This document shows, one piece after another, positions 1 to 64,000 of a DNA stretch of 64,000 bases. Made by a program: the position numbers and the translations under genes. Every line of letters begins with the position of its first letter. The stretch's first letter is position 1. The notes below the pieces were generated by a model. That model saw nothing but the letters and a program-made list of their open reading frames with translations. It did not search any database and had not been told where the DNA came from. The stretch comes from Kutzneria kofuensis (GTDB lineage Bacteria > Actinomycetota > Actinomycetes > Mycobacteriales > Pseudonocardiaceae), in NCBI RefSeq assembly GCF_014203355.1, contig NZ_JACHIR010000001.1:4528038-4592037 (forward strand), in the 5' to 3' direction.

Positions 1-594
1 CGCCGTCACGCACGTGTTGCCCGGCGCCCGGCGGACGAACAGGCCGTGCTCGGTCACCAGCCAGCCGTCGGGCTGCGCCCGGCCCTCCGCGAACGGGCCG
101 CCGGCCTGCGGCCAGTCGAAACCCTGGGTGTGCAGCCAGCGCTGGTAGGCGTGCTGGACGACCGGCACCGGATCGCCGGCGCCCGAGACGCGATCCCGCA
201 CATGGGCCCGGATCAGGCCTTCCAACGTGAACAGCGTCATCTGGGTGTCGTCGGTGATGGTTCCGTCCGGCCCACCCGGCCCGAACCCGGTGACGCCCTG
301 CTCGCCGTGCTGCCGCCGGATCATGTCGATCGGCAGGAACTCGATCGACGCACCCAGCGCGTCGCCGACCGCCCCGGCGAGCACGCAGCCCAGCACCCGG
401 TCGGCCCAGCTCGGCGGCACCGGGAACTTGCGGCCGTTCTCGTCCAGGCCGATCGGGAAGTCGTGCCGGCCGGGGTCGGACGGCCGCAGCCGCTGCTCGA
501 CCGGCACGGCCAGGCTGTCCAGGTGGAACCGGGTGATCCGGTCGATGTGCTCCTGGCCGGTGCCGGGGGCCCACTCCCACTCGCTCATCGCCAT
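1..594 (-). CDS. ADP-ribosylglycohydrolase (ARH/DraG) family protein, C-terminus cut by window edge
   Basis: Reading the minus strand from the ATG at 594 gives 198 codons with no stop before the window edge, so the C-terminal part is missing. After about 70 residues of N-terminal extension comes the ARH signature GCVLAGAVGDALGASIEF, then GPGGPDGTITDDTQMTL. The TDDT residues are the metal-binding motif that begins the ARH catalytic fold. Family members remove ADP-ribose from proteins or small molecules using Mg ions. The start lies one base after the stop of the YbaB-ART gene, so the two are almost certainly co-translated. Function on the neighbour's modification product is inference. The second metal-binding motif lies outside the window. 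Confidence 0.9.
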   Translation of the reverse strand, partial: MAMSEWEWAPGTGQEHIDRITRFHLDSLAVPVEQRLRPSDPGRHDFPIGLDENGRKFPVPPSWADRVLGCVLAGAVGDALGASIEFLPIDMIRRQHGEQGVTGFGPGGPDGTITDDTQMTLFTLEGLIRAHVRDRVSGAGDPVPVVQHAYQRWLHTQGFDWPQAGGPFAEGRAQPDGWLVTEHGLFVRRAPGNTCVTA

Positions 595-595
595 G

Positions 596-1468
596 TCAGC
601 CCAGCTCCTCCAGCGCGATGTCCCAGCCCTTGATGCTCGGGTAGTACCGCTTCCCGGTGACGCGGAACCGCGCCCCCGGCCCGAACACCACCTCCCCGAA
701 CTGCTCGCCGTCCTCGGAGATCGCTCCGATCAGCTTGCCGCCGTGGCGGGCGTCGATGGTGTACCGGACCAGGCCGTCGCCGGTGTAGGCCGGATTGGCC
801 GAGGTGCTCAGGAAGGTCCGCTCGATGATCGTGTCGCCGAGCTGGTACTCGGCCGCGATGGCGGCCGCCCGCTCGGGATCGCGCACGCCCAGCACCCGGG
901 TCACGATCCCGGTGTACGACTGCAGCTTGCTCAGCGCACTCATGACGTGCTCGATCTGGCTGCCGCTGTCGGTCGCCTGATCGACGGCCGGCGGGGCCGG
1001 GTCCTGGATCGCCACCGGCACCGGAACGGGCTCCGGTTCCAGCACGGGCTCCGGGTCGAGGACGGGTTCCGGGGCGGCCGCCGCGATCTCCGGTTCGGCC
1101 GGGGTCGGCTGCTCCTCCGGCTCGACGGACTCGGCGGAATCCGCCTCGAGAACCGGCGCCGGGTCGTCGGAATGCTGCCGCGTCGCCTCGCGTACGGCAT
1201 GAGTCACGGCGTCGGCGAGGCTGGCCGGCGTGTGGTGCTCGAACGCGTCGCGGTCGAACGAGAGCTGCTGCAACCCGCCGACGCCGTCGACGACCACCGT
1301 CACCATCCGGTCCGGCGACTGCGCCATGCAGGTGCGCGCCCGCAGATCACGGTTGAGCTGCCGCGCATGGGCCAGCTGCTGCTGCGCGCTGGCGAGCAGC
1401 TGGCTCATCGAGTCCAACATCGCGGCGTTGCGCGCCAGCAGCTCCGCCATCTGCTCCGAATCGGTCAT
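596..1468 (-). CDS. YbaB-like N-terminal domain fused to an ADP-ribosyltransferase-like C-terminal domain
   Basis: A protein of 290 residues. Residues 1-98 are a helix followed by a strand segment typical of YbaB/EbfC nucleoid-associated proteins. Residues 100-170 form a Pro/Glu/Ala-rich linker. Residues 183-290 look like an R-S-E class ADP-ribosyltransferase: Arg in IVTRVLGV (R191), the FLSTS motif (S221-T222-S223), and GEVVFGPGARFRV, where E259 matches the second Glu of the usual ExE. The position two residues before E259 is Phe; E255 and Q256 sit further upstream, so the ExE motif is atypical and activity is unproven. The start was chosen for AGAGGGGCGAGG directly before ATG; the frame stays open upstream. 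It is the first gene of a two-gene operon with an ADP-ribosylglycohydrolase. Confidence 0.8.
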   Translation of the reverse strand: MTDSEQMAELLARNAAMLDSMSQLLASAQQQLAHARQLNRDLRARTCMAQSPDRMVTVVVDGVGGLQQLSFDRDAFEHHTPASLADAVTHAVREATRQHSDDPAPVLEADSAESVEPEEQPTPAEPEIAAAAPEPVLDPEPVLEPEPVPVPVAIQDPAPPAVDQATDSGSQIEHVMSALSKLQSYTGIVTRVLGVRDPERAAAIAAEYQLGDTIIERTFLSTSANPAYTGDGLVRYTIDARHGGKLIGAISEDGEQFGEVVFGPGARFRVTGKRYYPSIKGWDIALEELG

Positions 1469-1592
1469 CCTCGCCCCTCTGATCGGCAGACAGGACGGTA
1501 CCCAGCGCGGTCGCGAACCACAGCGAAGTTGACGTAACGACCGTTGCCACAGCGGGCTGATCTGCCCGAATCGGCCCCGTGACGTGCACCAC

Positions 1593-1636
1593 GACACCGA
1601 AGCCCCCGGAGCGTCGGCTCCGGGGGCTTCGGTGTC
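1593..1636 (-). terminator. Strong hairpin terminator after the L,D-transpeptidase gene
   Basis: A perfect 20-bp inverted repeat (arms 1593-1612 and 1617-1636) with loop GTCG. It starts 12 bases past the stop of the minus-strand transpeptidase gene and separates it from the YbaB-ART/ARH operon. There is no clear U-tract, as is usual for actinobacterial terminators. Confidence 0.8.
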
Positions 1637-1648
1637 AGCGAAGGAAGG

Positions 1649-2845
1649 TCAGCCGTGCAGCGCCGACTTGGCCAGCCACTGGTCCCAGGGGACGGTCCAG
1701 TCGTAGTAGTCGCCGTCCTTCGCGCCCAGCTGCTGCGTGGAGCCGGTGATCTCCACCGGGTCGCCGGGCAGCACCTCGTTGTAGACGACCTGCGCGTTGG
1801 CCGGCGAGAGGTTCGCGCAGCCGTGCGAGACGTTGGTGTTGCCCTGCGCCCAGATGCTGGGCGCGTAGCCGTGCACGAACTCGCCGTTGTTGGAGATCCG
1901 CACCGCCCACGGCACCACCACGTTCTCGTAGTGGTACTTCGGGTTGGTCATGGCGAAGGTCGCGCTCTTGGACATCACGATGTGCGTGCCGCTGTTGGTG
2001 ACCCGGCCCGGGTCGGAGTCCAGCCCGTAGCTGGCCGGGTAGTCGGCGATCTGGTTGCCGTCCTGGAAGACCTGCAGGCGGTGGGTCTGCGTGTTGCCGC
2101 GCAGGATCAGGCTGCGGCCGACGGTGAAGGACGTGGACATGTCCTCCGCGCCGAACGCCCCGCCGCCGAACGACGTGCCGTACAGCTTGGCCAGCAGCGT
2201 CACCTTGGTGTTGGCCGGCCAGTAGTCCTTGGTGCGGTAGTGCACAGTCTTGTCGTCGAGCCACGCCCACGAGCCGGTGGTCGGGTTGGACGTCTGCACG
2301 GTCAGCGCCCGCTCGACCGCCGCCTTGTCCTGGACCGGCGAGCTGAAGGTCAGCACGATCGGCTCGCCGACGCCCACGGTGTCGTTGTCGCCGACGTTGA
2401 TCTGCGCGCTGATCTGCCGCGCGGGGCGCAGCGTGTGGAACGAACCGCCCAGCGGCACCTGCTTGCCGTCGGAGCCGACGGCCGAACCGGACCACGTGTA
2501 GGTCCGGTCGTAGCCGAGCGACTCGGTCGCGGTCCAGTTGTGCTTGTCCGTCGACAGCAGGCCGGTGACCTCGCGGCCCTGGTCGTTGACGAGGTGCACG
2601 TCGGTGAGGGCGCCGTCGGCGACCGTGACCCGCACGGGGTCGGCCGGGGAGACGTTCTGCGCGGTGTCACCGGGGATCTGCGAGACCTTGGCCGGCTTGG
2701 AGACCGCCGCCGGCGAGACCTTCTCGGTCTGCGTCGGCTTGCTCGACTCCTGCGGGGCGGTCGACCCGCACGCGGCCAGGCCGAGGACGGTGGCGACCGC
2801 GCCTAACGCCATGACCCAGCGGGCCCCTCCAACCGATCGGCGCAC
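1649..2845 (-). CDS. L,D-transpeptidase lipoprotein (LdtMt2/LprQ type)
   Basis: A 398-residue protein. The N-terminus has a basic stretch, a hydrophobic helix and a lipobox LAAC, so it is a predicted lipoprotein. A low-complexity linker and Ig-like domains (about residues 80-220) follow, then the YkuD catalytic domain with HGYAPSIW and SHGCAN. C343 is the predicted nucleophile. These enzymes make 3-3 peptidoglycan cross-links and resist most penicillins. The GTG start at 2845 was chosen for AAGGGG seven bases upstream; an upstream in-frame ATG at 2929 lacks a ribosome site. A paralogue of nearly the same length lies at 43046-44230. It is transcribed alone and ends in a strong hairpin. Confidence 0.9.
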   Translation of the reverse strand: MRRSVGGARWVMALGAVATVLGLAACGSTAPQESSKPTQTEKVSPAAVSKPAKVSQIPGDTAQNVSPADPVRVTVADGALTDVHLVNDQGREVTGLLSTDKHNWTATESLGYDRTYTWSGSAVGSDGKQVPLGGSFHTLRPARQISAQINVGDNDTVGVGEPIVLTFSSPVQDKAAVERALTVQTSNPTTGSWAWLDDKTVHYRTKDYWPANTKVTLLAKLYGTSFGGGAFGAEDMSTSFTVGRSLILRGNTQTHRLQVFQDGNQIADYPASYGLDSDPGRVTNSGTHIVMSKSATFAMTNPKYHYENVVVPWAVRISNNGEFVHGYAPSIWAQGNTNVSHGCANLSPANAQVVYNEVLPGDPVEITGSTQQLGAKDGDYYDWTVPWDQWLAKSALHG

Positions 2846-3045
2846 GGCCAACCCCTTCCCCCGAAAGCCCCTCTTGTGTCCCTGCACCTCAATCGACGTC
2901 GCAGGTACAACCCACGTTGACCGCCGCAAACGTGATTCATGTCACACGACTGGGTGATGTTGTCGACCGGGTGCTTGAACGGTACCGCCGGACACCGCCG
3001 GGAACGTTCTCAATTCGATCAAGATGATCGGCGTGGGCGCAGGAC

Positions 3046-4719
3046 CTACTGCCCCGGCGAAATGCTGCCGGCCAGGATCTGTCCCAGGCCGCTCCTGGTC
3101 GCCACCACCATCAACCGGTCCCGCGGCACCAGCTGATGCTCCGGCGACGGCTGCCAGTCCAGGCGCTGCTCGGTCCGCCGCTGCAGGCCGATCACGCGGA
3201 CCTCGAACCGCTGCTCGACCTCACGGACGGTCAGGCGATCGAGGCCGGTTCCGTCGCCGACCGGCACCTCGGCGATCAGCAGCACCCGCCGGCCGACCGG
3301 GATCGTGCCGACGACCTGCCGTTCCACCATGGCGGCGGCGAAGGCCGGCGCCGCCAGGAAGGACACGCTCCGCGACACGTCGATGTTGAAGCGCCGCTCC
3401 ACCAGTCGCGCGAAGTCGTTGTCGAACAGGCGCAGGACCACCAGCAGGTCTTCGCGCACGGCACGAGCGGTGAGCGCCGCTTCGAGGTTGACGACGTCGT
3501 GCGAACTCAGCGTGACCAGCGCCCGGCTGGTGCCGATGTAGGCGGCCCGCAGCGTGTCGTCCCGGCTGGCGTCGCCGATGATCACCGGCAGGCCGAGCCG
3601 CTTGGCCAGCGGGATGCCGCGGGCGTTCTCGTTGCGGTCGATGCCGACGACCGGCACGCCCAGGTCGTGGAGCTGGGCGATGACCCGCACGCCGACCTGG
3701 CCCAGTCCGATGACCACGACGTGGTCGCGGAACGGGCCCTGCGGTCCGGCGGCGGCCGCCAGACGCGCGCTGACCACGGCGTCGAGGGCGACGGCCGTGA
3801 TGATCGGAATGATCGAGATGCCGACGATCGTCACCATCACCTGGGTGATCTTGTTGATCACCGGCAGGCTGTCCAGCGGCTGGGCCGCGCCGGCGACGTC
3901 CAACGCCGTCTCGTAGATGGCGTTCCACCAGGTGTAGCCGCCGAACGTGGCGAACATCGTGGTCCCGATGGCCAGCAGCACGAACAGCGACAGGGCGGCG
4001 ACGCCGACCTTGCGGTTGAACACCGAGCCGAAGTTGCGCCGGACCGCCGCCACCCACCGGCCGCGTTTGTGGCCCACCGCCCGCTCCACGCCCGAGCCGT
4101 TGGTGAAGGCCAGCACCAGGTCGCTCGAGTGCTCCTCCACCGGCAGCAGGTCCGCATTCGTATGGTCGGTGGTGTCGGCGAGGCCGCAGATGATCCGGTC
4201 CGCGTCGACCTCGTCGCGGCGCACCACATATAAGGTGCGGCCCGATACGCGGATGTGCGTCGGGCCCTCGCGGCCGAGGGCGGCCGCGACGAACGACGGG
4301 GCCGCCATCGCCGCGTCCGAGAGCACCGCGCAGTCCGCGAACAGGGTGCGGACCCGGTGCCCCAGGCTCATGTTGAACAGGCGCAGCACGAGCCGCAGGT
4401 CCGGGTTGATGTCCTGGGCCAGCAACGCGGCATGGATGTTGCCGGCGTCGTCCGAGCCCAGCACCGCCAGCGCCCGCGCGGTCGACACCTTCGCCTGCTG
4501 GAACGCGTTGTTGTCCGGCGCCGCCGCCTCGATCACCTTGACCCGGCTGAGCGCGGCGATCCGCGGCCCGTAGTTCTCCTGCTTCGACCGCAGGATGACG
4601 GTGACGTCCTCGTCGTACCGGTTGATCAGCTCGTCGACCAGGCGGAAGGCGAGCGGGGAGTCACCGCACACCACCAGATGACGACGCCGGTCGTTCCTGC
4701 GGAGCGGGAGCGTCGGCAC
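3046..4719 (-). CDS. Two-RCK (TrkA-N) membrane protein, potassium-channel-like
   Basis: A 557-residue protein. Residues 1-215 are an N-terminal TrkA-N/RCK domain (HLVVCGDSPLAFRLVDEL). Two membrane helices follow at about 235-260 and 290-320, with a pore-like loop between them. The second RCK domain (HVVVIGLGQVGVRVIAQL) runs from about 333 to the end, including a TrkA-C-like tail. The order RCK-membrane-RCK is unusual; most RCK channels carry RCK after the pore. The loop has no TVGYG filter, so K+ selectivity cannot be assumed. CASTOR/POLLUX-type channels also have a non-canonical filter. The ATG has no clear Shine-Dalgarno; a TACGAT hexamer lies four bases upstream. Confidence 0.75.
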   Translation of the reverse strand: MPTLPLRRNDRRRHLVVCGDSPLAFRLVDELINRYDEDVTVILRSKQENYGPRIAALSRVKVIEAAAPDNNAFQQAKVSTARALAVLGSDDAGNIHAALLAQDINPDLRLVLRLFNMSLGHRVRTLFADCAVLSDAAMAAPSFVAAALGREGPTHIRVSGRTLYVVRRDEVDADRIICGLADTTDHTNADLLPVEEHSSDLVLAFTNGSGVERAVGHKRGRWVAAVRRNFGSVFNRKVGVAALSLFVLLAIGTTMFATFGGYTWWNAIYETALDVAGAAQPLDSLPVINKITQVMVTIVGISIIPIITAVALDAVVSARLAAAAGPQGPFRDHVVVIGLGQVGVRVIAQLHDLGVPVVGIDRNENARGIPLAKRLGLPVIIGDASRDDTLRAAYIGTSRALVTLSSHDVVNLEAALTARAVREDLLVVLRLFDNDFARLVERRFNIDVSRSVSFLAAPAFAAAMVERQVVGTIPVGRRVLLIAEVPVGDGTGLDRLTVREVEQRFEVRVIGLQRRTEQRLDWQPSPEHQLVPRDRLMVVATRSGLGQILAGSISPGQ

Positions 4720-4865
4720 ATCTTGATCGTATGCGAGCGGCGCCGGCCGGAGGGCCGGGTTGGAACGGAAAGGCGAGCGGCGACTTGGGAGCGGGAGGCG
4801 TGCGGCGGGGCGGGCGGGAAAGGGGCCGCCGGCACGTCAGCCGTGGAGCGCGGGACCTTCGGCGG

Positions 4866-5183
4866 TCAGTAGCGCCCGTGCTGCTGGTTCTGGGACTCCC
4901 AGGCCAGCCGCTGCGTGATCCACTCCTGGGCCAGCGCCAGCGGGGAGGTCTGGTGGATGGCCGCGAGCTCGCGGAGCTGCTCGTTCGCGGTCAGCGACAG
5001 CCGCAGCTGGTAGACCTGCGCGTTGCCGAAGCGGCGGCCGGAGCCGGTGGTCTCGACGTCGCCCTCCGGGGCGAGCGCCGCCAGGTAGTTCTCCAGCTCG
5101 TGGTCCGGAGCGGCTTCCTGCTGCTCACGGGCCGGCTCGCGGTGTCTACCGTCTTTTTTCCGTCCAAGCGAGGGAAGAGGCAC
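4866..5183 (-). CDS. Hypothetical actinobacterial protein
   Basis: A 105-residue soluble protein with no signal or membrane segment. The N-terminus (PLPSLGRKKDGR) is basic; the C-terminal half (about residues 45-105) is predicted to be mainly helical, with AQVYQLRLSLTANEQLRELA and a Gln/Arg-rich tail. I do not recognise a family. The frame is open to a GTG at 5240; I prefer the GTG at 5183 because the sequence before it is unlike protein, but neither start has a convincing ribosome site. It lies 146 bases upstream of the RCK gene on the same strand. Confidence 0.55.
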   Translation of the reverse strand: MPLPSLGRKKDGRHREPAREQQEAAPDHELENYLAALAPEGDVETTGSGRRFGNAQVYQLRLSLTANEQLRELAAIHQTSPLALAQEWITQRLAWESQNQQHGRY

Positions 5184-6417
5184 GCCGAAGAGGATAACGG
5201 TTCGGTTGCGGGCGGGTGACGGGTGTGTCCGCCGCCACACCCGGCGGGCCTGGAGAGGCCCCCGCGCCAGGGGGAGGAACGCGGGGGCCGGAGGGGATCT
5301 CCACAGGCGCTGACCGGGGGTATGTCAGCAATGTTGATTGTGGCATGGGTCGTTCCCGCGTGCGAGGGTTTCGCTCCGGATTGATGCCCGAATTTCCCAC
5401 TTGAAAACCAAGTAGCCCGGGTCGGCCCCGATGATCATTGCTCGGCACGGCTGAGTGGGGCTGCTCCGGTCAGCGCTTGCGTCCGACGATGTTCGACCGC
5501 TAGGACCGGCGTTGAAACGGTGAAAGTGTGAAACCGTCCTGAGTGCACGGAGTGTGACCGCATCGGTCAGTGGTTACTCTTCGTCGCATTCGCGGGGTGT
5601 AGCGACTATGTGTAACTGGATTGGCCGGAGGCGTCCTGGCCTGCGGAGACGTGCACGATGATGCGTCTCGGTCCGGTCGTGTCGGATCTCGATACGTTGT
5701 TGTCTTCCCCGTGGCCACGTGATCGGGAGTGGAGCACTCCGTGCCCGCTGCCGTCCCGGGTCCGCCGTTCTTCCGCGCACCTCACAACCCGCTGGTTCTT
5801 GGTGAGCGTCGCCGCGTCGCGGCCATTGGCATTCGTCCAGCGGCTTCTTCCCGAAGGGGATGGGTCGGCTCGCAGACGTCCGGGCGGTCTTCCGAACTGT
5901 GGAAGGTTCCGGTTTCCGCAATGCGGACCATGGGGTTGACAACTCCCGGCGATCGCCCATTCAACGTTGTTTCGATCCGGCTTTGCGGCGGCCCGCGCCA
6001 CCCGGTGCCGCTGCGGTGGCGCGACCGACCGGCTCCTCCGCGTCGAGGACAACGGGTAGTCGGTGGCCGACGGCGCGCCTGCGTCGACACCACTGACAGA
6101 CGTGTGGTCGTCCGCCGCCGCCGGCCTGACTGGCCGGTGGGTGCCTCCCGGCCGGTACCAATGGGCAAGGTGATGTACCGGGCCACCATGGAGCGCGCAA
6201 GATCAACTACCCCTACCGGGTAGTCGTATGGTCCGCGCATCTCGGCCGCGAGCAGCGGGCTGGACCGGTGCAGAACCCGTTGCTGTTGATCAGTAATCGG
6301 CCCGGTGCATAACTCACGGTCACTCTCCGTCCGATGGGAATCACTCTCCGGGGGGCTGCAAGGCGCGGCACGGCTCGCTTAGCCTCGCCGCCGAGAGCCG
6401 AGTCGGGGAGGCACCAC
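5184..6417. other. 1.2 kb stretch with no supported gene
   Basis: The open frames here overlap each other on both strands, lack ribosome sites and have no recognisable protein features. Visible structure: a 10-bp GC-rich inverted repeat (5257-5266/5280-5289) and a TGACCG-CAT-CGGTCA palindrome at 5555-5569. Base composition looks less GC-skewed by codon position than in the flanking genes. It could hold an unrecognised RNA gene or a decayed gene. Confidence 0.5.
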
Positions 6418-6657
6418 ATGAGCGGATCCCTTGAAGTCCGGAAGTTCCTCTGGCAGCACGACGACTCGATGCCACGTGGCTCGGGCAACGTGCCGGCCCA
6501 GCGCAGCGACGAACCGTCCAAGATCTCGGCCGAACAGGTGCACCGCGCCCGTCTCGCGGTGGCCCGCGGCGCCCTGGACGTCGACGACTGCCGACAGCTG
6601 CTCGACATGCTCGGGCTCGCGCCGGGTGACGACGGCGTGCCGCCGGTGCGCCGCTGA
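6418..6657 (+). CDS. Small conserved hypothetical protein
   Basis: A 79-residue protein starting at an ATG seven bases after GGGGAGG. The sequence has a short charged N-terminus and a C-terminal helical segment (ISAEQVHRARLAVARGALDV followed by a DDCRQLLDMLGL stretch). No signal peptide, membrane helix or metal motif is visible. I cannot assign a function. It stands alone between a gene-free stretch and the tRNA cluster. Confidence 0.6.
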   Translation: MSGSLEVRKFLWQHDDSMPRGSGNVPAQRSDEPSKISAEQVHRARLAVARGALDVDDCRQLLDMLGLAPGDDGVPPVRR

Positions 6658-7216
6658 CGACAACAGGAACCGTCATCGACCGGACCGGTCGTCGGGACCA
6701 AGGGCGTTCGGGGCGCCGCCCGGCGGTCGGTCATCTTTCTCGGGCTTACGTGAGACTTCGTCGCCTCCGACTTTCGTGAGATCTCCTCGCGAGCCAATCG
6801 CCGTGAACCGGCCGGGCAATGCCGGCCAATGCTCGGCGTTGGCGACAACCGGACGTGCGCATGGTCCGTTCGGTCGATTGCGGACCAGAATTCGTCCGGC
6901 CATGAATGTGGGCCGGCGGACGCCGTGGGAAGAATCCGCGAAATTGTCGACGGCGATGCGCGGACCGGTCGGGAGCGGGTGTGGCGCAGCACACTTCAAC
7001 TGCTCCGGCGGCGTCCGGCCGCCGGTATGGGCTCTGATCAGGGCTTGATCGACCGGCTCGGCCGGCGGTGCGCGGTGAAAGCGCTGGTAGGGGCGTTCCG
7101 GGACCCCGGATTTGGAAGTTGCCCCCGACCCGTTCTATGCTACTCGTGCTTCCAGCGGACGGCCGTTGGAGGGCCCGGATGCCAAGGTCCCTCGTAGGAG
7201 GTCCAAGGAAGCCGGA
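6658..7216. other. Intergenic region upstream of the tRNA cluster
   Basis: No supported gene. Directly after the small gene, CGACCG-GAC-CGGTCG (about 6677-6691) can form a short hairpin that may end its transcript. The tRNA promoter lies near the right end. The long open frames are not backed by start sites. Confidence 0.5.
7112..7141 (+). promoter_or_regulatory. Probable promoter of the Glu-Asp-Phe tRNA cluster
   Basis: TTGGAA (7112-7117), 18 bases, then TATGCT (7136-7141), about 75 bases before the first tRNA. Both boxes resemble the housekeeping sigma consensus. Confidence 0.5.
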
Positions 7217-7289
7217 GTCCTCATCGTCTAGCGGCCTAGGACCCCGCCCTTTCAAGGCGGTAGCACGGGTTCGAATCCCGTTGGGGGCA
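7217..7289 (+). tRNA. tRNA-Glu (anticodon TTC)
   Basis: A 73-base cloverleaf. Acceptor GTCCTCA pairs with TGGGGGC (two G-U pairs); the anticodon stem-loop CCGCC-CTTTCAA-GGCGG gives TTC; the T-arm is ACGGG-TTCGAAT-CCCGT. CCA is not encoded. Confidence 0.95.
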
Positions 7290-7305
7290 CGAAACACAAC
7301 AGCAA

Positions 7306-7379
7306 GGCCCAGTGGCGCAGTTGGTTAGCGCGTCGCCCTGTCACGGCGAAGGTCGCGGGTTCAAGTCCCGTCTGGGTCG
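7306..7379 (+). tRNA. tRNA-Asp (anticodon GTC)
   Basis: A 74-base cloverleaf. Acceptor GGCCCAG pairs with CTGGGTC; the anticodon loop CTGTCAC gives GTC; the T-loop is TTCAAGT. It lies 16 bases after tRNA-Glu, in the usual actinobacterial order. Confidence 0.95.
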
Positions 7380-7410
7380 CAGGAGTACGATCGGGCTTCC
7401 GGTCTTCTCT

Positions 7411-7484
7411 GGCCAGGTAGCTCAGTTGGTACGAGCGACCGCCTGAAAAGCGGTAGGTCGGCGGTTCGACCCCGCCCCTGGCCA
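7411..7484 (+). tRNA. tRNA-Phe (anticodon GAA)
   Basis: A 74-base cloverleaf. Acceptor GGCCAGG pairs with CCTGGCC; the anticodon stem-loop ACCGC-CTGAAAA-GCGGT gives GAA; the T-arm is GGCGG-TTCGACC-CCGCC. Last tRNA of the cluster. Confidence 0.95.
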
Positions 7485-7601
7485 CTCGCTCGGAGGACGT
7501 CTGTCCACGGAAAGCGTGGACCATGTCGCTCGTCGTTTGTTCTGGGGGCCGACCCCCAGACCCCCGAGGCCGGGCTACGCCCGGCGAGCGCTCGAAGCTC
7601 G

Positions 7602-7640
7602 CAAAGGGCACGGAACATCTCTGATGTTCCGTGCCCTTTG
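7602..7640 (+). terminator. Hairpin terminator after the tRNA cluster
   Basis: A perfect 18-bp inverted repeat (7602-7619/7623-7640) with a 3-base loop, 118 bases after tRNA-Phe. Confidence 0.8.
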
Positions 7641-7972
7641 TGCTATTCGGGGTGTTCCCCGGCTAAACCCGTAACCGGCTACTCGTCCGGGTGGTGGATC
7701 GCCGTCAGGCCCACGGATCGGCGTCACGTTCGGTTCAACAAACGCCGTAACTTTCCCGTATCGACATCCCTAACGGGTTACTTGTCACTCAAGCGGGGGA
7801 TATTCGGTCATGCCGGTGGAACCGTTCGGCGGTGTACGCAATAACCTTGCTGCCGAATCGTCGTGGTCGAGGTTCGGATATCGTCCACGCCGACCCCGGC
7901 CCGCCCTTCGAGCACGGCCGTGGGTCATCGGTGGCTCTTCACGCCCCGAATCAGTTGATCTTGGGAGACGGG
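7641..7972. other. Leader region of the exopolysaccharide locus
   Basis: No gene is supported. The reading frame of the sugar transferase stays open back to 7832, but no ribosome site supports that start. The stretch should hold the promoter of the locus; I cannot place -10 and -35 boxes with confidence. Confidence 0.4.
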
Positions 7973-9481
7973 ATGCGGGTTCGGGTGAGACAGCTCAGAC
8001 GGGGCGACGCGGCGGGTGCGGTGTCCATCCCGGCACCGCTGCGCTTCGAGCCGCGGCCCCCGGTCGAGGACCGCCCCGCCCCGCGCCCGGTGGCGACCTG
8101 GGAGGTCAAGTACCGCCGCGTGGTCATCGCCAGCGACCTCGGCTCGATCCTCGCCGTCGTGATCCTGGTCGGGAGTCTGGTCGCGAACTCCGCCACGGTG
8201 GGCGACTTTCCGCCGGCGCTCGTCGCGGCGGCCACGGTTGTCACCGTTCTCGCCTCGTTGACGGCCTGTCGGGCCTGGAGCACCGCCGTGCTCGGCCAGG
8301 AGGCCGAAGAATTCCGCCGGCTCGGCAAGGCCGTTGTGGCGGCGGCCGTGGTGCTGGCCGTGGTGAGCCTCGGCCTGGGCGTGCCCGGTGTGCGCGGCTG
8401 GATCTTCCTTGTGGTGCCGGCGATCGCGCTGGTCGCCTTCCCGTTGCGGTACATCCTCCGCCAGCTTCTGCACCGTCGCCGCCGCGCCGGCCGCTGCCTG
8501 CTCCCCGTGCTGGTCGCCGGCAGCGTCGACACCGCAACGGACTTGATCGCCCGAACTCGCCGCGAGCCGCACAACGGATGGCGCGTCGAGGCGGTGTGCG
8601 CCGGCGGCACCGCGCACGGCGACATCGAGGGCGTGCCCGTCGTGGGACACCTGGACGAACTCGCCGACCACGTCCGCCGCGGCGGCTACCGCGTCGTCGC
8701 CATCACCCCGGACCCGTACTGGACCCCGCTTCGCTTGCAGCGCCTGGCCTGGCAGCTCGAGGGCACGCCCGCCGAGATGGTGGTGGCGCCGGTCCTCATG
8801 GAGGTCGCCGGCCCCCGCGTGCACATCACCGGCGTGCTGGGCCTGCCGTTGCTCCGCGTGAGCGCGCCGACCTTCACCGGCGCCCGCCGGGTCGTGAAGG
8901 AGATCGTCGACAAGATCGGCGCGCTGCTGCTGCTGACGATCCTTTCGCCGGTCCTGCTGGGCATCGCCGCCGCGATCAGCCTCGGCGACCGGGGCCCCGC
9001 CCTCTACCGCCAGCAGCGCGTAGGCAAGGACGGCAAGCCGTTCACCATCCTGAAGTTCCGGACCATGGTCGTCGACGCCGACCGGCACCGGGCCGACCTG
9101 CTGGCCGGCAACGAGGCCGCCGGGCCGCTGTTCAAGATGCGCCGCGACCCGCGGGTGACGCCCATCGGCGCGGTGCTGCGGCGGTTCTCCATCGACGAGC
9201 TGCCCCAGCTCGTCAACGTCCTGCGCGGAACCATGTCGCTGGTCGGGCCGCGGCCGCCGCTGCCCGAGGAGGTCGAGGCGTACGGGCCGGACATGCTGCG
9301 GCGGCTGCTGGTGAAGCCGGGCCTGACCGGGCTGTGGCAGGTGAGCGGGCGCAGCGACCTGCCGTGGGACGAGGCCGTCCGCCTCGACCTGCGCTACGTC
9401 GAGGACTGGTCGCTCGCCCTGGACGCGCTGATCCTCTGGAAGACGGTGCGCGCGGTGGTGCGCGGCCAAGGGGCGTACTGA
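7973..9481 (+). CDS. Polyprenyl-phosphate sugar-1-phosphate transferase (priming enzyme of exopolysaccharide synthesis)
   Basis: A 502-residue membrane protein of the WbaP/WcaJ/CpsE family, which moves a sugar-1-phosphate from a UDP-sugar to undecaprenyl phosphate and starts repeat-unit assembly. Four N-terminal membrane helices lie within about residues 48-165, a CoA-binding-like region follows, and another helix at about 312-335 precedes the catalytic bacterial sugar transferase domain. Hallmarks are KFRTM (from residue 361), SIDELPQL (around 408) and LVGPRPPLP. The start ATG follows GGGAG by five bases. It heads the plus-strand polysaccharide locus. The transferred sugar cannot be read from sequence. 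Confidence 0.92.
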   Translation: MRVRVRQLRRGDAAGAVSIPAPLRFEPRPPVEDRPAPRPVATWEVKYRRVVIASDLGSILAVVILVGSLVANSATVGDFPPALVAAATVVTVLASLTACRAWSTAVLGQEAEEFRRLGKAVVAAAVVLAVVSLGLGVPGVRGWIFLVVPAIALVAFPLRYILRQLLHRRRRAGRCLLPVLVAGSVDTATDLIARTRREPHNGWRVEAVCAGGTAHGDIEGVPVVGHLDELADHVRRGGYRVVAITPDPYWTPLRLQRLAWQLEGTPAEMVVAPVLMEVAGPRVHITGVLGLPLLRVSAPTFTGARRVVKEIVDKIGALLLLTILSPVLLGIAAAISLGDRGPALYRQQRVGKDGKPFTILKFRTMVVDADRHRADLLAGNEAAGPLFKMRRDPRVTPIGAVLRRFSIDELPQLVNVLRGTMSLVGPRPPLPEEVEAYGPDMLRRLLVKPGLTGLWQVSGRSDLPWDEAVRLDLRYVEDWSLALDALILWKTVRAVVRGQGAY

Positions 9482-9515
9482 TCTTGTCCAGACGGGAACG
9501 GACCGAGGTGTCCTC

Positions 9516-10292
9516 GTGAAGGTCGTGCTGTTCTGTGGCGGTTACGGGATGCGCATGCGGGACGGCGCCGCCGACGACATCCCGAAGCCGATGCAGCTCG
9601 TCGGGCCGCGACCGCTGCTGTGGCACGTGATGCGCTACTACGCCCATTTCGGACACACCGAGTTCGTGCTGTGCCTGGGCTACGGCGGCCACCACATCAA
9701 GGACTTCTTCCTCGACTACCGCGAGACGGCCTCCAACGACTTCGTGCTGCGGGGCGGCCGGGTCGAGCTGCTCTCCTCGGACATCTCCGACTGGACGATC
9801 ACCTTCGCCCACACCGGCATCGACGCGCCGATCGGCGAACGACTCCGCCGGGTGCGGCATCTGCTCGACGGCGACGAGGTTTTCCTCGCCAACTACGCGG
9901 ACGTGCTCACCGACGCCCCGCTGGGCGACATGGTCGACCGGTTCCTCGAGTCGACCGCCGCCGCGTCGCTGATGGTTGTGCCGCCGCAATCGTCGTTTCA
10001 CTGCGTGGAACTCGGCGAGCACGGCGACGCAACGGGAATCACGCCCGTCAGCCAGCTGCCGCTGTGGGAGAACGGCGGATATTTCGTGCTGCGGCAGGAA
10101 ATTTTCGATCACCTGCCGCCGGGCAGCGACCTGGTCGAGGACGCGTGCGGCGATCTCGCCAAGCGCGGCCGGCTCCGTGCCTATCCGTACCGGGGTTTCT
10201 GGCAGCCCGCCGACACCGTGAAGGAACGCGTCGCGCTGGAGCAGGCCTACCGCTGCGGTGATCGGCCGTGGATGCTCTGGGAGCGCGCGTGA
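9516..10292 (+). CDS. Sugar-phosphate nucleotidyltransferase (glucose-1-phosphate cytidylyltransferase-like)
   Basis: A 258-residue protein with the nucleotidyltransferase N-terminus VVLFCGGYGMRM (residues 3-14) and KPMQLVGPRPLLWHVM. The order matches RfbF-type enzymes that make CDP-glucose, including a HHIKDFFLDY segment and FLANYADVL with the metal-binding Asp. It begins with GTG after GAGGTG. It probably supplies an activated sugar to this locus, but no dehydratase or epimerase gene lies nearby, so the substrate and the further fate of the product are open. Confidence 0.8.
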   Translation: MKVVLFCGGYGMRMRDGAADDIPKPMQLVGPRPLLWHVMRYYAHFGHTEFVLCLGYGGHHIKDFFLDYRETASNDFVLRGGRVELLSSDISDWTITFAHTGIDAPIGERLRRVRHLLDGDEVFLANYADVLTDAPLGDMVDRFLESTAAASLMVVPPQSSFHCVELGEHGDATGITPVSQLPLWENGGYFVLRQEIFDHLPPGSDLVEDACGDLAKRGRLRAYPYRGFWQPADTVKERVALEQAYRCGDRPWMLWERA

Positions 10293-10428
10293 GACGCGCG
10301 TCGTGTCCGAATTGGTCGGCGCGGGTCCGGCTGGGAAACTGCTGTTCGGGTACCTCGTCGGGCCTTGCCGATCGGTGGGTGGTGGTCGACCCTGTACCGG
10401 TGATGCCGCCGTCAGCACTGGAGGTCAG

Positions 10429-11385
10429 GTGAACAGGAAGGCCGCGGCCGCGAAGGCGCCGGCCCTGATCGGCGCCGCGAGTGCGCCGATCGCGGTCGGG
10501 TTGCCGGTGTACAACGGCGAGCCCTACCTGACGACGGCGCTGGCCAGCCTCCAGCAGCAGCGGGACGTCGACTTCGAGCTGTGGATCGGCGACAACTGCT
10601 CGACGGACGGCACCGAGGAGATCTGCCGCGAGGCGGCCCGCCAGGACGAGCGCATCCGGTACCGCCGGCGCGAGCGCAACCTCGGTTCCACCGGCAACCA
10701 CAACCGCCTGGTGCACGAGTCGAGCGCCCGCTACTTCACCTGGGCGGCCGCGGACGACGCGTACGAACCGGACCGGCTGCGCAAGATGTTCGACGCGCTG
10801 GCGGACCGCCCCGACGCGGTGCTGGCGTTCACCTCGGCCCGGCAGATCGACGCCGCCGGCGAGACGGTCGGGCACTGGAACAACCCGTGCCGCACCGACC
10901 ACGCCGACCCGGTCGTGCGCATCCGTGACCTGATCGGCCTGGAGCACGAGAACTACCAGTGCTACGGCCTGTTCCTGCGGGACGTGCTGACCAGGACCCA
11001 CCTGCTGCCCCCGGTGAAGAACAACGACCGGATCCTGATCGCCGAACTGGCGCTGTACGGCCGGTTCGTGGAGATCCGCGAGGAGTTGCTGCTGCATCGC
11101 CTGCACGACCAGCGGCTCACCCAGTCCGTCTCGTCGCGGGACTGGTACCGGACCCAGCGCACCGACGGAAAGCGCCTGGTCATGCCCAACGTCGAGGAGG
11201 CGGGCTGGTACCTCCGGGCCGTCGCGGGGGCTCCGCTGAGTCGGCAGCAGCGGGTGCTGGCACTGTTGGCGCTGCGGCCCTGGATGCGCGAGAACGCGGC
11301 GCCGATGGCCCGCAACCTGGCGCGGGCGGCCGTCGACGGGGCACGGATCGCGGCGTCGGCTTCCGGCCGGTTGCTGGGCAAGTGA
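10429..11385 (+). CDS. Glycosyltransferase family 2
   Basis: A 318-residue GT-A enzyme. LPVYNGEPYL (from about residue 25), WIGDNCSTDGTEEI and the AADDAYEPDRL segment (DXD-like) are the nucleotide-sugar and metal sites of GT2. The GTG start at 10429 follows GGAGGTCAG; the frame is open further upstream without a ribosome site. It is the first of three GT2 genes in the locus and likely adds one sugar of the repeat unit on the cytoplasmic face. Confidence 0.85.
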   Translation: MNRKAAAAKAPALIGAASAPIAVGLPVYNGEPYLTTALASLQQQRDVDFELWIGDNCSTDGTEEICREAARQDERIRYRRRERNLGSTGNHNRLVHESSARYFTWAAADDAYEPDRLRKMFDALADRPDAVLAFTSARQIDAAGETVGHWNNPCRTDHADPVVRIRDLIGLEHENYQCYGLFLRDVLTRTHLLPPVKNNDRILIAELALYGRFVEIREELLLHRLHDQRLTQSVSSRDWYRTQRTDGKRLVMPNVEEAGWYLRAVAGAPLSRQQRVLALLALRPWMRENAAPMARNLARAAVDGARIAASASGRLLGK

Positions 11386-11444
11386 GACTTCGGCCGCGGG
11401 CGAGCAGCCCGCGGCGGCCGGATGAGGCGAAGGGGAACACGGAC

Positions 11445-12224
11445 GTGGACGCGTTGGACATCCTGCGAGTGCTGCGACGGCGGTGGAAGATCACCGCAGT
11501 GGCCGCCGCTGTGCTCGTCGTGCTGGTCGGCGCGGTGTTGTTCCTGGTGCCCAAGCAGTACAAGGTCACGGCGATCAGCCTGGTCACGCCGGCCCTCAGC
11601 CAGGACGTGCAGAACCCGTACACGGTCGCGGACCGGGTCCAGTCCCAGATGGCGGCGCTGCTGGTGACCGTGCTGACCTCGCCGGCCGTCACCGACTGGT
11701 ACACCGCCCAGGGGGCGAACGGCACGATCGAGGTCACCAACGCCAACGGCGTCACCGACACCTCGCAGACCGACAGCCCGTTCATCACGATCATCGTCAC
11801 CGACAAGTCGGCCGACGGCGCCGTGCACGGCGCGCAGCTGGTGCGGCAGCGGGCCCTCGACGAGCTGAAGAACCGCCAGGACGCCGCGAAGGTCACCGCC
11901 GCGCAGCGGTTGATCCTCACCGACGTGCTGCCGCCGGCGGACCCGACCACGACGCGCGCCTCCCAGTACCGGGCCGTCGGCCTGGTCGCCGCGCTCGGGT
12001 TGGTGCTCGGCGTGCTCGGAGTGGTCATCGCGGACCGCGTGCTCACGGCCCGGAGCAGGCGGGAGCCGGCTCCGGAGCAGCCCGTCGCGAAGGTCAACGG
12101 CGATCACCGCCAGGGCGTGCTGCCCGACCTCCGGCCGGTCGCGGCGCCCAAGGACGAGTCGCCGACGATCAAGTTCTCCCCGGTGCGCAGCGAGGAGAAG
12201 CAAGGCGGGGGTAGCCGCCGATGA
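11445..12224 (+). CDS. Wzz-like polysaccharide chain-length/export protein
   Basis: A 259-residue protein. It starts with VDALDILRVLRRRW, the short cytoplasmic lead-in typical of Wzz, then a membrane helix at about 16-36, an external domain of about 140 residues, a second helix at about 176-197 and a 60-residue cytoplasmic tail rich in Pro, Lys and Arg. No tyrosine-kinase domain is attached and no Wzc-like kinase gene is seen in the locus. The GTG start follows GAAGGGG. The last four bases overlap the polymerase gene. Confidence 0.75.
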   Translation: MDALDILRVLRRRWKITAVAAAVLVVLVGAVLFLVPKQYKVTAISLVTPALSQDVQNPYTVADRVQSQMAALLVTVLTSPAVTDWYTAQGANGTIEVTNANGVTDTSQTDSPFITIIVTDKSADGAVHGAQLVRQRALDELKNRQDAAKVTAAQRLILTDVLPPADPTTTRASQYRAVGLVAALGLVLGVLGVVIADRVLTARSRREPAPEQPVAKVNGDHRQGVLPDLRPVAAPKDESPTIKFSPVRSEEKQGGGSRR

Positions 12225-13546
12225 CGGTGGCCGCGGCCGGCAGACGCACGCCGGCCACCGCTGTCGCCGCCCAGGCGCTGTTCCGGGTCTCCCCGCACGT
12301 CATCCTGTCCTGCTACCTGCTGTTGCTGGCGCTGCCCCAGAACAACGTGCTCGCCGGCGGTGGTGGTGGCATCACGCCGGCCCGTGTCGTGGCCGGCGGT
12401 TGCCTGCTGTGGTGGCTGGTCGCCCGCTTCGCCGGTGGTTTCAAGCTCGCGGTCGGGCCGAATCCGGTCCGCCGGGTGATGTTGCTGGCGCTGGGGTTGT
12501 TCGCCGCCGCCGACGCCGTGGCGTTCATCGTCGGCGTGCCGGATTCGCGGATCTCCAACGCCGACCGCGGCGCGATGCTGTTCACGCTGGCGGTCGGCGC
12601 CGGGCTGCTGGTGTGCGACGGGCTGAGCAGCACCCGCGCCCTGCGGGCCGTTCTCGCCGGCGCCGTGGTCGGGTTCACCTGCTCGGCGGTGGCGGCGATC
12701 CTGCAGTTCGGCACCAGCCTCGACCTCCGGAAGCTGACCGTCTTTCCCGGACTGGCCCTGCAGCCGCTCGGTGATCTCGCCCTGTCGCGCGGCGGTCTCG
12801 AACGGTCCATCGGGTTCGCCGGCCATCCGATCGAGCTGGCCGCGACCTCCGTGGCGATGCTGCCGCTGGCCCTGCACCTCGCCCGGTACGGGCGGTTCAA
12901 GCTGTTCTGGTGGGCGTGCGCGGTGCTGCTCATCGGCGGCCCGCTGGTGTCGATCTCGCGCACCGGGCTGCTGGGCATCGCCGTGGTCGGTCTCTTTCTG
13001 CTGCCCCGGTACGGCCTGGTGCGCTGGCTGCTCGTCGGCGGCCTGCTCAGCAGCGTGGTGCTCGCCGCCGGCGTCATCTACCCCAAGCTGATCGACGTCC
13101 TGATCGCGACGGTCGCCGGGTCCAGCAAGGACAGCAGCATCTGGTCGCGGCTGACGAAGTACGACTACGTGTGGGCGCACTTCCTGGCCAAGCCGATCGG
13201 CGGCCAGGGCCTCGGCACCTACGTCGCCCCCATCCAGCCGTACCTCGACAACCAGTACCTGCTCACCACCGTGGAGTCGGGGTTGCCGGGACTGGTCGGC
13301 TTCGTTCTGCTGCTCGGGGTTCCGCTGTGGTGGACCTTCCGGACCTGGCGTTCCAAGAAGATCGATTCGCCGCCGCAGGTGCGCGACGCGGCGTGGGCCA
13401 TCGCGGTGTCCCTGCTGGTGTGCGCGCTGAGCTTCGGCACCTACGACGGGCTCACCTTCCCCCAGTTCGCCGGTGTCTCGGTGCTGCTCGTCGGCTGCGC
13501 CGGGGCGCTGTACCGGATTGCCCACCGAACCGAGGTGTCCGGATGA
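12221..13546 (+). CDS. O-antigen ligase/Wzy-type polysaccharide polymerase
   Basis: A 441-residue protein with about ten hydrophobic helices and the large external loop typical of the Wzy/WaaL family in its C-terminal half (IWSRLTKYDYVWAHFLAKPI followed by a GQGLGTY stretch). It probably joins repeat units outside the membrane. It overlaps the Wzz-like gene and the next glycosyltransferase by ATGA, which indicates translational coupling. Ligase against polymerase cannot be told apart by sequence; the Wzx/Wzy context favours polymerase. Confidence 0.8.
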   Translation: MTVAAAGRRTPATAVAAQALFRVSPHVILSCYLLLLALPQNNVLAGGGGGITPARVVAGGCLLWWLVARFAGGFKLAVGPNPVRRVMLLALGLFAAADAVAFIVGVPDSRISNADRGAMLFTLAVGAGLLVCDGLSSTRALRAVLAGAVVGFTCSAVAAILQFGTSLDLRKLTVFPGLALQPLGDLALSRGGLERSIGFAGHPIELAATSVAMLPLALHLARYGRFKLFWWACAVLLIGGPLVSISRTGLLGIAVVGLFLLPRYGLVRWLLVGGLLSSVVLAAGVIYPKLIDVLIATVAGSSKDSSIWSRLTKYDYVWAHFLAKPIGGQGLGTYVAPIQPYLDNQYLLTTVESGLPGLVGFVLLLGVPLWWTFRTWRSKKIDSPPQVRDAAWAIAVSLLVCALSFGTYDGLTFPQFAGVSVLLVGCAGALYRIAHRTEVSG

Positions 13547-14496
13547 CCCGGGTGATGGTCGCGGTCGTGACCTACAACTCCGCTGCCGACCTGCCACGGC
13601 TCGTCGCGAGCCTGCCCGCCGGCCTGGAGGGCGTCGACTGGCGGCTTGTCGTGGCGGACAACGGATCCAGCGACGACACCGTCGAGGTGATCCGACGCGT
13701 CGCGCCGCAGGCGACGGTGGTCGAGACCGGCGCGAACCTGGGGTACGCGGCCGGCGTCAACGCGTGCGCCGAGCTGGCCGAGCCCGACGAGGCGCTGTTC
13801 GTCCTGAACGCCGACGTCGTGCTGGAACGCGGCTGCGTTCGGGCACTGCTGCGGACGTGTTCGAGCGGCGCGGTCGGTATCGCCGTCCCGCTTGTCACCC
13901 GATCGGATGGAGTTGTCGAGCCGACCCTGCGCCGTCGTCCGACCGCGGCGCGCGTGCTGGCCGAGACCGTGCTGGGCGCACACGCCGGTCCGCTGGGCGA
14001 ACGCGTCGCCGTGCCGGTGCCGCCGCGGGCGATCGACGTCGACTGGGCGAACGGCGCCGTGCTGCTGATCCCCGCGGACGTCCGGCTGCGTATCGGCAAG
14101 TGGCAGGAGGACCTGTTCCTGTACTCGGAGGAGGTGGACTACTGCCGGCGGGTCGTCGACGCCGGCTGGCGGGTGCGGCAATGCCCGGCCGCGCGGGCGG
14201 TTCACCGCGGCGGGGACGTCACCACATCGCCGTTGCTCTGGGCCCAGCTGATCACCAACAAGGTCGTGCACGTGGCCCGCTGGGAGGGCCGCGGGGCCGC
14301 CGAGCTGGTGTGGGCCACCCTGCTGCTGGCCCAGCTCGTCCGACTACCGTTGCGCCGCGGCATTCACCGTCGCGCGCTGCTCGAACTGTGGCGCGGCCGG
14401 CGAGTGCTGCTCACCGGCGTGCCGACCAATCCGGCCGCGCCGCCGGAGTTCCGCCGCCGCATCCCGGTGACCGGGGCGATTGGAGGCCGTGCTTGA
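13543..14496 (+). CDS. Glycosyltransferase family 2 (rhamnosyltransferase-like)
   Basis: A 317-residue protein. It begins VMVAVVTYNSAADLPRLVASL, cut here to the start of the GT2 fold, followed by VVADNGSSDDTVEVI and LFVLNADVVLERG (DXD-like). SEEVDYCRRVVDAGWRV is the conserved acceptor-side motif of WbbL-type rhamnosyltransferases. The start overlaps the polymerase stop by four bases. A C-terminal hydrophobic stretch near residues 255-275 may associate with the membrane. Confidence 0.82.
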   Translation: MTRVMVAVVTYNSAADLPRLVASLPAGLEGVDWRLVVADNGSSDDTVEVIRRVAPQATVVETGANLGYAAGVNACAELAEPDEALFVLNADVVLERGCVRALLRTCSSGAVGIAVPLVTRSDGVVEPTLRRRPTAARVLAETVLGAHAGPLGERVAVPVPPRAIDVDWANGAVLLIPADVRLRIGKWQEDLFLYSEEVDYCRRVVDAGWRVRQCPAARAVHRGGDVTTSPLLWAQLITNKVVHVARWEGRGAAELVWATLLLAQLVRLPLRRGIHRRALLELWRGRRVLLTGVPTNPAAPPEFRRRIPVTGAIGGRA

Positions 14497-15311
14497 AGGA
14501 CTACGCCCTGCTGCCGAGGCCGGTGAAGGACCTGCTCCGGCAGTCGGTCGGCAAGAACGTCGTGGGCGAGAACTGGTGGCGCCTGCGGTTCGCGGCCGAG
14601 CGGTTCGACGCCGAACGGGCCGAGCGCACCGAGGTCGTCGCGCTCGCGGCCGGCCTGGAGCGGGCGCCGTCCGCGACGGTCGCCGTTGTCACGCCGACCT
14701 ACCGCCGGCCGGAACGCCTGGCCGCCGCGGTGAACAGCGCGCTGAACCAGACCGTGAGCGACGTCAAGGTGATCGTCGTCGACGACGGCGGTGGCCAGGT
14801 CGACGGCCTGCCGGACGATCCGCGGGTCGTCGTGCTCCGGTTGTCGCGCAACCACGGCAGTCCCGGACTCGCCCGCAACGTCGCGCTCAGGCTGAGCCGG
14901 TCGCCGTACGTGGCCTTCCTCGACGACGACAACACCTGGCGGCCGGACCACCTGGAACGGTCGCTCGCCGCGCTGAAATCCGGCGCGGGCATGGTCTACA
15001 CGGCGCTGCGGCGGCTCCGCGAGGACGGCACCGAGCTGGACGTGCTCAGCCGGCCCTTCAACCGGGCGGCGCACCGGGACGGCGAGTGGGTCGACATCAA
15101 CGCCGTGGTGCTGCGGCGGTTCGCGGGCGTCCGGTTCGATCCGTGGGCCCGGCCGCGCTGGGTGCATCCCCGTGAGGACTGGGAGTTCGTGCACCGCGTC
15201 TCCGCCAAGTTACGGGTCCGGCACGTTCCAGTGGCCACTGTGGACTATTCGGTGCACAGTGGCAGCTACTTCACCGACTGGGACGCGACGGCGATCGGAG
15301 CTGGTACGTGA
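14493..15311 (+). CDS. Glycosyltransferase family 2
   Basis: A 272-residue protein with an N-terminal extension of about 65 residues before the GT2 core: VAVVTPTYRRPERLAAAVNS, then VIVVDDGGGQVDGL and VAFLDDDNTWRPDHL with the DDD metal motif. The start is a TTG at 14493, which overlaps the previous stop (TTGA) and sits seven bases after GGAGG; no ATG or GTG fits as well. Downstream it overlaps the flippase gene by GTGA. Confidence 0.82.
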   Translation: MKDYALLPRPVKDLLRQSVGKNVVGENWWRLRFAAERFDAERAERTEVVALAAGLERAPSATVAVVTPTYRRPERLAAAVNSALNQTVSDVKVIVVDDGGGQVDGLPDDPRVVVLRLSRNHGSPGLARNVALRLSRSPYVAFLDDDNTWRPDHLERSLAALKSGAGMVYTALRRLREDGTELDVLSRPFNRAAHRDGEWVDINAVVLRRFAGVRFDPWARPRWVHPREDWEFVHRVSAKLRVRHVPVATVDYSVHSGSYFTDWDATAIGAGT

Positions 15312-16771
15312 GCGAGGTCGTCGAGGACTCGCCGGGAGCCGAGGGCGCGCTGTCCGGGCGGTTCAAGGTCGGCCTGCGCTTCAGCCTGATCAACACGGTG
15401 TTCTCCCGGCTGGCGACCTTCGCCGTCGGCGTGCTGCTGGCCCGGCTGCTCGCGCCCGAGCAGTTCGGCCTCTACACGACGGCGCTCGTCGTGCAGACGC
15501 TGCTGCTCACGTTCAACGACTTCGGCACCGCGACCGCGCTCGTCCGGCACAAGGGCGACGTGCGACCGATGTTGCCGACGGTCTGGACGATCTCCGTCGG
15601 CGGCGCGAGCATCGTGTACCTGCTGTGCCTGGTCACGGCGCCGGCGCTGGCCGCCGGCCTGGGCTCGCCGCAGGCCGCCGACCTGGTCCGGATCCTGTCG
15701 ATCAACGTGCTGCTCGACGGCTTCGCGGCCGTGCCGGGCGCGCTGCTGACCAGGAACCTGCGGCAGGCCAGGCGGTTGGTCGCGGACATCGCCGGGCTGG
15801 TGATCAACCTCGTGCTGACCGCCACGCTCGCCGCGACCGGGTTCGGCGCGTGGGCGTTGGTGATCGGCCACGTCAGCGGCACGGCGGTGGTCACCCTGCT
15901 GCTGCTGATCGTCACCAAGCAGCTGCCGAGGTTCGGCCTGAAGCGCCGGCACGTCGTCGAGGTCGCCAAGTACGGCGGCGCGGTCGTGGTGTCGTCGGTG
16001 GTGATGGTGCTGCTGCAGTACGCCCCGCAGACGATCACCGGGCGGATGCTCGGCGCGACCGCGCTCGGCTTCTTCTACCTCGCGTCGAACGTGTCGAGCT
16101 GGCCGGCCTCGGTCATCACGACCACCGTGGAACGCGTTGGCCTGGCGACGTTCTCCCGCGCCCGGGACTCGGGCGTCGACCTCGACCGCGCCGCCTCGGC
16201 GGTGATCGGCATGGTGGCGATGGCGGTGCTGCCCGGCGGCGCCGCGCTGGCGCTGCTGGCGCCGCAGATCGTCGAACTGGTCTACGGGGACAAGTGGGCG
16301 CCGGCCGCGCCGGTGCTGGCCGGTCTCGCCGTCGCCACCATCGCCCGGGTGCTGGCCGACCTCGTCTTCAACCTGATGATCACGGCCGGTTCCGCGCTGT
16401 CCTCGGTGCTCGTCCAGGTGATCTGGTTGGTCGCGCTGGTGCCGACGGCGATCTTCGCGACGGCGAGGTGGGGGCTGGTCGGCATGGGCTGGGCGGTCGC
16501 CGCCGTCGCCTGTCTGGTCGCGCTTCCCGTGCACGCCTGGGGTTTGTGGCGGGCCGGGGTGCACGTGCCGGCCCTGCTGCGCGGACTGGCGGTCCCGCTG
16601 CTGGCGACCGTCGTGGTCGTCGCCGCCCTGCTGGCCACTGCCCTGGTGCTCAGTCATTCGCTGCTGTACCTGGTCGCCGGCCTGCTGATCACCGCCGCCG
16701 TGGTGGCCGCGGGCTGGGTCGGCGGCCGGGACCGGTTGTCCGCGGCGCTGGACGCGCCCGCGGAGATCTAG
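15308..16771 (+). CDS. Wzx-type polysaccharide repeat-unit flippase
   Basis: A 487-residue protein with about twelve to fourteen membrane helices and the N-terminus FSLINTVFSRLATFAVGVLL typical of the polysaccharide transporter (PST/MviN-like) superfamily. It moves lipid-linked repeat units across the membrane. Together with the Wzy-like and Wzz-like genes it makes the locus a Wzx/Wzy-dependent pathway rather than an ABC-dependent one. Confidence 0.88.
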   Translation: MSEVVEDSPGAEGALSGRFKVGLRFSLINTVFSRLATFAVGVLLARLLAPEQFGLYTTALVVQTLLLTFNDFGTATALVRHKGDVRPMLPTVWTISVGGASIVYLLCLVTAPALAAGLGSPQAADLVRILSINVLLDGFAAVPGALLTRNLRQARRLVADIAGLVINLVLTATLAATGFGAWALVIGHVSGTAVVTLLLLIVTKQLPRFGLKRRHVVEVAKYGGAVVVSSVVMVLLQYAPQTITGRMLGATALGFFYLASNVSSWPASVITTTVERVGLATFSRARDSGVDLDRAASAVIGMVAMAVLPGGAALALLAPQIVELVYGDKWAPAAPVLAGLAVATIARVLADLVFNLMITAGSALSSVLVQVIWLVALVPTAIFATARWGLVGMGWAVAAVACLVALPVHAWGLWRAGVHVPALLRGLAVPLLATVVVVAALLATALVLSHSLLYLVAGLLITAAVVAAGWVGGRDRLSAALDAPAEI

Positions 16772-16841
16772 ATCTGTGCCAAGTGGACAAACTGACGGAC
16801 CAGAATTGCTGCTGCGTATGACAACAACGGCGAGGAGCTCG

Positions 16842-17657
16842 ATGGAACGGCCGGCGGGGTCCTACTGCGACACTCATGATCAACGGATAGCATCTCGCCC
16901 CATGTGTGCGGGTGTTCCCACCATTACCGTTCTCGGCGTGCCGGTGGCCGCGCTGACCGTGCGGCAGGCCGTCGCCGAGGTGTCCCGGTTGGTCGACGAG
17001 CCCGGGCCGCGGACGCTGGTCTACGCCAACGCGCATTCGGTGAACCTGTCGCGCTCCGACGCCCGGTACCGCGCCTGCCTGGCCAAGGCCGACCTCGTGC
17101 TCAACGACGGGTCGGGGCTCGCGCTGGCGGCCCGCGTGGGTGGCCGGCGGTTCCCGGCCAACCTCAACGGCACCGACTTCACCCCCGAGGTGCTGCGGCT
17201 GGCCGCCCGACGCGGCCTCGGCGTCTATCTGCTCGGCGGCCGTGCGGGAGTGGCGGCCGCGGCCGCGGAGCGGCTGTCCCGCACCGTGCCCGGGCTCCGC
17301 GTGGTGGGCCACCACCACGGTTATCTCACCACCGGCCAGAGCCGCGAGGTCGCGCGGCAGATCTGGGAGACCGGGGCCGACATCGTGTTGGTGGCGATGG
17401 GCAATCCACGGCAGGAGCTGTGGCTGGCCGAGCACCTGCCCGCCACCGGGGCCGCGCTGGGCGTCGCGGTCGGGGCGTTCCTCGACTTCGCCGCCGAACG
17501 GGTGCCGCGCGCTCCGAAGTGGATGCGGCAGGCCGGGATCGAGTGGCTGTACCGGCTCGGCCGGGAGCCGCGCCGCCTCTTCGCCCGCTACGTGGTCGGC
17601 AATCCCCTGTTCGTGGCGCGGGTGCTGCTCGACAGTGTCGCGGCGACCGGTCGCTAG
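16842..17657 (+). CDS. WecG/TagA/CpsF family glycosyltransferase
   Basis: A 271-residue GT26 enzyme. Diagnostic segments are TLVYANAHSVNLSRSD, VLNDGSGLALAAR and GVYLLGGRAGVAAAAAERL, and the C-terminal PKWMRQAGIEWLYRLGREP motif. Relatives transfer N-acetylmannosamine or a related sugar to a lipid-linked acceptor. The ATG at 16842 follows CGAGGAG by five bases; an alternative ATG lies at 16902. The stop codon doubles as part of a -10 element for the next gene. Confidence 0.9.
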   Translation: MERPAGSYCDTHDQRIASRPMCAGVPTITVLGVPVAALTVRQAVAEVSRLVDEPGPRTLVYANAHSVNLSRSDARYRACLAKADLVLNDGSGLALAARVGGRRFPANLNGTDFTPEVLRLAARRGLGVYLLGGRAGVAAAAAERLSRTVPGLRVVGHHHGYLTTGQSREVARQIWETGADIVLVAMGNPRQELWLAEHLPATGAALGVAVGAFLDFAAERVPRAPKWMRQAGIEWLYRLGREPRRLFARYVVGNPLFVARVLLDSVAATGR

Positions 17658-17660
17658 TCT
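17655..17660 (+). promoter_or_regulatory. -10 element for a leaderless start
   Basis: TAGTCT, then six bases, then ATG (17667), with no Shine-Dalgarno. It includes the stop TAG of the upstream gene and would allow the GT4 gene to be expressed on its own. Confidence 0.5.
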
Positions 17661-17666
17661 GTCGCC

Positions 17667-18797
17667 ATGTCCGGGCCAAGGATCTGCTTCGTGACCAGCT
17701 ACCCGTTGTCCCGTCAGGACCTCGGGGGCAGCGGCTGGGTGGATCGGCGGCTGGTGCCGATGCTCGCCGGCTGGGCTGACGAGCTGGAGATGCTGTGTGT
17801 GACCGGTCCCGAGGGGGACTGGTCGGAGCGTGTCGGCGAGCACGAGGTGCCGGCCCGTGCCGCCGGTGCGGTTCCGCTGGAGCTGCGTGGCGATCGGCGG
17901 GCGCTGGCCCGGATCGCCGCCGGCATGTTGGTGAGCCCGGAGCCCTATCTGGCCCGCAAGTTCTCGGTGTTTCCCGGCTGGCGCACAGCGGTCGCGCTGC
18001 TGCGCGAGCGGGCGGCCGGCCGGCGGGTGCTGGTCAGCGGCTGGCCGGGGCTGGTGCTCGCGGCCGCCGCCGGGGTGCCGGTGGCCGCGTACGTGGCGCA
18101 CAACGTGGAGTCGACGATCGCCGTCGAGCACTCGCCGCGGGCGCTGCGGATGCTCGGTGAGATCCCGCGCCTGCGCCGGATGGAACGACGGCTGCTCGGG
18201 ATTCCCGACCATGTCTTCACGCTGTCCCACCGGGACGCCGCCGAACTGCGCGGCGAAGGGGTCGCCGCCACCGCGCTTCCGGTGCCGCTGTCCCCCTCCG
18301 GCGCCTCGGCCGGCCGCGCTGTCGGGTTCATCGGCAAGGCCAGCTGGCCGCCCAACGAGCGGGCGCTGCAGGTGCTGCTGGGCCCGGTGCACGACCGTTT
18401 GTCCACTATGGATGTCGATGTGGAGTTTGTCCTGGCGGGCAAGGGAACCGAGCAGTACGCCGAGCACCCTCGGGTCGTCGGCGCCGGGCCGGTGGCCGAT
18501 GTCGCCGACTTCTACGCGCGGGTCGGCGTCGCCGTGGTGCCGCGGTTCGGCTCCAGCACGGGTGTGAGCGTGAAGGTCCTGGAGGCGGCCGAGTTCGGTG
18601 TCCCGTCGGTGCTGCCCCGGTCCCTGGCCGAGGCGATCGATCCGGACGGCCCCTGGCTGGTCGCGGAGGACGCCGACGAGGCAGCCGAGGCGATCCGACG
18701 GTGGCACCGGGGCGAGTTGTCCCCCGACGCCGCGGATTGGGCCTGCAAGCAGGACGCGGCCCGCACAACCGCCCTGCTGCGCAACGCCTTCGCCTGA
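17667..18797 (+). CDS. Glycosyltransferase family 4 (GT-B fold)
   Basis: A 376-residue protein. The N-terminus RICFVTSYPLSRQDLGGSGW is a GT4 nucleotide-sugar/acceptor start; AAYVAHNVEST lies mid-protein. The second Rossmann half includes VGFIGKASWPPNE, FVLAGKGTEQY and the sugar-nucleotide-binding GSSTGVSVKVLEAAEFGVPS segment with the conserved Glu. It sits ten bases after the WecG-like gene and has its own leaderless-type promoter. Confidence 0.82.
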   Translation: MSGPRICFVTSYPLSRQDLGGSGWVDRRLVPMLAGWADELEMLCVTGPEGDWSERVGEHEVPARAAGAVPLELRGDRRALARIAAGMLVSPEPYLARKFSVFPGWRTAVALLRERAAGRRVLVSGWPGLVLAAAAGVPVAAYVAHNVESTIAVEHSPRALRMLGEIPRLRRMERRLLGIPDHVFTLSHRDAAELRGEGVAATALPVPLSPSGASAGRAVGFIGKASWPPNERALQVLLGPVHDRLSTMDVDVEFVLAGKGTEQYAEHPRVVGAGPVADVADFYARVGVAVVPRFGSSTGVSVKVLEAAEFGVPSVLPRSLAEAIDPDGPWLVAEDADEAAEAIRRWHRGELSPDAADWACKQDAARTTALLRNAFA

Positions 18798-19059
18798 CCT
18801 CGCGCCGCTACCCCGGTCTCCGTTGGCCGCCCCTGCTGTGCAAACCCCTCGCCCCGCCGCCGGCCGCGCCTCGGCCGCCAGCGAGCGGAGCCTTGCTCAC
18901 CTCGGTGCTCACTTCGCGGTAGCGTTTCTCACGGAACGTGTAACAAAATCACCCAAAAGGGGCATATCCCCTGTGTGTTGGCCGACGCGGGTTGGCCCAG
19001 CGGCGCTGCCGGTACGAGGATGTGCGGCACGGTGGTCGCGTCGACGGTGAGGAGGTCAG

Positions 19060-21051
19060 GTGCCCGGTCTGATCCGTCAGGCGTTGCGCTTCCGTGCGGG
19101 AACACCGAATTCGACCGGGCTCGTCACGCTCGGGCCGGTCGTGACCAGGGGAAAGGTCGTCGAACTGCGGCCGCCCGCCGCGTCCGACGCGGCCGAGTGG
19201 TCGCGGCTGGTGCGGCCGGAGCGTGATCGGCTGGAACCCCGATGGGCGGACAGTGACCTCGATTGGGTGGCGCGCACCGACCAGGCCGCCTGGCGGGAGC
19301 GATGCGGCGAGCTGCGCCGGCTGGCCCGACGCGGCGAGGCGCTGCCGTTTCTGATCACCGTCGACGGCGGCATCGCCGGCGAGCTGGTGCTGGACCGTGT
19401 CGACCGGGACCGCGGTTGCGCCGAAGTCGAGGTGTGGATCTCCGAGGCACGCGAGAGCGCCGCGATCACGGCGTCGGTGCTGCGTTTGCTGCTGCACCAC
19501 GCATTCGGCGAGTACGAGCTGCGCCGGCTGACGGCGGCGGTCCCCGTCGGCGACCGCAGCGCGGCGGCGCTGTTCAGCCGCGCGGGTTTCCGGCGTGAGG
19601 GACTGCTGCGTGGATACCGGCGCACCGGCGACCACGAGCTGTGGTCCCTGCTGGCCACCGACCGCCCTGAAGAGTCCATTTCGGACTTACCTATAGTGTC
19701 GGCGATGGATGTTCCCGGTAGCGGCAGGGGTTTCGAGCGTTCCAACGCGTTGCAGCGTCGGCTGCACGAGTTGGTGCCCGGCGGCGCGCACACCTACGCC
19801 CGCGGCTCCGACCAGTACCCGGAGGGCATGGCGCCGATCCTGGTCCGCGGCGACGGCTGCCGGGTCTGGGACGCGGACGGCAACTGTTTCATCGAGTACG
19901 GGATGGGGCTGCGTTCGGTCACCCTCGGCCACGGCTACCGGCCGGTGCTGGACGCCGTGCACCAGGCCCTGGCCGACGGCGTCAACTTCTCGCGGCCGAC
20001 GCAGCTCGAAGTGGCCGCCGCCGAGGACTTCCTGAGCCTGGTGCCCGGCGCGGACATGGTGAAGTTCGCCAAGAACGGCTCGGACACCACGACCGCGGCG
20101 ATCCGGCTGGCCCGCGCGGCCACCGGCCGGGACATGGTCGCCGTCTGCGACCAACCGTTCTTCTCCGCGGACGACTGGTTCATCGGGGCCGTCGAGATGA
20201 ACTCCGGCGTGCCGGAGGCGACGCGGAACCAGACGGTTCGCTTCCAGTTCAACGATCTCGACTCGCTGCGGCTGCGGTTCGCCGAGCGCGGTGGCCAGAT
20301 CGCGTGCGTGGTGATGGAGGCGGCGACCGCGCTGGCCGAGCCGGAACCGGGTTTCCTCGAAGGGGTTCGCGCCCTGTGCGACGCTCACGGGGCGCTGCTG
20401 GTCTTCGACGAGATGATCACTGGCTTCCGCTGGTCGGCCAGCGGCGCGCAGTCCGTGTACGGGGTGCGGCCCGACTTGTCGTGCTGGGGCAAGGCGATGG
20501 GCAACGGGTTCCCGATCTCCGCGCTGGCCGGCCGCCGGGACCTGATGGAGCTGGGTGGGCTGCGCACGGATTCGCCGCGGGTGTTCCTGCTCTCGACCAC
20601 TCACGGGCCGGAAACCGTGTCGCTGGCCGCGTTCCGAGCCGTCGTGCGGGCGTACACCGAGGGCGATCCGATCGGCGTCATGGAGCGCCGGGGCACGGAG
20701 TTGGCCGACGGCGTCAACACGGCCGCCCGGGAACTGGGCGTCGAGGAGTTCGTCGCCGCGATCGGCCGGCCGTCGTGCATGGTGTTCACCACGCGCGACA
20801 CGGACGGTCGGCCGTCTCAGCCGTATCGCACGCTGTTCCTGCAGGAGATGCTCCGCCGCGGAGTGCTGGGGCAGTCGTTCGTCATCTCGGCGGCGCACAC
20901 GGTCGCCGACGTCGAGCACACCGTCCAGGCAACCCGCGAGGCCCTGGTCGTCTACCGCCGTGCGCTCGAAGACGGTGGCGTAGAACGGTTTCTGGCCGGG
21001 CGGCCGGTCGCACCGGCGCTGCGCTCACTCGCCTCGCCCCGCCAAATCTGA
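19060..21051 (+). CDS. Fusion of GNAT acetyltransferase and glutamate-1-semialdehyde aminomutase-like aminotransferase
   Basis: A continuous 663-codon frame. Residues 25-205 are a GNAT domain of RimJ type (VVELRPPAASDAAEW, ELRRLTAAVPVGDRSAAALF, RAGFRREGLLRGY). Residues 215-655 are a class III PLP aminotransferase close to HemL, with VPGGAHTYARG, VFDEMITGFRWS and CWGKAMGNGFP; K478 should bind PLP. No ribosome site precedes the internal ATG at the junction, which supports a real fusion. The GTG start follows AGGAGG. As the last gene of the sugar locus it probably aminates and acylates a sugar rather than making haem, but this is inference. Confidence 0.8.
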   Translation: MPGLIRQALRFRAGTPNSTGLVTLGPVVTRGKVVELRPPAASDAAEWSRLVRPERDRLEPRWADSDLDWVARTDQAAWRERCGELRRLARRGEALPFLITVDGGIAGELVLDRVDRDRGCAEVEVWISEARESAAITASVLRLLLHHAFGEYELRRLTAAVPVGDRSAAALFSRAGFRREGLLRGYRRTGDHELWSLLATDRPEESISDLPIVSAMDVPGSGRGFERSNALQRRLHELVPGGAHTYARGSDQYPEGMAPILVRGDGCRVWDADGNCFIEYGMGLRSVTLGHGYRPVLDAVHQALADGVNFSRPTQLEVAAAEDFLSLVPGADMVKFAKNGSDTTTAAIRLARAATGRDMVAVCDQPFFSADDWFIGAVEMNSGVPEATRNQTVRFQFNDLDSLRLRFAERGGQIACVVMEAATALAEPEPGFLEGVRALCDAHGALLVFDEMITGFRWSASGAQSVYGVRPDLSCWGKAMGNGFPISALAGRRDLMELGGLRTDSPRVFLLSTTHGPETVSLAAFRAVVRAYTEGDPIGVMERRGTELADGVNTAARELGVEEFVAAIGRPSCMVFTTRDTDGRPSQPYRTLFLQEMLRRGVLGQSFVISAAHTVADVEHTVQATREALVVYRRALEDGGVERFLAGRPVAPALRSLASPRQI

Positions 21052-21426
21052 CCGTACACAAGGAAATGAGGGCGCTGGTCGGGTGGACCAGCGCCCTCGG
21101 TTGGCCACTGCTGACGGTCCTTCCGGCTCTGCCCCTCGTAGTGCCGGGAGAGACGATCACCGGTGGCCAAGTTTTGGAGCCCCGACGCCACGGGGGCAAC
21201 GCGACGCCGGGGCCAGCCCCCGACCTGACCGGGCGCGGTCGGCAGGTCGGGAAGATCCGGGACGTCGGGGGAGGATCGTCGCCCGCGGCATGACACAACC
21301 GGGAGGACGTGCTCGACGTGATCGCCATGCGCGGCGGTGACCCACTGTTTGGGGGCATCCCCGGGCCCGGATCAGCTCGGCGCGGCCGCAAAAGGGCACA
21401 CGGGTGCCTTGCGACCGTGGGCGCGG
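21052..21426. other. Convergent intergenic region
   Basis: Contains the terminator at 21068-21098. The rest is GC-rich with several short inverted repeats and no supported gene. Confidence 0.5.
21068..21098 (+). terminator. Terminator of the polysaccharide locus
   Basis: A perfect 13-bp stem (21068-21080/21086-21098) with a 5-base loop, 16 bases after the stop of the fusion gene. Confidence 0.8.
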
Positions 21427-22311
21427 TCAGTCGGGTGAGGTGCTGGGCAGCCCGGGAGCGCCGTCGCTGACGCGCTTGGGGCTGTGTTCGTCGGTCGTGG
21501 AACCGGGGCTGGGCCGGAAGCCGGCGCCCGGCGGCACGATGCCGGCGATGCCGTTGGCGCCGCCGAGATCATGGCTGGCGGTGCCGCCCGTGGACGGGGT
21601 GGAGATCGGCTGCGAGGCCGGCTGCTGGAGCGGCAGGTCGATGGGGTGCTGCGGCAGGTCGGGCACGACGCCGGCGGGTGCGCCCATGGACGGCTCGGAC
21701 GAGGTCGTGGCTTGGTCGACCTTGTGGTTCACCGGCGGCGGGGGTGCCTGGACGTGCACCGGAGGCGGCGCGACCGGCGGGGCCGGCGGCGGGGGCGTCT
21801 CGGGCGTGGTCCTGGTCGGGACGGTGACGGTCGTCGAACCCGTCCAGACGTCGCCGGAGTCGGAGGAGCCGGACGAGCCCGGCCAGCTGGAGGTGGCGCC
21901 GCCGCCCGTGGAGGACGACTGCGGCCCGCCCGGGTTCACGGTGGCCGTGCCGCTGCTGGCGCCGTCGTCGGCGGGCGGCTGGAGGGCGGACACCCCGCCC
22001 GGCAGGCCGAGGCGGTGGTGCTGGCCGCCGAGGCTGGTGAGCAGGCCGTTGACCAGGTCGGACAGGTCGGAGTGGAGGGTGTCGGCGACGACGTCCGCCT
22101 GCGGCGCGTCCGACGAGGTCGCGGCGTTCGCGACGGCGGAGCCGAACACGCAGGCCAGCAGCGTCAGACCGCCGGTGACGGCGATGCGGATGACGGCAGC
22201 GCGCAGCGCGGTGCCGGCGCACCGCACCGCACTCGTGCTGGCCACTGTCACCACCACCGTCCGCCCTGCCGGGACAAAATCGTGAAGTTGTCGGATCCGG
22301 CGATGGGACAT
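21427..22311 (-). CDS. Secreted or anchored proline-rich protein
   Basis: About 294 residues. The N-terminus has a basic stretch and a hydrophobic segment ending GSAVANA, a likely signal peptidase site. The mature part is low complexity: Ser/Gly/Thr-rich, then a run of prolines (PETPPPPAPPVAPPP), then Pro/Gln. No enzyme domain is visible, so the product is probably an extracellular or wall-associated spacer-like protein. The start is uncertain: a GTG at 22338, the ATG used here, and several GTG codons just before the signal peptide are all possible. It diverges from the sigma factor gene. Confidence 0.6.
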   Translation of the reverse strand: MSHRRIRQLHDFVPAGRTVVVTVASTSAVRCAGTALRAAVIRIAVTGGLTLLACVFGSAVANAATSSDAPQADVVADTLHSDLSDLVNGLLTSLGGQHHRLGLPGGVSALQPPADDGASSGTATVNPGGPQSSSTGGGATSSWPGSSGSSDSGDVWTGSTTVTVPTRTTPETPPPPAPPVAPPPVHVQAPPPPVNHKVDQATTSSEPSMGAPAGVVPDLPQHPIDLPLQQPASQPISTPSTGGTASHDLGGANGIAGIVPPGAGFRPSPGSTTDEHSPKRVSDGAPGLPSTSPD

Positions 22312-22518
22312 GTTTAGCACCGCGATGTCGATTTGCACATGTTCTCGTCGCCGACCGCCCGGATTGGCGGCTGTCCGCGTTCAGTCTCGCACAACGTGGC
22401 AACTGTGCGCCGCCATCTGCGGGCCGCCACTCGTTTGAGGGTTTTCGCCCGTGCGGCGGATCCGGTCGGTGATCCCTCGCTTCTAACCCGGGACCAACTC
22501 GCCCACGGGGAGGATCGA

Positions 22519-23100
22519 GTGGAAGTCGACACAAGACCGGGGACGTCGGGCCCGGCCGAACTGCTGAGGGCGGCGGAACAAGGGGACCGGGTCGCATGGC
22601 GTGAACTCGTCGCCCGGCACACGCACACCGTCTGGGCCGTTGCCAGAGCGCATGGCCTGGATCGGTCCGATGCCGGCGACGTCGTGCAGAACACCTGGCT
22701 GTCATTGCTGGAAAATATGAATGGAATTCACGATCCGGACCGGCTCGCCGCCTGGCTGGCCACCACGGCCCGGCGGCACGCACTGCGCCTGCTCGCGGCT
22801 CGCCGCCGTGAGACACCCGTTGACGAGGCACGATTGGACGTCGCGCCGGCCGAGGCCGCCGACGCCGTCGTGCTGCGGGACACCGTGAACGCCTCGTTGT
22901 GGCGGGCGTTCACCCAGCTGTCCGATCACTGCCAGCGGGTGTTGCGGGTGTTGGTGCACGCGCCGGAACTGTCGTACCAGCAGGTCGCCGCGGCACTCGG
23001 CATCCCGATCGGCAGCATTGGGCCGACAAGGGGAAGATGCCTTGCCGAACTCCGCCGAAAGGCGGCGTTGGCCGGCCTGTTCCGGGAGGATGCGCGGTGA
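22519..23100 (+). CDS. ECF-type RNA polymerase sigma factor
   Basis: A 193-residue protein. Region 2 is seen in SDAGDVVQNTWLSLLENM, and region 4 in a HCQRVLRVLVHAPELSYQQV helix-turn-helix ending GIPIGSIGPTRGR, as in ECF sigma-70 proteins. The GTG start at 22519 follows GGGGAGG by six bases; the frame is open upstream but without support. A very small gene overlaps its end by GTGA. No classical zinc anti-sigma gene follows. Confidence 0.88.
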   Translation: MEVDTRPGTSGPAELLRAAEQGDRVAWRELVARHTHTVWAVARAHGLDRSDAGDVVQNTWLSLLENMNGIHDPDRLAAWLATTARRHALRLLAARRRETPVDEARLDVAPAEAADAVVLRDTVNASLWRAFTQLSDHCQRVLRVLVHAPELSYQQVAAALGIPIGSIGPTRGRCLAELRRKAALAGLFREDAR

Positions 23101-23279
23101 CGCATGTGTCGGTGTGGGAGCGGCTCGGCTCGGCCGATCGTGCTCTTGTGAACCAACTCAGGGTGCTGCTGAGCGGAATCGACCCCGTTCCACGAGAGGT
23201 CCTGGCGGCCGCCGCTTCACTCGGACAGCGCATTGCGTCGTGTCGGAGCGTAATGGCAAACGTGTGTTTGCTGGGCTAA
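23097..23279 (+). CDS. Short protein coupled to the sigma factor gene
   Basis: Sixty residues, starting at GTG that overlaps the sigma factor stop. The middle, LRVLLSGIDPVPREVLAAAAS, resembles the first helix of the roughly 150-residue proteins often found after such sigma genes in actinomycetes; here the frame stops soon after. It could be a natural short form or the stub of a truncated gene. A strong terminator begins six bases after the stop. Confidence 0.5.
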   Translation: MTHVSVWERLGSADRALVNQLRVLLSGIDPVPREVLAAAASLGQRIASCRSVMANVCLLG

Positions 23280-23284
23280 TCGCG

Positions 23285-23320
23285 ACAATGGGGTCTCGAA
23301 ACCGCTCGAGACCCCATTGT
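23285..23320. terminator. Bidirectional terminator between convergent genes
   Basis: A perfect 14-bp inverted repeat (23285-23298/23307-23320) with an 8-base loop, between the sigma operon and the aminotransferase gene. Confidence 0.8.
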
Positions 23321-23334
23321 TACGTTCTGTGCGC

Positions 23335-24498
23335 TCAGCCGAGCTTGCGCAGCCGCGCGATCGCCTCGTCGATTACGTCGTCACGCTTGCAGAACGCAAA
23401 GCGCACGAGGTGCTGCCACTGCTCGGGATGATCGGTGAACACCTGCACCGGCACGCCGGCCACGCCGATGCGCTCCGGCAGCTGGCGGCACAGCTCGGCG
23501 CCGTCGGCGAAGCCGAGCGGCCGCACGTCCGCGCAGACGAAGTAGGTGCCGGCGGCCTGCCGGACGCCGAAACCGGCGTCGGACAGGCCGGCGGACAGCC
23601 GGTCGCGCTTGCGCTGCAGGTCGTCACGCAGCTGGTCGACCCACGCCATCTCGTTCCGCAGCGCATACGCGACCGCCGGCTGGAACGGCGCGCCGCCGAC
23701 GAACGTGAGGAACTGCTTGGCCGCGCGCACGGCGGCGACCAGCTCGGCCGGGCCGCACACCCAGCCGATCTTCCAGCCGGTGCTGTTGAACGTCTTGCCC
23801 GAGCTGGAGATGGCCAGCGTGCGCTCGTACATGCCGGGCAGCGCCGACAGCGTGACGTGCTCGCGGCCGTCGAAGATGAGGTGCTCGTACACCTCGTCGG
23901 TGATCGCGATCAGGTCGTGCTCCTGGCACAGCTTCGCGACCTCGCTGAGCTCCTCGCGGGTGAACACCGTGCCGGACGGGTTGTGCGGCGAGTTGATCAG
24001 CAGCGCCTTCGTCCGTGGCGTCACCGCCGCCCGCAGCGCGTCGACGTCGAGCGCGAAGCGGTCACCGTCCTCGACCAGCGACACCACCTTGCGCGTGGCG
24101 CCGGCCAGCGCGACCGACGCCGCGTACGAGTCGTAGTACGGCTCGATGAGCAGCACCTCGTCGCCGGGCTCGACCAGCGCCAGCAGCGACGCCGCGATCG
24201 CCTCGGTGGCGCCGACCGTGACCAGCACCTGGCTGTCCGGGTCGTACTCGGTGCCGTAGCGCCGGCGGTGTTCGGCGATCGCCTGCCGCAGCTCCGGCCG
24301 GCCGGGGCCGGGCGGGTACTGGTTGATGCCGTCGGCGATGGCGCGCTGGGCGGTCGCGAGCATCTCGGCGGGCCCGTCGGTGTCCGGGAAGCCCTGGCCG
24401 AGATTGACGGCGCCGGTCCGGGTGGCCAGCGCGGTCATCTCCGCGAAGATCGTCGAGGTGAACGGCTGTAGCCGGGGCACGAGAGCAGGTGTACGCAC
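23335..24498 (-). CDS. PLP-dependent class I aminotransferase
   Basis: A 387-residue fold-type I aminotransferase. Hallmarks are VNLGQGFPDTDGP, LINSPHNPSGT, AITDEVYEHLIF and SSSGKTFNSTGWKIGW, where the Lys binds PLP. The closest named groups are methionine/kynurenine aminotransferases (YbdL/KAT type) and DapC-like enzymes; substrate cannot be fixed. The GTG start at 24498 has GAGG eight bases upstream. It converges with the sigma operon and diverges from the DUF445 gene. Confidence 0.85.
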   Translation of the reverse strand: MRTPALVPRLQPFTSTIFAEMTALATRTGAVNLGQGFPDTDGPAEMLATAQRAIADGINQYPPGPGRPELRQAIAEHRRRYGTEYDPDSQVLVTVGATEAIAASLLALVEPGDEVLLIEPYYDSYAASVALAGATRKVVSLVEDGDRFALDVDALRAAVTPRTKALLINSPHNPSGTVFTREELSEVAKLCQEHDLIAITDEVYEHLIFDGREHVTLSALPGMYERTLAISSSGKTFNSTGWKIGWVCGPAELVAAVRAAKQFLTFVGGAPFQPAVAYALRNEMAWVDQLRDDLQRKRDRLSAGLSDAGFGVRQAAGTYFVCADVRPLGFADGAELCRQLPERIGVAGVPVQVFTDHPEQWQHLVRFAFCKRDDVIDEAIARLRKLG

Positions 24499-24592
24499 AT
24501 CCGGATCCTCGCCGATCCGTCCCCGAGATGTCATCCGGCCGCTCCCCGGTCTCCGCCGCCGAACCCGGCGGCCGCCCCTGTGCGCGGGGAGA

Positions 24593-25852
24593 ATGACGGT
24601 TGTGGAGCGACTCACCGCGGCCGAGACGGTCAAGCGCCGTGCGCTACGTCGGATGAAAACCGTGGCCGCCGGGCTGCTCGTACTCGCGGCCGTGATCTAC
24701 GTGCTCTCCGGCATCTTCGCCGGGCCCGTGTGGCTCGGCTACGTGCACGCCGCCGCCGAGGCCAGCATGGTCGGCGCCCTGGCCGACTGGTTCGCCGTCA
24801 CGGCCCTGTTCCGGCACCCGCTCGGGCTGCCCATCCCGCACACCGCGCTGATCCCGAACCGGAAGAACCTGCTCGGCGCCAGCCTCGGCGACTTCGTCGG
24901 CAACAACTTCCTGTCCGAGCAGGTGGTGCGGGACCGGCTGCACCGGGCGGAGATCAGCAAGCGGGTCGGGGTGTGGCTGTCGCAGCGGGACAACGCCCAG
25001 CGGATCACCTCCGAGCTGTCCAACGTGGCCCGTGGGCTGGTGACCGTGCTGCGGGACGAGGACGTGCAGGCCGTGGTCGAGCACGCCATCGTGCAGCGGC
25101 TGATGGCCATCCCGTGGGGTCCGCCGCTGGGCAAGCTCCTGGGCCAGGTGCTGGCGGACGGCTCCCACCACAAGCTCGTCGACCTGCTGGCCGACCGGGC
25201 CTACGAGTGGGTCCGCGACAACCACGAGGCCATCAAGCGCATCGTCTCGGACCGGTCCCCGGCGTGGTCCCCGAAGTTCGTCGACTCCCTGCTGGGCGAG
25301 CGGGTCTACAACGAGATCCTCGGGTTCGCGTGGTCGATGAAGACCGACGTCAACCACCCCATGCGCGCCGCCGTCGACCGCTTCCTGATCGACTTCGCCG
25401 ACGACCTGCAGACCGACCCCCTCACCATGGAACGGGCCGAGCAGGTCAAGCACCAGGTGCTGACGCATCCCGAGATTCAGCACCTCATCGGCACCACGTG
25501 GACCAATGCCAAGCGGATGCTCCTCGACGCCGCCGAGGACCCGTCGAGCGAGCTGCGCAAGCGGGTGCTCGAAGGCCTCGTCACCCTCGGCATACGCCTG
25601 GAGACCGACGACACGACGCGGGAGAAGGTCGAAGGCTGGATCGAGGGCGGCGCCGCCTACGTCGTCACCCACTACCGCGCCGAGATCCTCACCCTGATCA
25701 CCGACACCATCGAGCGCTGGGACGCCGACGAGACCTCCCGCAAGATCGAGCTCCAGGTCGGCCGGGACCTCCAGTTCATCCGCATCAACGGCACGGTGGT
25801 CGGCGCGCTGGCCGGCCTCGTCATCTACGCCTGCTCGCAGTTCCTGTTCTGA
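24593..25852 (+). CDS. DUF445 family membrane protein
   Basis: A 419-residue protein. An N-terminal membrane helix (about 22-45) is followed by the DUF445 signature EASMVGALADWFAVTALFRH and PIPHTALIPNRKNLLG. A long, mainly helical body runs to a C-terminal membrane helix (VGALAGLVIYACSQFLF). The family is widespread and of unknown function. GGGGAGA precedes the ATG. It ends four bases from the convergent CGNR gene. Confidence 0.88.
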   Translation: MTVVERLTAAETVKRRALRRMKTVAAGLLVLAAVIYVLSGIFAGPVWLGYVHAAAEASMVGALADWFAVTALFRHPLGLPIPHTALIPNRKNLLGASLGDFVGNNFLSEQVVRDRLHRAEISKRVGVWLSQRDNAQRITSELSNVARGLVTVLRDEDVQAVVEHAIVQRLMAIPWGPPLGKLLGQVLADGSHHKLVDLLADRAYEWVRDNHEAIKRIVSDRSPAWSPKFVDSLLGERVYNEILGFAWSMKTDVNHPMRAAVDRFLIDFADDLQTDPLTMERAEQVKHQVLTHPEIQHLIGTTWTNAKRMLLDAAEDPSSELRKRVLEGLVTLGIRLETDDTTREKVEGWIEGGAAYVVTHYRAEILTLITDTIERWDADETSRKIELQVGRDLQFIRINGTVVGALAGLVIYACSQFLF

Positions 25853-25856
25853 GCCG

Positions 25857-26399
25857 TCAGGAAGCCGTGCTGCGGGCGCGTTCCCGCCAGTTGCGGGCCT
25901 TCTCGCGGTTGCCGCAGACGCGCATCGAGCACCAGGTGCGCGAGCGGTTGCGGGACCGGTCGTGGAAGGCCCAGCGGCAGTCGTCGGCCGGACAGATCTT
26001 GATCCGTTCCCAGTAGCCGAGCACGGCCAGCCGCGCGGCGGCGGCGAGGACGGCGCCGAGGGCGTCGCCGGCGGTGAGGACGGGGACGCCGGAGCTCAGC
26101 GAGATCCGGATCGTCCCGTGCGGCAAGCCGGCGGAGGGGGACATCGGAGCCTGCTCGCCGTGGTGGGCCAGTGCGACGGCCCGAAGGGCGTCTCTGCTGG
26201 CCCGGGCCTTGTGGATGGCGCCGGCGGTCCCCAGTCCCCGCTCGGCGGCCCACTGTCGCCAGGTGTGCTCGTCGTCCAGCACGTCCGTGGCCTCATTGAC
26301 GTTCACGGTGTTCAGGAAGGCGAGCAGCAGTTCGACGTCCCGCTCGGCGTCCCAACCGGTTTCCTGCACGGCGCGGGCGCCGGCGGCCGTACCAGTCAC
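25857..26399 (-). CDS. CGNR zinc-finger (ABATE-like) transcriptional regulator
   Basis: A 180-residue protein. The N-terminal part (ERDVELLLAFLNTVNVNE) matches the ABATE domain of stress-linked regulators. The C-terminal zinc finger has Cys at about 136, 141, 157 and 162 within CPADDC and CSMRVCGNR. The GTG start at 26399 is fixed by TACAGT plus six bases upstream, with no Shine-Dalgarno. It is divergent from the PadR operon, with about 105 bases shared between them. Confidence 0.88.
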   Translation of the reverse strand: MTGTAAGARAVQETGWDAERDVELLLAFLNTVNVNEATDVLDDEHTWRQWAAERGLGTAGAIHKARASRDALRAVALAHHGEQAPMSPSAGLPHGTIRISLSSGVPVLTAGDALGAVLAAAARLAVLGYWERIKICPADDCRWAFHDRSRNRSRTWCSMRVCGNREKARNWRERARSTAS

Positions 26400-26405
26400 C
26401 ACTCC

Positions 26406-26411
26406 ACTGTA
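26406..26411 (-). promoter_or_regulatory. -10 element for leaderless CGNR gene
   Basis: TACAGT on the minus strand, six bases before GTG at 26399. Confidence 0.55.
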
Positions 26412-26460
26412 AGCGGCGGATCCAGCGCCCAAGATCACCGCAGGTCAGGCCATATACTCT

Positions 26461-26487
26461 GGGTGTATAGACCAAGGGTATACACCC
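26461..26487. promoter_or_regulatory. Inverted repeat, probable PadR operator
   Basis: GGGTGTATA (26461-26469), 9 bases, TATACACCC (26479-26487). It lies in the -35 region of the PadR operon, just upstream of TACAGT. AT-rich, TATAC-containing dyads at this place are typical of autoregulating PadR repressors. Confidence 0.6.
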
Positions 26488-26491
26488 GAGG

Positions 26492-26497
26492 TACAGT
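26492..26497 (+). promoter_or_regulatory. -10 element for leaderless PadR gene
   Basis: TACAGT, seven bases, then ATG at 26505; no Shine-Dalgarno is present. Confidence 0.55.
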
Positions 26498-26504
26498 TGC
26501 CGGC

Positions 26505-27029
26505 ATGTCGATCGGACTCACCCTGCTGGGCCTGTTGGAGACGGGGCCGCGCCACGGCTACGACCTCAAGCGGGCCTACGACGAGCACTTCGGACAGGAC
26601 CGGCCGCTGCACTACGGCCAGGTGTACTCGACCCTGTCCCGCCTGCTGCGCGACGGCCTGGTCGAGGTGGACGGGGTGGAGGCCGGCGAAGGGCCCGAGC
26701 GCAAGCGCTACGCGATCACGTCGGCGGGCGTCACGGACGTCCGCGACTGGCTGGTCACGCCGGAGCGCCCGGAGCCGTACCTGCACAGCACCCTGTACAC
26801 GAAGGTGGTGCTGGCGCTGATGTCCGGCCGCAGCGCCGCCGAGGTCCTCGACGTCCAGCGCTCGGCCCACCTGGAGACGATGCGGGCCCTGACCCGTCGC
26901 AAGCTGGCCGGTGATCTCGCGGACCAGCTCATCTGCGACCACGCTTTGTTCCATCTGGAAGCCGACCTGCGCTGGCTCGAACTCACCGCGGCCCGGCTCG
27001 ACCAGCTCACGGAGGAGGTTCGGCGATGA
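26505..27029 (+). CDS. PadR family transcriptional regulator
   Basis: A 174-residue protein. The winged helix is seen in LGLLETGPRHGYDLKRAYDE and YGQVYSTLSRLLRDGLV; the C-terminal half (about 100-174) is the helical dimerisation domain of PadR subfamily 2. It overlaps the ATPase gene by ATGA, so it most likely controls the downstream transporter. The inverted repeat at 26461-26487 is its probable binding site. Confidence 0.9.
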   Translation: MSIGLTLLGLLETGPRHGYDLKRAYDEHFGQDRPLHYGQVYSTLSRLLRDGLVEVDGVEAGEGPERKRYAITSAGVTDVRDWLVTPERPEPYLHSTLYTKVVLALMSGRSAAEVLDVQRSAHLETMRALTRRKLAGDLADQLICDHALFHLEADLRWLELTAARLDQLTEEVRR

Positions 27030-27721
27030 GCGCGGACACCGGGGGCGCGCCGCTGCTGGAAGCGGTGGACCTGCACAAGTCGTTCGGGCCGACGCCGGCG
27101 CTGGACGGCGCCGGCATCAGCATCTGGCCGGGCGAGGTGGTCGCCGTGATGGGGCCGTCCGGCTCGGGCAAGTCGACGCTGCTGCACTGCCTGGCCGGCA
27201 TTCTCCGTCCGGACAGCGGCACGGTGTCCTACCGCGGCGCCGAGCTGAGTTCGCTGCCCGACGTCGAACGGAGCGAGCTTCGCCGCACCGAGTTCGGTTT
27301 CGTCTTCCAGTTCGGCCAGCTCGTCCCGGAGCTGACGTGCTTGGAGAACGTGGCGCTGCCGCTGCGGCTGGGCGGGATCCGCCGCCGCGAGGCCGAGAAG
27401 GCCGCGACGGAGTGGCTGGAACGGCTGCAGGTCGCCGACGTCGCCGGCAAGCGGCCGGGCGAGACCTCCGGCGGCCAGGGGCAGCGCGTCGCGGTGGCAC
27501 GGGCCCTGGTCACCGGGCCGAAGGTGGTCTTCGCCGACGAGCCGACCGGCGCCCTGGACTCCCTCAACGGTGAGCGCGTGATGAAGCTGCTGGTCAGCGC
27601 GGCCAAGGAGACGACGGCCGCGGTGGTCCTGGTGACGCACGAGGCGCGCGTCGCGGCCTACTCGGACCGTGAGGTCGTCGTGCGGGACGGCAAGTCCCGT
27701 CAGGTGGAGCTGGCTCGGTGA
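27026..27721 (+). CDS. ABC transporter ATP-binding protein (MacB/LolD type)
   Basis: A 231-residue ATPase with Walker A GPSGSGKST (about residues 41-49), Q-loop FVFQFGQLVPEL, the signature motif here ETSGGQGQRVAVARAL, and Walker B VVFADEPTGALDSL. This class works with FtsX-type permeases in mechanotransmission or export of peptides and drugs. It is coupled by 4-base overlaps to PadR upstream and to the permease downstream. Confidence 0.92.
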   Translation: MSADTGGAPLLEAVDLHKSFGPTPALDGAGISIWPGEVVAVMGPSGSGKSTLLHCLAGILRPDSGTVSYRGAELSSLPDVERSELRRTEFGFVFQFGQLVPELTCLENVALPLRLGGIRRREAEKAATEWLERLQVADVAGKRPGETSGGQGQRVAVARALVTGPKVVFADEPTGALDSLNGERVMKLLVSAAKETTAAVVLVTHEARVAAYSDREVVVRDGKSRQVELAR

Positions 27722-30048
27722 CCGAACTGCGACCGCGGCCCCAACGAAGTCTGATCAACCGGGCGTTCCGCTGGTGGGGCGACCTGATGTTGGGCGTACG
27801 CCTGGCGATCGGCGGCGGCCGCGCGGGCTGGGGTCGGCTGGCGCTGACCGCGATCGGCGTCGGCATGGGTGTGACCGTGCTGCTGGCCGCGACCTCGGTG
27901 AGCCACATCCTGCAGGCGCGGGACGATCGCGGCTACGAGCGAGGCATTCCCCGTGACGACACGGAGAAACAGCCGGCCGTGCCGGGCACCGACCCGGTCT
28001 ACGCAGCCTCGCGCTACAGCATGTTCGCCGACCACGACCTCGCCGGGGTCATCGTGCAGAAGACCGGTCCGAACGCGCCGCTGCCGCCCGGTGTCGACCG
28101 GCTGCCCGATGTCGGCGAGGTTGTGCTTTCACCGGCGCTGTCGGAGTTGCTGAACTCCAAAGCCGGTGAACTGCTGCGGCCCCGGTTCCCCGAACGCGTC
28201 GTCGGGACCATAGGTCCGTCGGGGCTGGAAGGTCCGCACGAGCTGTTCTTCTACGTCGGCGTGCCGAACGTGTCGGGGCAGTCCGGAGCGGTCGAGGTGC
28301 AGCGGTTCGGCCGGCCCAGCTCGCCGCGGACCCTGGACGGGTTGCTGTGGCTGCTGATCGTGCTCGGCTCGGCCGCGCTGCTCGTCCCGGTGGTCGTGTT
28401 CATCGCGACCAGCACCAGACTTGCCGCCGCGGCAAGGGATCGCCGGCTGGCGGCGCTGCGACTGGTCGGCGCGGACAGCGAACAGGTGCGGCGGATCGCG
28501 GCGGGTGAGGCCTTCGTCGGCGCACTGGTCGGGCTCGGTGTCGGTGTGGGACTCTTCCTGGCCGGTCGAGCGCTCGTGCCGGGCATCAGCGCCCCGGCGT
28601 TGAACGGCGGCATGTACGCCGAGGACATCCGTCCCGATTGGACACTCGCCGCGCTGGTCGTCGTCGCGGTGCCGGTGTTCGCGGTCGCGATCGCGGTGTT
28701 CTCCTTGCGGCGCATCGTGATCGAGCCGTTGGGTGTGGTGCGACGGGCCCGCAACCAGCGCCGCCGGCTGTGGTGGCGGTTGGCGCCGCCGGTGCTCGGG
28801 ATCGCGTTGCTGGCCAGTCAGGGTGGCCGGCTCGGCGAGGCGCTGGACGGCAACTCACAGCTGCCGGTCATGGCCGGCATCGTGCTGCTGCTCTGCTCGG
28901 TTCCGTTGGTGCTGCCCTGGATCGTCGAACGCGTGGTGTCGAAGCTGGGCGGCGGGTCGCCCGCGTGGCAGCTGGCGATCAGGCGGCTGCAGCTGGACAG
29001 CGGCACGGCGGCCCGGGTGGTCGGCGGCGTCGCGGTGGTGCTCGCCGGCGCGATCGCGTTGCAGACGTTGTTCATCCCCGCCGAGAACCGCTATCAGCCG
29101 GACAATGTGCCGCCGCCGTCGGTGTCCGTGAGCATGCAGGACACCGACCTCACCCGTGCGCTGGCCATCGCGCCCGCGTTGCGCAAGCTGAACGGCACGG
29201 CCAAGGTCGACTCGGATGTCACCACCAGCGTGGAGAGGGCCGACGGCGGTCACATCACCATGTACATCGGCGGTTGTGACGATCTGCGGCAGCGAGCCGC
29301 GGTCGGGCCGTGTCAGGACGGCGATGTCTTCGTCACTTCCGGCGATCACGGTGTCGCGCTGGCCGCCGGGCAGCGCGTCACTCTCACGTCGTACGCACCT
29401 GGGCAGCCACCGACGTTGGTGCCTTGGACAGCGCCGGCATCCGTGCGCCCGGTGCAGGGGCTGGCCGGCTTCGGTGACGCCGTCTTCGCCACGCCCGCGG
29501 CGCTGGCCGGTGTCGGCGCGCCGGTGGTCGACGTGAACGCATATGTGCAACCGCGGCGGCAGGACGACACGTTCGTCGAGTACGTGCGCAATGCCCTGGT
29601 GCCGTTCGGGTGGAACGCGAACGCGTATGCGGCGGTGTCCGCGTCGACCAGCACCTTCCTGTTGATCGGACGGGTGGTGCTGATCGGCTCGGTGATCACG
29701 TTGCTGATGGCGGCGGGCAGCCTGCTGGTGGTGGCGCTGGAGCAGATCCGCGAACGGCGCCGGGCGCTGGCCGTGCTCACCGCCAACGGCGTCCAGCGGT
29801 TCGTGCTGGCGAGGTCGCTGCTGTGGCAGACGACCGTGCCGATCGCGGTCGCGGTGGTCGTCGCCGTGGTGTCGGGTCTGGTGCTGGCCGGCCTGCTGCT
29901 CTACGTCACGCGGCAACCGATCGCGTTCGACTGGGGCACCATCGCGGTGTTCGTGGCCACGGCCGTGGTCGCGGTCCTGGTGAGCACCGGGTGCACGCTG
30001 CCGTCGCTGTGGCGCGCCGCCAACGCCGAGGGCCTGCGCGACGAGTGA
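27718..30048 (+). CDS. FtsX-like ABC transporter permease
   Basis: A 776-residue protein. An N-terminal membrane helix (about 42-62) and a periplasmic domain are followed by two FtsX modules: helices around 205-225, 255-275 and 300-320, then 640-665, 700-720 and 740-760. RRLAALRLVGADSEQVRRIA is the coupling segment. With the ATPase and PadR gene it forms a single-permease unit like those for antimicrobial peptide resistance. The substrate is unknown. Confidence 0.88.
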   Translation: MTELRPRPQRSLINRAFRWWGDLMLGVRLAIGGGRAGWGRLALTAIGVGMGVTVLLAATSVSHILQARDDRGYERGIPRDDTEKQPAVPGTDPVYAASRYSMFADHDLAGVIVQKTGPNAPLPPGVDRLPDVGEVVLSPALSELLNSKAGELLRPRFPERVVGTIGPSGLEGPHELFFYVGVPNVSGQSGAVEVQRFGRPSSPRTLDGLLWLLIVLGSAALLVPVVVFIATSTRLAAAARDRRLAALRLVGADSEQVRRIAAGEAFVGALVGLGVGVGLFLAGRALVPGISAPALNGGMYAEDIRPDWTLAALVVVAVPVFAVAIAVFSLRRIVIEPLGVVRRARNQRRRLWWRLAPPVLGIALLASQGGRLGEALDGNSQLPVMAGIVLLLCSVPLVLPWIVERVVSKLGGGSPAWQLAIRRLQLDSGTAARVVGGVAVVLAGAIALQTLFIPAENRYQPDNVPPPSVSVSMQDTDLTRALAIAPALRKLNGTAKVDSDVTTSVERADGGHITMYIGGCDDLRQRAAVGPCQDGDVFVTSGDHGVALAAGQRVTLTSYAPGQPPTLVPWTAPASVRPVQGLAGFGDAVFATPAALAGVGAPVVDVNAYVQPRRQDDTFVEYVRNALVPFGWNANAYAAVSASTSTFLLIGRVVLIGSVITLLMAAGSLLVVALEQIRERRRALAVLTANGVQRFVLARSLLWQTTVPIAVAVVVAVVSGLVLAGLLLYVTRQPIAFDWGTIAVFVATAVVAVLVSTGCTLPSLWRAANAEGLRDE

Positions 30049-30085
30049 AGCCTGAAGGGGGCCGTCCGCGGCCCCTTCAGGGCTT
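30048..30085. terminator. Terminator after the FtsX gene
   Basis: An imperfect 16-bp inverted repeat with one-base bulges around the core TGAAGGGG/CCCCTTCA, directly after the stop. It overlaps the end of the convergent NACHT gene. Confidence 0.6.
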
Positions 30086-32062
30086 GTGCGCCGAGTCCTT
30101 GGCCAGGTGGTCCTGGATCCGGGCATGCCGGAACTGGTAGCGGGCGCCGACCTGGCGCAGGATGCCCAGCTTGTGCGCGTCCTCAAGGAATTCGAGCAGT
30201 CGGTACGGCACTCGACCACGCATGGCCAGCCACGTCCGCGCGACCGTGAACCACCACCAGTTGCGTGACATCACCGCGAGCACGAAGCCGAGGATCGCGC
30301 CGGAACTGAAGCCCAGCCACACCATGCCGGTCCGGCCGGCGCCGAACAGCAGCGCCGCGGCGGAACCGACGCCGACGCCGAACACGAGGCAGATCAGGCC
30401 GACCAGCGCGCGATCCCGCGCCATCGTCGCCTCCGGGCTCGGCGGCCGGCTCAGCTCCACCGGGCTGCCGAGGGAGAACCGCAGCGCCGTCGCGATCGCC
30501 ACGCTCAGCCCGGAGATCAGACCGGGATCCGCGCCGAACATCGCGCCGAAGACCAGGCCGACCGCGGTGCCGCTGACCAGGCTCACCACCAGCATGCTGC
30601 GCGCGGCGCCGAACCGCATCGACGCCGAGGCGTTGCGGCCCTTGGACGTCGCGTTGACCAACGTCCCCACGCTGACCAGGCAGCCGGCGCTGGCCCCGGT
30701 CCAGGAGGCGACGTCCAACACGTTCAACTTGTTCACCAGCGCGACCATCATGCCGACGCTCAGCGCCGTGAGCAGCCCCAACGAGATGGCGCCGAGAACG
30801 GTCAGCCAGTAGCGGTGCACCAGCCGGCGCAATTCCCACCACGGCAGTTCCCGCTGCTGCATGCGTGCGGCGAGGAACTCCAGCCACTGCTTGGCCTGCT
30901 CCGGCTGCCAGTGGTCCGACGTCATCGGCAGGTGTTCGGCGTCCTCCTCCGGGAAGAGCGTCGGCACCAGCTCGTCGAGCAGGAACTCCTCGATCGTCGC
31001 GCGGTCGGGAAAGCGGTTGGGGTCGAGCAGTTCGGTCGGATTGGTGGCGACGTCCGCGTACTTGGTCCGGGTCAGCCACACCATCAGCGGACTGCTCAGC
31101 GCCGCCGCCAGCGGCCCGTTCGGGTCGTGCCGGAGCTGCAGCAGCAGCGGCTCCCAGCGCGATGCCCCGACCCGGCTCGAACTGCCGCGGATCACCTCCG
31201 CCAGCGTCTCCTCGGCGACGGGCTCCAGCTCGACGACGTGCGCGTTGCGCAGGGGGCCGGTCTTCGCCACGGTCGACGTGTACGCGCGCCGGCGAGACGT
31301 CAACACCACCGGCGTGGCCGGCGGCATCGCGCGGTCGATGCCTTGCAGCGCCGAGATCCGGAGGTTGGCCGGGACCTCGTCGAAGGCGTCCAGGATCGGC
31401 AGGATGCGGCGCTGCTCGATGAGCAGGTCGGCGGCGTAGCTGCCGTACAGCTCGATGTTGCGCAGCGCCGGGTAGTCGTCGCGCAGCCGCTGCGTCATCC
31501 AGGTGCGCAGATCGACCCGCGGATTCCACGCTCCCAACGGAAGCACGAGCGGCAGCGGGTCGTTCAGCGCCGCGTCGTCGAGCAGGCCGAGCGCCAGCAG
31601 CGTCGCCAGCGAGGTCTTGCCCGAGCCGGCCGGGCCGAGCACGACCAGGCGCCGGCTCGGCAGGCGCCGGTACCACGGCACCAGCTCGTCGATGGAGCCG
31701 GACAACTCGGCCGGCTGGCACTTCGGGTCGGCCAGCTCCGGCGCCGCCGCCGACCACGTCACGTTCAGCTGGCAGGGCCGGAGCAGTTCGCGCTGCTCCG
31801 CCTCGACCCTGAGCTGGCTGGTCGTCGCGGTGGCCAGCGCCCGCGTGGCCGCCGTCAGCTGGGCGGTGGTGCTCGGCGCGGTCGCGCCGGAATGCCGCAG
31901 CCACGGGTCGAGCAGTCCGATCAACACGATGAACAGCACGACCACCGCGCCCAACCAGGTGGTGGGGTTGACGCCGTCCTGCGTCCACACCAGGCCGACC
32001 GTCGCCAGCACGGCGATCAGCACACAGGCGACGACGACGGCACGCTGCCGGTAGATGGACAC
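30077..32062 (-). CDS. Membrane-bound NACHT-domain STAND NTPase
   Basis: A 661-residue protein. Two N-terminal membrane helices (about 8-27 and 36-52) are followed by a NACHT NTPase domain with Walker A GPAGSGKT (143-150) and Walker B LPILDAFDEV (221-230), then a helical part and at least six C-terminal membrane helices (about 425-600). The tail YQFRHARIQDHLA is typical of actinobacterial NACHT proteins. STAND NTPases act as signal-triggered switches; some bacterial NACHT proteins defend against phage. The gene stands alone and no effector domain is recognised apart from the membrane part. The GTG start has CATGAT six bases before it. Confidence 0.85.
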   Translation of the reverse strand: MSIYRQRAVVVACVLIAVLATVGLVWTQDGVNPTTWLGAVVVLFIVLIGLLDPWLRHSGATAPSTTAQLTAATRALATATTSQLRVEAEQRELLRPCQLNVTWSAAAPELADPKCQPAELSGSIDELVPWYRRLPSRRLVVLGPAGSGKTSLATLLALGLLDDAALNDPLPLVLPLGAWNPRVDLRTWMTQRLRDDYPALRNIELYGSYAADLLIEQRRILPILDAFDEVPANLRISALQGIDRAMPPATPVVLTSRRRAYTSTVAKTGPLRNAHVVELEPVAEETLAEVIRGSSSRVGASRWEPLLLQLRHDPNGPLAAALSSPLMVWLTRTKYADVATNPTELLDPNRFPDRATIEEFLLDELVPTLFPEEDAEHLPMTSDHWQPEQAKQWLEFLAARMQQRELPWWELRRLVHRYWLTVLGAISLGLLTALSVGMMVALVNKLNVLDVASWTGASAGCLVSVGTLVNATSKGRNASASMRFGAARSMLVVSLVSGTAVGLVFGAMFGADPGLISGLSVAIATALRFSLGSPVELSRPPSPEATMARDRALVGLICLVFGVGVGSAAALLFGAGRTGMVWLGFSSGAILGFVLAVMSRNWWWFTVARTWLAMRGRVPYRLLEFLEDAHKLGILRQVGARYQFRHARIQDHLAKDSAHKP

Positions 32063-32169
32063 ACCTGCATCATGGCCGACCGGCCGTTACCGCGCGTCGG
32101 GAAGCCGTGGCGCGTCGTCACCTCGCATGCCGAATCGTTAGGCACGCCCGAGTTGTCGGCCCGGTGTTC

Positions 32170-32607
32170 TCAGCGAATCTTGGCCACGTGGTCGATGCTG
32201 GCCAGGTCGTCCTCGTCGTCGGTGACGTCGGCGGCGAACCACGCGTCGAGGATCTCGTCGAGCAGTGGCAGCGACGTCATCCGCAGGCTCAGCGCCAACA
32301 CGTTGGCGTCGTTCCAGCGCCGCGCGCCCTGTGCCGTGTACGCGTCGGTGCACAGCGCCGCCCGCACGCCGGCGACCTTGTTCGCCGCGATGGACGCGCC
32401 GGTGCCGGTCCAGCAGCACACCACGCCCTGGTCCGCGCGACCCTCGGCGACGTCGCGGGCCGCGGCCTCGCTGGCCCGGGCCCAGTCGTTGGACTCGTCG
32501 TCGCTGAGCGCACCGTGCACGAGGACCTCGTGACCACGCTTGCGCAGCTCCTCGGCGATGTCGGCGCCGATCCCGTCGAGCATGTCCGCGGAAACCGAAA
32601 TCTTCAC
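32170..32607 (-). CDS. RpiB/LacA/LacB-family sugar-phosphate isomerase-like protein
   Basis: A 145-residue protein. Segments GVVCCWTGTGASIAANKVAG and RRWNDANVLALSLR match the RpiB active-site loop and the conserved HNDAN-like motif (here WNDAN, with Trp in place of His). This family interconverts aldose and ketose phosphates. The His change hints at a different substrate. The GTG start at 32607 follows TAGCGT by seven bases; a GTG or ATG a few codons upstream is also possible. Confidence 0.75.
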   Translation of the reverse strand: MKISVSADMLDGIGADIAEELRKRGHEVLVHGALSDDESNDWARASEAAARDVAEGRADQGVVCCWTGTGASIAANKVAGVRAALCTDAYTAQGARRWNDANVLALSLRMTSLPLLDEILDAWFAADVTDDEDDLASIDHVAKIR

Positions 32608-32614
32608 CGGACAC

Positions 32615-32620
32615 ACGCTA
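32615..32620 (-). promoter_or_regulatory. -10 element for leaderless RpiB-like gene
   Basis: TAGCGT on the minus strand, seven bases before GTG at 32607. Confidence 0.5.
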
Positions 32621-32653
32621 CTCATCCCACCGCACGGCGGTAACCGATATGCG

Positions 32654-33805
32654 TCAGTCCAACGGCCACCTGTCCGGCGACTCCGGGCTGTCCAGCCAGA
32701 ACTCCTGCCCGTCCGGCCCGACCGTGAGCCCGAAGCGCTCGCGAGGCGGCCGGCCGAGCGCCAACCACTGCTCGTGCGTGGCTTCCGCGATGCTCCACAG
32801 CCGACGCGGTCCACCCTCGCGCACGCTGTGCCGCGCGTAGCATGCCCACGAGCCGTCGGCATGCGCCAGCCACGTCTCGCCGCGCGCGCCCGACCACGCG
32901 ACCACGTGCGGCAGCGACAAGCCCGCGAAGAACTCGAACCGGTCCGACGGCCGCAGCAGCTTCGTCGAGGACAACTCGGTAGGCCGCGCGGGTGCTTGGC
33001 TGCCGCGCACGCTGTCGACGAGTTCGCTCACGCGTGGGCCGCGATGCGCCCGCAGCGGCATGAACCGCCCGTCGTCGGCGAGCACTCGGCCCGTCGCACG
33101 GCGTTCGCCGTCCGGTGTGAGCTTGACCAGGCCGGCGCCGATCGGCCGGTTCAACGTCGTCACGATGTACCCGCCGGGCGCGGTTTGTTCCACCCACGCC
33201 AACGGAATCGTCGACACGGAACAGGTGCACAGCACCCGGTCGTACGGCGCGTTGGCCGGATAGCCCTTCGCGCCGTCGGTGGCGACGCAGGTCGGGTGGA
33301 ATCCGCACGCCGCAAGGTGTTCCGCCGCTCGGGCGGCGATCGCCGGGTCGACGTCGACGGTGGTGACGCGGTTGTCGCCGAGCCGGTGGCACATCAGCGC
33401 GGCGTTGTAGCCGGTGCCGGCGCCGATCTCCAGCACCGTGTCGCCGTCGCGCACCTCCAGCGCGGCCAGCATGATCGCCATGATCGCCGGCTCGCTGGAG
33501 GAGCAGGTCGGCACGCCGCGCACCGGCCCGGCCAGCGCGGCCTCGCGCCGCGACTCGTCGCCGTCGAGCTGGGTGATCGCGACCCGGTTGCGGTAGACGG
33601 TCCGCAGCCAGTCCTTGTCGGCGTCGGTGAGCAGCGTCCACGCGCCGTCGGGCCGCTGTTCGAACAGCCACGGCAGGAACGCGTGCCGCGGCACCTCCTC
33701 GAACGCGGCGCGCCAGCCGGGATCGAGCGGCAGGCCCTCGTCGACCAGCTCGTTCACCAGGTGGCCGCGGAGCCTGCGCGCCTGGCGTTCGAGTTCGGGG
33801 CGCAC
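32654..33805 (-). CDS. PCMT-type (protein-L-isoaspartate-like) O-methyltransferase
   Basis: A 383-residue protein. The SAM-binding motif VLEIGAGTGYNAALM and the preceding TCSSSEPAIMAIMLAAL segment fit the PCMT family. It is much longer than plain PCMT (about 210 residues); the extra C-terminal 160 residues resemble methyltransferases linked to ATP-grasp peptide maturation (graspetide) or FxLD lanthipeptide systems. No precursor peptide or ATP-grasp gene is visible nearby, so the role is open. The GTG start has TACCGT eight bases upstream. Divergent from the XRE regulator gene. Confidence 0.75.
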   Translation of the reverse strand: MRPELERQARRLRGHLVNELVDEGLPLDPGWRAAFEEVPRHAFLPWLFEQRPDGAWTLLTDADKDWLRTVYRNRVAITQLDGDESRREAALAGPVRGVPTCSSSEPAIMAIMLAALEVRDGDTVLEIGAGTGYNAALMCHRLGDNRVTTVDVDPAIAARAAEHLAACGFHPTCVATDGAKGYPANAPYDRVLCTCSVSTIPLAWVEQTAPGGYIVTTLNRPIGAGLVKLTPDGERRATGRVLADDGRFMPLRAHRGPRVSELVDSVRGSQAPARPTELSSTKLLRPSDRFEFFAGLSLPHVVAWSGARGETWLAHADGSWACYARHSVREGGPRRLWSIAEATHEQWLALGRPPRERFGLTVGPDGQEFWLDSPESPDRWPLD

Positions 33806-33848
33806 AACTCACCACGGTAGTCCGGTGTGACAGCAAGCACGCGAGAAG

Positions 33849-33867
33849 TGCAAGCACTGCGCTTGCA
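33849..33867. promoter_or_regulatory. Inverted repeat overlapping the -35 box of the XRE-HbhA operon
   Basis: TGCAAGC-ACTGC-GCTTGCA. It covers most of the -35 hexamer of the promoter at 33863-33891, so a bound regulator would block transcription. The XRE protein encoded just downstream is a candidate. Confidence 0.5.
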
Positions 33868-33891
33868 GCAGCTAGCACGCGGACGTACTGT
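33863..33891 (+). promoter_or_regulatory. Promoter of the XRE-HbhA operon
   Basis: TTGCAG (33863-33868), 17 bases, TACTGT (33886-33891), followed by AAGGAGG and the ATG at 33912. Confidence 0.65.
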
Positions 33892-33911
33892 GGAGAGCGA
33901 AAGGAGGCGGG

Positions 33912-34325
33912 ATGGACAAGAAGAGCAGCGTCGACCAGGCCGTGGAAGCGGTCGCCGACCTGGGGCGGGACATCGGCGACTACATCCGCGAGCAGCGCAA
34001 CAACGCGCAGATCTCGCTGCGCCAGCTGGCCAAGCTCGCCGGCGTGTCCAACCCGTACCTGAGCCAGATCGAACGGGGCCTGCGCAAGCCCAGCGCGGAG
34101 ATCCTGCAACAGATCGCCAAGGGGCTGCGGATCTCGGCCGAGGCACTGTACGTGCAGGCCGGAATCCTGGAGCAACGCGTCGGCGGCGCGGTGGTGGACG
34201 CCGTGCTGGCCGACCCCGAGCTCACCGAGCGGCAGAAACAGGTGCTGCTCGACGTCTACGAGACCTTTCGGCGGGAGAACGCCAGCAAGCGCCCCGCCGA
34301 CGCAACCGAGGACACCGAGGAGTGA
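33912..34325 (+). CDS. XRE family regulator (Rv0474-like)
   Basis: A 137-residue protein. The helix-turn-helix lies at about residues 35-90 (ISLRQLAKLAGVSNPYLSQI and a following RGLRKPSAEILQQIA). The C-terminal half is helical and charged. In M. tuberculosis the equivalent gene Rv0474 also precedes hbhA. AAGGAGG lies before the ATG. The upstream dyad suggests autoregulation. Confidence 0.88.
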   Translation: MDKKSSVDQAVEAVADLGRDIGDYIREQRNNAQISLRQLAKLAGVSNPYLSQIERGLRKPSAEILQQIAKGLRISAEALYVQAGILEQRVGGAVVDAVLADPELTERQKQVLLDVYETFRRENASKRPADATEDTEE

Positions 34326-34330
34326 TCCAG

Positions 34331-34945
34331 ATGCCGACCCTTCCCACCACCGAGGACGTCCGCAAGGCGGGCGAGCAGGTCTCCGCCGCCCTGACCGCCG
34401 TCCTGGAGCAGGCCAAGACGCCGCTGCTGGCCGCGCTCGGCGCCGGCGACCTCGCCGGCAAGGCGCTGACCGAGGCGCTGACCAAGGCCCGCACCCAGGT
34501 CAACGAGCGCGCCGAGGCCGCCCGCGGCGCCGTCGAGGACCTGCCGGGCCTGCGCGAGAAGCTGGACCCGTCCGAGCTGCGCAAGCTGCTCGACACCTAC
34601 ACCACCGCCGCCTCCAACCTGTACAGCTACCTGGCCGAGCACGGCGAGGAGACGCTGGAGAAGCTGCGTGAGCAGCCGCAGGTCAAGGTCGTGCTGGAGC
34701 AGGTCGGCGACCTGCAGCACCGCGCCGACGACGTGCTGGGCAACATCGCCCGCCGCACCCGCTCGGCCGGCGAGAAGGCCGCCGAGGACATCGAGGACGC
34801 GGCCGAGAACATCGCCGAGGCCGTCGTCGACGCCGGTGGCGAGGTCGCCGCGGAGACCCGCAGCGTGACCCGCAAGGCCGCCAACAAGGCCTCCGCGCCG
34901 CGCAAGCCGGCCGCCGAGAAGCCGGCCGAGACCACCGAGAGCTGA
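34331..34945 (+). CDS. hbhA: Heparin-binding haemagglutinin-like protein (HbhA, Rv0475-like)
   Basis: A 204-residue protein. A long coiled-coil region covers about residues 8-165, with Ala/Glu/Leu heptads, and a Lys/Ala/Pro-rich tail follows (RKAANKASAPRKPAAEKPA), as in mycobacterial HbhA. In mycobacteria the Lys tail binds sulphated sugars and the protein is also tied to lipid bodies; in a non-pathogen its role is unknown. The ATG at 34331 follows AGGAG of the upstream gene's end; a GTG at 34322 overlapping the stop is the alternative. Confidence 0.8.
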   Translation: MPTLPTTEDVRKAGEQVSAALTAVLEQAKTPLLAALGAGDLAGKALTEALTKARTQVNERAEAARGAVEDLPGLREKLDPSELRKLLDTYTTAASNLYSYLAEHGEETLEKLREQPQVKVVLEQVGDLQHRADDVLGNIARRTRSAGEKAAEDIEDAAENIAEAVVDAGGEVAAETRSVTRKAANKASAPRKPAAEKPAETTES

Positions 34946-35016
34946 TTCACCGAGGACTGCCGGGGCACGCCCACGACGGGTGCGCCCCGGCATTCCCGTG
35001 TGTCGCCTCCGGGACG

Positions 35017-35022
35017 TAGGGT
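35017..35022 (+). promoter_or_regulatory. -10 element for leaderless DUF2516 gene
   Basis: TAGGGT, six bases, then GTG at 35029. Confidence 0.55.
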
Positions 35023-35028
35023 GGGTTC

Positions 35029-35325
35029 GTGACGTACGGGCTCGACTACTGGATCCTGTTCGCGATCTGGTGCGCAGGCATGCCGGTCGGCGCCTTCGCG
35101 TTCCTGCATGCGCTGGTCCAGCGCGCGGACGCCTACACGGCGGCGGACCGCATGACCAAGCTGGCCTGGTCGCTGATCACCGGCGGCGGCCTGGCCGCGC
35201 TCTACCTGTTCCGCCCGCAGGGCAGCACCTTCATCCTGTGGATGGCGGCGCTGGTCGCGGTGCTGGTCTACATCGTCGACGTGCGGCCGAAGCTGAACGA
35301 GGTCCAGCGCGGCAACCGGTGGTGA
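35029..35325 (+). CDS. DUF2516 membrane protein (Rv0476-like)
   Basis: A 98-residue protein with three hydrophobic segments (about 6-26, 44-60 and 66-84) and a short charged tail. The position after HbhA matches Rv0476. Function is unknown. The start is leaderless-type. Its stop overlaps the hydrolase start by GTGA. Confidence 0.85.
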   Translation: MTYGLDYWILFAIWCAGMPVGAFAFLHALVQRADAYTAADRMTKLAWSLITGGGLAALYLFRPQGSTFILWMAALVAVLVYIVDVRPKLNEVQRGNRW

Positions 35326-36080
35326 CCGGTTCGCTGCCGAGTGGTCTGCGCTGGCAGGGCCACGGCCGGGATGTGCCGGTCACGCTGGTGGCGCCCGGTC
35401 TCGGCGCGACTCCCGGCGAGGCGCGCATCCCCGCATCCGGATTGTCCGGCACGAGAGTTGTCGTCACGTTCCCCTCGCACGGGGACGCGGCGGACGCGCC
35501 CGCCGGCTACTGGACGTACCGGACGATCAGCGCGGATCTGGAGCGCGTCGCCGACGAGGTCGATGCCACGCGCGCGGTCGGCGTGTCGATGGGAGCCGGC
35601 GGCCTGACCGCGTTGCTGACCCGGCGGCCCGATCGCTTCGATCGCATCGCCCTGCTGTTGCCAGCTGCGTTGGACAAGCCGCGCGCGACGCCGGCGATGT
35701 GGGCGTTCGAGCAGCTCGCCGACGCCGTCGAGGCCGGTGACGTGGACGGCTTGCGTCGGTTGGTCGCCGCCGAGGTACCGGACGGCGTTGCCGTCGGGGA
35801 GCACATTTCCAGCCGGGTCGACGCGTTGCTCCGACTCGGCGGCGCTCTCCGGACGCTGCCGGAACAGGTGCCGACGAACGACGCGGCTTTGCTGCGAAAC
35901 GTCGGCGCGTCGGTGCTGGTGATCGGCGCCGTCGGCGATCCGCTGCATCCCGAGCAGGTCGCCCGCGATGTCGCGGCGGCGCTGCCGAACGGCCGGCTGG
36001 AGCTCATCGACTCGCCCGCGCCGCTGCTCACGCATCGTCGCGAGGTCAGGTCCCTGCTCGTCGACTTCTTCGCTGGCTAA
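35322..36080 (+). CDS. Alpha/beta hydrolase
   Basis: A 252-residue protein. The nucleophile elbow is GVSMGAGG (Ser near residue 89), preceded by VTLVAPGLGATPGEAR, an oxyanion-type region; a late VIGAVGDPLHPEQV fits the catalytic Asp and a final HR motif the His. No signal peptide. The substrate cannot be inferred. It is coupled to the DUF2516 gene by a 4-base overlap. Confidence 0.78.
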   Translation: MTGSLPSGLRWQGHGRDVPVTLVAPGLGATPGEARIPASGLSGTRVVVTFPSHGDAADAPAGYWTYRTISADLERVADEVDATRAVGVSMGAGGLTALLTRRPDRFDRIALLLPAALDKPRATPAMWAFEQLADAVEAGDVDGLRRLVAAEVPDGVAVGEHISSRVDALLRLGGALRTLPEQVPTNDAALLRNVGASVLVIGAVGDPLHPEQVARDVAAALPNGRLELIDSPAPLLTHRREVRSLLVDFFAG

Positions 36081-36083
36081 TGT
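36078..36083 (+). promoter_or_regulatory. -10 element for leaderless YbaK-like gene
   Basis: TAATGT, six bases, then ATG at 36090. The first three bases are also the stop codon of the hydrolase gene. Confidence 0.55.
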
Positions 36084-36089
36084 GACGCC

Positions 36090-36641
36090 ATGGCGCAGTG
36101 GAGCATTGCCGGCACCTTGCACGTGGAACCCGTCCTGTCCCGGCCGGAACTGGTGGCCGAGCCGGTGCTGGCCGCGATCCGGGCGATGGACGCCGCCGAC
36201 GTCGACCGCATCGGCGTGACGGAGATCGACCCCGAACTGGCCGACACGGCGGCGTTCTGCGAGCACTACGGCTCGCCGCTGGAGGCGTCGGCGAACTGCG
36301 TGGTCGTCGCCGGCAAACGCGCCGGCGAGCTGCGCCACGCCGCGTGCATGGTGCTGGCGACGACGCGGGCCGACGTGAACGGCGTGGTCAAGCGCCGCCT
36401 CGACGTCCGCAAGGCGTCGTTCGCGCCGATGGACGACGCCGTCGGCCTGACCGGCATGCAGTACGGCGGCATCACGCCGATCGGACTCCCCGCCGGCTGG
36501 CCGCTGCTGCTGGACGCCCGCGTGGCCGCCGCGCCCGAGCTGGTCATCGGCAGCGGCATTCGCGGCGGCAAGCTGCTCGTGCCCGGCGACCTGCTGGCCA
36601 AGCTGGCCGGCGCCGAGGTGATCGAGGGCCTCGCCGGCTAG
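36090..36641 (+). CDS. YbaK/EbsC-type aminoacyl-tRNA deacylase
   Basis: A 183-residue protein. The YbaK/ProX fold is seen in EASANCVVVAGKRAGELRHA, the KASFAPMDDAVGLTGMQYGG segment and ITPIGLPAGWPLLLD. Members hydrolyse mischarged Cys- or Ala-tRNAPro; the exact target is uncertain. The conserved Lys is present (KRRLDVRKASF). It converges with purU, 10 bases apart. Confidence 0.82.
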   Translation: MAQWSIAGTLHVEPVLSRPELVAEPVLAAIRAMDAADVDRIGVTEIDPELADTAAFCEHYGSPLEASANCVVVAGKRAGELRHAACMVLATTRADVNGVVKRRLDVRKASFAPMDDAVGLTGMQYGGITPIGLPAGWPLLLDARVAAAPELVIGSGIRGGKLLVPGDLLAKLAGAEVIEGLAG

Positions 36642-36651
36642 CCCGCGCCGA

Positions 36652-37527
36652 TCAAAAAACGACCGTGCGGTTGCCGTGCACCAGGACCCGGTCCTCCAGG
36701 TGCCAGCGCAGCCCGCGGGCCAGCACGATCTTCTCGATGTCCCGGCCCTTGCGGACCATGTCCCGGTCGGAGTCGCTGTGGCTGACCCGGATCACGTCCT
36801 GCTCGATGATCGGCCCCGCGTCCAGCTCGGCGGTCACGTAGTGGCAGGTCGCGCCGACCAGCTTCACGCCGCGGGCGTGGGCCTGGTGGTACGGCCGCGC
36901 GCCGACGAAGGACGGCAGGAAACTGTGGTGGATGTTCACCGCGCGGCCCGCCCACGCCATGCACAGCTCGTTCGGCAGGACCTGCATGAACCGGGCCAGC
37001 ACGATGGCGTGCGGCTGGTGGCCGTCCACCAGCTGGCGCAGCTGGGCGAACGCCCCCGCCTTGCTCTCCGGGTCGCCGACCGGGAACGGAACGTGGTGGA
37101 ACGGGATGCCGTGCGCCTCCGTGATGCCGGCGAGGTCCTTGTGGTTGCCGATCACCGACGTGACGTCCACGTCCAGCTCGCCGGAGGCCACCCGGCCGAG
37201 CAGGTCGTACAGGCAGTGGCCCTCCTTCGACACGAGGATCACCGCGCGCTTGCGTTCACCCGTGTCGGTGACCCGCCAGTCCGCCCTCGGCCCCAGCTCC
37301 CGCGCCACTCCCGCGAACCGCGCGGACAACTCCCGCACGTCGAACGGCAGCGACGAGGCCAGCACCTCCTGCCGGGTGAAGAACCAGTTCGTGGTCGGAT
37401 CCGTGTGGTAGGCGGCCTCCACGATCCATCCGCCGAACTCCGTCAGGAAGCCGGCGATCTTGGCGACGATGCCGGTGCGGTCGGGGCAGCCGAGGCTGAT
37501 CACGTAGCGGCGTTCGGTGGAGGACAC
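36652..37527 (-). CDS. purU: Formyltetrahydrofolate deformylase
   Basis: A 291-residue protein. Residues 8-85 are an ACT-like regulatory domain (YVISLGCPDRTGIVAKIAGF). The formyltransferase fold follows, with NIHHSFLPSFVGARPYHQA and ATCHYVTAELDAGPII, which carries the catalytic Asp and His. It releases formate from 10-formyl-THF, balancing one-carbon and purine pools. The GTG start has CAGAAT eight bases upstream. Length fits the family. Confidence 0.93.
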   Translation of the reverse strand: MSSTERRYVISLGCPDRTGIVAKIAGFLTEFGGWIVEAAYHTDPTTNWFFTRQEVLASSLPFDVRELSARFAGVARELGPRADWRVTDTGERKRAVILVSKEGHCLYDLLGRVASGELDVDVTSVIGNHKDLAGITEAHGIPFHHVPFPVGDPESKAGAFAQLRQLVDGHQPHAIVLARFMQVLPNELCMAWAGRAVNIHHSFLPSFVGARPYHQAHARGVKLVGATCHYVTAELDAGPIIEQDVIRVSHSDSDRDMVRKGRDIEKIVLARGLRWHLEDRVLVHGNRTVVF

Positions 37528-37606
37528 AGCCCGTGATTCTGACAGAGATCACGGGGCTGTGAAGGAGGCCAGAAGCGACCGGCCGGCGGCCGGCGCCGGC
37601 AGGACG

Positions 37607-38419
37607 TCAGCCCGCCGGCGCCACCGCCGACCAGGGCAGGGTGATCTCACCGAGCCGCCAGCGCCGGCGGTCGTCCAGCACCGGCCAGCCACGCCCGGCC
37701 AGCAGCCGGCATGTCTCGACCCAGCGGGCCCGAGGCCCGAACGGCGCGTACGGCGCGGCGGTCGCCCAGCAGTCGTCCAGGGCAGTGAGCAGGTCGTGCA
37801 CCCGTTCGCCCGGCACGTTGCGGTGGATCAGGGCCTTGGGCAGGCGCTCGGCGACGTCCGAGGGGGTCGCGATGTCGGATGGCTTGCACGCGATCGTGAA
37901 CGTCAGCGGGCCGGACTCGTCGAGCAGCACCCAGCAGCACCGCCGGCCGATCTCGTCGCACGTGCCCTCGACCAGCAGCCCGCCGGGCGCGAGCCGGCCG
38001 CGCAGGCCGTCCCACGCCTGCGACGCGTCGGCCTCCGAGTACTGCCGCAGCACGTTGAACGCCCGCACCAGCGCCGGGCGGAGACCGGCGAGCTCGAAGC
38101 CGCCGCGTCGGAACGTCAGCAGCGGCGGATCGGCGGCGTGCTCGGCGGCCGCGACCCGTTCCTGATCCAGCTCAAGGCCGACCATGCAAAGGTCGGGGCG
38201 CACGGCCCGGAGCCGCGCCGCCATCTCGACGGTCGTCACCGGCGTCGCCCCGTAGCCGAGGTCCACCACCAGAGCTCCGGGCCCCAGCGCTTCCCTGACG
38301 GCGGCGTTGCCGACCATCCAGCGGTCGACGCGGCGCAGCCGGTTCGGGTTGGTGGTGCCGCGGGTCGGCAGCCCGAGTGCGCGGGCGCGGCCGGCCGCCA
38401 GCCGTGGTTGCTTGGCCAT
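37607..38419 (-). CDS. SAM-dependent methyltransferase
   Basis: A 270-residue protein. Motif I is LVVDLGYGATPVTTVEMAARL, shortened here to its start, followed by MVGLELDQERVAAA and LRGRLAPGGLLVEGTCDE. The target is unknown. It overlaps the upstream DUF2505 gene by one base (TGATG), so the two are translated together, next to murB as in related genomes. Confidence 0.78.
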   Translation of the reverse strand: MAKQPRLAAGRARALGLPTRGTTNPNRLRRVDRWMVGNAAVREALGPGALVVDLGYGATPVTTVEMAARLRAVRPDLCMVGLELDQERVAAAEHAADPPLLTFRRGGFELAGLRPALVRAFNVLRQYSEADASQAWDGLRGRLAPGGLLVEGTCDEIGRRCCWVLLDESGPLTFTIACKPSDIATPSDVAERLPKALIHRNVPGERVHDLLTALDDCWATAAPYAPFGPRARWVETCRLLAGRGWPVLDDRRRWRLGEITLPWSAVAPAG

Positions 38420-38928
38420 CAGTTCTGGTGCGTGTCCAGCCACTCGGTGGTGTGCTCGAACTCCCGGGTCAGCAGCTTCACGATCTGGCCGGAGACGACC
38501 TCCTCGACCTTGCCGCCGACGAACGGGATGTTCACCGCCACCTCGCCGCGCATCAGCATGGTGCTGCCGCCGCCGGCCTCGTCGGACAGCCGCATCGCGC
38601 CCTTGATGTGACCTGGGACACCCGGGATGCCGGCCTGGACGCGGCCCAGCCAGCCGCCGTCGCCGTTGCGGTCCCACTCCTCCGTGCGCTCGATCACGAG
38701 GTCGCCCTTGAGGAAGGCTCGGACCGCCGACGGCAGCTCGCTGGCCGGCACGCCGTGCCGCAGTCGCAGGCTCACTTTCTCCCCGTCGACCTGGTGCTCC
38801 AGCAGGGTGGCGTCGGTGCCGCCGAGCTTGCTCAAGCGGTCGCGCAGGTAGGTCGGATCCACCAGGGCGGCGTGGACCTCGTCGGCGGTCCACCGGGTAG
38901 TCGCCTGGTGCTCAATGCGGCGTGCCAT
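38419..38928 (-). CDS. DUF2505 (SRPBCC-fold) protein, Rv0481c-like
   Basis: A 169-residue protein with the N-terminus RIEHQATTRWTADEVHAALV and a START/SRPBCC-like pattern; it is a small hydrophobic-cavity fold. Function is unknown. The ATG follows TAGCCT by seven bases without a ribosome site. It is divergent from murB, the same arrangement as Rv0481c-Rv0482. Confidence 0.85.
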   Translation of the reverse strand: MARRIEHQATTRWTADEVHAALVDPTYLRDRLSKLGGTDATLLEHQVDGEKVSLRLRHGVPASELPSAVRAFLKGDLVIERTEEWDRNGDGGWLGRVQAGIPGVPGHIKGAMRLSDEAGGGSTMLMRGEVAVNIPFVGGKVEEVVSGQIVKLLTREFEHTTEWLDTHQN

Positions 38929-38935
38929 GTCGCGG

Positions 38936-38941
38936 AGGCTA
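38936..38941 (-). promoter_or_regulatory. -10 element for leaderless DUF2505 gene
   Basis: TAGCCT on the minus strand, seven bases before ATG at 38928. It overlaps the plus-strand TACCGT of murB, so the two promoters may compete. Confidence 0.55.
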
Positions 38942-38953
38942 CCGTTGACGTCC

Positions 38954-40045
38954 GTGACCACCCCCCTGTCCAGCACCGAGGTTCGCACGTCCGTCCCGCT
39001 GAGCGGGCACACGACGCTGCGACTGGGCGGTCCGGCTGCCCGTTTCCTGCCGGCCACCAGCGCATCCGACGTCGTCGACGCGGTGCGGGCCGCCGACCAG
39101 GCCGGCGAGCCGCTGCTGGTGCTCGGCGGCGGCTCCAACCTGGTGATCGCGGACGAGGGCTTCGGGGGCCTGGTCGTGCACATCGCGACCGAGGGGCGGT
39201 CGTTCGACCGGCTGGCCGACGGGCGGGTCGAGCTGACCATCGAGGCCGGCGAGGACTGGGACCGCACGGTCGCGTTCTCCGTCGAGCAGGGCCTCGGCGG
39301 GCTGGAGTGCCTGTCCGGCATCCCCGGCCAGGTCGGCGCGACGCCGGTGCAGAACGTCGGCGCGTACGGCGTGGAGATCGCCGACCTGCTGACCTCCGTC
39401 GACCTGCTCGACCGCCGCAGCGGCCGGGTGCACCAGGTGCAGGCCGAGGACCTGGGACTGACCTACCGGTCGAGCGTGCTGAAGGGCACCGACTCCGCCG
39501 TGGTGCTGCGCGCGCGCTTCGCCCTGCAGGACGGCGGCCGGTCGGCCCCGATCCGGTACGCCGAACTGGCCCGCGTTCTCGGCGTCGAGCTGGGGGCCCG
39601 GGTGCCCGTGGCGGACGCCCGCCAGGCCGTGCTGGAGCTGCGTCGCGGCAAGGGCATGGTGCTGGACGCCGACGACCACGACACGTGGAGCGCGGGGTCG
39701 TTCTTCACCAACCCGATCGTCGACGACGCGGAGCTGCCGGGCGTGCTGGCCAAGATCGGGGAGCGGGTCGGCGCGGACGCGGTGGTGCCGCAGTACCCGG
39801 GCGGTCCGGGGCGGACCAAGCTGTCGGCGGCGTGGCTGATCGAACGGGCCGGCTTCGGCCGGGGCCACCTGGCCGCCGACGGCCGGGTGTCGCTGTCCGG
39901 CAAGCACACGCTGGCCCTGACCAACCGCGGCGAGGCCTCCACCGCCGACCTGCTGGAACTCGCCCGCGAGGTGCGCGACGGCGTGCTGGCGGCGTTCGGC
40001 GTGCGGCTGCAGGCCGAGCCCGTGATGGTCGGCTGCCGGCTCTGA
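38954..40045 (+). CDS. murB: UDP-N-acetylenolpyruvoylglucosamine reductase
   Basis: A 363-residue flavoprotein of type I/II MurB. The FAD-binding part includes PLLVLGGGSNLVIADEGFGG and SGIPGQVGATPVQNVGAYG; the catalytic Ser is in GSFFTNPIV and the C-terminal domain has SAAWLIERAGFGRG. It makes UDP-MurNAc for peptidoglycan in the cytoplasm. Start choice: GTG at 38954 has TACCGT eight bases upstream; a TTG at 38945 follows GGAGG by six bases and would add three residues. Confidence 0.95.
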   Translation: MTTPLSSTEVRTSVPLSGHTTLRLGGPAARFLPATSASDVVDAVRAADQAGEPLLVLGGGSNLVIADEGFGGLVVHIATEGRSFDRLADGRVELTIEAGEDWDRTVAFSVEQGLGGLECLSGIPGQVGATPVQNVGAYGVEIADLLTSVDLLDRRSGRVHQVQAEDLGLTYRSSVLKGTDSAVVLRARFALQDGGRSAPIRYAELARVLGVELGARVPVADARQAVLELRRGKGMVLDADDHDTWSAGSFFTNPIVDDAELPGVLAKIGERVGADAVVPQYPGGPGRTKLSAAWLIERAGFGRGHLAADGRVSLSGKHTLALTNRGEASTADLLELAREVRDGVLAAFGVRLQAEPVMVGCRL

Positions 40046-40154
40046 CCAGGAACAACCCGTTCGGCCGCCGCTGAACGAGTGACAATGAGTCATCTGACAC
40101 TCACCCCGCGTGTTTTCATGTGTGGTAGGGGGAACGCGCGCGGAGGAGGTCGCC

Positions 40155-41156
40155 ATGACCAGCGCGGACGAGTTGATTCGGGCCGGGATACGTCCGGTCA
40201 AGCGGCGCGTCGAGGTCGATCTGCTGTCCCGGCGGGGAGTTGTCGGCGTCGACATCGGGGAGAAGGTCACCGCGGGCCGACGGACCGGTCAGATCGGCAT
40301 CGTCGTGTACGTCCGGCACAAGTACCTGGCGGCCCGGCTGCGGCCGGCCGACCTGGTGCCGGCGGAGATCGACGGCATCGCGACGGACGTCGTCGCCGAT
40401 GACATCGTGCTGCACCGCGCCCTGCTGGATGCGGACTTTCCGCCGGCTCGTGGTGCGGAGCGACATCGTCAAGTGCTCGGCGGCATCAGCATGGGGCCAT
40501 GGCGGACGGTTGTGCTCGCGCCGCCGGATGCGCCGCGTGCCGGCGAGTACGCCATCGTCGGGACCCTGGGCGCGTTGGTGACCGACCGCGCCGGCAACGG
40601 GCATGTCATGGGGCTGACCACGTTTCACGCCGCGTGCGTGGACGACGCGTGGTCCGTCGGCGACGAGATGGTGCATCCGTCCCGTGTGGACAGCGGTGCC
40701 AGTCCGGACGACGTCGTGGGAACCCTGTGCCGGGCGGCGCTGTCCGGTTCCGTCGACGGGGCGGCGGTGTTGCTGGCGGCTGGGCGCTCGTACCGTCCAT
40801 CCATTGTGGACGTTGGCGCGGTGACGGGAACGTCACCCGCCGCGCGGGGAACCGTTGTGCGCAAACGCGGTCGTACCACCGGATTGACGACGGGCCGCAT
40901 CACGTCCGTCGACGCCACGATCGTGCTGGACTACCGCGACGGGCTCGGCGTGCGGGTGCTGCGCGACCAGGTGCGGATCGAGGCCGTCGGCGGCAGGGTG
41001 ATGGGCGACTACGGCGATTCCGGCGCCGCCGTAGTCGATCCCGACAACCGGGTGGTCGGCCTCTACGTGGCCGGCAACACCCTGGGCACGGTCGCTTTCG
41101 CCAGCCCCATCGGGAAGGTCCTCGACGAGCTGGACGTCGACCTGATCACCGACTAG
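40155..41156 (+). CDS. Trypsin-like serine protease domain protein
   Basis: A 333-residue protein without signal peptide. GDYGDSGAAVV carries the Ser of the chymotrypsin fold; GLTTFHAAC supplies the likely His and SVDGAAVLL the Asp, giving the order His-Asp-Ser. The N-terminal 100 residues (VEVDLLSRRGVVGVDIGEK) match intracellular bacterial proteins of this type. AGGAGG precedes the ATG. Its stop TAG lies within the target-site duplication of the adjacent IS element and was preserved by it. Confidence 0.78.
   Translation: MTSADELIRAGIRPVKRRVEVDLLSRRGVVGVDIGEKVTAGRRTGQIGIVVYVRHKYLAARLRPADLVPAEIDGIATDVVADDIVLHRALLDADFPPARGAERHRQVLGGISMGPWRTVVLAPPDAPRAGEYAIVGTLGALVTDRAGNGHVMGLTTFHAACVDDAWSVGDEMVHPSRVDSGASPDDVVGTLCRAALSGSVDGAAVLLAAGRSYRPSIVDVGAVTGTSPAARGTVVRKRGRTTGLTTGRITSVDATIVLDYRDGLGVRVLRDQVRIEAVGGRVMGDYGDSGAAVVDPDNRVVGLYVAGNTLGTVAFASPIGKVLDELDVDLITD
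41153..41156. repeat. Left target-site duplication CTAG
   Basis: CTAG directly before the left end of the IS element; the same four bases follow the right end (42192-42195). A 2-bp TA duplication is an equally valid reading, since the flanks are palindromic. Confidence 0.75.
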
Positions 41157-42191
41157 GTCGTGTTTCAGATGCGGCGTAGCCAGACGTTGATCGCTGCGAT
41201 GGTGACCGTGGCCTGATATCGCACAGCCAGCTTGTCATAGCGCGTGGCCACCGCCCGATGCTGTTTGAGCAGGCTGATCCCGCACTCCACGGCATGACGC
41301 TGCTTGTAGACCTCCGCATCAAACGCCGGCGGCCGCCCACCCCGTGACCCCTTGGCACGGCGGTGGGCGGCCTGGTCACGAGGCTGGGCGATGGTCGCCT
41401 TGATCCCACGCCGACGCAGATAACCCCGGTTCGCCCGCGAGCTGTAGGCCTTGTCCGCTAACACCCGATCCGGCCGACACCGCGCCCGTCCCGCCCCCAG
41501 CCGGGGCACCCGAATCTGCCCGAGCACCACCGTGAACTGCGGGCTGTCCCCACGCTGGCCCGCGGTCACCACCAGCGCCAACGGCTTACGCCGCTGCTCG
41601 CAGGCCAGGTGCAGCTTGGTGGTCCACCCGCCCCGGGACCGGCCCAGCCCGTGATCGTCCAGCTCGACACCGCCCGTCTCGCTACTCGGCGGTTCGACCT
41701 GCAGATCCCCCTTTTCCGCGCACCCGCCGCATGCTGATGCGCCCGCGCGATCGTGGAATCCACGCTCACATCCCAACTGATCAGCCCCGCGGCGTCGGCG
41801 TGGGTCTGCAACACGGTCAGGATGCGCTGCCAGATCCCGGCCCGCTGCCAGCGGCGGAACAACCCGTACACGGTCTGCCAAGGACCGTAGACCGGCGGCA
41901 CGTCCCGCCACGGCGCGCCGACCCGGACCCGCCAGCGGATCCCGTCGATGAGTTGTCGCTTGGTCCATTTCGGCGGGCGGCCCGGCTTCACACCGACGGG
42001 CAGCAGCGGTTGCAGCACCGCCCACTGCGCGTCGGTCAGATCGAACCGCCCCGTGGCCGCTACGCTGGGCACGAGGTCTCCGGTGTTTCAGGTTTGCTTG
42101 GTCGCTAACCCGTCTACCGGAGACCTCCCTTATCTGATCACCGACACGCCGACGTGATCATCTGTATGGCCCCTGACCTTTGAAACACGAC
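41157..42191. mobile_element. IS5-family insertion sequence (IS427-like), 1035 bp
   Basis: The terminal inverted repeats start GTCGTGTTTCA on both sides (11 bp perfect). It encodes one transposase on the minus strand split over two frames. It sits exactly between the stop codons of two convergent genes. Intact ends, intact duplication and complete catalytic residues suggest a recent insertion. Confidence 0.9.
41165..42072 (-). CDS. IS5-family transposase, two frames joined by -1 frameshift
   Basis: ORF A starts at the ATG at 42072 ([18 protein letters not shown], typical IS5 N-terminus) and reads through DVSVDST, the first catalytic Asp. At about 41715 the minus strand has GGAAAAGGGGG; slipping back one base enters the frame that ends at 41165. 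That frame carries [18 protein letters not shown] (second Asp) and [15 protein letters not shown] (catalytic Glu), so the DDE triad is complete only in the fused product. ORF A alone would stop at 41566. The stop of the fused frame is inside the left terminal repeat. Confidence 0.85.
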
Positions 42192-42195
42192 CTAG
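42192..42195. repeat. Right target-site duplication CTAG
   Basis: Second copy of the CTAG duplication. Its first three bases, read on the minus strand, are the TAG stop of the SDR gene. Confidence 0.75.
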
Positions 42196-42929
42196 TCCCG
42201 GTGCGCCCGCGTGGCCGAGGCCTGTGCCCGCGGCTTCATGACGATCTGGTCGAGGTTGACGTGCGGCGGCCGGGTCACCGCGAACGCGATGACGTCCGCG
42301 ACGTCGTCGGCCACCAACGGCTGCAGGCCCTGGTAGACGTTCGCGGCCCGCTCGGCGTCGCCGTCGAAGCGCACGACCGAGAACTCCGTCTCGACCATGC
42401 CGGGCAGGATCTCGGTGAACCGGACCGGTTGGCCCAGTTCCTCGGTGCGCAACGTGCGGTGCAGCGCCGACTGCGCGTGCTTGGCCGAGGTGTAGCCGGC
42501 GCCGCCGTCGTAGACCTCCTGCGCCGCGATCGACGTGACCGTCACCACGTGGCCGTTGCCGGAAGCGATCAGCTTGGGCAGCAAGGCTTTCGTCAGCCGC
42601 AGCGTGCCGATCACGTTGGTTTCCCACATGCGGCGCCAGTTGTCCTCGTCGGCGGCGTCGATCCGTTCCAGGCCGAACGCCCCGCCCGCGTTGTTCACCA
42701 GGACGTTGGCCGCGGCGATCTGGTCGGTGAACGCCGTCACGGACTCGATGTCCGTCACGTCCAGCGCGAGCGGCGTACCGTCGATCTCGGCGGCGATCGC
42801 CTTGATCCGTTCGAACCGCCGCGCGCCGAGCACGACGTGGAAGCCCTCGGCGGCAAGGCGGCGGGCGGTTGCCTCGCCGATGCCGGAGCTCGCTCCGGTG
42901 ACAACTGCGATGGGGGACTGGGTGCTCAC
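42192..42929 (-). CDS. Short-chain dehydrogenase/reductase (Rv0484c-like)
   Basis: A 245-residue SDR. NAD(P)-binding TGASSGIG lies at residues 11-18, NNAGGAFGLERI follows, and the catalytic Ser-Tyr-Lys is in VTSIAAQEVYDGGAGYTSAKHA (shown from VTS to AKHA). The closest general group is the YdfG/serine 3-dehydrogenase-like family. Position between the L,D-transpeptidase and murB region matches Rv0484c. The GTG start is at 42929. Confidence 0.88.
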   Translation of the reverse strand: MSTQSPIAVVTGASSGIGEATARRLAAEGFHVVLGARRFERIKAIAAEIDGTPLALDVTDIESVTAFTDQIAAANVLVNNAGGAFGLERIDAADEDNWRRMWETNVIGTLRLTKALLPKLIASGNGHVVTVTSIAAQEVYDGGAGYTSAKHAQSALHRTLRTEELGQPVRFTEILPGMVETEFSVVRFDGDAERAANVYQGLQPLVADDVADVIAFAVTRPPHVNLDQIVMKPRAQASATRAHRD

Positions 42930-43045
42930 GGCACCGATCCTTCCCCCTGTCCGCGGTGGGCCGCCACCGGTGGCCGGTGAGCAACCTCACAGGCTCTGAT
43001 TCACCTGGTCAGACGTCGTCAAGAAGGGGAGCAACGTAGGAGGCA

Positions 43046-44230
43046 ATGGTGGTTACGGGGACTCGAGTGAAGGCGGGGTTGGTGGTCGCGGCGGCGCTGG
43101 TGCTGGCGGGCTGTTCCGGCGGCGGCGGTTTGTCGGCCATCGGCTCGACGTCGACCAAGCCGCCCGCACCCGCCGCCAAGCTGGCCGGCGCGCCGGCCAA
43201 CGGGGCCAAGGACGTCACCGTGAACACGCCGGTGACCCTCACCGCCGACGGCGGCACCATCAAGGACGTCAAGCTGGTCGACGCCACCGGCAAGGCCGTC
43301 GAGGGCAAGCCCTCCGCCGACAACAAGACCTGGACCAACACCGGCCACCTGGACTTCGGGCAGACGTACACGTACGACGCGCAGGCGGTCAACGCCGACG
43401 GCAAGCCCACCCCGCTGCACGGCAGCTTCAGCACCGTCGCCCCGGGCACCCTGATGCGCGGCTCGCTCAACCTCGACGACGGCGCGCAGGTCGGCGTCGC
43501 GGCGCCGATCATCCTGCAGTTCGCCGGGCACGTCGACGACAAGGCCCGGGCCGCGGTGGAGAAGGCGCTGACCGTGCAGTCCGACCAGCCCAACACCGGC
43601 TCGTGGGGCTGGCTGCCCGACAACGACCAGGGCTCCCGGATCCACTACCGCACCAAGGAGTACTGGAAGCCCGGCAGCAAGATCAACGTCAGCGCCCACC
43701 TGTACGGCGTGCCCTACGGCAACAACAACTACGGCAAGGCGGACCTGACCCTGGGCTTCACCATCGGCCGGTCGCAGATCGTCAAGGCCGACGTGAACTC
43801 GCACAAGATGACCGTGATCCGGGACGGCAACGTCGTCGCCACCTACGACGCCAGCATGGGCTCCGGCGCCAGCCAGGACCGGGTGACCCGGTCCGGCACC
43901 CACGTGGTGACGGAGAAGTGGCAGGACAAGGACATGTCCAACCCGCCGTACTACGAGCACGCCCACGAGCGCTGGGCGGTGCGGATCTCCAACAACGGCG
44001 AGTTCATCCACGCCAACCCCAACACCGTCGGCGACCAGGGCAACAACAACGTCACCCACGGCTGCGTCAACCTGTCGACCGCCGACGCCCAGGCCTACTT
44101 CGGCACCGCCATGTACGGGGACCCCGTCGAGGTCACCGGCTCCGACGTGGCCCTGTCGGCCGCCGACGGCGACCTCTACGACTGGGCCATGAGCTGGGAG
44201 CAGTGGCAGGGCCTGTCCGCGCTGCGCTGA
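43046..44230 (+). CDS. L,D-transpeptidase lipoprotein (LprQ/LdtMt5-like)
   Basis: A 394-residue protein. A signal sequence with lipobox LAGC (Cys at about residue 22) is followed by two Ig-like domains and a YkuD catalytic domain containing HANPNTVGDQG and THGCVNLSTADA; C340 is the nucleophile. It stands in the position of lprQ (Rv0483) next to the SDR gene. TAGGAGG lies close to the ATG; a GTG at 43067 would still keep the lipobox. Sequence and layout parallel the transpeptidase at 1649-2845. Confidence 0.9.
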   Translation: MVVTGTRVKAGLVVAAALVLAGCSGGGGLSAIGSTSTKPPAPAAKLAGAPANGAKDVTVNTPVTLTADGGTIKDVKLVDATGKAVEGKPSADNKTWTNTGHLDFGQTYTYDAQAVNADGKPTPLHGSFSTVAPGTLMRGSLNLDDGAQVGVAAPIILQFAGHVDDKARAAVEKALTVQSDQPNTGSWGWLPDNDQGSRIHYRTKEYWKPGSKINVSAHLYGVPYGNNNYGKADLTLGFTIGRSQIVKADVNSHKMTVIRDGNVVATYDASMGSGASQDRVTRSGTHVVTEKWQDKDMSNPPYYEHAHERWAVRISNNGEFIHANPNTVGDQGNNNVTHGCVNLSTADAQAYFGTAMYGDPVEVTGSDVALSAADGDLYDWAMSWEQWQGLSALR

Positions 44231-44273
44231 GCGTTCGGGAAGAACTCGCCGCACCCGGGACGTTGACCCCGTT

Positions 44274-45089
44274 GTGAGGGTGACGGCTGCGGACGGGACC
44301 GAACTCGCCTGTTACGTGTCGGGGCCGGCGGACGCGCCACCTGTGGTGCTGATCCACGGCTGGTCGGCGGCGGCGAGTAGCTGGGGCGATGTCGGGGCCG
44401 GCCGGTTGCGAACGTTTGCCGTGGACCTTCGCGGTCACGGCGACTCCGACCGGCCGGCCGCCGGCTATCACGACGCGGAAACCTGGGCCGGCGACGTCGC
44501 CGCGGTCCTCGACGTCGTCGGCGCCCCGGCGGTGCTCGTGGGCTGGTCGTACGGCGGGCTCGTCATCACCGACTACCTGCGTCGGCACGGGACCGCCGGG
44601 GTGGCCGGGATCGTGCTCGTCGGCGCCATCACCGAGATCGGGCGTGGCCACCCCGGCGGCCGCGTCGGGCCGGCCATGCGGGCCGCCCTGCCGGCGGCGC
44701 TGTCCGAGGACGCCGACGTCGCCGTGCCGGCTCTGCTGGAGCTGACCCGTCACATGACCGGGACTCCGCTGACCGGTGCGGCGCTGCAAGCCGGGCTTTC
44801 CGTGCCGCTGAGCGTGCCCCCGCACGTGCGGGCGGCGATGTTCCAGCGCGACGTCGACAACGCCGAGCTGCTGCGCTCGATCGACGTCCCGACTCTGCTG
44901 GTCCACGGCACCGCCGACGCCGTCGTGGACCCGCGTGCCACCGAGTACGCCGCCGGCCTCATCCCCGGGGCCCGGACCCGCTGGTACGAGGGCATCGGGC
45001 ATATGCCCTTCGTGGAATGTGTCGAGGATTTCACCGCCGACCTGGTCACTTTCGCGCAGTCCGTGATGACGACGAAGGCAGGATCCTGA
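44274..45089 (+). CDS. Alpha/beta hydrolase
   Basis: A 271-residue protein with [19 protein letters not shown] (oxyanion region), the nucleophile elbow GWSYGGL, the acid site [16 protein letters not shown] and IGHMPFVE with the catalytic His. It belongs to the broad lipase/esterase/haloperoxidase-like group. It ends one base before mshA and probably shares its transcript. Confidence 0.85.
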
Positions 45090-45090
45090 C

Positions 45091-46377
45091 GTGACTCCGA
45101 AGCGTTCCCCGCGCCGGGTGGCGGTGCTGTCCGTGCACACGTCGCCGCTGGAACAGCCGGGCACCGGCGACGCCGGCGGCATGAACGTCTACATCGCCCA
45201 GACGGCCAAGCGGATGGCCGACCGGGGCATCGCCGTCGAGGTGTTCACCCGCGCCACCTCCTCCGACCTGCCGCCCGTCGCCGAGCTGGCGCCCGGGGTC
45301 ACCGTCCGGCACATCGTCGCCGGGCCCTTCGAGGGCCTGGCCAAGGACGAGCTGCCCGGCCAGCTCTGCGCCTTCACCGCCGGTGTCCTGCGGGCCGAGG
45401 CCCACCACGAGCCCGGCTACTACGACGTCGTCCACTCCCACTACTGGCTGTCCGGCCAGGTCGGCTGGCTCGCCCGTGAACGCTGGGGCGTGCCGCTGGT
45501 GCACACCGCCCACACCCTGGCCAAGGTCAAGAACGCCGCGCTGGCCGAGGGTGACACCCCCGAGCCGCGGATGCGGGTCATCGGCGAGGAACAGGTGGTC
45601 GCCGAGGCGGACCGGCTGGTTGCCAACACCGACGTCGAGGCCGGCGAGCTGGTGTCGCTCTACGACGCCGATCCGACCAAGGTGCTGACCGTGCCGCCGG
45701 GGGTCGACCTCGGCCGGTTCGCCCCCGGCAGCCAGGCCGCCGCTCGGGTGGCGCTCGACCTGCCGTTGGACGCCATCGTGCTGACCTTCGTCGGCCGGAT
45801 CCAGCCGTTGAAGGCCCCCGATGTGCTGCTTCGCGCCGCCGCCTCGTTGCTCGTCTCGCAGCCCGAACTGCGCTCGCGGCTGGTAGTCGTCGTGGTCGGC
45901 GGCCCCTCCGGTTCGGGCCTTGAGCAGCCGAAGGCTTTGCAGGAGTTGGCCGTCGAACTGGGCATCCTCGACGTCGTTCGCTTCATGCCGCCGCAGCGGG
46001 GCGAGGCGTTGGCCCAGGTGTACCGGGCCGCCGACGTCGTCGCCGTGCCCAGCCACAACGAGTCCTTCGGCCTCGTCGCCCTTGAGGCCCAGGCTTGCGG
46101 CACCCCCGTCGTCGCCGCTGCCGTCGGCGGCCTGCCCATCGCCGTCGTCGACGACGTCACCGGCCGTCTCGTCGGCGACCACAACCCCGCGAACTGGGCT
46201 CGTGTGCTCGGCGACGTCGCCCTGCATCCCTCGTTACGCGAGGAGTTCGCGCGCAACGCCGTCGGCCATGCCCGGCGGTTCTCGTGGGACCGCACCACCG
46301 ATGCGCTCCTGGACGGGTACGCCGACGCTCGACGTGATTTCCTGTCGGAGGTGCGACGACGGGAGGTGACGGTGTGA
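45091..46377 (+). CDS. mshA: D-inositol-3-phosphate glycosyltransferase
   Basis: A 428-residue GT4 enzyme, the first step of mycothiol synthesis: it transfers GlcNAc from UDP-GlcNAc to inositol-3-phosphate. Diagnostic parts are [48 protein letters not shown] and [19 protein letters not shown] with the donor-binding Glu pair. Length and gene order (before YbjN) match Rv0486. GTG start. Confidence 0.96.
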
Positions 46378-46901
46378 CCGCCACGCTGGACGAGCTGGAC
46401 GGCCTGATCGCCGGGGCGCTGCGGGACAGCGAGATCAAGTACGACCGGCGGGGCCCCGGCCGGTACTTCCTGACGCTGCCCGGCACCAAGAAGCTGCAGA
46501 CCAACTGCTGGCTGATCGTCACCGACCACGCCCTGCTCGTCGAGGCCTTCGTCTGCCGCAAACCCGACGAGGCCTTCGAGGACGTCTACCGATTCCTGTT
46601 GCGCCGCAACGCCCGTCTCTACGGCGTGCACTACACGCTCGATGATCGGGGCGACATCTACCTCGTCGGCCGGATCGGCCTGCACGCCGTCACCCCCGAC
46701 GAACTCGACCGCCTCCTCGGCCAGGTCCTCGAAGCCGCCGACGGCGACTTCAACCCGTTGCTGGAGATCGGCTTTGCCGGCGCCATCCGGCGGGAATGGG
46801 ACTGGCGGGTCTCCCGCGGCGAGTCCCTGGCCAACCTCAGCGCCTTCCAACACCTGGTCGGCTCCGCCGGCGACAAGCCGGCCGTGGCGGACGAGTCCTG
46901 A
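46374..46901 (+). CDS. YbjN domain protein (Rv0487-like)
   Basis: A 175-residue protein with the YbjN/T3SS-chaperone-like fold: [38 protein letters not shown] and [19 protein letters not shown]. It is cytosolic and of unknown function. It overlaps the mshA stop by four bases, an arrangement shared with mycobacteria. Confidence 0.88.
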
Positions 46902-46977
46902 TCGTGACGTTCTGACCGCAACGTCCCGCCTGCCTTCTCCCGTCCTCCGGGCGAATCCGAGAAGGGGAGGCGCAGGG

Positions 46978-47859
46978 ATGTCACGTACCCGAAGAACACT
47001 GGCCGTTGTCGCCGTCGCGGGCGCATTGCTCGCGGGATGCTCGTCCGGAGCGAACAGCGCCGGGATGTCCGCCGCTGTCCCGGGCGCTGCCGCTCCCGGC
47101 GGCTCGGGCAACTCGAACAGCGCCGACTCGGCCAAGGCGCCGCAGGCCACCGGTTCCCAGACCGGCGGCCAGTCCAAACCGATACCCGCCGACAACGGCC
47201 GGCAGATCGTCCGCACCGCGACGATCAATCTCACGGCGAAGACCGTCAGCGACGCCGTCACCGGCATTCGCAAGGCCGCCACCGACGCCGGCGGCTACTC
47301 CAGCGACGAGAACTCCGGCGCCGACCACGGCACCCTCACCTTGAAGGTGCCGGCCGACAAGCTGGAGTCGGTGCTCGACAAGATCGGCTCTTACGGCACC
47401 GTCACCTCGCGGGCCGAGCACGCCGAGGACGTCACCGACGAGATGGTCGACGTCACCAGCCGGTTGGCCACGCAGCGTGCCAGCGTCGACCGGGTGCGGG
47501 CCCTGATGGACAAGGCGACGTCACTCAGCGACATCACCCAACTCGAGAGCGAGCTGACCAAGCGCGAGGCCGACCTCGAATCCCTCGAACAGCGCCATGA
47601 CGCCCTCGCCGCGCAGGTCGCGATGTCCACCATCACCGTCGACGTGAGCAAGACGGACGCGCCGGCGCCACCGCCCGAGGACCAGGCGAGCTTCCTCAGC
47701 GCCCTCGGGGCCGGTTGGCACGCATTGCTCGCCACCCTCAACGGAATCGGCGTCGGCTTGGGCGCTTTGTTGCCGTTCCTGCTGGTGATCGGCATTCCCG
47801 CCGCCGCGGTGTATGTGTATTTCCGGCGTCGAAAGGCCCGGCCGCAGGCCGCGCCCTGA
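46978..47859 (+). CDS. DUF4349 lipoprotein
   Basis: A 293-residue protein. Lipobox LLAGC lies at about residues 18-22, then a Ser/Gly/Pro-rich spacer, then the DUF4349 domain (QIVRTATINLTAKTVSDAV and GTLTLKVPADKLESVLDKI), a coiled coil (about 165-215) and a C-terminal membrane helix with a basic tail. It is anchored at both ends. Function is unknown. GGGGAGGCGCAGGG precedes the ATG. Confidence 0.88.
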   Translation: MSRTRRTLAVVAVAGALLAGCSSGANSAGMSAAVPGAAAPGGSGNSNSADSAKAPQATGSQTGGQSKPIPADNGRQIVRTATINLTAKTVSDAVTGIRKAATDAGGYSSDENSGADHGTLTLKVPADKLESVLDKIGSYGTVTSRAEHAEDVTDEMVDVTSRLATQRASVDRVRALMDKATSLSDITQLESELTKREADLESLEQRHDALAAQVAMSTITVDVSKTDAPAPPPEDQASFLSALGAGWHALLATLNGIGVGLGALLPFLLVIGIPAAAVYVYFRRRKARPQAAP

Positions 47860-48251
47860 GTGGTGAACCGTGGGACGGTCCCGGGTCGAAGGGGAGTCGA
47901 GGCCCCGGGCCGTCCCACGTCAATTCACCCGCCGCGGCGGCGGTCCTGGGCGAGGGGGTGCCGCAGGGGGCCGAAGCGGGTCGGCGGTTCGACGGGGGGA
48001 CGAACCGCTCTGGACTCGCCGGATCGGGGAGTGTGAGAGCCGATCCGGTGGGCGAAGACAACTTCGCAGACCGATAATGCCCACCACAAGTAGATTTGCT
48101 ACTCCATAAGAGTGAATCACGATGGGGTGTCGTAACGGCAGTCCTTGCGGGAACAACATGCCTGGCGACTCGCGTGTGGACTCGCTCACCCCCCTTGCGG
48201 CGTGGTTAGGTCCACTGGGTCGCAGGTACCGAGCGAGCAAGGCAGGTCGCC
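47860..48251. other. Intergenic region before the acyl-CoA ligase
   Basis: Begins with the terminator at 47871-47916. The right part, near 48080-48230, is less GC-rich (AGTAGATTTGCTACTCCATA) and probably holds the ligase promoter. No gene is seen. Confidence 0.5.
47871..47916 (+). terminator. Terminator after the DUF4349 gene
   Basis: TGGGACGG-T-CCCGGG pairs with CCCGGG-CCGTCCCA, with one bulged T, 12 bases after the stop. Confidence 0.7.
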
Positions 48252-49817
48252 ATGGTCTTTCGTAGTTCCTACCCCGAGGTCGAGATCCCCGATCAGCCGG
48301 TGCACGAGCTGATCTTCCGGGGCCTGTCCGAGAAGGCCGACCGACCCGCGCTCATCGACGGCATCAGCGGCCTGACCATCACCTACGCCGAGTTCGCCGC
48401 CGCCGTCGACCGCCTCGCCGCCGCCCTCGCCGAACGGGGTGTGCGCAAGGGCGACGTCATCGGCGTTTTCGCCCCCAACACGCCCGCGTACGCCATCACC
48501 CTGCACGGCATCCTCCGCGCCGGCGCCGTCGCCACCACCGCGAACGCCCTCTACACCGCCGAGGAAGTCGCCGGCCAGCTCACCGATGCCGGCGCGAAGA
48601 TGCTGTTCACCGTCTCCGCCTTCCTCGACCGGGCCGGTGCCGCCGCCAAGCTCGCCGGCATCACCGACGTGTTCGTGTTCGACAAGGCCGACGGCCACAC
48701 CAGCCTCTCCGACCTGCTCGCCAGCACCGCCCCCGCGCCGTCGATCTCCTTCGACACCGCCGAAGACCTCGCCGTGCTGCCGTATTCCTCCGGCACCACC
48801 GGGCGGGCCAAGGGCGTCATGCTCACCCACCGCGCTCTGGTCGCCAACATCGTGCAGACCGACGCCATGATGGACACCGCGAACGTCAACCGGGTGCTGG
48901 CCGTGCTGCCGTTCTTCCACATCTACGGCATGCAGGTCACCCTCAACCACGCGCTCGCCATCGGCGCCACCGTCGTCACCATGCTCAAGTTCGATCTGGC
49001 CGAGTTCCTCCGGGTCATCGCCGAACACCGCACCGACCGCGTCTACATCGCGCCGCCCGTTGCCGTCGCCCTCGCCAAGCACCCCATGGTCGACTCCTAT
49101 GACCTGTCCGCCATGAAGGTCCTCTTCTCCGGCGCCGCACCCCTGGACGAGGAGCTGGCCGAGGCCGTGCACAAGCGCCTCGGCTGCAAGGTCAAGCAGG
49201 GCTACGGCATGACCGAGATGAGCCCCGTCAGCCACACCATTCCCGACGAGCGCGACGACATCGCCATCGGCACCGTCGGCCTGATCGTGCCCAACATGGA
49301 GAACAAGATCGTCGACCTGGCCACCGGCGAGGAACTCGGCGTCGGCGAGCGGGGCGAGCTCTGGTGCAAGGGGCCCAACGTCATGAAGGGCTACCTGAAC
49401 AATCCCGAGGCCACCGCCGCCACCCTCGACTCCGACGGCTTCCTCCACACCGGCGACGTCGCCGTCATCGACGAGCACGGCGTCGTCAGCATCGTCGACC
49501 GGGTCAAGGAACTCATCAAGTACAAGGGCTATCAGGTTCCTCCCGCCGAACTCGAGGCCCTTTTGCTCACCCACCCCCAGATCGCCGACGCCGCCGTCAT
49601 CGGCGTCCGTGACGACGAGGGCGAGGAGGTCCCCAAGGCCTTCGTCGTCCCCCAACCCTCCTCTTCCCTCACCGCCGACGACGTCATGACCTTCGTCGCC
49701 GATCGCGTGGCCCCCCACAAGAAGGTCCGTGTGGTCGAATTCCTCGACGCCATCCCCAAATCCGCCTCCGGCAAGATCCTCCGCAAGGACCTTCGCGCCC
49801 GCGAAGCCGTCAGGTAA
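48252..49817 (+). CDS. AMP-dependent acyl-/4-coumarate-CoA ligase-like protein
   Basis: A 521-residue ANL enzyme. The phosphate-binding loop is YSSGTTGRAKG (from about residue 178); GYGMTEMSP, the GFLHTGDVAVIDEHG motif and the C-terminal KYKGYQVPPAELE and PKSASGKILRKDLR (catalytic Lys) are all present. The match to the 4-coumarate/fatty acid ligase group is clear, but the acid is unknown. It is a single gene ending in its own hairpin. Confidence 0.9.
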   Translation: MVFRSSYPEVEIPDQPVHELIFRGLSEKADRPALIDGISGLTITYAEFAAAVDRLAAALAERGVRKGDVIGVFAPNTPAYAITLHGILRAGAVATTANALYTAEEVAGQLTDAGAKMLFTVSAFLDRAGAAAKLAGITDVFVFDKADGHTSLSDLLASTAPAPSISFDTAEDLAVLPYSSGTTGRAKGVMLTHRALVANIVQTDAMMDTANVNRVLAVLPFFHIYGMQVTLNHALAIGATVVTMLKFDLAEFLRVIAEHRTDRVYIAPPVAVALAKHPMVDSYDLSAMKVLFSGAAPLDEELAEAVHKRLGCKVKQGYGMTEMSPVSHTIPDERDDIAIGTVGLIVPNMENKIVDLATGEELGVGERGELWCKGPNVMKGYLNNPEATAATLDSDGFLHTGDVAVIDEHGVVSIVDRVKELIKYKGYQVPPAELEALLLTHPQIADAAVIGVRDDEGEEVPKAFVVPQPSSSLTADDVMTFVADRVAPHKKVRVVEFLDAIPKSASGKILRKDLRAREAVR

Positions 49818-49837
49818 AACCCGTGCCTGCTCCACCC

Positions 49838-49868
49838 AATGGCCCTCGGCTCACCGTCGAGGGCCGTT
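49838..49868 (+). terminator. Terminator after the acyl-CoA ligase
   Basis: GGCCCTCG (49841-49848) pairs with CGAGGGCC (49858-49865), extended by A-T and G-U pairs, followed by CTCTT. Confidence 0.6.
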
Positions 49869-49946
49869 CTCTTGCGCGCCACGAAGTAGTTCCGGCTACT
49901 GTTTTTTGGGCAATTCTTGTTCCTTTCCAAGGGAATCCGATAGTTG

Positions 49947-49998
49947 CCCCCCGCCCCCGCCCCCGCCCCCGCCCCCGCCCCCGCCCCGCCCCCCGCCC
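49947..49998. repeat. (CCCCCG)n microsatellite, G-quadruplex-prone
   Basis: Eight runs of four to six C, each followed by one G: six C, five times five C, four C, six C; then CCC. The minus strand therefore has G-runs with single-base loops. The tract lies about 180 bases upstream of the methyltransferase start. Confidence 0.9.
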
Positions 49999-50175
49999 AC
50001 GCCTGCGCGGCACGGTGATTCTGTTCGCGTCGATGGAAGTCCCGCCCGGTGCGCCGTGGTCCTGGCCGGCGCCGCCGTGCCACCAAACCCGACATAGGTA
50101 ACGGTTAGGTCAAGCGGGGCATCCGTTTCGAACGGGTGCACGTCCTAGGAGCCACAGAGGGCAAGGGGGAATAAC

Positions 50176-50928
50176 GTGAGCAAGCGAGCCGATTTCTACG
50201 ACGCTCCGGCGCACGACTATCTGCGTTACTGGGACGGCCGTGACTACGAGAACGCGGCGGAGCAGGCCGCGATCCGCCGGCTGCTGCACGGCCGGCGTTT
50301 CGGTCACGCGGCCGATGTCGGTGGCGGCTATGGCCGGCTGTGCGTGCTGTTGCAGGAGTTCGCCGATCACGTGACCCTGGCCGAGCCGAGCAGCCGGCAG
50401 TTGGACATCGCCGAGACCTTCCTGGCCGACCACCCCCGCATCGAGCGCCGCCAGATGCAGGCCGACGGGCTGGCGTTCGAGGACGGTTCGCTGGACCTGC
50501 TGACGATGATCCGGGTGATGCACCACATCCCCGAACCCGGCGCCGAGTTCGCCGAGATCGCCCGCGTGCTGCGGCCCGGCGGCGTCGCCGTGATCGAAGT
50601 GGCCAACCTGGCGCACGCCCGCAACCGCGTGCGGTATCTGCTGAAGGGGCAACGGATCCCGCACCTGCCGGTGGACATTCGGTCACCGCAGAACCGGCAC
50701 GACGAGGAGATCGCCTTCGTCAACCACAACCCGTACACGGTCATCGAGCAGTTGGCCCGGGCCGGCCTCCGGACCGAACGCATGCTCTCGGTGTCCAACC
50801 TGCGCAGCGCCGCCCTGAAGAAGGTGCTGTCGCACCGGGTTCACGTGGCGGCCGAGGTCGCCTGCCAGCGGGTGCTGGCCCGGACCTTCTTCGGCCCGAG
50901 CGTGTTCCTGTTGCTGCGCAAGGACTGA
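50176..50928 (+). CDS. Class I SAM-dependent methyltransferase
   Basis: A 250-residue protein. Motif I is HAADVGGGYGRLCVLL, motif II VTLAEPSSRQLDIAE, then LLTMIRVMHHIPEPGAEF and RVLRPGGVAVIEVANL. The pattern fits the Methyltransf_11/UbiE-like group; the substrate is unknown. The GTG start follows AGGGGGA by five to six bases. It stands alone downstream of the C-rich tract. Confidence 0.82.
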   Translation: MSKRADFYDAPAHDYLRYWDGRDYENAAEQAAIRRLLHGRRFGHAADVGGGYGRLCVLLQEFADHVTLAEPSSRQLDIAETFLADHPRIERRQMQADGLAFEDGSLDLLTMIRVMHHIPEPGAEFAEIARVLRPGGVAVIEVANLAHARNRVRYLLKGQRIPHLPVDIRSPQNRHDEEIAFVNHNPYTVIEQLARAGLRTERMLSVSNLRSAALKKVLSHRVHVAAEVACQRVLARTFFGPSVFLLLRKD

Positions 50929-50990
50929 TCCCGCCGCATCGGCGTTCGGGGAGCCGTGCCGGGACACGTTCGCTGCTTCCTCTGGTCATG

Positions 50991-51008
50991 ATGGCCAACT
51001 TTGGCCAT
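50991..51008. promoter_or_regulatory. Perfect 18-bp palindrome
   Basis: ATGGCCAA-CT-TTGGCCAT, 53 bases before the earliest possible start of the SpoIIE-type gene. The two-base centre makes a protein-binding dyad more likely than an RNA hairpin. Confidence 0.5.
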
Positions 51009-51021
51009 TGGCCTACTTTGA

Positions 51022-51049
51022 GGCTTACGTCCGGTTCTGGAATGGGTAG
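51022..51049 (+). promoter_or_regulatory. Possible SigB/SigF-type promoter of the phosphatase-cobalamin operon
   Basis: GGCTTA (51022-51027), 16 bases, GGGTAG (51044-51049). This is close to the GTTT-N15-17-GGGTA form used by general-stress sigma factors. A housekeeping-like reading (TTACGT-16-TAGCGT) is also possible at the same place. Confidence 0.35.
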
Positions 51050-51102
51050 CGTGCGGCTGGTTGCGTGACCAACCGGCTGGCAAGGGAATCGCGGGCGCTG
51101 TT

Positions 51103-52710
51103 GTGAGCACATCGGAAGAGCGTTCGAGGCGACTGGCCGACGGCGAATACGGCTCGCCGATGCTGGATGCGCCATCCCCGGTCATAGTCCCCTCCCCGAT
51201 CATTGCCGCGGGCTCGAACGGAAATCTGCTGGAGCTGGACGAGGTCGCTGACCTGGTGGCCTCCGCCGCCCGCACGGGTCTACCCCTGGACGACGGGGTG
51301 GCGTCTTGGCTTGCGGAGGCACGTCGGGCGGTCGCACGGCGGTCGGTCCGCGGGCGGATTGCCGGGCGCGGTTTCCCGGTGCACACGACCACGCGGGGCG
51401 ACACCGTGGCTTGGTGGCTGCTCGACGAAACCGCAGAGCAGCCGACCAAGCGACTGCTCGAGGTGGAGCGGGAACGCACGGCGTTCCTGGCCCGCGCGTC
51501 CAACCTGCTGTCGTCGATGAACCTCGACCGCTGTATGGAGGTGACGGCGCAGCTGGCGGCGGAGTGCCTTGGCGATGCCGCTGTGGTCATCCACCCGTCG
51601 GACGGAACCACGCTGGCCACGGTCAAGTGCGTTCGTGGCGGGCAAGTGGTTCGGGAGACGGTCGACGCCGACCCGACGTCGGTACCCGGCCTGGACGTCG
51701 CGCTGACGTGGTTCCCGCCGGTGACCTTGCGCTGGATCGAGGCCGCCGACGTGCCGGAGTGGATCGTGCCTGCTGGACTCGGCCCGATCGGGTCCGCCGT
51801 GGTGGTGCCGTTGCCCGGCCAGGGCATGCCTTCGGGCGCGTTGGTACTGCTCCGGAAGTCCACCCGCGCGGTGTTCAGTGAGAACGCGGAAGTGTTCGTC
51901 CGGTTGTTCGCCGGCCGGGTGGGCACGGCGATGGCGGTGGCTCGGCTTTACGCCGAGCAGGCGAGCATCACCCAGATCCTCGCGCGGGACCTGGTGCCGC
52001 CACAGCTGCACCACGTGGACGGCATCGAGTTCGCCGGCGGTTACCAGCCGTCCGCCGCGACCGATCGGGTCGGCGGCGACTTCTACGACCTGCACCCGGC
52101 GGATACGGCCGGTTGCGAGTCCTTCCTCGTCCTCGGTGACGTGTGTGGGAAAGGGCTCGAGGCCGCGGTCGTGACCGGGAAGATCCGCAACACGCTGCGC
52201 GCGTTGCTGCCGTTGGCGCACGATCATCAGCGGATCCTGGCGATGCTGAACAGTGCCCTGCTGAGTTCGCACGACACGCGGTTCGCGACGCTCGTGTTCG
52301 CCTCGGCCGTACGGGAGGGGCCTGACGTCCGGCTACGACTGACCAACGCCGGTCACCTGCCGCCGTTGATCGTGTGCAACGACGGGACGGTGACGGAAGC
52401 TCGTACCCGAGGCTGTCTCGTCGGCGTGTTGCCGGCGGTTCAAGCGAACACCGCTGTCGTCCGGCTGGCGCCTGGAGAGTCGTGCCTGCTGTACACCGAC
52501 GGCATCACGGAGGCGAAAGGCGGCCCGCTGGGCGACGCGTACTTCGGTGAGCGACGGTTGAAGGACGCGTTGGCCGAATGTGCCGGCCTGCCCAGTGAAG
52601 CGATCGTGGAACGCGTGCACATGCTTGCCGCGGAATGGATCGGTGACAACCAGCACGACGACATAGCTGTCGTCGCCATCACGGCGCCCAGGCAGCAGGG
52701 CACGCGATGA
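51103..52710 (+). CDS. SpoIIE-type PP2C phosphatase with GAF domain
   Basis: About 535 residues. A PAS-like N-terminal part (GRGFPVHTTTRGDTVAWWLL) is followed by a short coiled coil, a GAF domain (about 125-290) and a PP2C/SpoIIE domain (about 305-530). Metal-site residues are intact in DRVGGDFYDLH, LVLGDVCGKGLEAA, LLYTDGITEA and DDIAVVAI. Such enzymes dephosphorylate anti-anti-sigma factors in partner switching. The start is uncertain: this GTG, or TTG at 51061, neither with a good ribosome site. It overlaps the cobalamin protein gene by ATGA. Confidence 0.88.
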   Translation: MSTSEERSRRLADGEYGSPMLDAPSPVIVPSPIIAAGSNGNLLELDEVADLVASAARTGLPLDDGVASWLAEARRAVARRSVRGRIAGRGFPVHTTTRGDTVAWWLLDETAEQPTKRLLEVERERTAFLARASNLLSSMNLDRCMEVTAQLAAECLGDAAVVIHPSDGTTLATVKCVRGGQVVRETVDADPTSVPGLDVALTWFPPVTLRWIEAADVPEWIVPAGLGPIGSAVVVPLPGQGMPSGALVLLRKSTRAVFSENAEVFVRLFAGRVGTAMAVARLYAEQASITQILARDLVPPQLHHVDGIEFAGGYQPSAATDRVGGDFYDLHPADTAGCESFLVLGDVCGKGLEAAVVTGKIRNTLRALLPLAHDHQRILAMLNSALLSSHDTRFATLVFASAVREGPDVRLRLTNAGHLPPLIVCNDGTVTEARTRGCLVGVLPAVQANTAVVRLAPGESCLLYTDGITEAKGGPLGDAYFGERRLKDALAECAGLPSEAIVERVHMLAAEWIGDNQHDDIAVVAITAPRQQGTR

Positions 52711-53771
52711 CACCCGCCGATCGGCTCGACCGGTTGTGGCAGACGGTCCTGGCTGGTGACGAGCGCGCCGCGGTCGGTGCCGCCTTCGCCGCGCTGGACG
52801 ACGGCCTTGGCCTCGAGGACGTGCTGCTTGAGGTGATCGCCCCGATCCAGGCCAAGGTCGGGCTGGAGTGGGCGGCCAACCAGATCAGCGTGGCGCAAGA
52901 GCACGCGGCGACCGCGATCAACGGCCGAGTGATCGCCGCGCTGACCCGTCACTCGGCCGCTCGCGTCGAGCCACGACACGGCCGGATCACCGTGGCCTGC
53001 ATCGATGGCGAGTGGCACGCGCTGCCCGCGCGGCTGCTTTCGGAAGTGTTGCGGCTACGGGGATGGCAGGTGGACTTTCTCGGTGCCACGGTCCCGACCC
53101 AGCACCTGATCGCCCACCTGCGCCTGGCCGGGCCGGACGCGGTGGCCCTGTCCAGCTCGGTCGCGACCCGGTTGCCCACCGCGCACGCGACCATCATCGC
53201 CTGCCAGGCCGCGGGCATCCCGGTCTTCGCCGGTGGTGCGGCGTTCGGCGGCGACGGCCGGTACGCGCACATGTTCGGCGCCAACGTGTGGGCGCCGAAC
53301 GCGCGCCGAGCCGCCGACCTGCTGGCCGGTGGACTGCCGCGGCCGAAGCTTGCTCAGCCCCGCCAGCCGGTCGACGACCTGCCGCACCTGGCCGACCATG
53401 AGTACACGCTGGTCGCCCGGACTGCTCGGTCCCTGGTCAGGCAGACCATGGCTGACCTGATGGAACGGTTGCCGGCGATGAAGCGGTACACCAGCCAGCA
53501 ACTCGATCACACGGCCGCGGACATCGCCCACATCGTCGACTTCCTGGCCACCGCGCTCTACACGAACTCGCCGGAGCTGTTCGCCGGTTTCCTGCGCTGG
53601 ACCGCCGAGATCCTGATGGCGCGTGGCGTGCCCGGCCAGGTCCTGCTCCCGACCCTCGACGTCCTGGCCGCAGGACTCAAGGACGCCACCCGAGCGAGCC
53701 GGCTGCTCAAAGAGGTGCGTGCCGACCTCGACGACCGCTATCCCAACTGGTCGCGGCAACGGTTCAGGTAG
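52707..53771 (+). CDS. CarH-like cobalamin-binding protein without DNA-binding domain
   Basis: A 354-residue protein. Residues 5-85 match the four-helix cap of B12 photoreceptors, with W55, nine residues, E65-H66 (the Wx9EH motif of CarH/LitR). Residues 90-210 are the Rossmann B12 domain, with E102-x-H104 in place of the axial-His motif, SSSVATRL and GGAAFGGD. Residues 225-354 are a helical domain I do not recognise. There is no MerR helix-turn-helix. By analogy it may bind adenosylcobalamin and sense light. Coupling to the phosphatase suggests it controls that enzyme or a shared partner. Confidence 0.82.
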   Translation: MTPADRLDRLWQTVLAGDERAAVGAAFAALDDGLGLEDVLLEVIAPIQAKVGLEWAANQISVAQEHAATAINGRVIAALTRHSAARVEPRHGRITVACIDGEWHALPARLLSEVLRLRGWQVDFLGATVPTQHLIAHLRLAGPDAVALSSSVATRLPTAHATIIACQAAGIPVFAGGAAFGGDGRYAHMFGANVWAPNARRAADLLAGGLPRPKLAQPRQPVDDLPHLADHEYTLVARTARSLVRQTMADLMERLPAMKRYTSQQLDHTAADIAHIVDFLATALYTNSPELFAGFLRWTAEILMARGVPGQVLLPTLDVLAAGLKDATRASRLLKEVRADLDDRYPNWSRQRFR

Positions 53772-53896
53772 GCCAGGAGCCGCGCACGTAGCGCAAGCTC
53801 CACTTCGAATTCGATGCGCTCGTCCGCGAGCGGGACAGGCGTGTCCGCCGAGTTTCTCCCCCGTAAGCCGATCCGTCCACGAGTGGTCCGCGGTGA

Positions 53897-55528
<1,632 letters not shown>

Positions 55529-55600
55529 ACGCGCAGTTGTGGCTCGGCGGGGCCGGGGCTGTCTCCGGCCGAGTTCGACACGGCCGCACAGGGTGGTGTG

Positions 55601-55606
55601 TACCGT
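55601..55606 (+). promoter_or_regulatory. -10 element for leaderless GNAT gene
   Basis: TACCGT, six bases, then GTG at 55613. Confidence 0.5.
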
Positions 55607-55612
55607 GCTCCG

Positions 55613-56113
55613 GTGCCCATGATCGAACGCATGCGGCTTGACCATGCCGCTGCCGTACTCGTGTTCGAGCGGGAGAACCGCGCCTATTTCGCGGCGTCGG
55701 TGTCCGACCGGGGTGACGACTACTTCACGGGATTCCAGCAGCGGTTTCGCCTCCTGCTCGCGGAGCAGGACGCCGGCGTGTGCCATTTTCATGTGGTGGT
55801 CGGAGACGACGGTCAGGTGCTGGGCCGGGTGAACCTGGTCGACGTGGCCGATGGCTCCGCTGAGCTGGGATTCCGGGTCGCGCAGAAGGCCGCGGGCCAG
55901 GGGGTGGCCACCGCCGCTGTGCGCCAGGTGTGCGCGACGGCGGCGCGGGATTACGGGCTGCGGAGCCTGCGGGCTTCCGCGGCAGCCGACAACGCCGGCT
56001 CCCGGGCAGTGCTCAGCCGCGTCGGGTTCGTCCCGACAGGCGAGGAGATCCTCCTGGCCGGCCGTCCCGGGCATCGTTACCTCCTGTCGCTGGCCGGTCC
56101 CACGCCGCACTGA
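55613..56113 (+). CDS. GNAT acetyltransferase (RimJ type)
   Basis: A 166-residue protein. MRLDHAAAVLVFERENRAYF opens the fold; LGFRVAQKAAGQGVATAAV is the acetyl-CoA site (Q/RxxGxG/A), and GSRAVLSRVGFVPTGEE closes it. It is close to ribosomal-protein or small-molecule N-acetyltransferases. The GTG start fits the leaderless -10; an ATG at 55619 is an alternative. Confidence 0.82.
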   Translation: MPMIERMRLDHAAAVLVFERENRAYFAASVSDRGDDYFTGFQQRFRLLLAEQDAGVCHFHVVVGDDGQVLGRVNLVDVADGSAELGFRVAQKAAGQGVATAAVRQVCATAARDYGLRSLRASAAADNAGSRAVLSRVGFVPTGEEILLAGRPGHRYLLSLAGPTPH

Positions 56114-56154
56114 GCGGCTTCATCGAGTGCGTGGTGGAGACTGCGGGCCGCACC

Positions 56155-56424
56155 ATGTGGGAGTTCTCCGGCGGTCGGACCGGCGGCAACCGGTACCTGG
56201 TGCTGGGCCTCGGCGCGGGGCCGGCCGCCGACCTCGCCGTGCCGTCCGACCAGGACGAGCTGATCGCGTACGGGCCGTTGCTGTCCGACGACGGCGCCAG
56301 TTGGCTGGGTACGGCGGTGCTGGTCCGGGCATCGGACCCGGCCACGGCGCGCGCCGTCCTGACCGCGGGTCGGTACGCCGACATCGAGGTGCACAACTGG
56401 CAGTTCGGCGGGCGGCCGTCCTGA
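56155..56424 (+). CDS. YciI-like protein
   Basis: An 89-residue protein. ELIAYGPLLSDDGASWLGTA followed by a VRASDPATARAVLTAGRYAD segment and VHNWQFGG matches the YCII domain (dimeric ferredoxin-like fold), although the usual N-terminal His motif is not seen. It lies just after the GNAT gene and is probably in its transcript. The start is uncertain; GTG at 56131 is possible. Confidence 0.55.
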   Translation: MWEFSGGRTGGNRYLVLGLGAGPAADLAVPSDQDELIAYGPLLSDDGASWLGTAVLVRASDPATARAVLTAGRYADIEVHNWQFGGRPS

Positions 56425-56615
56425 GGATTCGACCCGTCTGACTGTCCACAGTGGATAAGGGACTGCCCCGGACCAGGGGGGTGGGTGCCGGGGCAGTCGG
56501 TGCTCGCCTCCGTCATGGGGGGAGGGACGGGGCGTGCGGTACAAGGGTACGTCCACCGCGCCAGTTTCACCGGATCGGCGCTCGATTGCCGGTATCGCTG
56601 CTGATCAACGCGATG

Positions 56616-56621
56616 TACGGT
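56616..56621 (+). promoter_or_regulatory. -10 element upstream of a mini-ORF
   Basis: TACGGT, seven bases, then ATG at 56629, the first codon of a five-codon frame. Confidence 0.45.
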
Positions 56622-56628
56622 GCCGTGC

Positions 56629-56646
56629 ATGGGGTCTGCGACCTGA
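56629..56646 (+). CDS. Five-codon leader ORF coupled to the CxxC protein
   Basis: ATG GGG TCT GCG ACC TGA, encoding MGSAT. Its stop lies one base before the start ATG of the next gene (TGA-C-ATG). With the leaderless -10 it could serve to load ribosomes for the downstream gene, which lacks a ribosome site. Confidence 0.35.
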   Translation: MGSAT

Positions 56647-56647
56647 C

Positions 56648-56848
56648 ATGGGCGGCGACGAGGACGACGAGGAGCTGCCGGACTACCGCGAGCCGAGGAC
56701 GGTGTGCCACCTGTGCGGCGGAGTGGGCGAGATCGCCCACCCGGTGCTGGGGGTCCTGGGCGGCGTGCCGAGAACGGTGAACGCGGGCAGGGTCTGCTAC
56801 CTGTGCGAGGGCGATTCGGCGTTGCCGGGGCAGTGCCCGCCGCTCTGA
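56648..56848 (+). CDS. Small double-CxxC zinc-ribbon-like protein
   Basis: A 66-residue protein. After an acidic start (GGDEDDEELPDY), VCHLCGGVG and VCYLCEG form two CxxC knuckles about 30 residues apart, as in a zinc ribbon or DnaJ-like zinc centre. Function is unknown. The frame is open back to 56534, but this ATG gives a compact domain and is coupled to the mini-ORF. Confidence 0.6.
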   Translation: MGGDEDDEELPDYREPRTVCHLCGGVGEIAHPVLGVLGGVPRTVNAGRVCYLCEGDSALPGQCPPL

Positions 56849-56868
56849 GCCGGCCGACACCCGCCGAT

Positions 56869-58035
56869 CTACCGGACGTCGGCGGAGAACAGGCGCGGGG
56901 CGTACTCGGGGAGGGCGGGGCCGATCCGGACCGGCACGCCACTACCGAGGTCCAAGGCCTGGAGCTGGGTGGTGACGGGCTGGTGGATGCTGATCGGGTG
57001 GCTGTGGCGCAGGAGGTACAGCCGGCCGGGGTGGCGCACTGAGAAAGCCAGGCCGGCGACGGCCGGCAGGGTGGCGTCGAGCAGGGAGTACACCCGTCGG
57101 GCGCCGGAGGACAGGTCGACGGTGACGACCTGGGTGGGGTCGGTCGGCCGAGCGGCGGAGATGCCGAAGGCGAGGGAGCGGCCGCCGGGGGACAGGGCGC
57201 TGTCGGCCAGCGTGACACCGGAGAACCAGGCGTCGGGGAGCAGGGTGAACTGGCCACGCCTGACCAGCCAGTAGCCGGCGAAGGTGTGCACCAACGCGAC
57301 GCCGTCGGCGCTGAGCTGGAAGCCGTCGGCGATGCTGCCGTCGGGGGCCTGCACGGGGGAGAACTGGCCGCCGCGGGAGGCCGAGACGATGGTGCCGGAC
57401 TCGGTGACGGAGTAGAGGCGGTCGTCGCCGTAGGCCAGGGGGAACCGGATGTCCTTGGCGCCGAAGCGAAGGGCCCCCTCGTACTGCAGAGCCGGCAACC
57501 CACCCGGGCCGCCGAGGGCGGCGGGGTAGGTGCCGAGGACATGCGGCCGGGTGAAGGGCAACGCTGGGTAACCGCGGAGGACATAGCCGCCGTCGACGGG
57601 CTCCATGGTGACGATCTCGGTCCCGGCCGGCGTGAGGTCGATGGGCACCTCGGAGTGGTGCACGGTGAGCCGCAGAGGCGCCACCCACGAAGCCTGAGCG
57701 GCACCGATGCCGAGGGTGAGAGTCCTTGTGCCGTCGGCATTGTCGACGTCGAGGTCGACGGCGTCGAAGAGGAAGCGGAAGCCGGCGCGGGAAGCGCCGC
57801 TGACCATGGTGCCGGTGCTGACGGCGGTCCCGAAGCGCAGAGTGCGGGGCACACGGTTGTCCTCGACGGCGACGCTGCCGTCGGCGCCGTAGACACGGAG
57901 CGTGGTGCCGCCGACCTCGTAGTGCTCGGCGGTGCCCAGCACGTGTTCGTCCAGGACGGGCGTGGCCTGGGCGACGCCCGACCCCACCAGCAGCAGCGCG
58001 GCCACGACCGGCACAAGCCTCACGATTGCCCCCAT
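56869..58035 (-). CDS. Secreted beta-propeller-like protein
   Basis: A 388-residue protein. Signal peptide [18 protein letters not shown] ends near residue 24. The mature part has repeated strand patterns ([62 protein letters not shown]) like WD40/TolB-type propellers. No catalytic residues are recognised. ATG at 58035 and GTG at 58023 both have possible ribosome sites. It is divergent from gpmA. Confidence 0.6.
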
Positions 58036-58095
58036 CTTCCCAGTTCCGAGGTGACCGTAGCGGATCACCGAACCCCGTCTGGCAGGCTTGCCGCC

Positions 58096-58833
58096 ATGAG
58101 CCTTGTCCTGCTGCGTCACGGTGAGAGCGTCTGGAACGCCGAGAACCTGTTCACCGGTTGGGTGGACGTCCCCCTGTCCGACAAGGGCCTCGCGGAGGCG
58201 AAGCGCGGCGGTGAGCTGCTGAAGGACGCGGGCCTGCTGCCTGACGTCCTGCACACCTCGCTGCTGCGCCGCGCGATCTCCACGGCCAACATCGCGCTGG
58301 ACACCGCCGACCGGCACTGGATCCCGGTCCGCCGCGACTGGCGCCTCAACGAGCGCCACTACGGCGCCCTCCAGGGCAAGAACAAGAAGCAGACCCTGGA
58401 GGAGTACGGCGAGGAGCAGTTCATGCTCTGGCGTCGCTCGTACGACACCCCGCCGCCGGAGATCGAGCTGGGCAGCGAGTTCAGCCAGGACGCCGACCCG
58501 CGCTACGCCGACCTCGGCCCGACGGCGCCGCGCACGGAGTGCCTGAAGGACGTCGTCACCCGGCTGCTGCCGTACTGGGAGTCGGCGATCGTGCCGGACC
58601 TCAGGGCGGGCAAGACCGTCCTGGTCGCGGCGCACGGCAACTCGCTTCGTGCCCTGGTCAAGCACCTGGACGGCGTCTCCGACGAGGCGATCGCCAAGCT
58701 GAACATCCCCACCGGCATCCCGCTGCGCTACGACCTGGACGAGAACCTGAAGCCGGTCACGCCGGGCGGCACCTACCTCGACCCGGACGCGGCCGCGGAC
58801 GCCATCCAGGCCGTCGCCAACCAGGGACGCTGA
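58096..58833 (+). CDS. gpmA: 2,3-bisphosphoglycerate-dependent phosphoglycerate mutase
   Basis: A 245-residue glycolytic enzyme. The phosphohistidine motif is [40 protein letters not shown] and [17 protein letters not shown] (second His) complete the site. Length and all catalytic residues are normal. The gene matches gpm1 (Rv0489) in the backbone before senX3. Confidence 0.96.
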
Positions 58834-58860
58834 GCCGACGGGCCGCCAACGGCGTCGGCC

Positions 58861-59523
58861 CTACCGAACCCCGAGGTCGCGTGCCCGCAGCCCGGCCTGG
58901 AAGCGGGAGTCGGCCTCCAGCAGCTCCATCAGCTCGGCCACGCGCCGCCGGTAGGTCCGCAGCGACAGGCCGAGCTTGCGCGCCGAGGCCTCGTCGGTGA
59001 GCCCGGAGCCGAGCATCTTGGCCACCTCACGGTTGCGCTCGTCCAGCGTCGGCTCGTCGAAGTCGGCGAGGTCCACGCCCGAGTCCCAGGTGACCTCGAA
59101 CAGCATGGCCAGGCCGGCGACCACGTCCGGGGCCTGCACGATCGCGTAGTTGCGCACGCCGTCGACCGGCGGGCCGGCGGTGATCGCGATCCTGCGGTCG
59201 ATGATGATCGTCTCGTGCGGCAGCGGCGTGCGGCAGATCCGCACCCCGACGCCGACACCAACGAGCTCGGTCAACTCCGCGGCGTACGCCGTGTCGGCGA
59301 ACACCTCCGGGTTGTAGACCTTGCGCATGCGCACACCCGACGCGATGCGCCGACGCACCCGCTCGACGATGCCGTCGCGCATTTCCATCATGGCCCAGGT
59401 GGACAGGTCGCGAGCCGCGCAGGTGAACTCGTGCTTGGCCTCGAACAGGTGCTGCGCCCTCGCGCAAAGCTCGCGCTCGCCATGAAGGACGACGACGTGG
59501 TCCACGGGTTCAGTCTCCGCCAT
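58861..59523 (-). CDS. Helix-turn-helix transcriptional regulator (LuxR/TrmB-like)
   Basis: A 220-residue protein. Residues 10-130 resemble the phospholipase-D-like sensor half of actinomycete TrmB/LuxR regulators (ARDLSTWAMMEMRDGIVERV, TPLPHETIIIDRRIAI). The C-terminal helix-turn-helix is LTDEASARKLGLSLRTYRRR. The bound signal is unknown. It is divergent from the aldo/keto reductase gene, a likely target. Confidence 0.75.
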   Translation of the reverse strand: MAETEPVDHVVVLHGERELCARAQHLFEAKHEFTCAARDLSTWAMMEMRDGIVERVRRRIASGVRMRKVYNPEVFADTAYAAELTELVGVGVGVRICRTPLPHETIIIDRRIAITAGPPVDGVRNYAIVQAPDVVAGLAMLFEVTWDSGVDLADFDEPTLDERNREVAKMLGSGLTDEASARKLGLSLRTYRRRVAELMELLEADSRFQAGLRARDLGVR

Positions 59524-59581
59524 CGTGGACACTTCTGGCCAACAGCGAGCGTTCGCCCGGCGCGAAGACGAGGCTGGGCTC

Positions 59582-60451
59582 ATGACATCGAACATCTCCG
59601 CGACGAAGGCGGGGCACTGGGACCTCGGCGGACGGCAGGTGGCGCGCCTCGGCTACGGCACGATGCAGCTCACCGGCCCGGGCGTGATGGGCCCGCCCAG
59701 GGACCGCGCCGAGGCGGTCGCCGTGCTGCGCCGGGCCGTCGAGCTGGGCGTCAACCACATCGACACCAGCGACTACTACGGCCCGTACGTGGCCAACGAG
59801 ATCCTCCGCGAGGCGCTGCACCCGTACACCGACGACCTGGTCCTGGTGACGAAGGTCGGCGCGCGCCGCACCCCGGACGGCGGGTGGCCGGAGGCGCTGA
59901 GCCCGGACGAGCTGCGCGAGGCCGTGCACGACAACCTCAGGCGGCTGGGCGTCGAGCAGATCGGCGTGGTCAACCTGCGCATGCCCGGCTTCGCCGAGCC
60001 GGAGGACCGCTCCGTGGAGGAGCCGTTCACGGTGCTGGCCGAGCTCCGTGAGCAGGGCCTGATCGGGCAGCTCGGCGTGAGCAACGTCACGCCGGCCCAG
60101 CTCGCGGAGGCGCAGAAGATCGCGCCGGTCGTCTGCGTGCAGAACCTCTACAACATCGTCCAGCGCCGGGACGAGGAGCTGGTCCGCATCTGCGCCGACC
60201 AGGGCATCGCCTACGTGCCGTTCTTCCCGCTCGGCGGCTTCGAGCTGGTCTCCGACCCGCGGGTGAAGGCGGTCGCCGACCGCCACAACGCGACCGTGCC
60301 GCAGGTGGCGCTGGCCTGGCTGTTCCAGCGCTCGCCGAACCTGCTGGCGATCCCGGGCACCTCCTCGGTCGCGCACCTGGAGGAGAACATCGCCGGGGCG
60401 TCGCTGCGGCTGTCCGAGGAGGACGTCGCGGCGCTCGACGGCATCGCCTGA
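59582..60451 (+). CDS. Aldo/keto reductase
   Basis: A 289-residue TIM-barrel oxidoreductase. HIDTSDYYGPYVANEILREA carries the catalytic Asp and Tyr; LVLVTKVG the Lys; QNLYNIVQRRDEELV and AIPGTSSVAHLEENI the NADP site. It belongs to the YajO/Tas-like AKR group. The substrate is unknown. It shares its promoter region with the adjacent regulator. Confidence 0.9.
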   Translation: MTSNISATKAGHWDLGGRQVARLGYGTMQLTGPGVMGPPRDRAEAVAVLRRAVELGVNHIDTSDYYGPYVANEILREALHPYTDDLVLVTKVGARRTPDGGWPEALSPDELREAVHDNLRRLGVEQIGVVNLRMPGFAEPEDRSVEEPFTVLAELREQGLIGQLGVSNVTPAQLAEAQKIAPVVCVQNLYNIVQRRDEELVRICADQGIAYVPFFPLGGFELVSDPRVKAVADRHNATVPQVALAWLFQRSPNLLAIPGTSSVAHLEENIAGASLRLSEEDVAALDGIA

Positions 60452-60477
60452 CGTTCACCCCGCCGAGCGACCGCGTT

Positions 60478-60531
60478 GTCACATGAGCCACTCATGTGGG
60501 CTCCGGAAGCCACGTGAGTGGCTCATGTGAC
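60478..60531. repeat. Long nested palindrome
   Basis: A 22-bp inverted repeat (60478-60499/60510-60531) with one G-U mismatch and a 10-base loop. Each arm itself holds CATGAG-CCA-CTCATG-like dyads, so alternative cruciforms are possible. It sits 26 bases after the reductase stop and may end that transcript, but its nested form looks more like a dispersed palindromic repeat. Confidence 0.75.
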
Positions 60532-60650
60532 ACCCCAAGGACACGGTTGGGTGAACGGCAGCTGACGCGGGGTGGAACACTGCCGCGCCCAGGTGTAGCC
60601 GGTGTCACGGTTGCGCCCTGAGGGGTAGGCCGGCAGGCCCCTGACCTGCT

Positions 60651-60656
60651 TACGAT
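60651..60656 (+). promoter_or_regulatory. -10 element for leaderless senX3
   Basis: TACGAT, seven bases, then GTG at 60664. The in-frame ATG at 60655 would lie inside the -10 box. Confidence 0.55.
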
Positions 60657-60663
60657 GCGTGCC

Positions 60664-61935
60664 GTGACCGCATCGGGCTATCTCGCCCTGTCGATCGGCC
60701 TACTGGTGATCGGCTTGCTGGTTGGTTCCCTCATCGGCCGCGCCGCGGCCAGACGGACCGCATCGCAGCCGGTCGTCCTCACCGTTTCCGATCTCGTGCA
60801 GCGCGTGGTGCACTCCGCGCACAACGGCGTCGTCGTGCTCAACCACTTCGGCGACGTCGTGCTGCACAACCCGCGCGCCGCCGCGCTGGGCGTGGTCCGG
60901 GGCAGCCAGGTCGACGACCGCGCCCGCAAGGCCGCGGAGCTGGTCGCCGCCTCCGGCGAGGTGATGGAGGTCGACCTGTCGCCGCTGCAGGCGCGCGGCG
61001 GCCGGCAGCCCGAGGCGGTCCGCGGCGAGGTCCGGCCGCTCGGCGACGGCTTCACCGTGGTCGACGCGAGCGACGAGTCCGAGGCCGTCCGGCTGGAGGC
61101 GATCCGCCGCGACTTCGTCGCCAACGTCAGCCACGAGCTCAAGACCCCCGTCGGCGCGCTGGCGCTGCTGGCCGAGGCGGTCCTGGACGCCGCCGACGAC
61201 CAGGCCGAGGTGCGCCGGTTCAGCAGCAAGATCCTGCACGAGGCGACCCGGCTGGGCCGCCTGGTCACCGAGCTGATCGCGCTGTCCCGGCTGCAGGGCG
61301 CCGAGCAGCTGCCGGAGATGACCCCGGTCGGGGTGGACGAGGTCGTGCGCGAGGCGCTCGGCCGCAGCCGGCTGGCCGCCGAGTCCGCCGGCATCGAGAT
61401 CACCACCGACGACAACAGCGAGCTCGTCGTGGACGGCGACCGGACGCTGCTGGTCACGGCGCTGAGCAACCTGCTGGACAACGCCATCGCCTACTCGCAG
61501 CCGGGCAGCCCGGTGTCGGTCAGCCGCCGCACCGAGGACGGCTTCGTCGAGATCGCGGTCACCGACCGCGGCATGGGCATCGCCCCCGACCAGCAGCACC
61601 GGGTGTTCGAGCGGTTCTACCGGGCCGACCCGGCGCGCTCGCGGATGACCGGCGGCACCGGGCTGGGGCTGGCCATCGTCAAGCATGTCGCCGCCAACCA
61701 CGGCGGCGAGGTGAAGCTGTGGAGTCTGCCCGGCACCGGGTCGACCTTCACGCTGCGGATCCCGGCCCACGGCGCGCCCGCGCCGCGGGCCGGCGACGAA
61801 CCGGAAGGAACGCGGCCCGAACCGGCCGTGACCGACAGGAACAACGGGCACGTCCCGACCGGAGACACCAGGCTCGTCCCGACCGGGGCGGACGGTGCGG
61901 ACGCCGTCGACGGCGATCATGGAGGAAAGCTGTGA
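60664..61935 (+). CDS. senX3: Sensor histidine kinase SenX3
   Basis: A 423-residue protein. An N-terminal membrane helix (about 5-26) is followed by a PAS-like domain (about 45-140), HisKA with FVANVSHELKTPVGAL (H157 phosphorylated), and an HATPase domain with NLLDNAIAYS, DRGMGIAPDQQ and GGTGLGLAIVKHV. It senses phosphate limitation together with the Pst system in relatives. The start follows the leaderless -10; ATG at 60655 adds three residues. It overlaps regX3 by four bases. Confidence 0.94.
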   Translation: MTASGYLALSIGLLVIGLLVGSLIGRAAARRTASQPVVLTVSDLVQRVVHSAHNGVVVLNHFGDVVLHNPRAAALGVVRGSQVDDRARKAAELVAASGEVMEVDLSPLQARGGRQPEAVRGEVRPLGDGFTVVDASDESEAVRLEAIRRDFVANVSHELKTPVGALALLAEAVLDAADDQAEVRRFSSKILHEATRLGRLVTELIALSRLQGAEQLPEMTPVGVDEVVREALGRSRLAAESAGIEITTDDNSELVVDGDRTLLVTALSNLLDNAIAYSQPGSPVSVSRRTEDGFVEIAVTDRGMGIAPDQQHRVFERFYRADPARSRMTGGTGLGLAIVKHVAANHGGEVKLWSLPGTGSTFTLRIPAHGAPAPRAGDEPEGTRPEPAVTDRNNGHVPTGDTRLVPTGADGADAVDGDHGGKL

Positions 61936-62612
61936 CCAGGGTGCTCATCGTCGAGGACGAGGAGTCCTTCGCCGATCCGCTCGCCTTCCTGCTGCGCAAG
62001 GAGGGCTTCACCGCCGCGCTGGCCGGCACCGGCCAGGAGGCGCTCGAGGAGTTCGACCGCAACGGCGCCGACATCGTGCTGCTCGACCTGATGCTGCCCG
62101 GCATGAGCGGCACGGACGTGTGCAAGGCGCTGCGCCAGCGCTCGGCCGTGCCGGTGATCATGGTCACGGCGCGGGACAGCGAGATCGACAAGGTGGTCGG
62201 CCTCGAACTGGGCGCCGACGACTACGTCACCAAGCCGTACTCGGCCCGGGAGCTGATCGCCCGCATCCGCGCCGTGCTGCGTCGCGGCGGCGAGTCCGAG
62301 GAGCTGTTGCCGCAGGTCCTGGAGGCCGGCCCGGTCCGGATGGACGTGGAACGGCACGTGGTCACCGTGGACGGCGCCGAGGTGTCGCTGCCGCTCAAGG
62401 AGTTCGACCTGCTGGAGTACCTGCTGCGCAACGTGGGCCGGGTGCTGACCCGGGGCCAGCTGATCGACCGGGTGTGGGGCGCGGACTACGTCGGCGACAC
62501 CAAGACGCTGGACGTGCACGTCAAGCGGCTGCGCTCCAAGATCGAGCCGGACCCGTCCGCCCCGCAGCACCTGGTGACCGTGCGCGGGCTCGGCTACAAG
62601 TTCGAGTCCTGA
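61932..62612 (+). CDS. regX3: Response regulator RegX3
   Basis: A 226-residue OmpR/PhoB-type regulator. The receiver has the acidic pair VEDEE, D52 in LLDLMLPG as phosphate acceptor, VTAR and KPYS. The winged-helix output (about 130-226) has LLEYLLRNVGRVLTRGQLID and VHVKRLRSKIE. GGAGGAAAGCT precedes the GTG inside senX3. A strong hairpin follows, so the pair is one operon. Confidence 0.95.
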   Translation: MTRVLIVEDEESFADPLAFLLRKEGFTAALAGTGQEALEEFDRNGADIVLLDLMLPGMSGTDVCKALRQRSAVPVIMVTARDSEIDKVVGLELGADDYVTKPYSARELIARIRAVLRRGGESEELLPQVLEAGPVRMDVERHVVTVDGAEVSLPLKEFDLLEYLLRNVGRVLTRGQLIDRVWGADYVGDTKTLDVHVKRLRSKIEPDPSAPQHLVTVRGLGYKFES

Positions 62613-62624
62613 TCCCGCCGCGTG

Positions 62625-62657
62625 CCCCATCCGGTGGAAGCGCTTCACCGGATGGGG
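62625..62657 (+). terminator. Terminator of senX3-regX3
   Basis: CCCCATCCGGTGGAAGC pairs with GCTTCACCGGATGGGG with one bulged G, 12 bases after the regX3 stop. Confidence 0.75.
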
Positions 62658-62684
62658 GATTACGGGATTGTCACGCCCGCCAGG

Positions 62685-62690
62685 TACGGT
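62685..62690 (+). promoter_or_regulatory. -10 element for leaderless ppx
   Basis: TACGGT, seven bases, then GTG at 62698; same layout as at senX3. Confidence 0.55.
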
Positions 62691-62697
62691 GCTCCGC

Positions 62698-63684
62698 GTG
62701 CGCCTAGGGGTGCTTGATGTCGGGTCGAACACTGTCCACCTGCTGGTGGTGGACGCGCATCGTGGTGCCCATCCGACGCCGATGAGCTCGGAGAAGTCGG
62801 TGCTGCGGCTGGCCGAGCAGCTCACCGGCAGCGGCACGCTGTCCAAGCACGGGGCCGACACGCTGGTCAAGGCGGTCGCCGACGGCAAGGCGTCGGCCGC
62901 CCAGTTCGGCTGCGAGGACCTGATGGCGTTCGCCACCTCGGCGGTGCGCGAGGCCGGCAACTCCGCGACCGTGCTGGAGCGCGTGCGCAAGGAGACGGGC
63001 GTCGACCTGCAGGTGCTCACCGGTGAGGACGAGGCCCGCTACACCTTCCTGGCGGTGCGCCGCTGGTACGGCTGGTCCGCCGGCCGGCTGCTGAACCTGG
63101 ACATCGGCGGCGGCTCGCTGGAGATCGCCGTCGGCCGCGACGAGAGCCCGGACCTGGCCTGCTCGATCCCGCTGGGCGCGGGCCGGGTCACCCGGACCCG
63201 GTTCAAGCACGACCCGCCGAGCCGGCACGAGCTGCGCGACACGGTCGAATGGATCGACGAGCAGCTCGCCCCGGTGGCCAAGCGGGTGCTCCGGCTGGGC
63301 GAGCCGGACCTGGTCGCCGCCACCTCGAAGACGTTCCGCACGCTGGCCCGGCTGACCGGCGCCGCCCCGTCCGGCCAGGGGCCGCGGGTGCGGCGGGTGC
63401 TCACCCACTCGGGGCTGCGCCAGCTGATCGCGTTCATCTCCCGGATGTCCGCCGCGGACCTGGCCGAGCTGGAGGGCGTCAGCGCCGGCCGGTCGGCGCA
63501 GCTGGTCGCCGGCGCACTCGTGGCGGAGGCCACCATGCGAGCGTTGTCACTCACAGAACTCGAGATCTGCCCCTGGGCGCTGCGCGAAGGTGTCATCCTT
63601 CGGCGACTGGACCACACGGACGGCGCTGCGCCGCCCGGCGAGACTGGACGGACGGCGCACTTCGGGGCACGGTGGAATCAATGA
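62698..63684 (+). CDS. ppx: Ppx/GppA family exopolyphosphatase (Rv0496-like)
   Basis: A 328-residue protein of the short mycobacterial type. LGVLDVGSNTVHLLVVDAH is the first phosphate loop, LNLDIGGGSLEIAVG the second, with CEDLMAFATSAVREAGNS between them; the C-terminal SLTELEICPWALREGVIL is conserved. It degrades polyphosphate or pppGpp. The next gene overlaps its stop by ATGA. Confidence 0.92.
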   Translation: MRLGVLDVGSNTVHLLVVDAHRGAHPTPMSSEKSVLRLAEQLTGSGTLSKHGADTLVKAVADGKASAAQFGCEDLMAFATSAVREAGNSATVLERVRKETGVDLQVLTGEDEARYTFLAVRRWYGWSAGRLLNLDIGGGSLEIAVGRDESPDLACSIPLGAGRVTRTRFKHDPPSRHELRDTVEWIDEQLAPVAKRVLRLGEPDLVAATSKTFRTLARLTGAAPSGQGPRVRRVLTHSGLRQLIAFISRMSAADLAELEGVSAGRSAQLVAGALVAEATMRALSLTELEICPWALREGVILRRLDHTDGAAPPGETGRTAHFGARWNQ

Positions 63685-64000
63685 GTCGAGAAAGCGGTTC
63701 CGAGCGCAGTCAGCGCACGGTCGCGGAGTTGCTCGCCCAGTACGGGGCCAACTCCGACGACGGTGCGCCCAGACGTCGTCGGCGCCGGGCCGACGAGCCG
63801 TCCGACACGTCGCCCCAGACGATCATCGACCGGGTGCTGTCGGACAGCGGCAACCTGATGGCCATCCGTGACGACGCGGAGGAGACCACCGTCGGCACGC
63901 AGCCGCCGGTGCGCCAGCAGCAGCCGCCGACGCCGCCCGCGGCGACGTCGCAGCAGCTGCCCAAGCGGCCGGTGCAGCAGCCGCCGCAGGCCGGGCCGCA
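63681..64000 (+). CDS. Rv0497-like hypothetical protein, C-terminus cut by window edge
   Basis: The first 106 residues are present. They are hydrophilic: SQRTVAELLAQYGANSDDG near the start, an Arg run (RRRRRR) and then a Gln/Pro-rich stretch. In mycobacteria the gene after ppx (Rv0497) has such a disordered N-terminus followed by membrane helices, which would lie outside the window. It is translationally coupled to ppx. Confidence 0.75.
   Translation, partial: MSRESGSERSQRTVAELLAQYGANSDDGAPRRRRRRADEPSDTSPQTIIDRVLSDSGNLMAIRDDAEETTVGTQPPVRQQQPPTPPAATSQQLPKRPVQQPPQAGP

Follow-up and report, generated by a model that had tools for sequence, protein, structure and literature searches.

Photoglobins were reportedly described by Schneider in 2022, earlier than the paper on photocobilins. 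According to the latter (Zhang 2024; PMC10979010), light converts the adenosylcobalamin (AdoCbl) of photocobilins, and the stand-alone photocobilin of Saccharothrix syringae, SasPcob (PDB 8J2W in the dark, 8J2X in the light), passes from dimer to monomer. In AbDPcob (photoreceptor part, PDB 8J2Y), the effector is a fused GGDEF cyclase, which is more than tenfold more active in light; moreover, the isolated DGC domain is activated in trans by light-state AbPcob and by holo-SasPcob carrying both chromophores (PMC10979010). The same source calls the function of stand-alone photocobilins less clear, and names STAS, SpoIIE and PP2C proteins, on the basis of an interaction-network analysis, as potential SasPcob partners (PMC10979010).

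Control of a phosphatase by a separate partner protein is described for RsbU-RsbT and RsbP-RsbQ of Bacillus subtilis, in which a PPM phosphatase is combined with a sensor domain and a helical linker (PMC12143880). This source proposes that partners switch RsbU/RsbP-type phosphatases via a helical linker, which brings the PP2C domains together as a dimer, and that sensor modules can be exchanged between cyclases and phosphatases (PMC12143880). The pairing of photocobilins with cyclases or phosphatases fits this proposal. The choice of substrate between STAS proteins is reported to be set by docking loops (PMC11418112). The locus that we describe here resembles the Bacillus systems in having a PPM phosphatase with sensor domains and a helical linker but differs in the partner, which is RsbT or an alpha/beta hydrolase in Bacillus and a B12/bilin photoreceptor here; that the mode of control is similar is assumed by analogy. 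LOV-STAS proteins, which provide a blue-light input to the sigma-B pathway, use a flavin chromophore in a fusion to STAS, whereas here cobalamin and bilin would act on a phosphatase. What both would have in common is the entry of light into STAS-dependent partner switching, as reported for LOV-STAS (PMC4844311).

The photocobilin family and the predicted STAS/SpoIIE link of SasPcob were thus already published in 2024 (PMC10979010). In the literature searched, we found no experimental test of a photocobilin-phosphatase pair. The present work strengthens the evidence on which protein is the partner of the stand-alone photocobilins.

Results

Two reading frames were confirmed on the forward strand of the window (i.e., the whole 64-kb stretch of Kutzneria kofuensis DNA analysed here): a SpoIIE/PP2C phosphatase gene (51103..52710; GTG start, 535 aa) and a photocobilin gene (52707..53771; ATG start, 354 aa). 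The start of the phosphatase gene is uncertain; translation from a TTG farther upstream (51061) would yield 549 aa. Our GC3-based gene caller placed the starts of both genes later than the chosen ones (row L109). The TGA of the phosphatase gene and the ATG of the photocobilin gene share four bases (ATGA; 52707..52710, forward strand), as a preliminary description of this DNA had claimed. A chance origin of the gene-pair observation is ruled out, since the second gene product matches a solved photocobilin over its full length (E 3.9e-80) and the pair recurs in 78 of 80 named loci (the best 80 of at least 518).

By our tests of sequence and fold, the 354-aa protein is a cobalamin photoreceptor of the photocobilin family. 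Its cobalamin module consists of a four-helix-bundle part (residues 7-79; 52725..52943, forward strand; Pfam B12-binding_2, 1.5e-13) and a Rossmann B12-binding domain (residues 93-206; 52983..53324, forward strand; Pfam B12-binding, 5.9e-15 over residues 93-186), and is joined in the same chain to a bilin-binding globin (photoglobin) domain (residues 226-345; 53382..53741, forward strand), recognised by sequence and fold comparison; both this arrangement and the light-type motifs W-x-EH and E/DxH are those of a photocobilin. The adenosyl-pocket and dimer motif W55-x9-E65-H66 (52869..52904, forward strand) aligns with W61, E71 and H72 of SasPcob, and the lower-ligand motif E102-W103-H104 (53010-53018, forward strand) with E106 and H108. 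Of the bilin-site residues, D272 (53520-53522, forward strand) and W298 (53598-53600, forward strand), along with H133, correspond to Asp270, Trp296 and His137 of the SasPcob BV (biliverdin) site. All eight compared positions (W55, E65, H66, E102, H104, H133, D272 and W298) are kept, i.e., the compared AdoCbl and BV residues are common to both proteins, which also have the same domain order, a similar length and 45% identity in the structural alignment; unlike SasPcob, the window photocobilin belongs to another organism and is known here from its sequence and a model. AbDPcob carries His in place of SasPcob Asp270 and binds BV weakly according to PMC10979010, whereas the window photocobilin keeps the Asp and has a separate phosphatase instead of a fused cyclase. 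Judging from these residues, the window photocobilin probably carries both vitamin B12 and a bile pigment, and both chromophores are plausible in this genome, since it contains one heme oxygenase gene and one gene of the CobA/CobO/BtuR family (cobalamin adenosyltransferase family).

The preliminary description had regarded this product as a CarH-like cobalamin photoreceptor with the W/E/H and ExH residues, no DNA-binding domain and an unknown helical C-terminus. The residues stand at the claimed places and the assignment to cobalamin photoreceptors holds, but the family is that of the photocobilins, with a second (bilin) chromophore site, and the C-terminus is a known domain, namely the globin. 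In the Pfam search, B12-binding_2 and B12-binding were the only matches of the 354-aa protein and no DNA-binding domain was found; the CarH model NF052513, whose cut-off is 400 bits, reaches a score of 47, and a MerR-type DNA-binding domain is absent. CarH/LitR, the AdoCbl-containing light-dependent repressors, have a DNA-binding domain and lack the globin, whereas the reverse is true for the window photocobilin. A separate protein in this genome was read as MerR-B12.

The first gene encodes a phosphatase with the domain order PAS-helix-GAF-helix-PP2C. It had been described as GAF-PP2C, and both domains are present, but they are preceded by a PAS-like domain (residues 33-106; 51199..51420, forward strand), recognised by the order of strands and helices in the AF2 model. 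A Pfam PAS match was not found in the window phosphatase itself; PAS_4 is matched in 5 and PAS in 2 of the 52 members of phosphatase set A5. The GAF domain (residues 141-276; 51523..51930, forward strand; Pfam GAF, 0.0014, below the curated cut-off) is matched in 35 of these 52 members. Between GAF and PP2C, the AF2 secondary structure contains a long helix (residues 260-296; 51880..51990, forward strand), a candidate signalling linker with a precedent in that of RsbU/RsbP (PMC12143880). The PP2C (SpoIIE) catalytic domain (residues 306-530; 52018..52692, forward strand) scores above the Pfam SpoIIE cut-off, and fold comparison revealed a PP2C fold with metal-binding Asp residues, as in SpoIIE/RsbU-type PPM phosphatases. 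For the AF2 input alignments, 59 photocobilins from the 80 named loci and 51 phosphatases out of 76 extracted were used. Bacteriophytochromes occur among the Foldseek matches of the phosphatase model from rank 22 onward (E ~1e-8, TM ~0.23-0.25, rmsd mostly 18-27 Å), which we take to be generic PAS-GAF similarity.

The conservation of the pair was assessed in two sets of loci. The class sample comprised 394 genomes including the window's own, of which 64 had a match at E<=1e-20, and yielded 68 regions, in which all matches listed for the other genomes are covered; a photocobilin was called in 66 of the 68 (none in L088 and L091). The named set consists of the best 80 of at least 518 confirmed loci and hence leans to close relatives. 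Some loci occur in both sets (L051 of one and L240 of the other agree in all of 15,020 bases), so that their figures are not to be added, and since all neighbourhoods were called with our own GC3-based script, gene starts and small genes may be off. The gene immediately upstream, in the same orientation, is a SpoIIE gene in 55/66 class-sample loci and in the 78 named loci mentioned above, and shares the four-base overlap in 33 of these 55 and in 55 of these 78 (best 80 of at least 518), respectively. Pfam confirmed SpoIIE in 55 of the 64 scanned same-strand upstream proteins, the window's included. The named loci come from Mycobacterium, Mycolicibacterium, Streptomyces, Saccharothrix, Amycolatopsis, Pseudonocardia, Nocardia, Nocardioides, Nonomuraea, Actinomadura, Actinoplanes and other genera. 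Thus, the pairing of photocobilin and SpoIIE phosphatase is strongly conserved and spans many actinomycetes. This conservation points to light being relayed to gene control of the stress type.

In many relatives, the unit has a third member. Among loci with a gene called downstream, the next gene is a STAS gene (STAS placed after a second photocobilin included) in 27 of 65 in the class sample and in 56 of 79 in the named set (best 80 of at least 518). A complete SpoIIE-photocobilin-STAS set is found, for example, in Saccharothrix algeriensis (L164). Pfam STAS was found in 23 of the 27 small same-strand downstream genes chosen for scanning, and 13 of 27 downstream proteins served as the seed of our STAS profile. 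Of 81 operon STAS proteins, drawn from both (overlapping) locus sets, 77 have Ser and one has Thr at the phospho-site. Among 85 genes at positions -2/+2 of the named loci (best 80 of at least 518; products of 90-420 aa, non-identical, without SpoIIE, STAS, RsbW or photocobilin label), no general common family was found, the most frequent being MarR_2 (9).

The window pair has no adjacent STAS gene, so that the STAS neighbourhood envisaged by the preliminary description exists in many relatives but not here. Neither a STAS gene nor a STAS remnant was found in the window with a profile of the 81 operon STAS proteins (six-frame stretches of at least 40 aa, E<=1); the nearest STAS matches on the same contig lie ~1.8 Mb upstream and ~2.7 Mb downstream of the pair, and a relative of the same family (G249, locus L053) has the STAS gene in place. 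The 10.4-Mb genome has 13 SpoIIE matches (12 over the cut-off), 21 STAS matches and 52 HATPase_c_2 matches, many of the last being probably histidine kinases. The sole HATPase_c_2 match in the window, ~7.7 kb downstream of the pair (E 4.5e-5, below the family cut-off), is more likely a histidine kinase too. L124, L113 and L126 gave the best STAS profile scores in the genome, but these scores are close and L124 adjoins another SpoIIE gene; hence, we did not choose a cognate STAS among them. A shared sigma-B-like promoter was not supported: of the 134 upstream regions from the window and the two locus sets, 13 had such a site, as against 12 on the reverse strand, and none had the stricter form. 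An inverted repeat upstream of the window phosphatase gene occurs once in the genome (<=2 mismatches); we rejected it as an operator, since the backwards-pattern control also occurs once and the repeat was not found in the other 133 upstream regions.

The tree of SpoIIE domains included 54 photocobilin-linked sequences (53 from the class sample and that of the window) and 29 unlinked ones; left out were two of the 55 linked pairs, whose photocobilins are fragmentary, and three of 32 unlinked sequences, whose domains were short or not detected. The unlinked sequences were obtained with a profile seeded on linked ones, and the tree includes 8 of the 11 other over-cut-off SpoIIE proteins of the window's genome. 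The link label needs 2 changes on this tree, as compared with a mean of 24.0 in shuffled labels (0/500 shuffles as low), and the lone unlinked row among the linked ones, L075, is a SpoIIE one small gene away from its photocobilin. Deep branches are weakly supported (FastTree support of 0.207 for the main split), and an IQ-TREE run, a quick search without bootstrap, left the deep forks open and gave a warning of long branches meeting; hence, a single origin is likely rather than proved. The photocobilin-linked phosphatases thus appear to form nearly one branch, i.e., a distinct subfamily. Moreover, in four genomes with two pairs each, the paralogues have similar identities on both sides (sensor/phosphatase 0.45/0.46, 0.39/0.40, 0.36/0.35 and 0.41/0.38), and photocobilin and phosphatase distances correlate with r 0.92 over the 54 pairs, to which shared genome ancestry contributes. 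The upstream SpoIIE genes in 78 of 80 named loci (best 80 of at least 518) and the two label changes bear out the earlier proposed link to a phosphatase of the partner-switching type, and the preliminary reading as a whole is partly supported.

Discussion

We propose, with a probability of roughly 0.6, that the gene pair encodes a photocobilin with AdoCbl and biliverdin and its dedicated PAS-GAF-PP2C phosphatase, which together would lead light into STAS partner switching. In the dark, the photocobilin would be a head-to-tail dimer with AdoCbl bound; the Co-C bond would be broken by green light, or by red light via the bilin, to give a monomer with a new surface. By analogy with RsbT on RsbU or RsbQ on RsbP, the photocobilin may then act in trans on the phosphatase, through its sensor domains and the helical linker that would dimerise the PP2C domains. 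The active phosphatase would remove the phosphate from a STAS anti-anti-sigma protein, and the dephosphorylated STAS would tie up an RsbW-type anti-sigma kinase, so that an alternative sigma factor is freed. The STAS target would be the third gene of the unit in many relatives, and an unlinked STAS in this genome. This proposal builds on what was observed here, namely the protein family and its fold, the chromophore residues, the conservation of the pairing and the nearly single origin of the phosphatases that take part in it. The photochemistry, and the ability of SasPcob to activate a cyclase in trans in the light, come from the literature rather than from the window protein; from all these we infer physical contact between photocobilin and phosphatase, an activating direction of light and the STAS target. 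The least certain step is the sign, i.e., that light would turn the phosphatase on, since SasPcob without BV had the opposite effect on the cyclase, activating it in the dark and inhibiting it in the light (PMC10979010). Counting against the proposal, or at least against a simple form of it, are also the missing STAS neighbour in the window, the photocobilins without an upstream SpoIIE, the linked members that have lost W55 or the bilin Asp (see below) and the weak deep branches of the phosphatase tree.

It is conceivable, albeit unlikely, that the photocobilin reports the supply of AdoCbl (or of bilin or heme) rather than light, the change between the apo and the AdoCbl-bound form setting phosphatase activity and photolysis being secondary. 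Many of the named carriers belong to genera of soil actinomycetes, which would agree with such a sensor. Likewise, AdoCbl binding alone is reported to have lowered the cyclase activity of AbDPcob relative to the apo form (PMC10979010). However, W55, E65 and H66, which serve the light-labile adenosyl pocket and the dimer in SasPcob and CarH, are near-invariant among the 53 SpoIIE-linked photocobilins (52, 53 and 53, respectively), and 41 of them retain the bilin Asp (D272), for which B12 sensing would have no evident use. As for the other positions, E102 is found in 51 (Asp in 2), H104 in 52, W298 in 52 and H133 in 41. The loss of any of the W/E/H residues in a pair, which the preliminary description had considered refuting, is confined among these 53 to L084, which lacks W55, H104 and W298 and still keeps the phosphatase. 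Eleven of the 12 photocobilins without the bilin Asp have an intact cobalamin motif, as if the use of bilin had been lost and that of cobalamin retained.

We consider it improbable that the photocobilin, although co-transcribed, acts elsewhere, e.g., on a diguanylate cyclase in trans, the phosphatase being a mere neighbour. SasPcob is able to activate a foreign cyclase in trans (PMC10979010), and photocobilins are found without the phosphatase: in the class sample, 11 of 66 have no SpoIIE directly upstream, and no SpoIIE was found near 14 photocobilins from 11 genomes outside the class (matches spanning nearly the whole model, within the regions extracted; L278 and L285 have <1 kb of upstream sequence). 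Ten same-strand upstream genes scanned outside the class comprised four with GGDEF, one response regulator with EAL, two ABM, one DUF389 and two with no match, and GGDEF genes lie upstream in L093, L100 and (as part of a many-domain protein) L106 inside the class. These absences indicate that photocobilins are not tied to a phosphatase effector, and the photocobilin looks like a general light module, with phosphatase control seeming to be the branch taken in Actinomycetes. Within that branch, however, the near single-branch origin of linked SpoIIE, the paralogues diverging in step in the four two-pair genomes and the STAS gene as a frequent third member argue against a chance neighbour. Finally, a methyltransferase-type corrinoid carrier with no signalling role is most improbable: the B12 domains do have the same fold as MetH and MtaC-type proteins, but CarH is the best NCBIfam match and methyltransferase corrinoid families score lower (all below cut-off), the match to photocobilins is full-length with the photochemical residues included, and the 85 genes at -2/+2 share no methyltransferase family except a DNA-repair type (2/85).

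Returning to the proposed light control of the phosphatase, we tentatively extend it, at somewhat less than even odds, to the actinomycete stand-alone photocobilins as a group: each might be the dedicated on/off switch of its own PAS-GAF-PP2C subfamily, so that a separable B12/bilin partner protein would carry green and red light into the partner switching of sigma factors, with the STAS target having become unlinked in the present genome. If so, a single phosphatase under light control could reach STAS proteins encoded far away. Where the partner had been inferred from interaction networks, our survey provides a defined unit that is widely conserved and has its own phosphatase subfamily and, in many relatives, an adjacent STAS with a phospho-site. 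The unit could be rebuilt from its photocobilin, phosphatase and STAS proteins, and might give optogenetics a protein phosphatase that is switched by green and red light.

In a few loci, ABM-family genes overlap or flank the photocobilin gene, and the two that were compared resemble HmoB/MhuD-type enzymes. These heme-degrading enzymes have a catalytic Asn, the position of which appears replaced in both alignments; we therefore do not assign heme degradation to the two genes. Photocobilin matches also occur on eight plasmid records, five of which are from Streptomyces.

Variant photocobilins and their gene neighbourhoods

The Asp of the bilin site is replaced, with the cobalamin motifs left complete, in 11 SpoIIE-linked photocobilins (loci L085, L087, L089, L090, L092, L094, L096, L097, L099, L101, and L104), and in eight of these the replacement is accompanied by a change of His133 to Arg. 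Judged from these residues, the 11 proteins form a candidate B12-only subfamily. The photocobilin of locus L084 has lost W55, H104, and W298, and the SpoIIE gene still lies directly in front of it; its sequence makes this protein a candidate degenerate or light-blind sensor. Two further loci, L064 (genome G161) and L069 (genome G016), each carry a tandem pair of photocobilin genes with SpoIIE on one side and STAS on the other, possibly a two-input unit, and in locus L106 a gene for a 1634-aa CheB-CheR-PAS-GGDEF-EAL protein (3233-8137) shares a four-base overlap with the photocobilin gene.

ABM-family genes overlap or flank the photocobilin gene in loci L075 (8007-8294), L277 (7493-7828), and L278 (2-634); one member of protein set A2 is likewise an ABM-family protein so placed. 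The closest solved relatives of the L075 and L277 proteins are HmoB/MhuD-type heme-degrading monooxygenases, and in the alignments with these relatives the catalytic Asn of such enzymes is apparently substituted in both. Hence, that the neighbouring ABM-family proteins supply bilin to photocobilin is only a guess.

Surroundings of the pair and a second candidate sensor

A perfect inverted repeat, ATGGCCAA-CT-TTGGCCAT, precedes the start of the phosphatase gene by about 95 bases (window 50991-51008); it has one genomic site, as does the backwards-pattern control, and was found in none of the relatives' upstream regions (0/133). Downstream of the phosphatase-photocobilin pair lies a FAD-binding aromatic-ring hydroxylase-type gene (window 53951-55528), whose likely ATG at 54101 leaves a gap of about 330 bases from the photocobilin stop. 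Elsewhere in the genome (C1, near 4.818 Mb; locus L010, 991-2010), a protein with the stretches WRHSGEGVEVEH and EEQH reads as a CarH/LitR-like MerR-B12 protein, so that the Kutzneria kofuensis genome may hold a second, candidate B12 light sensor.
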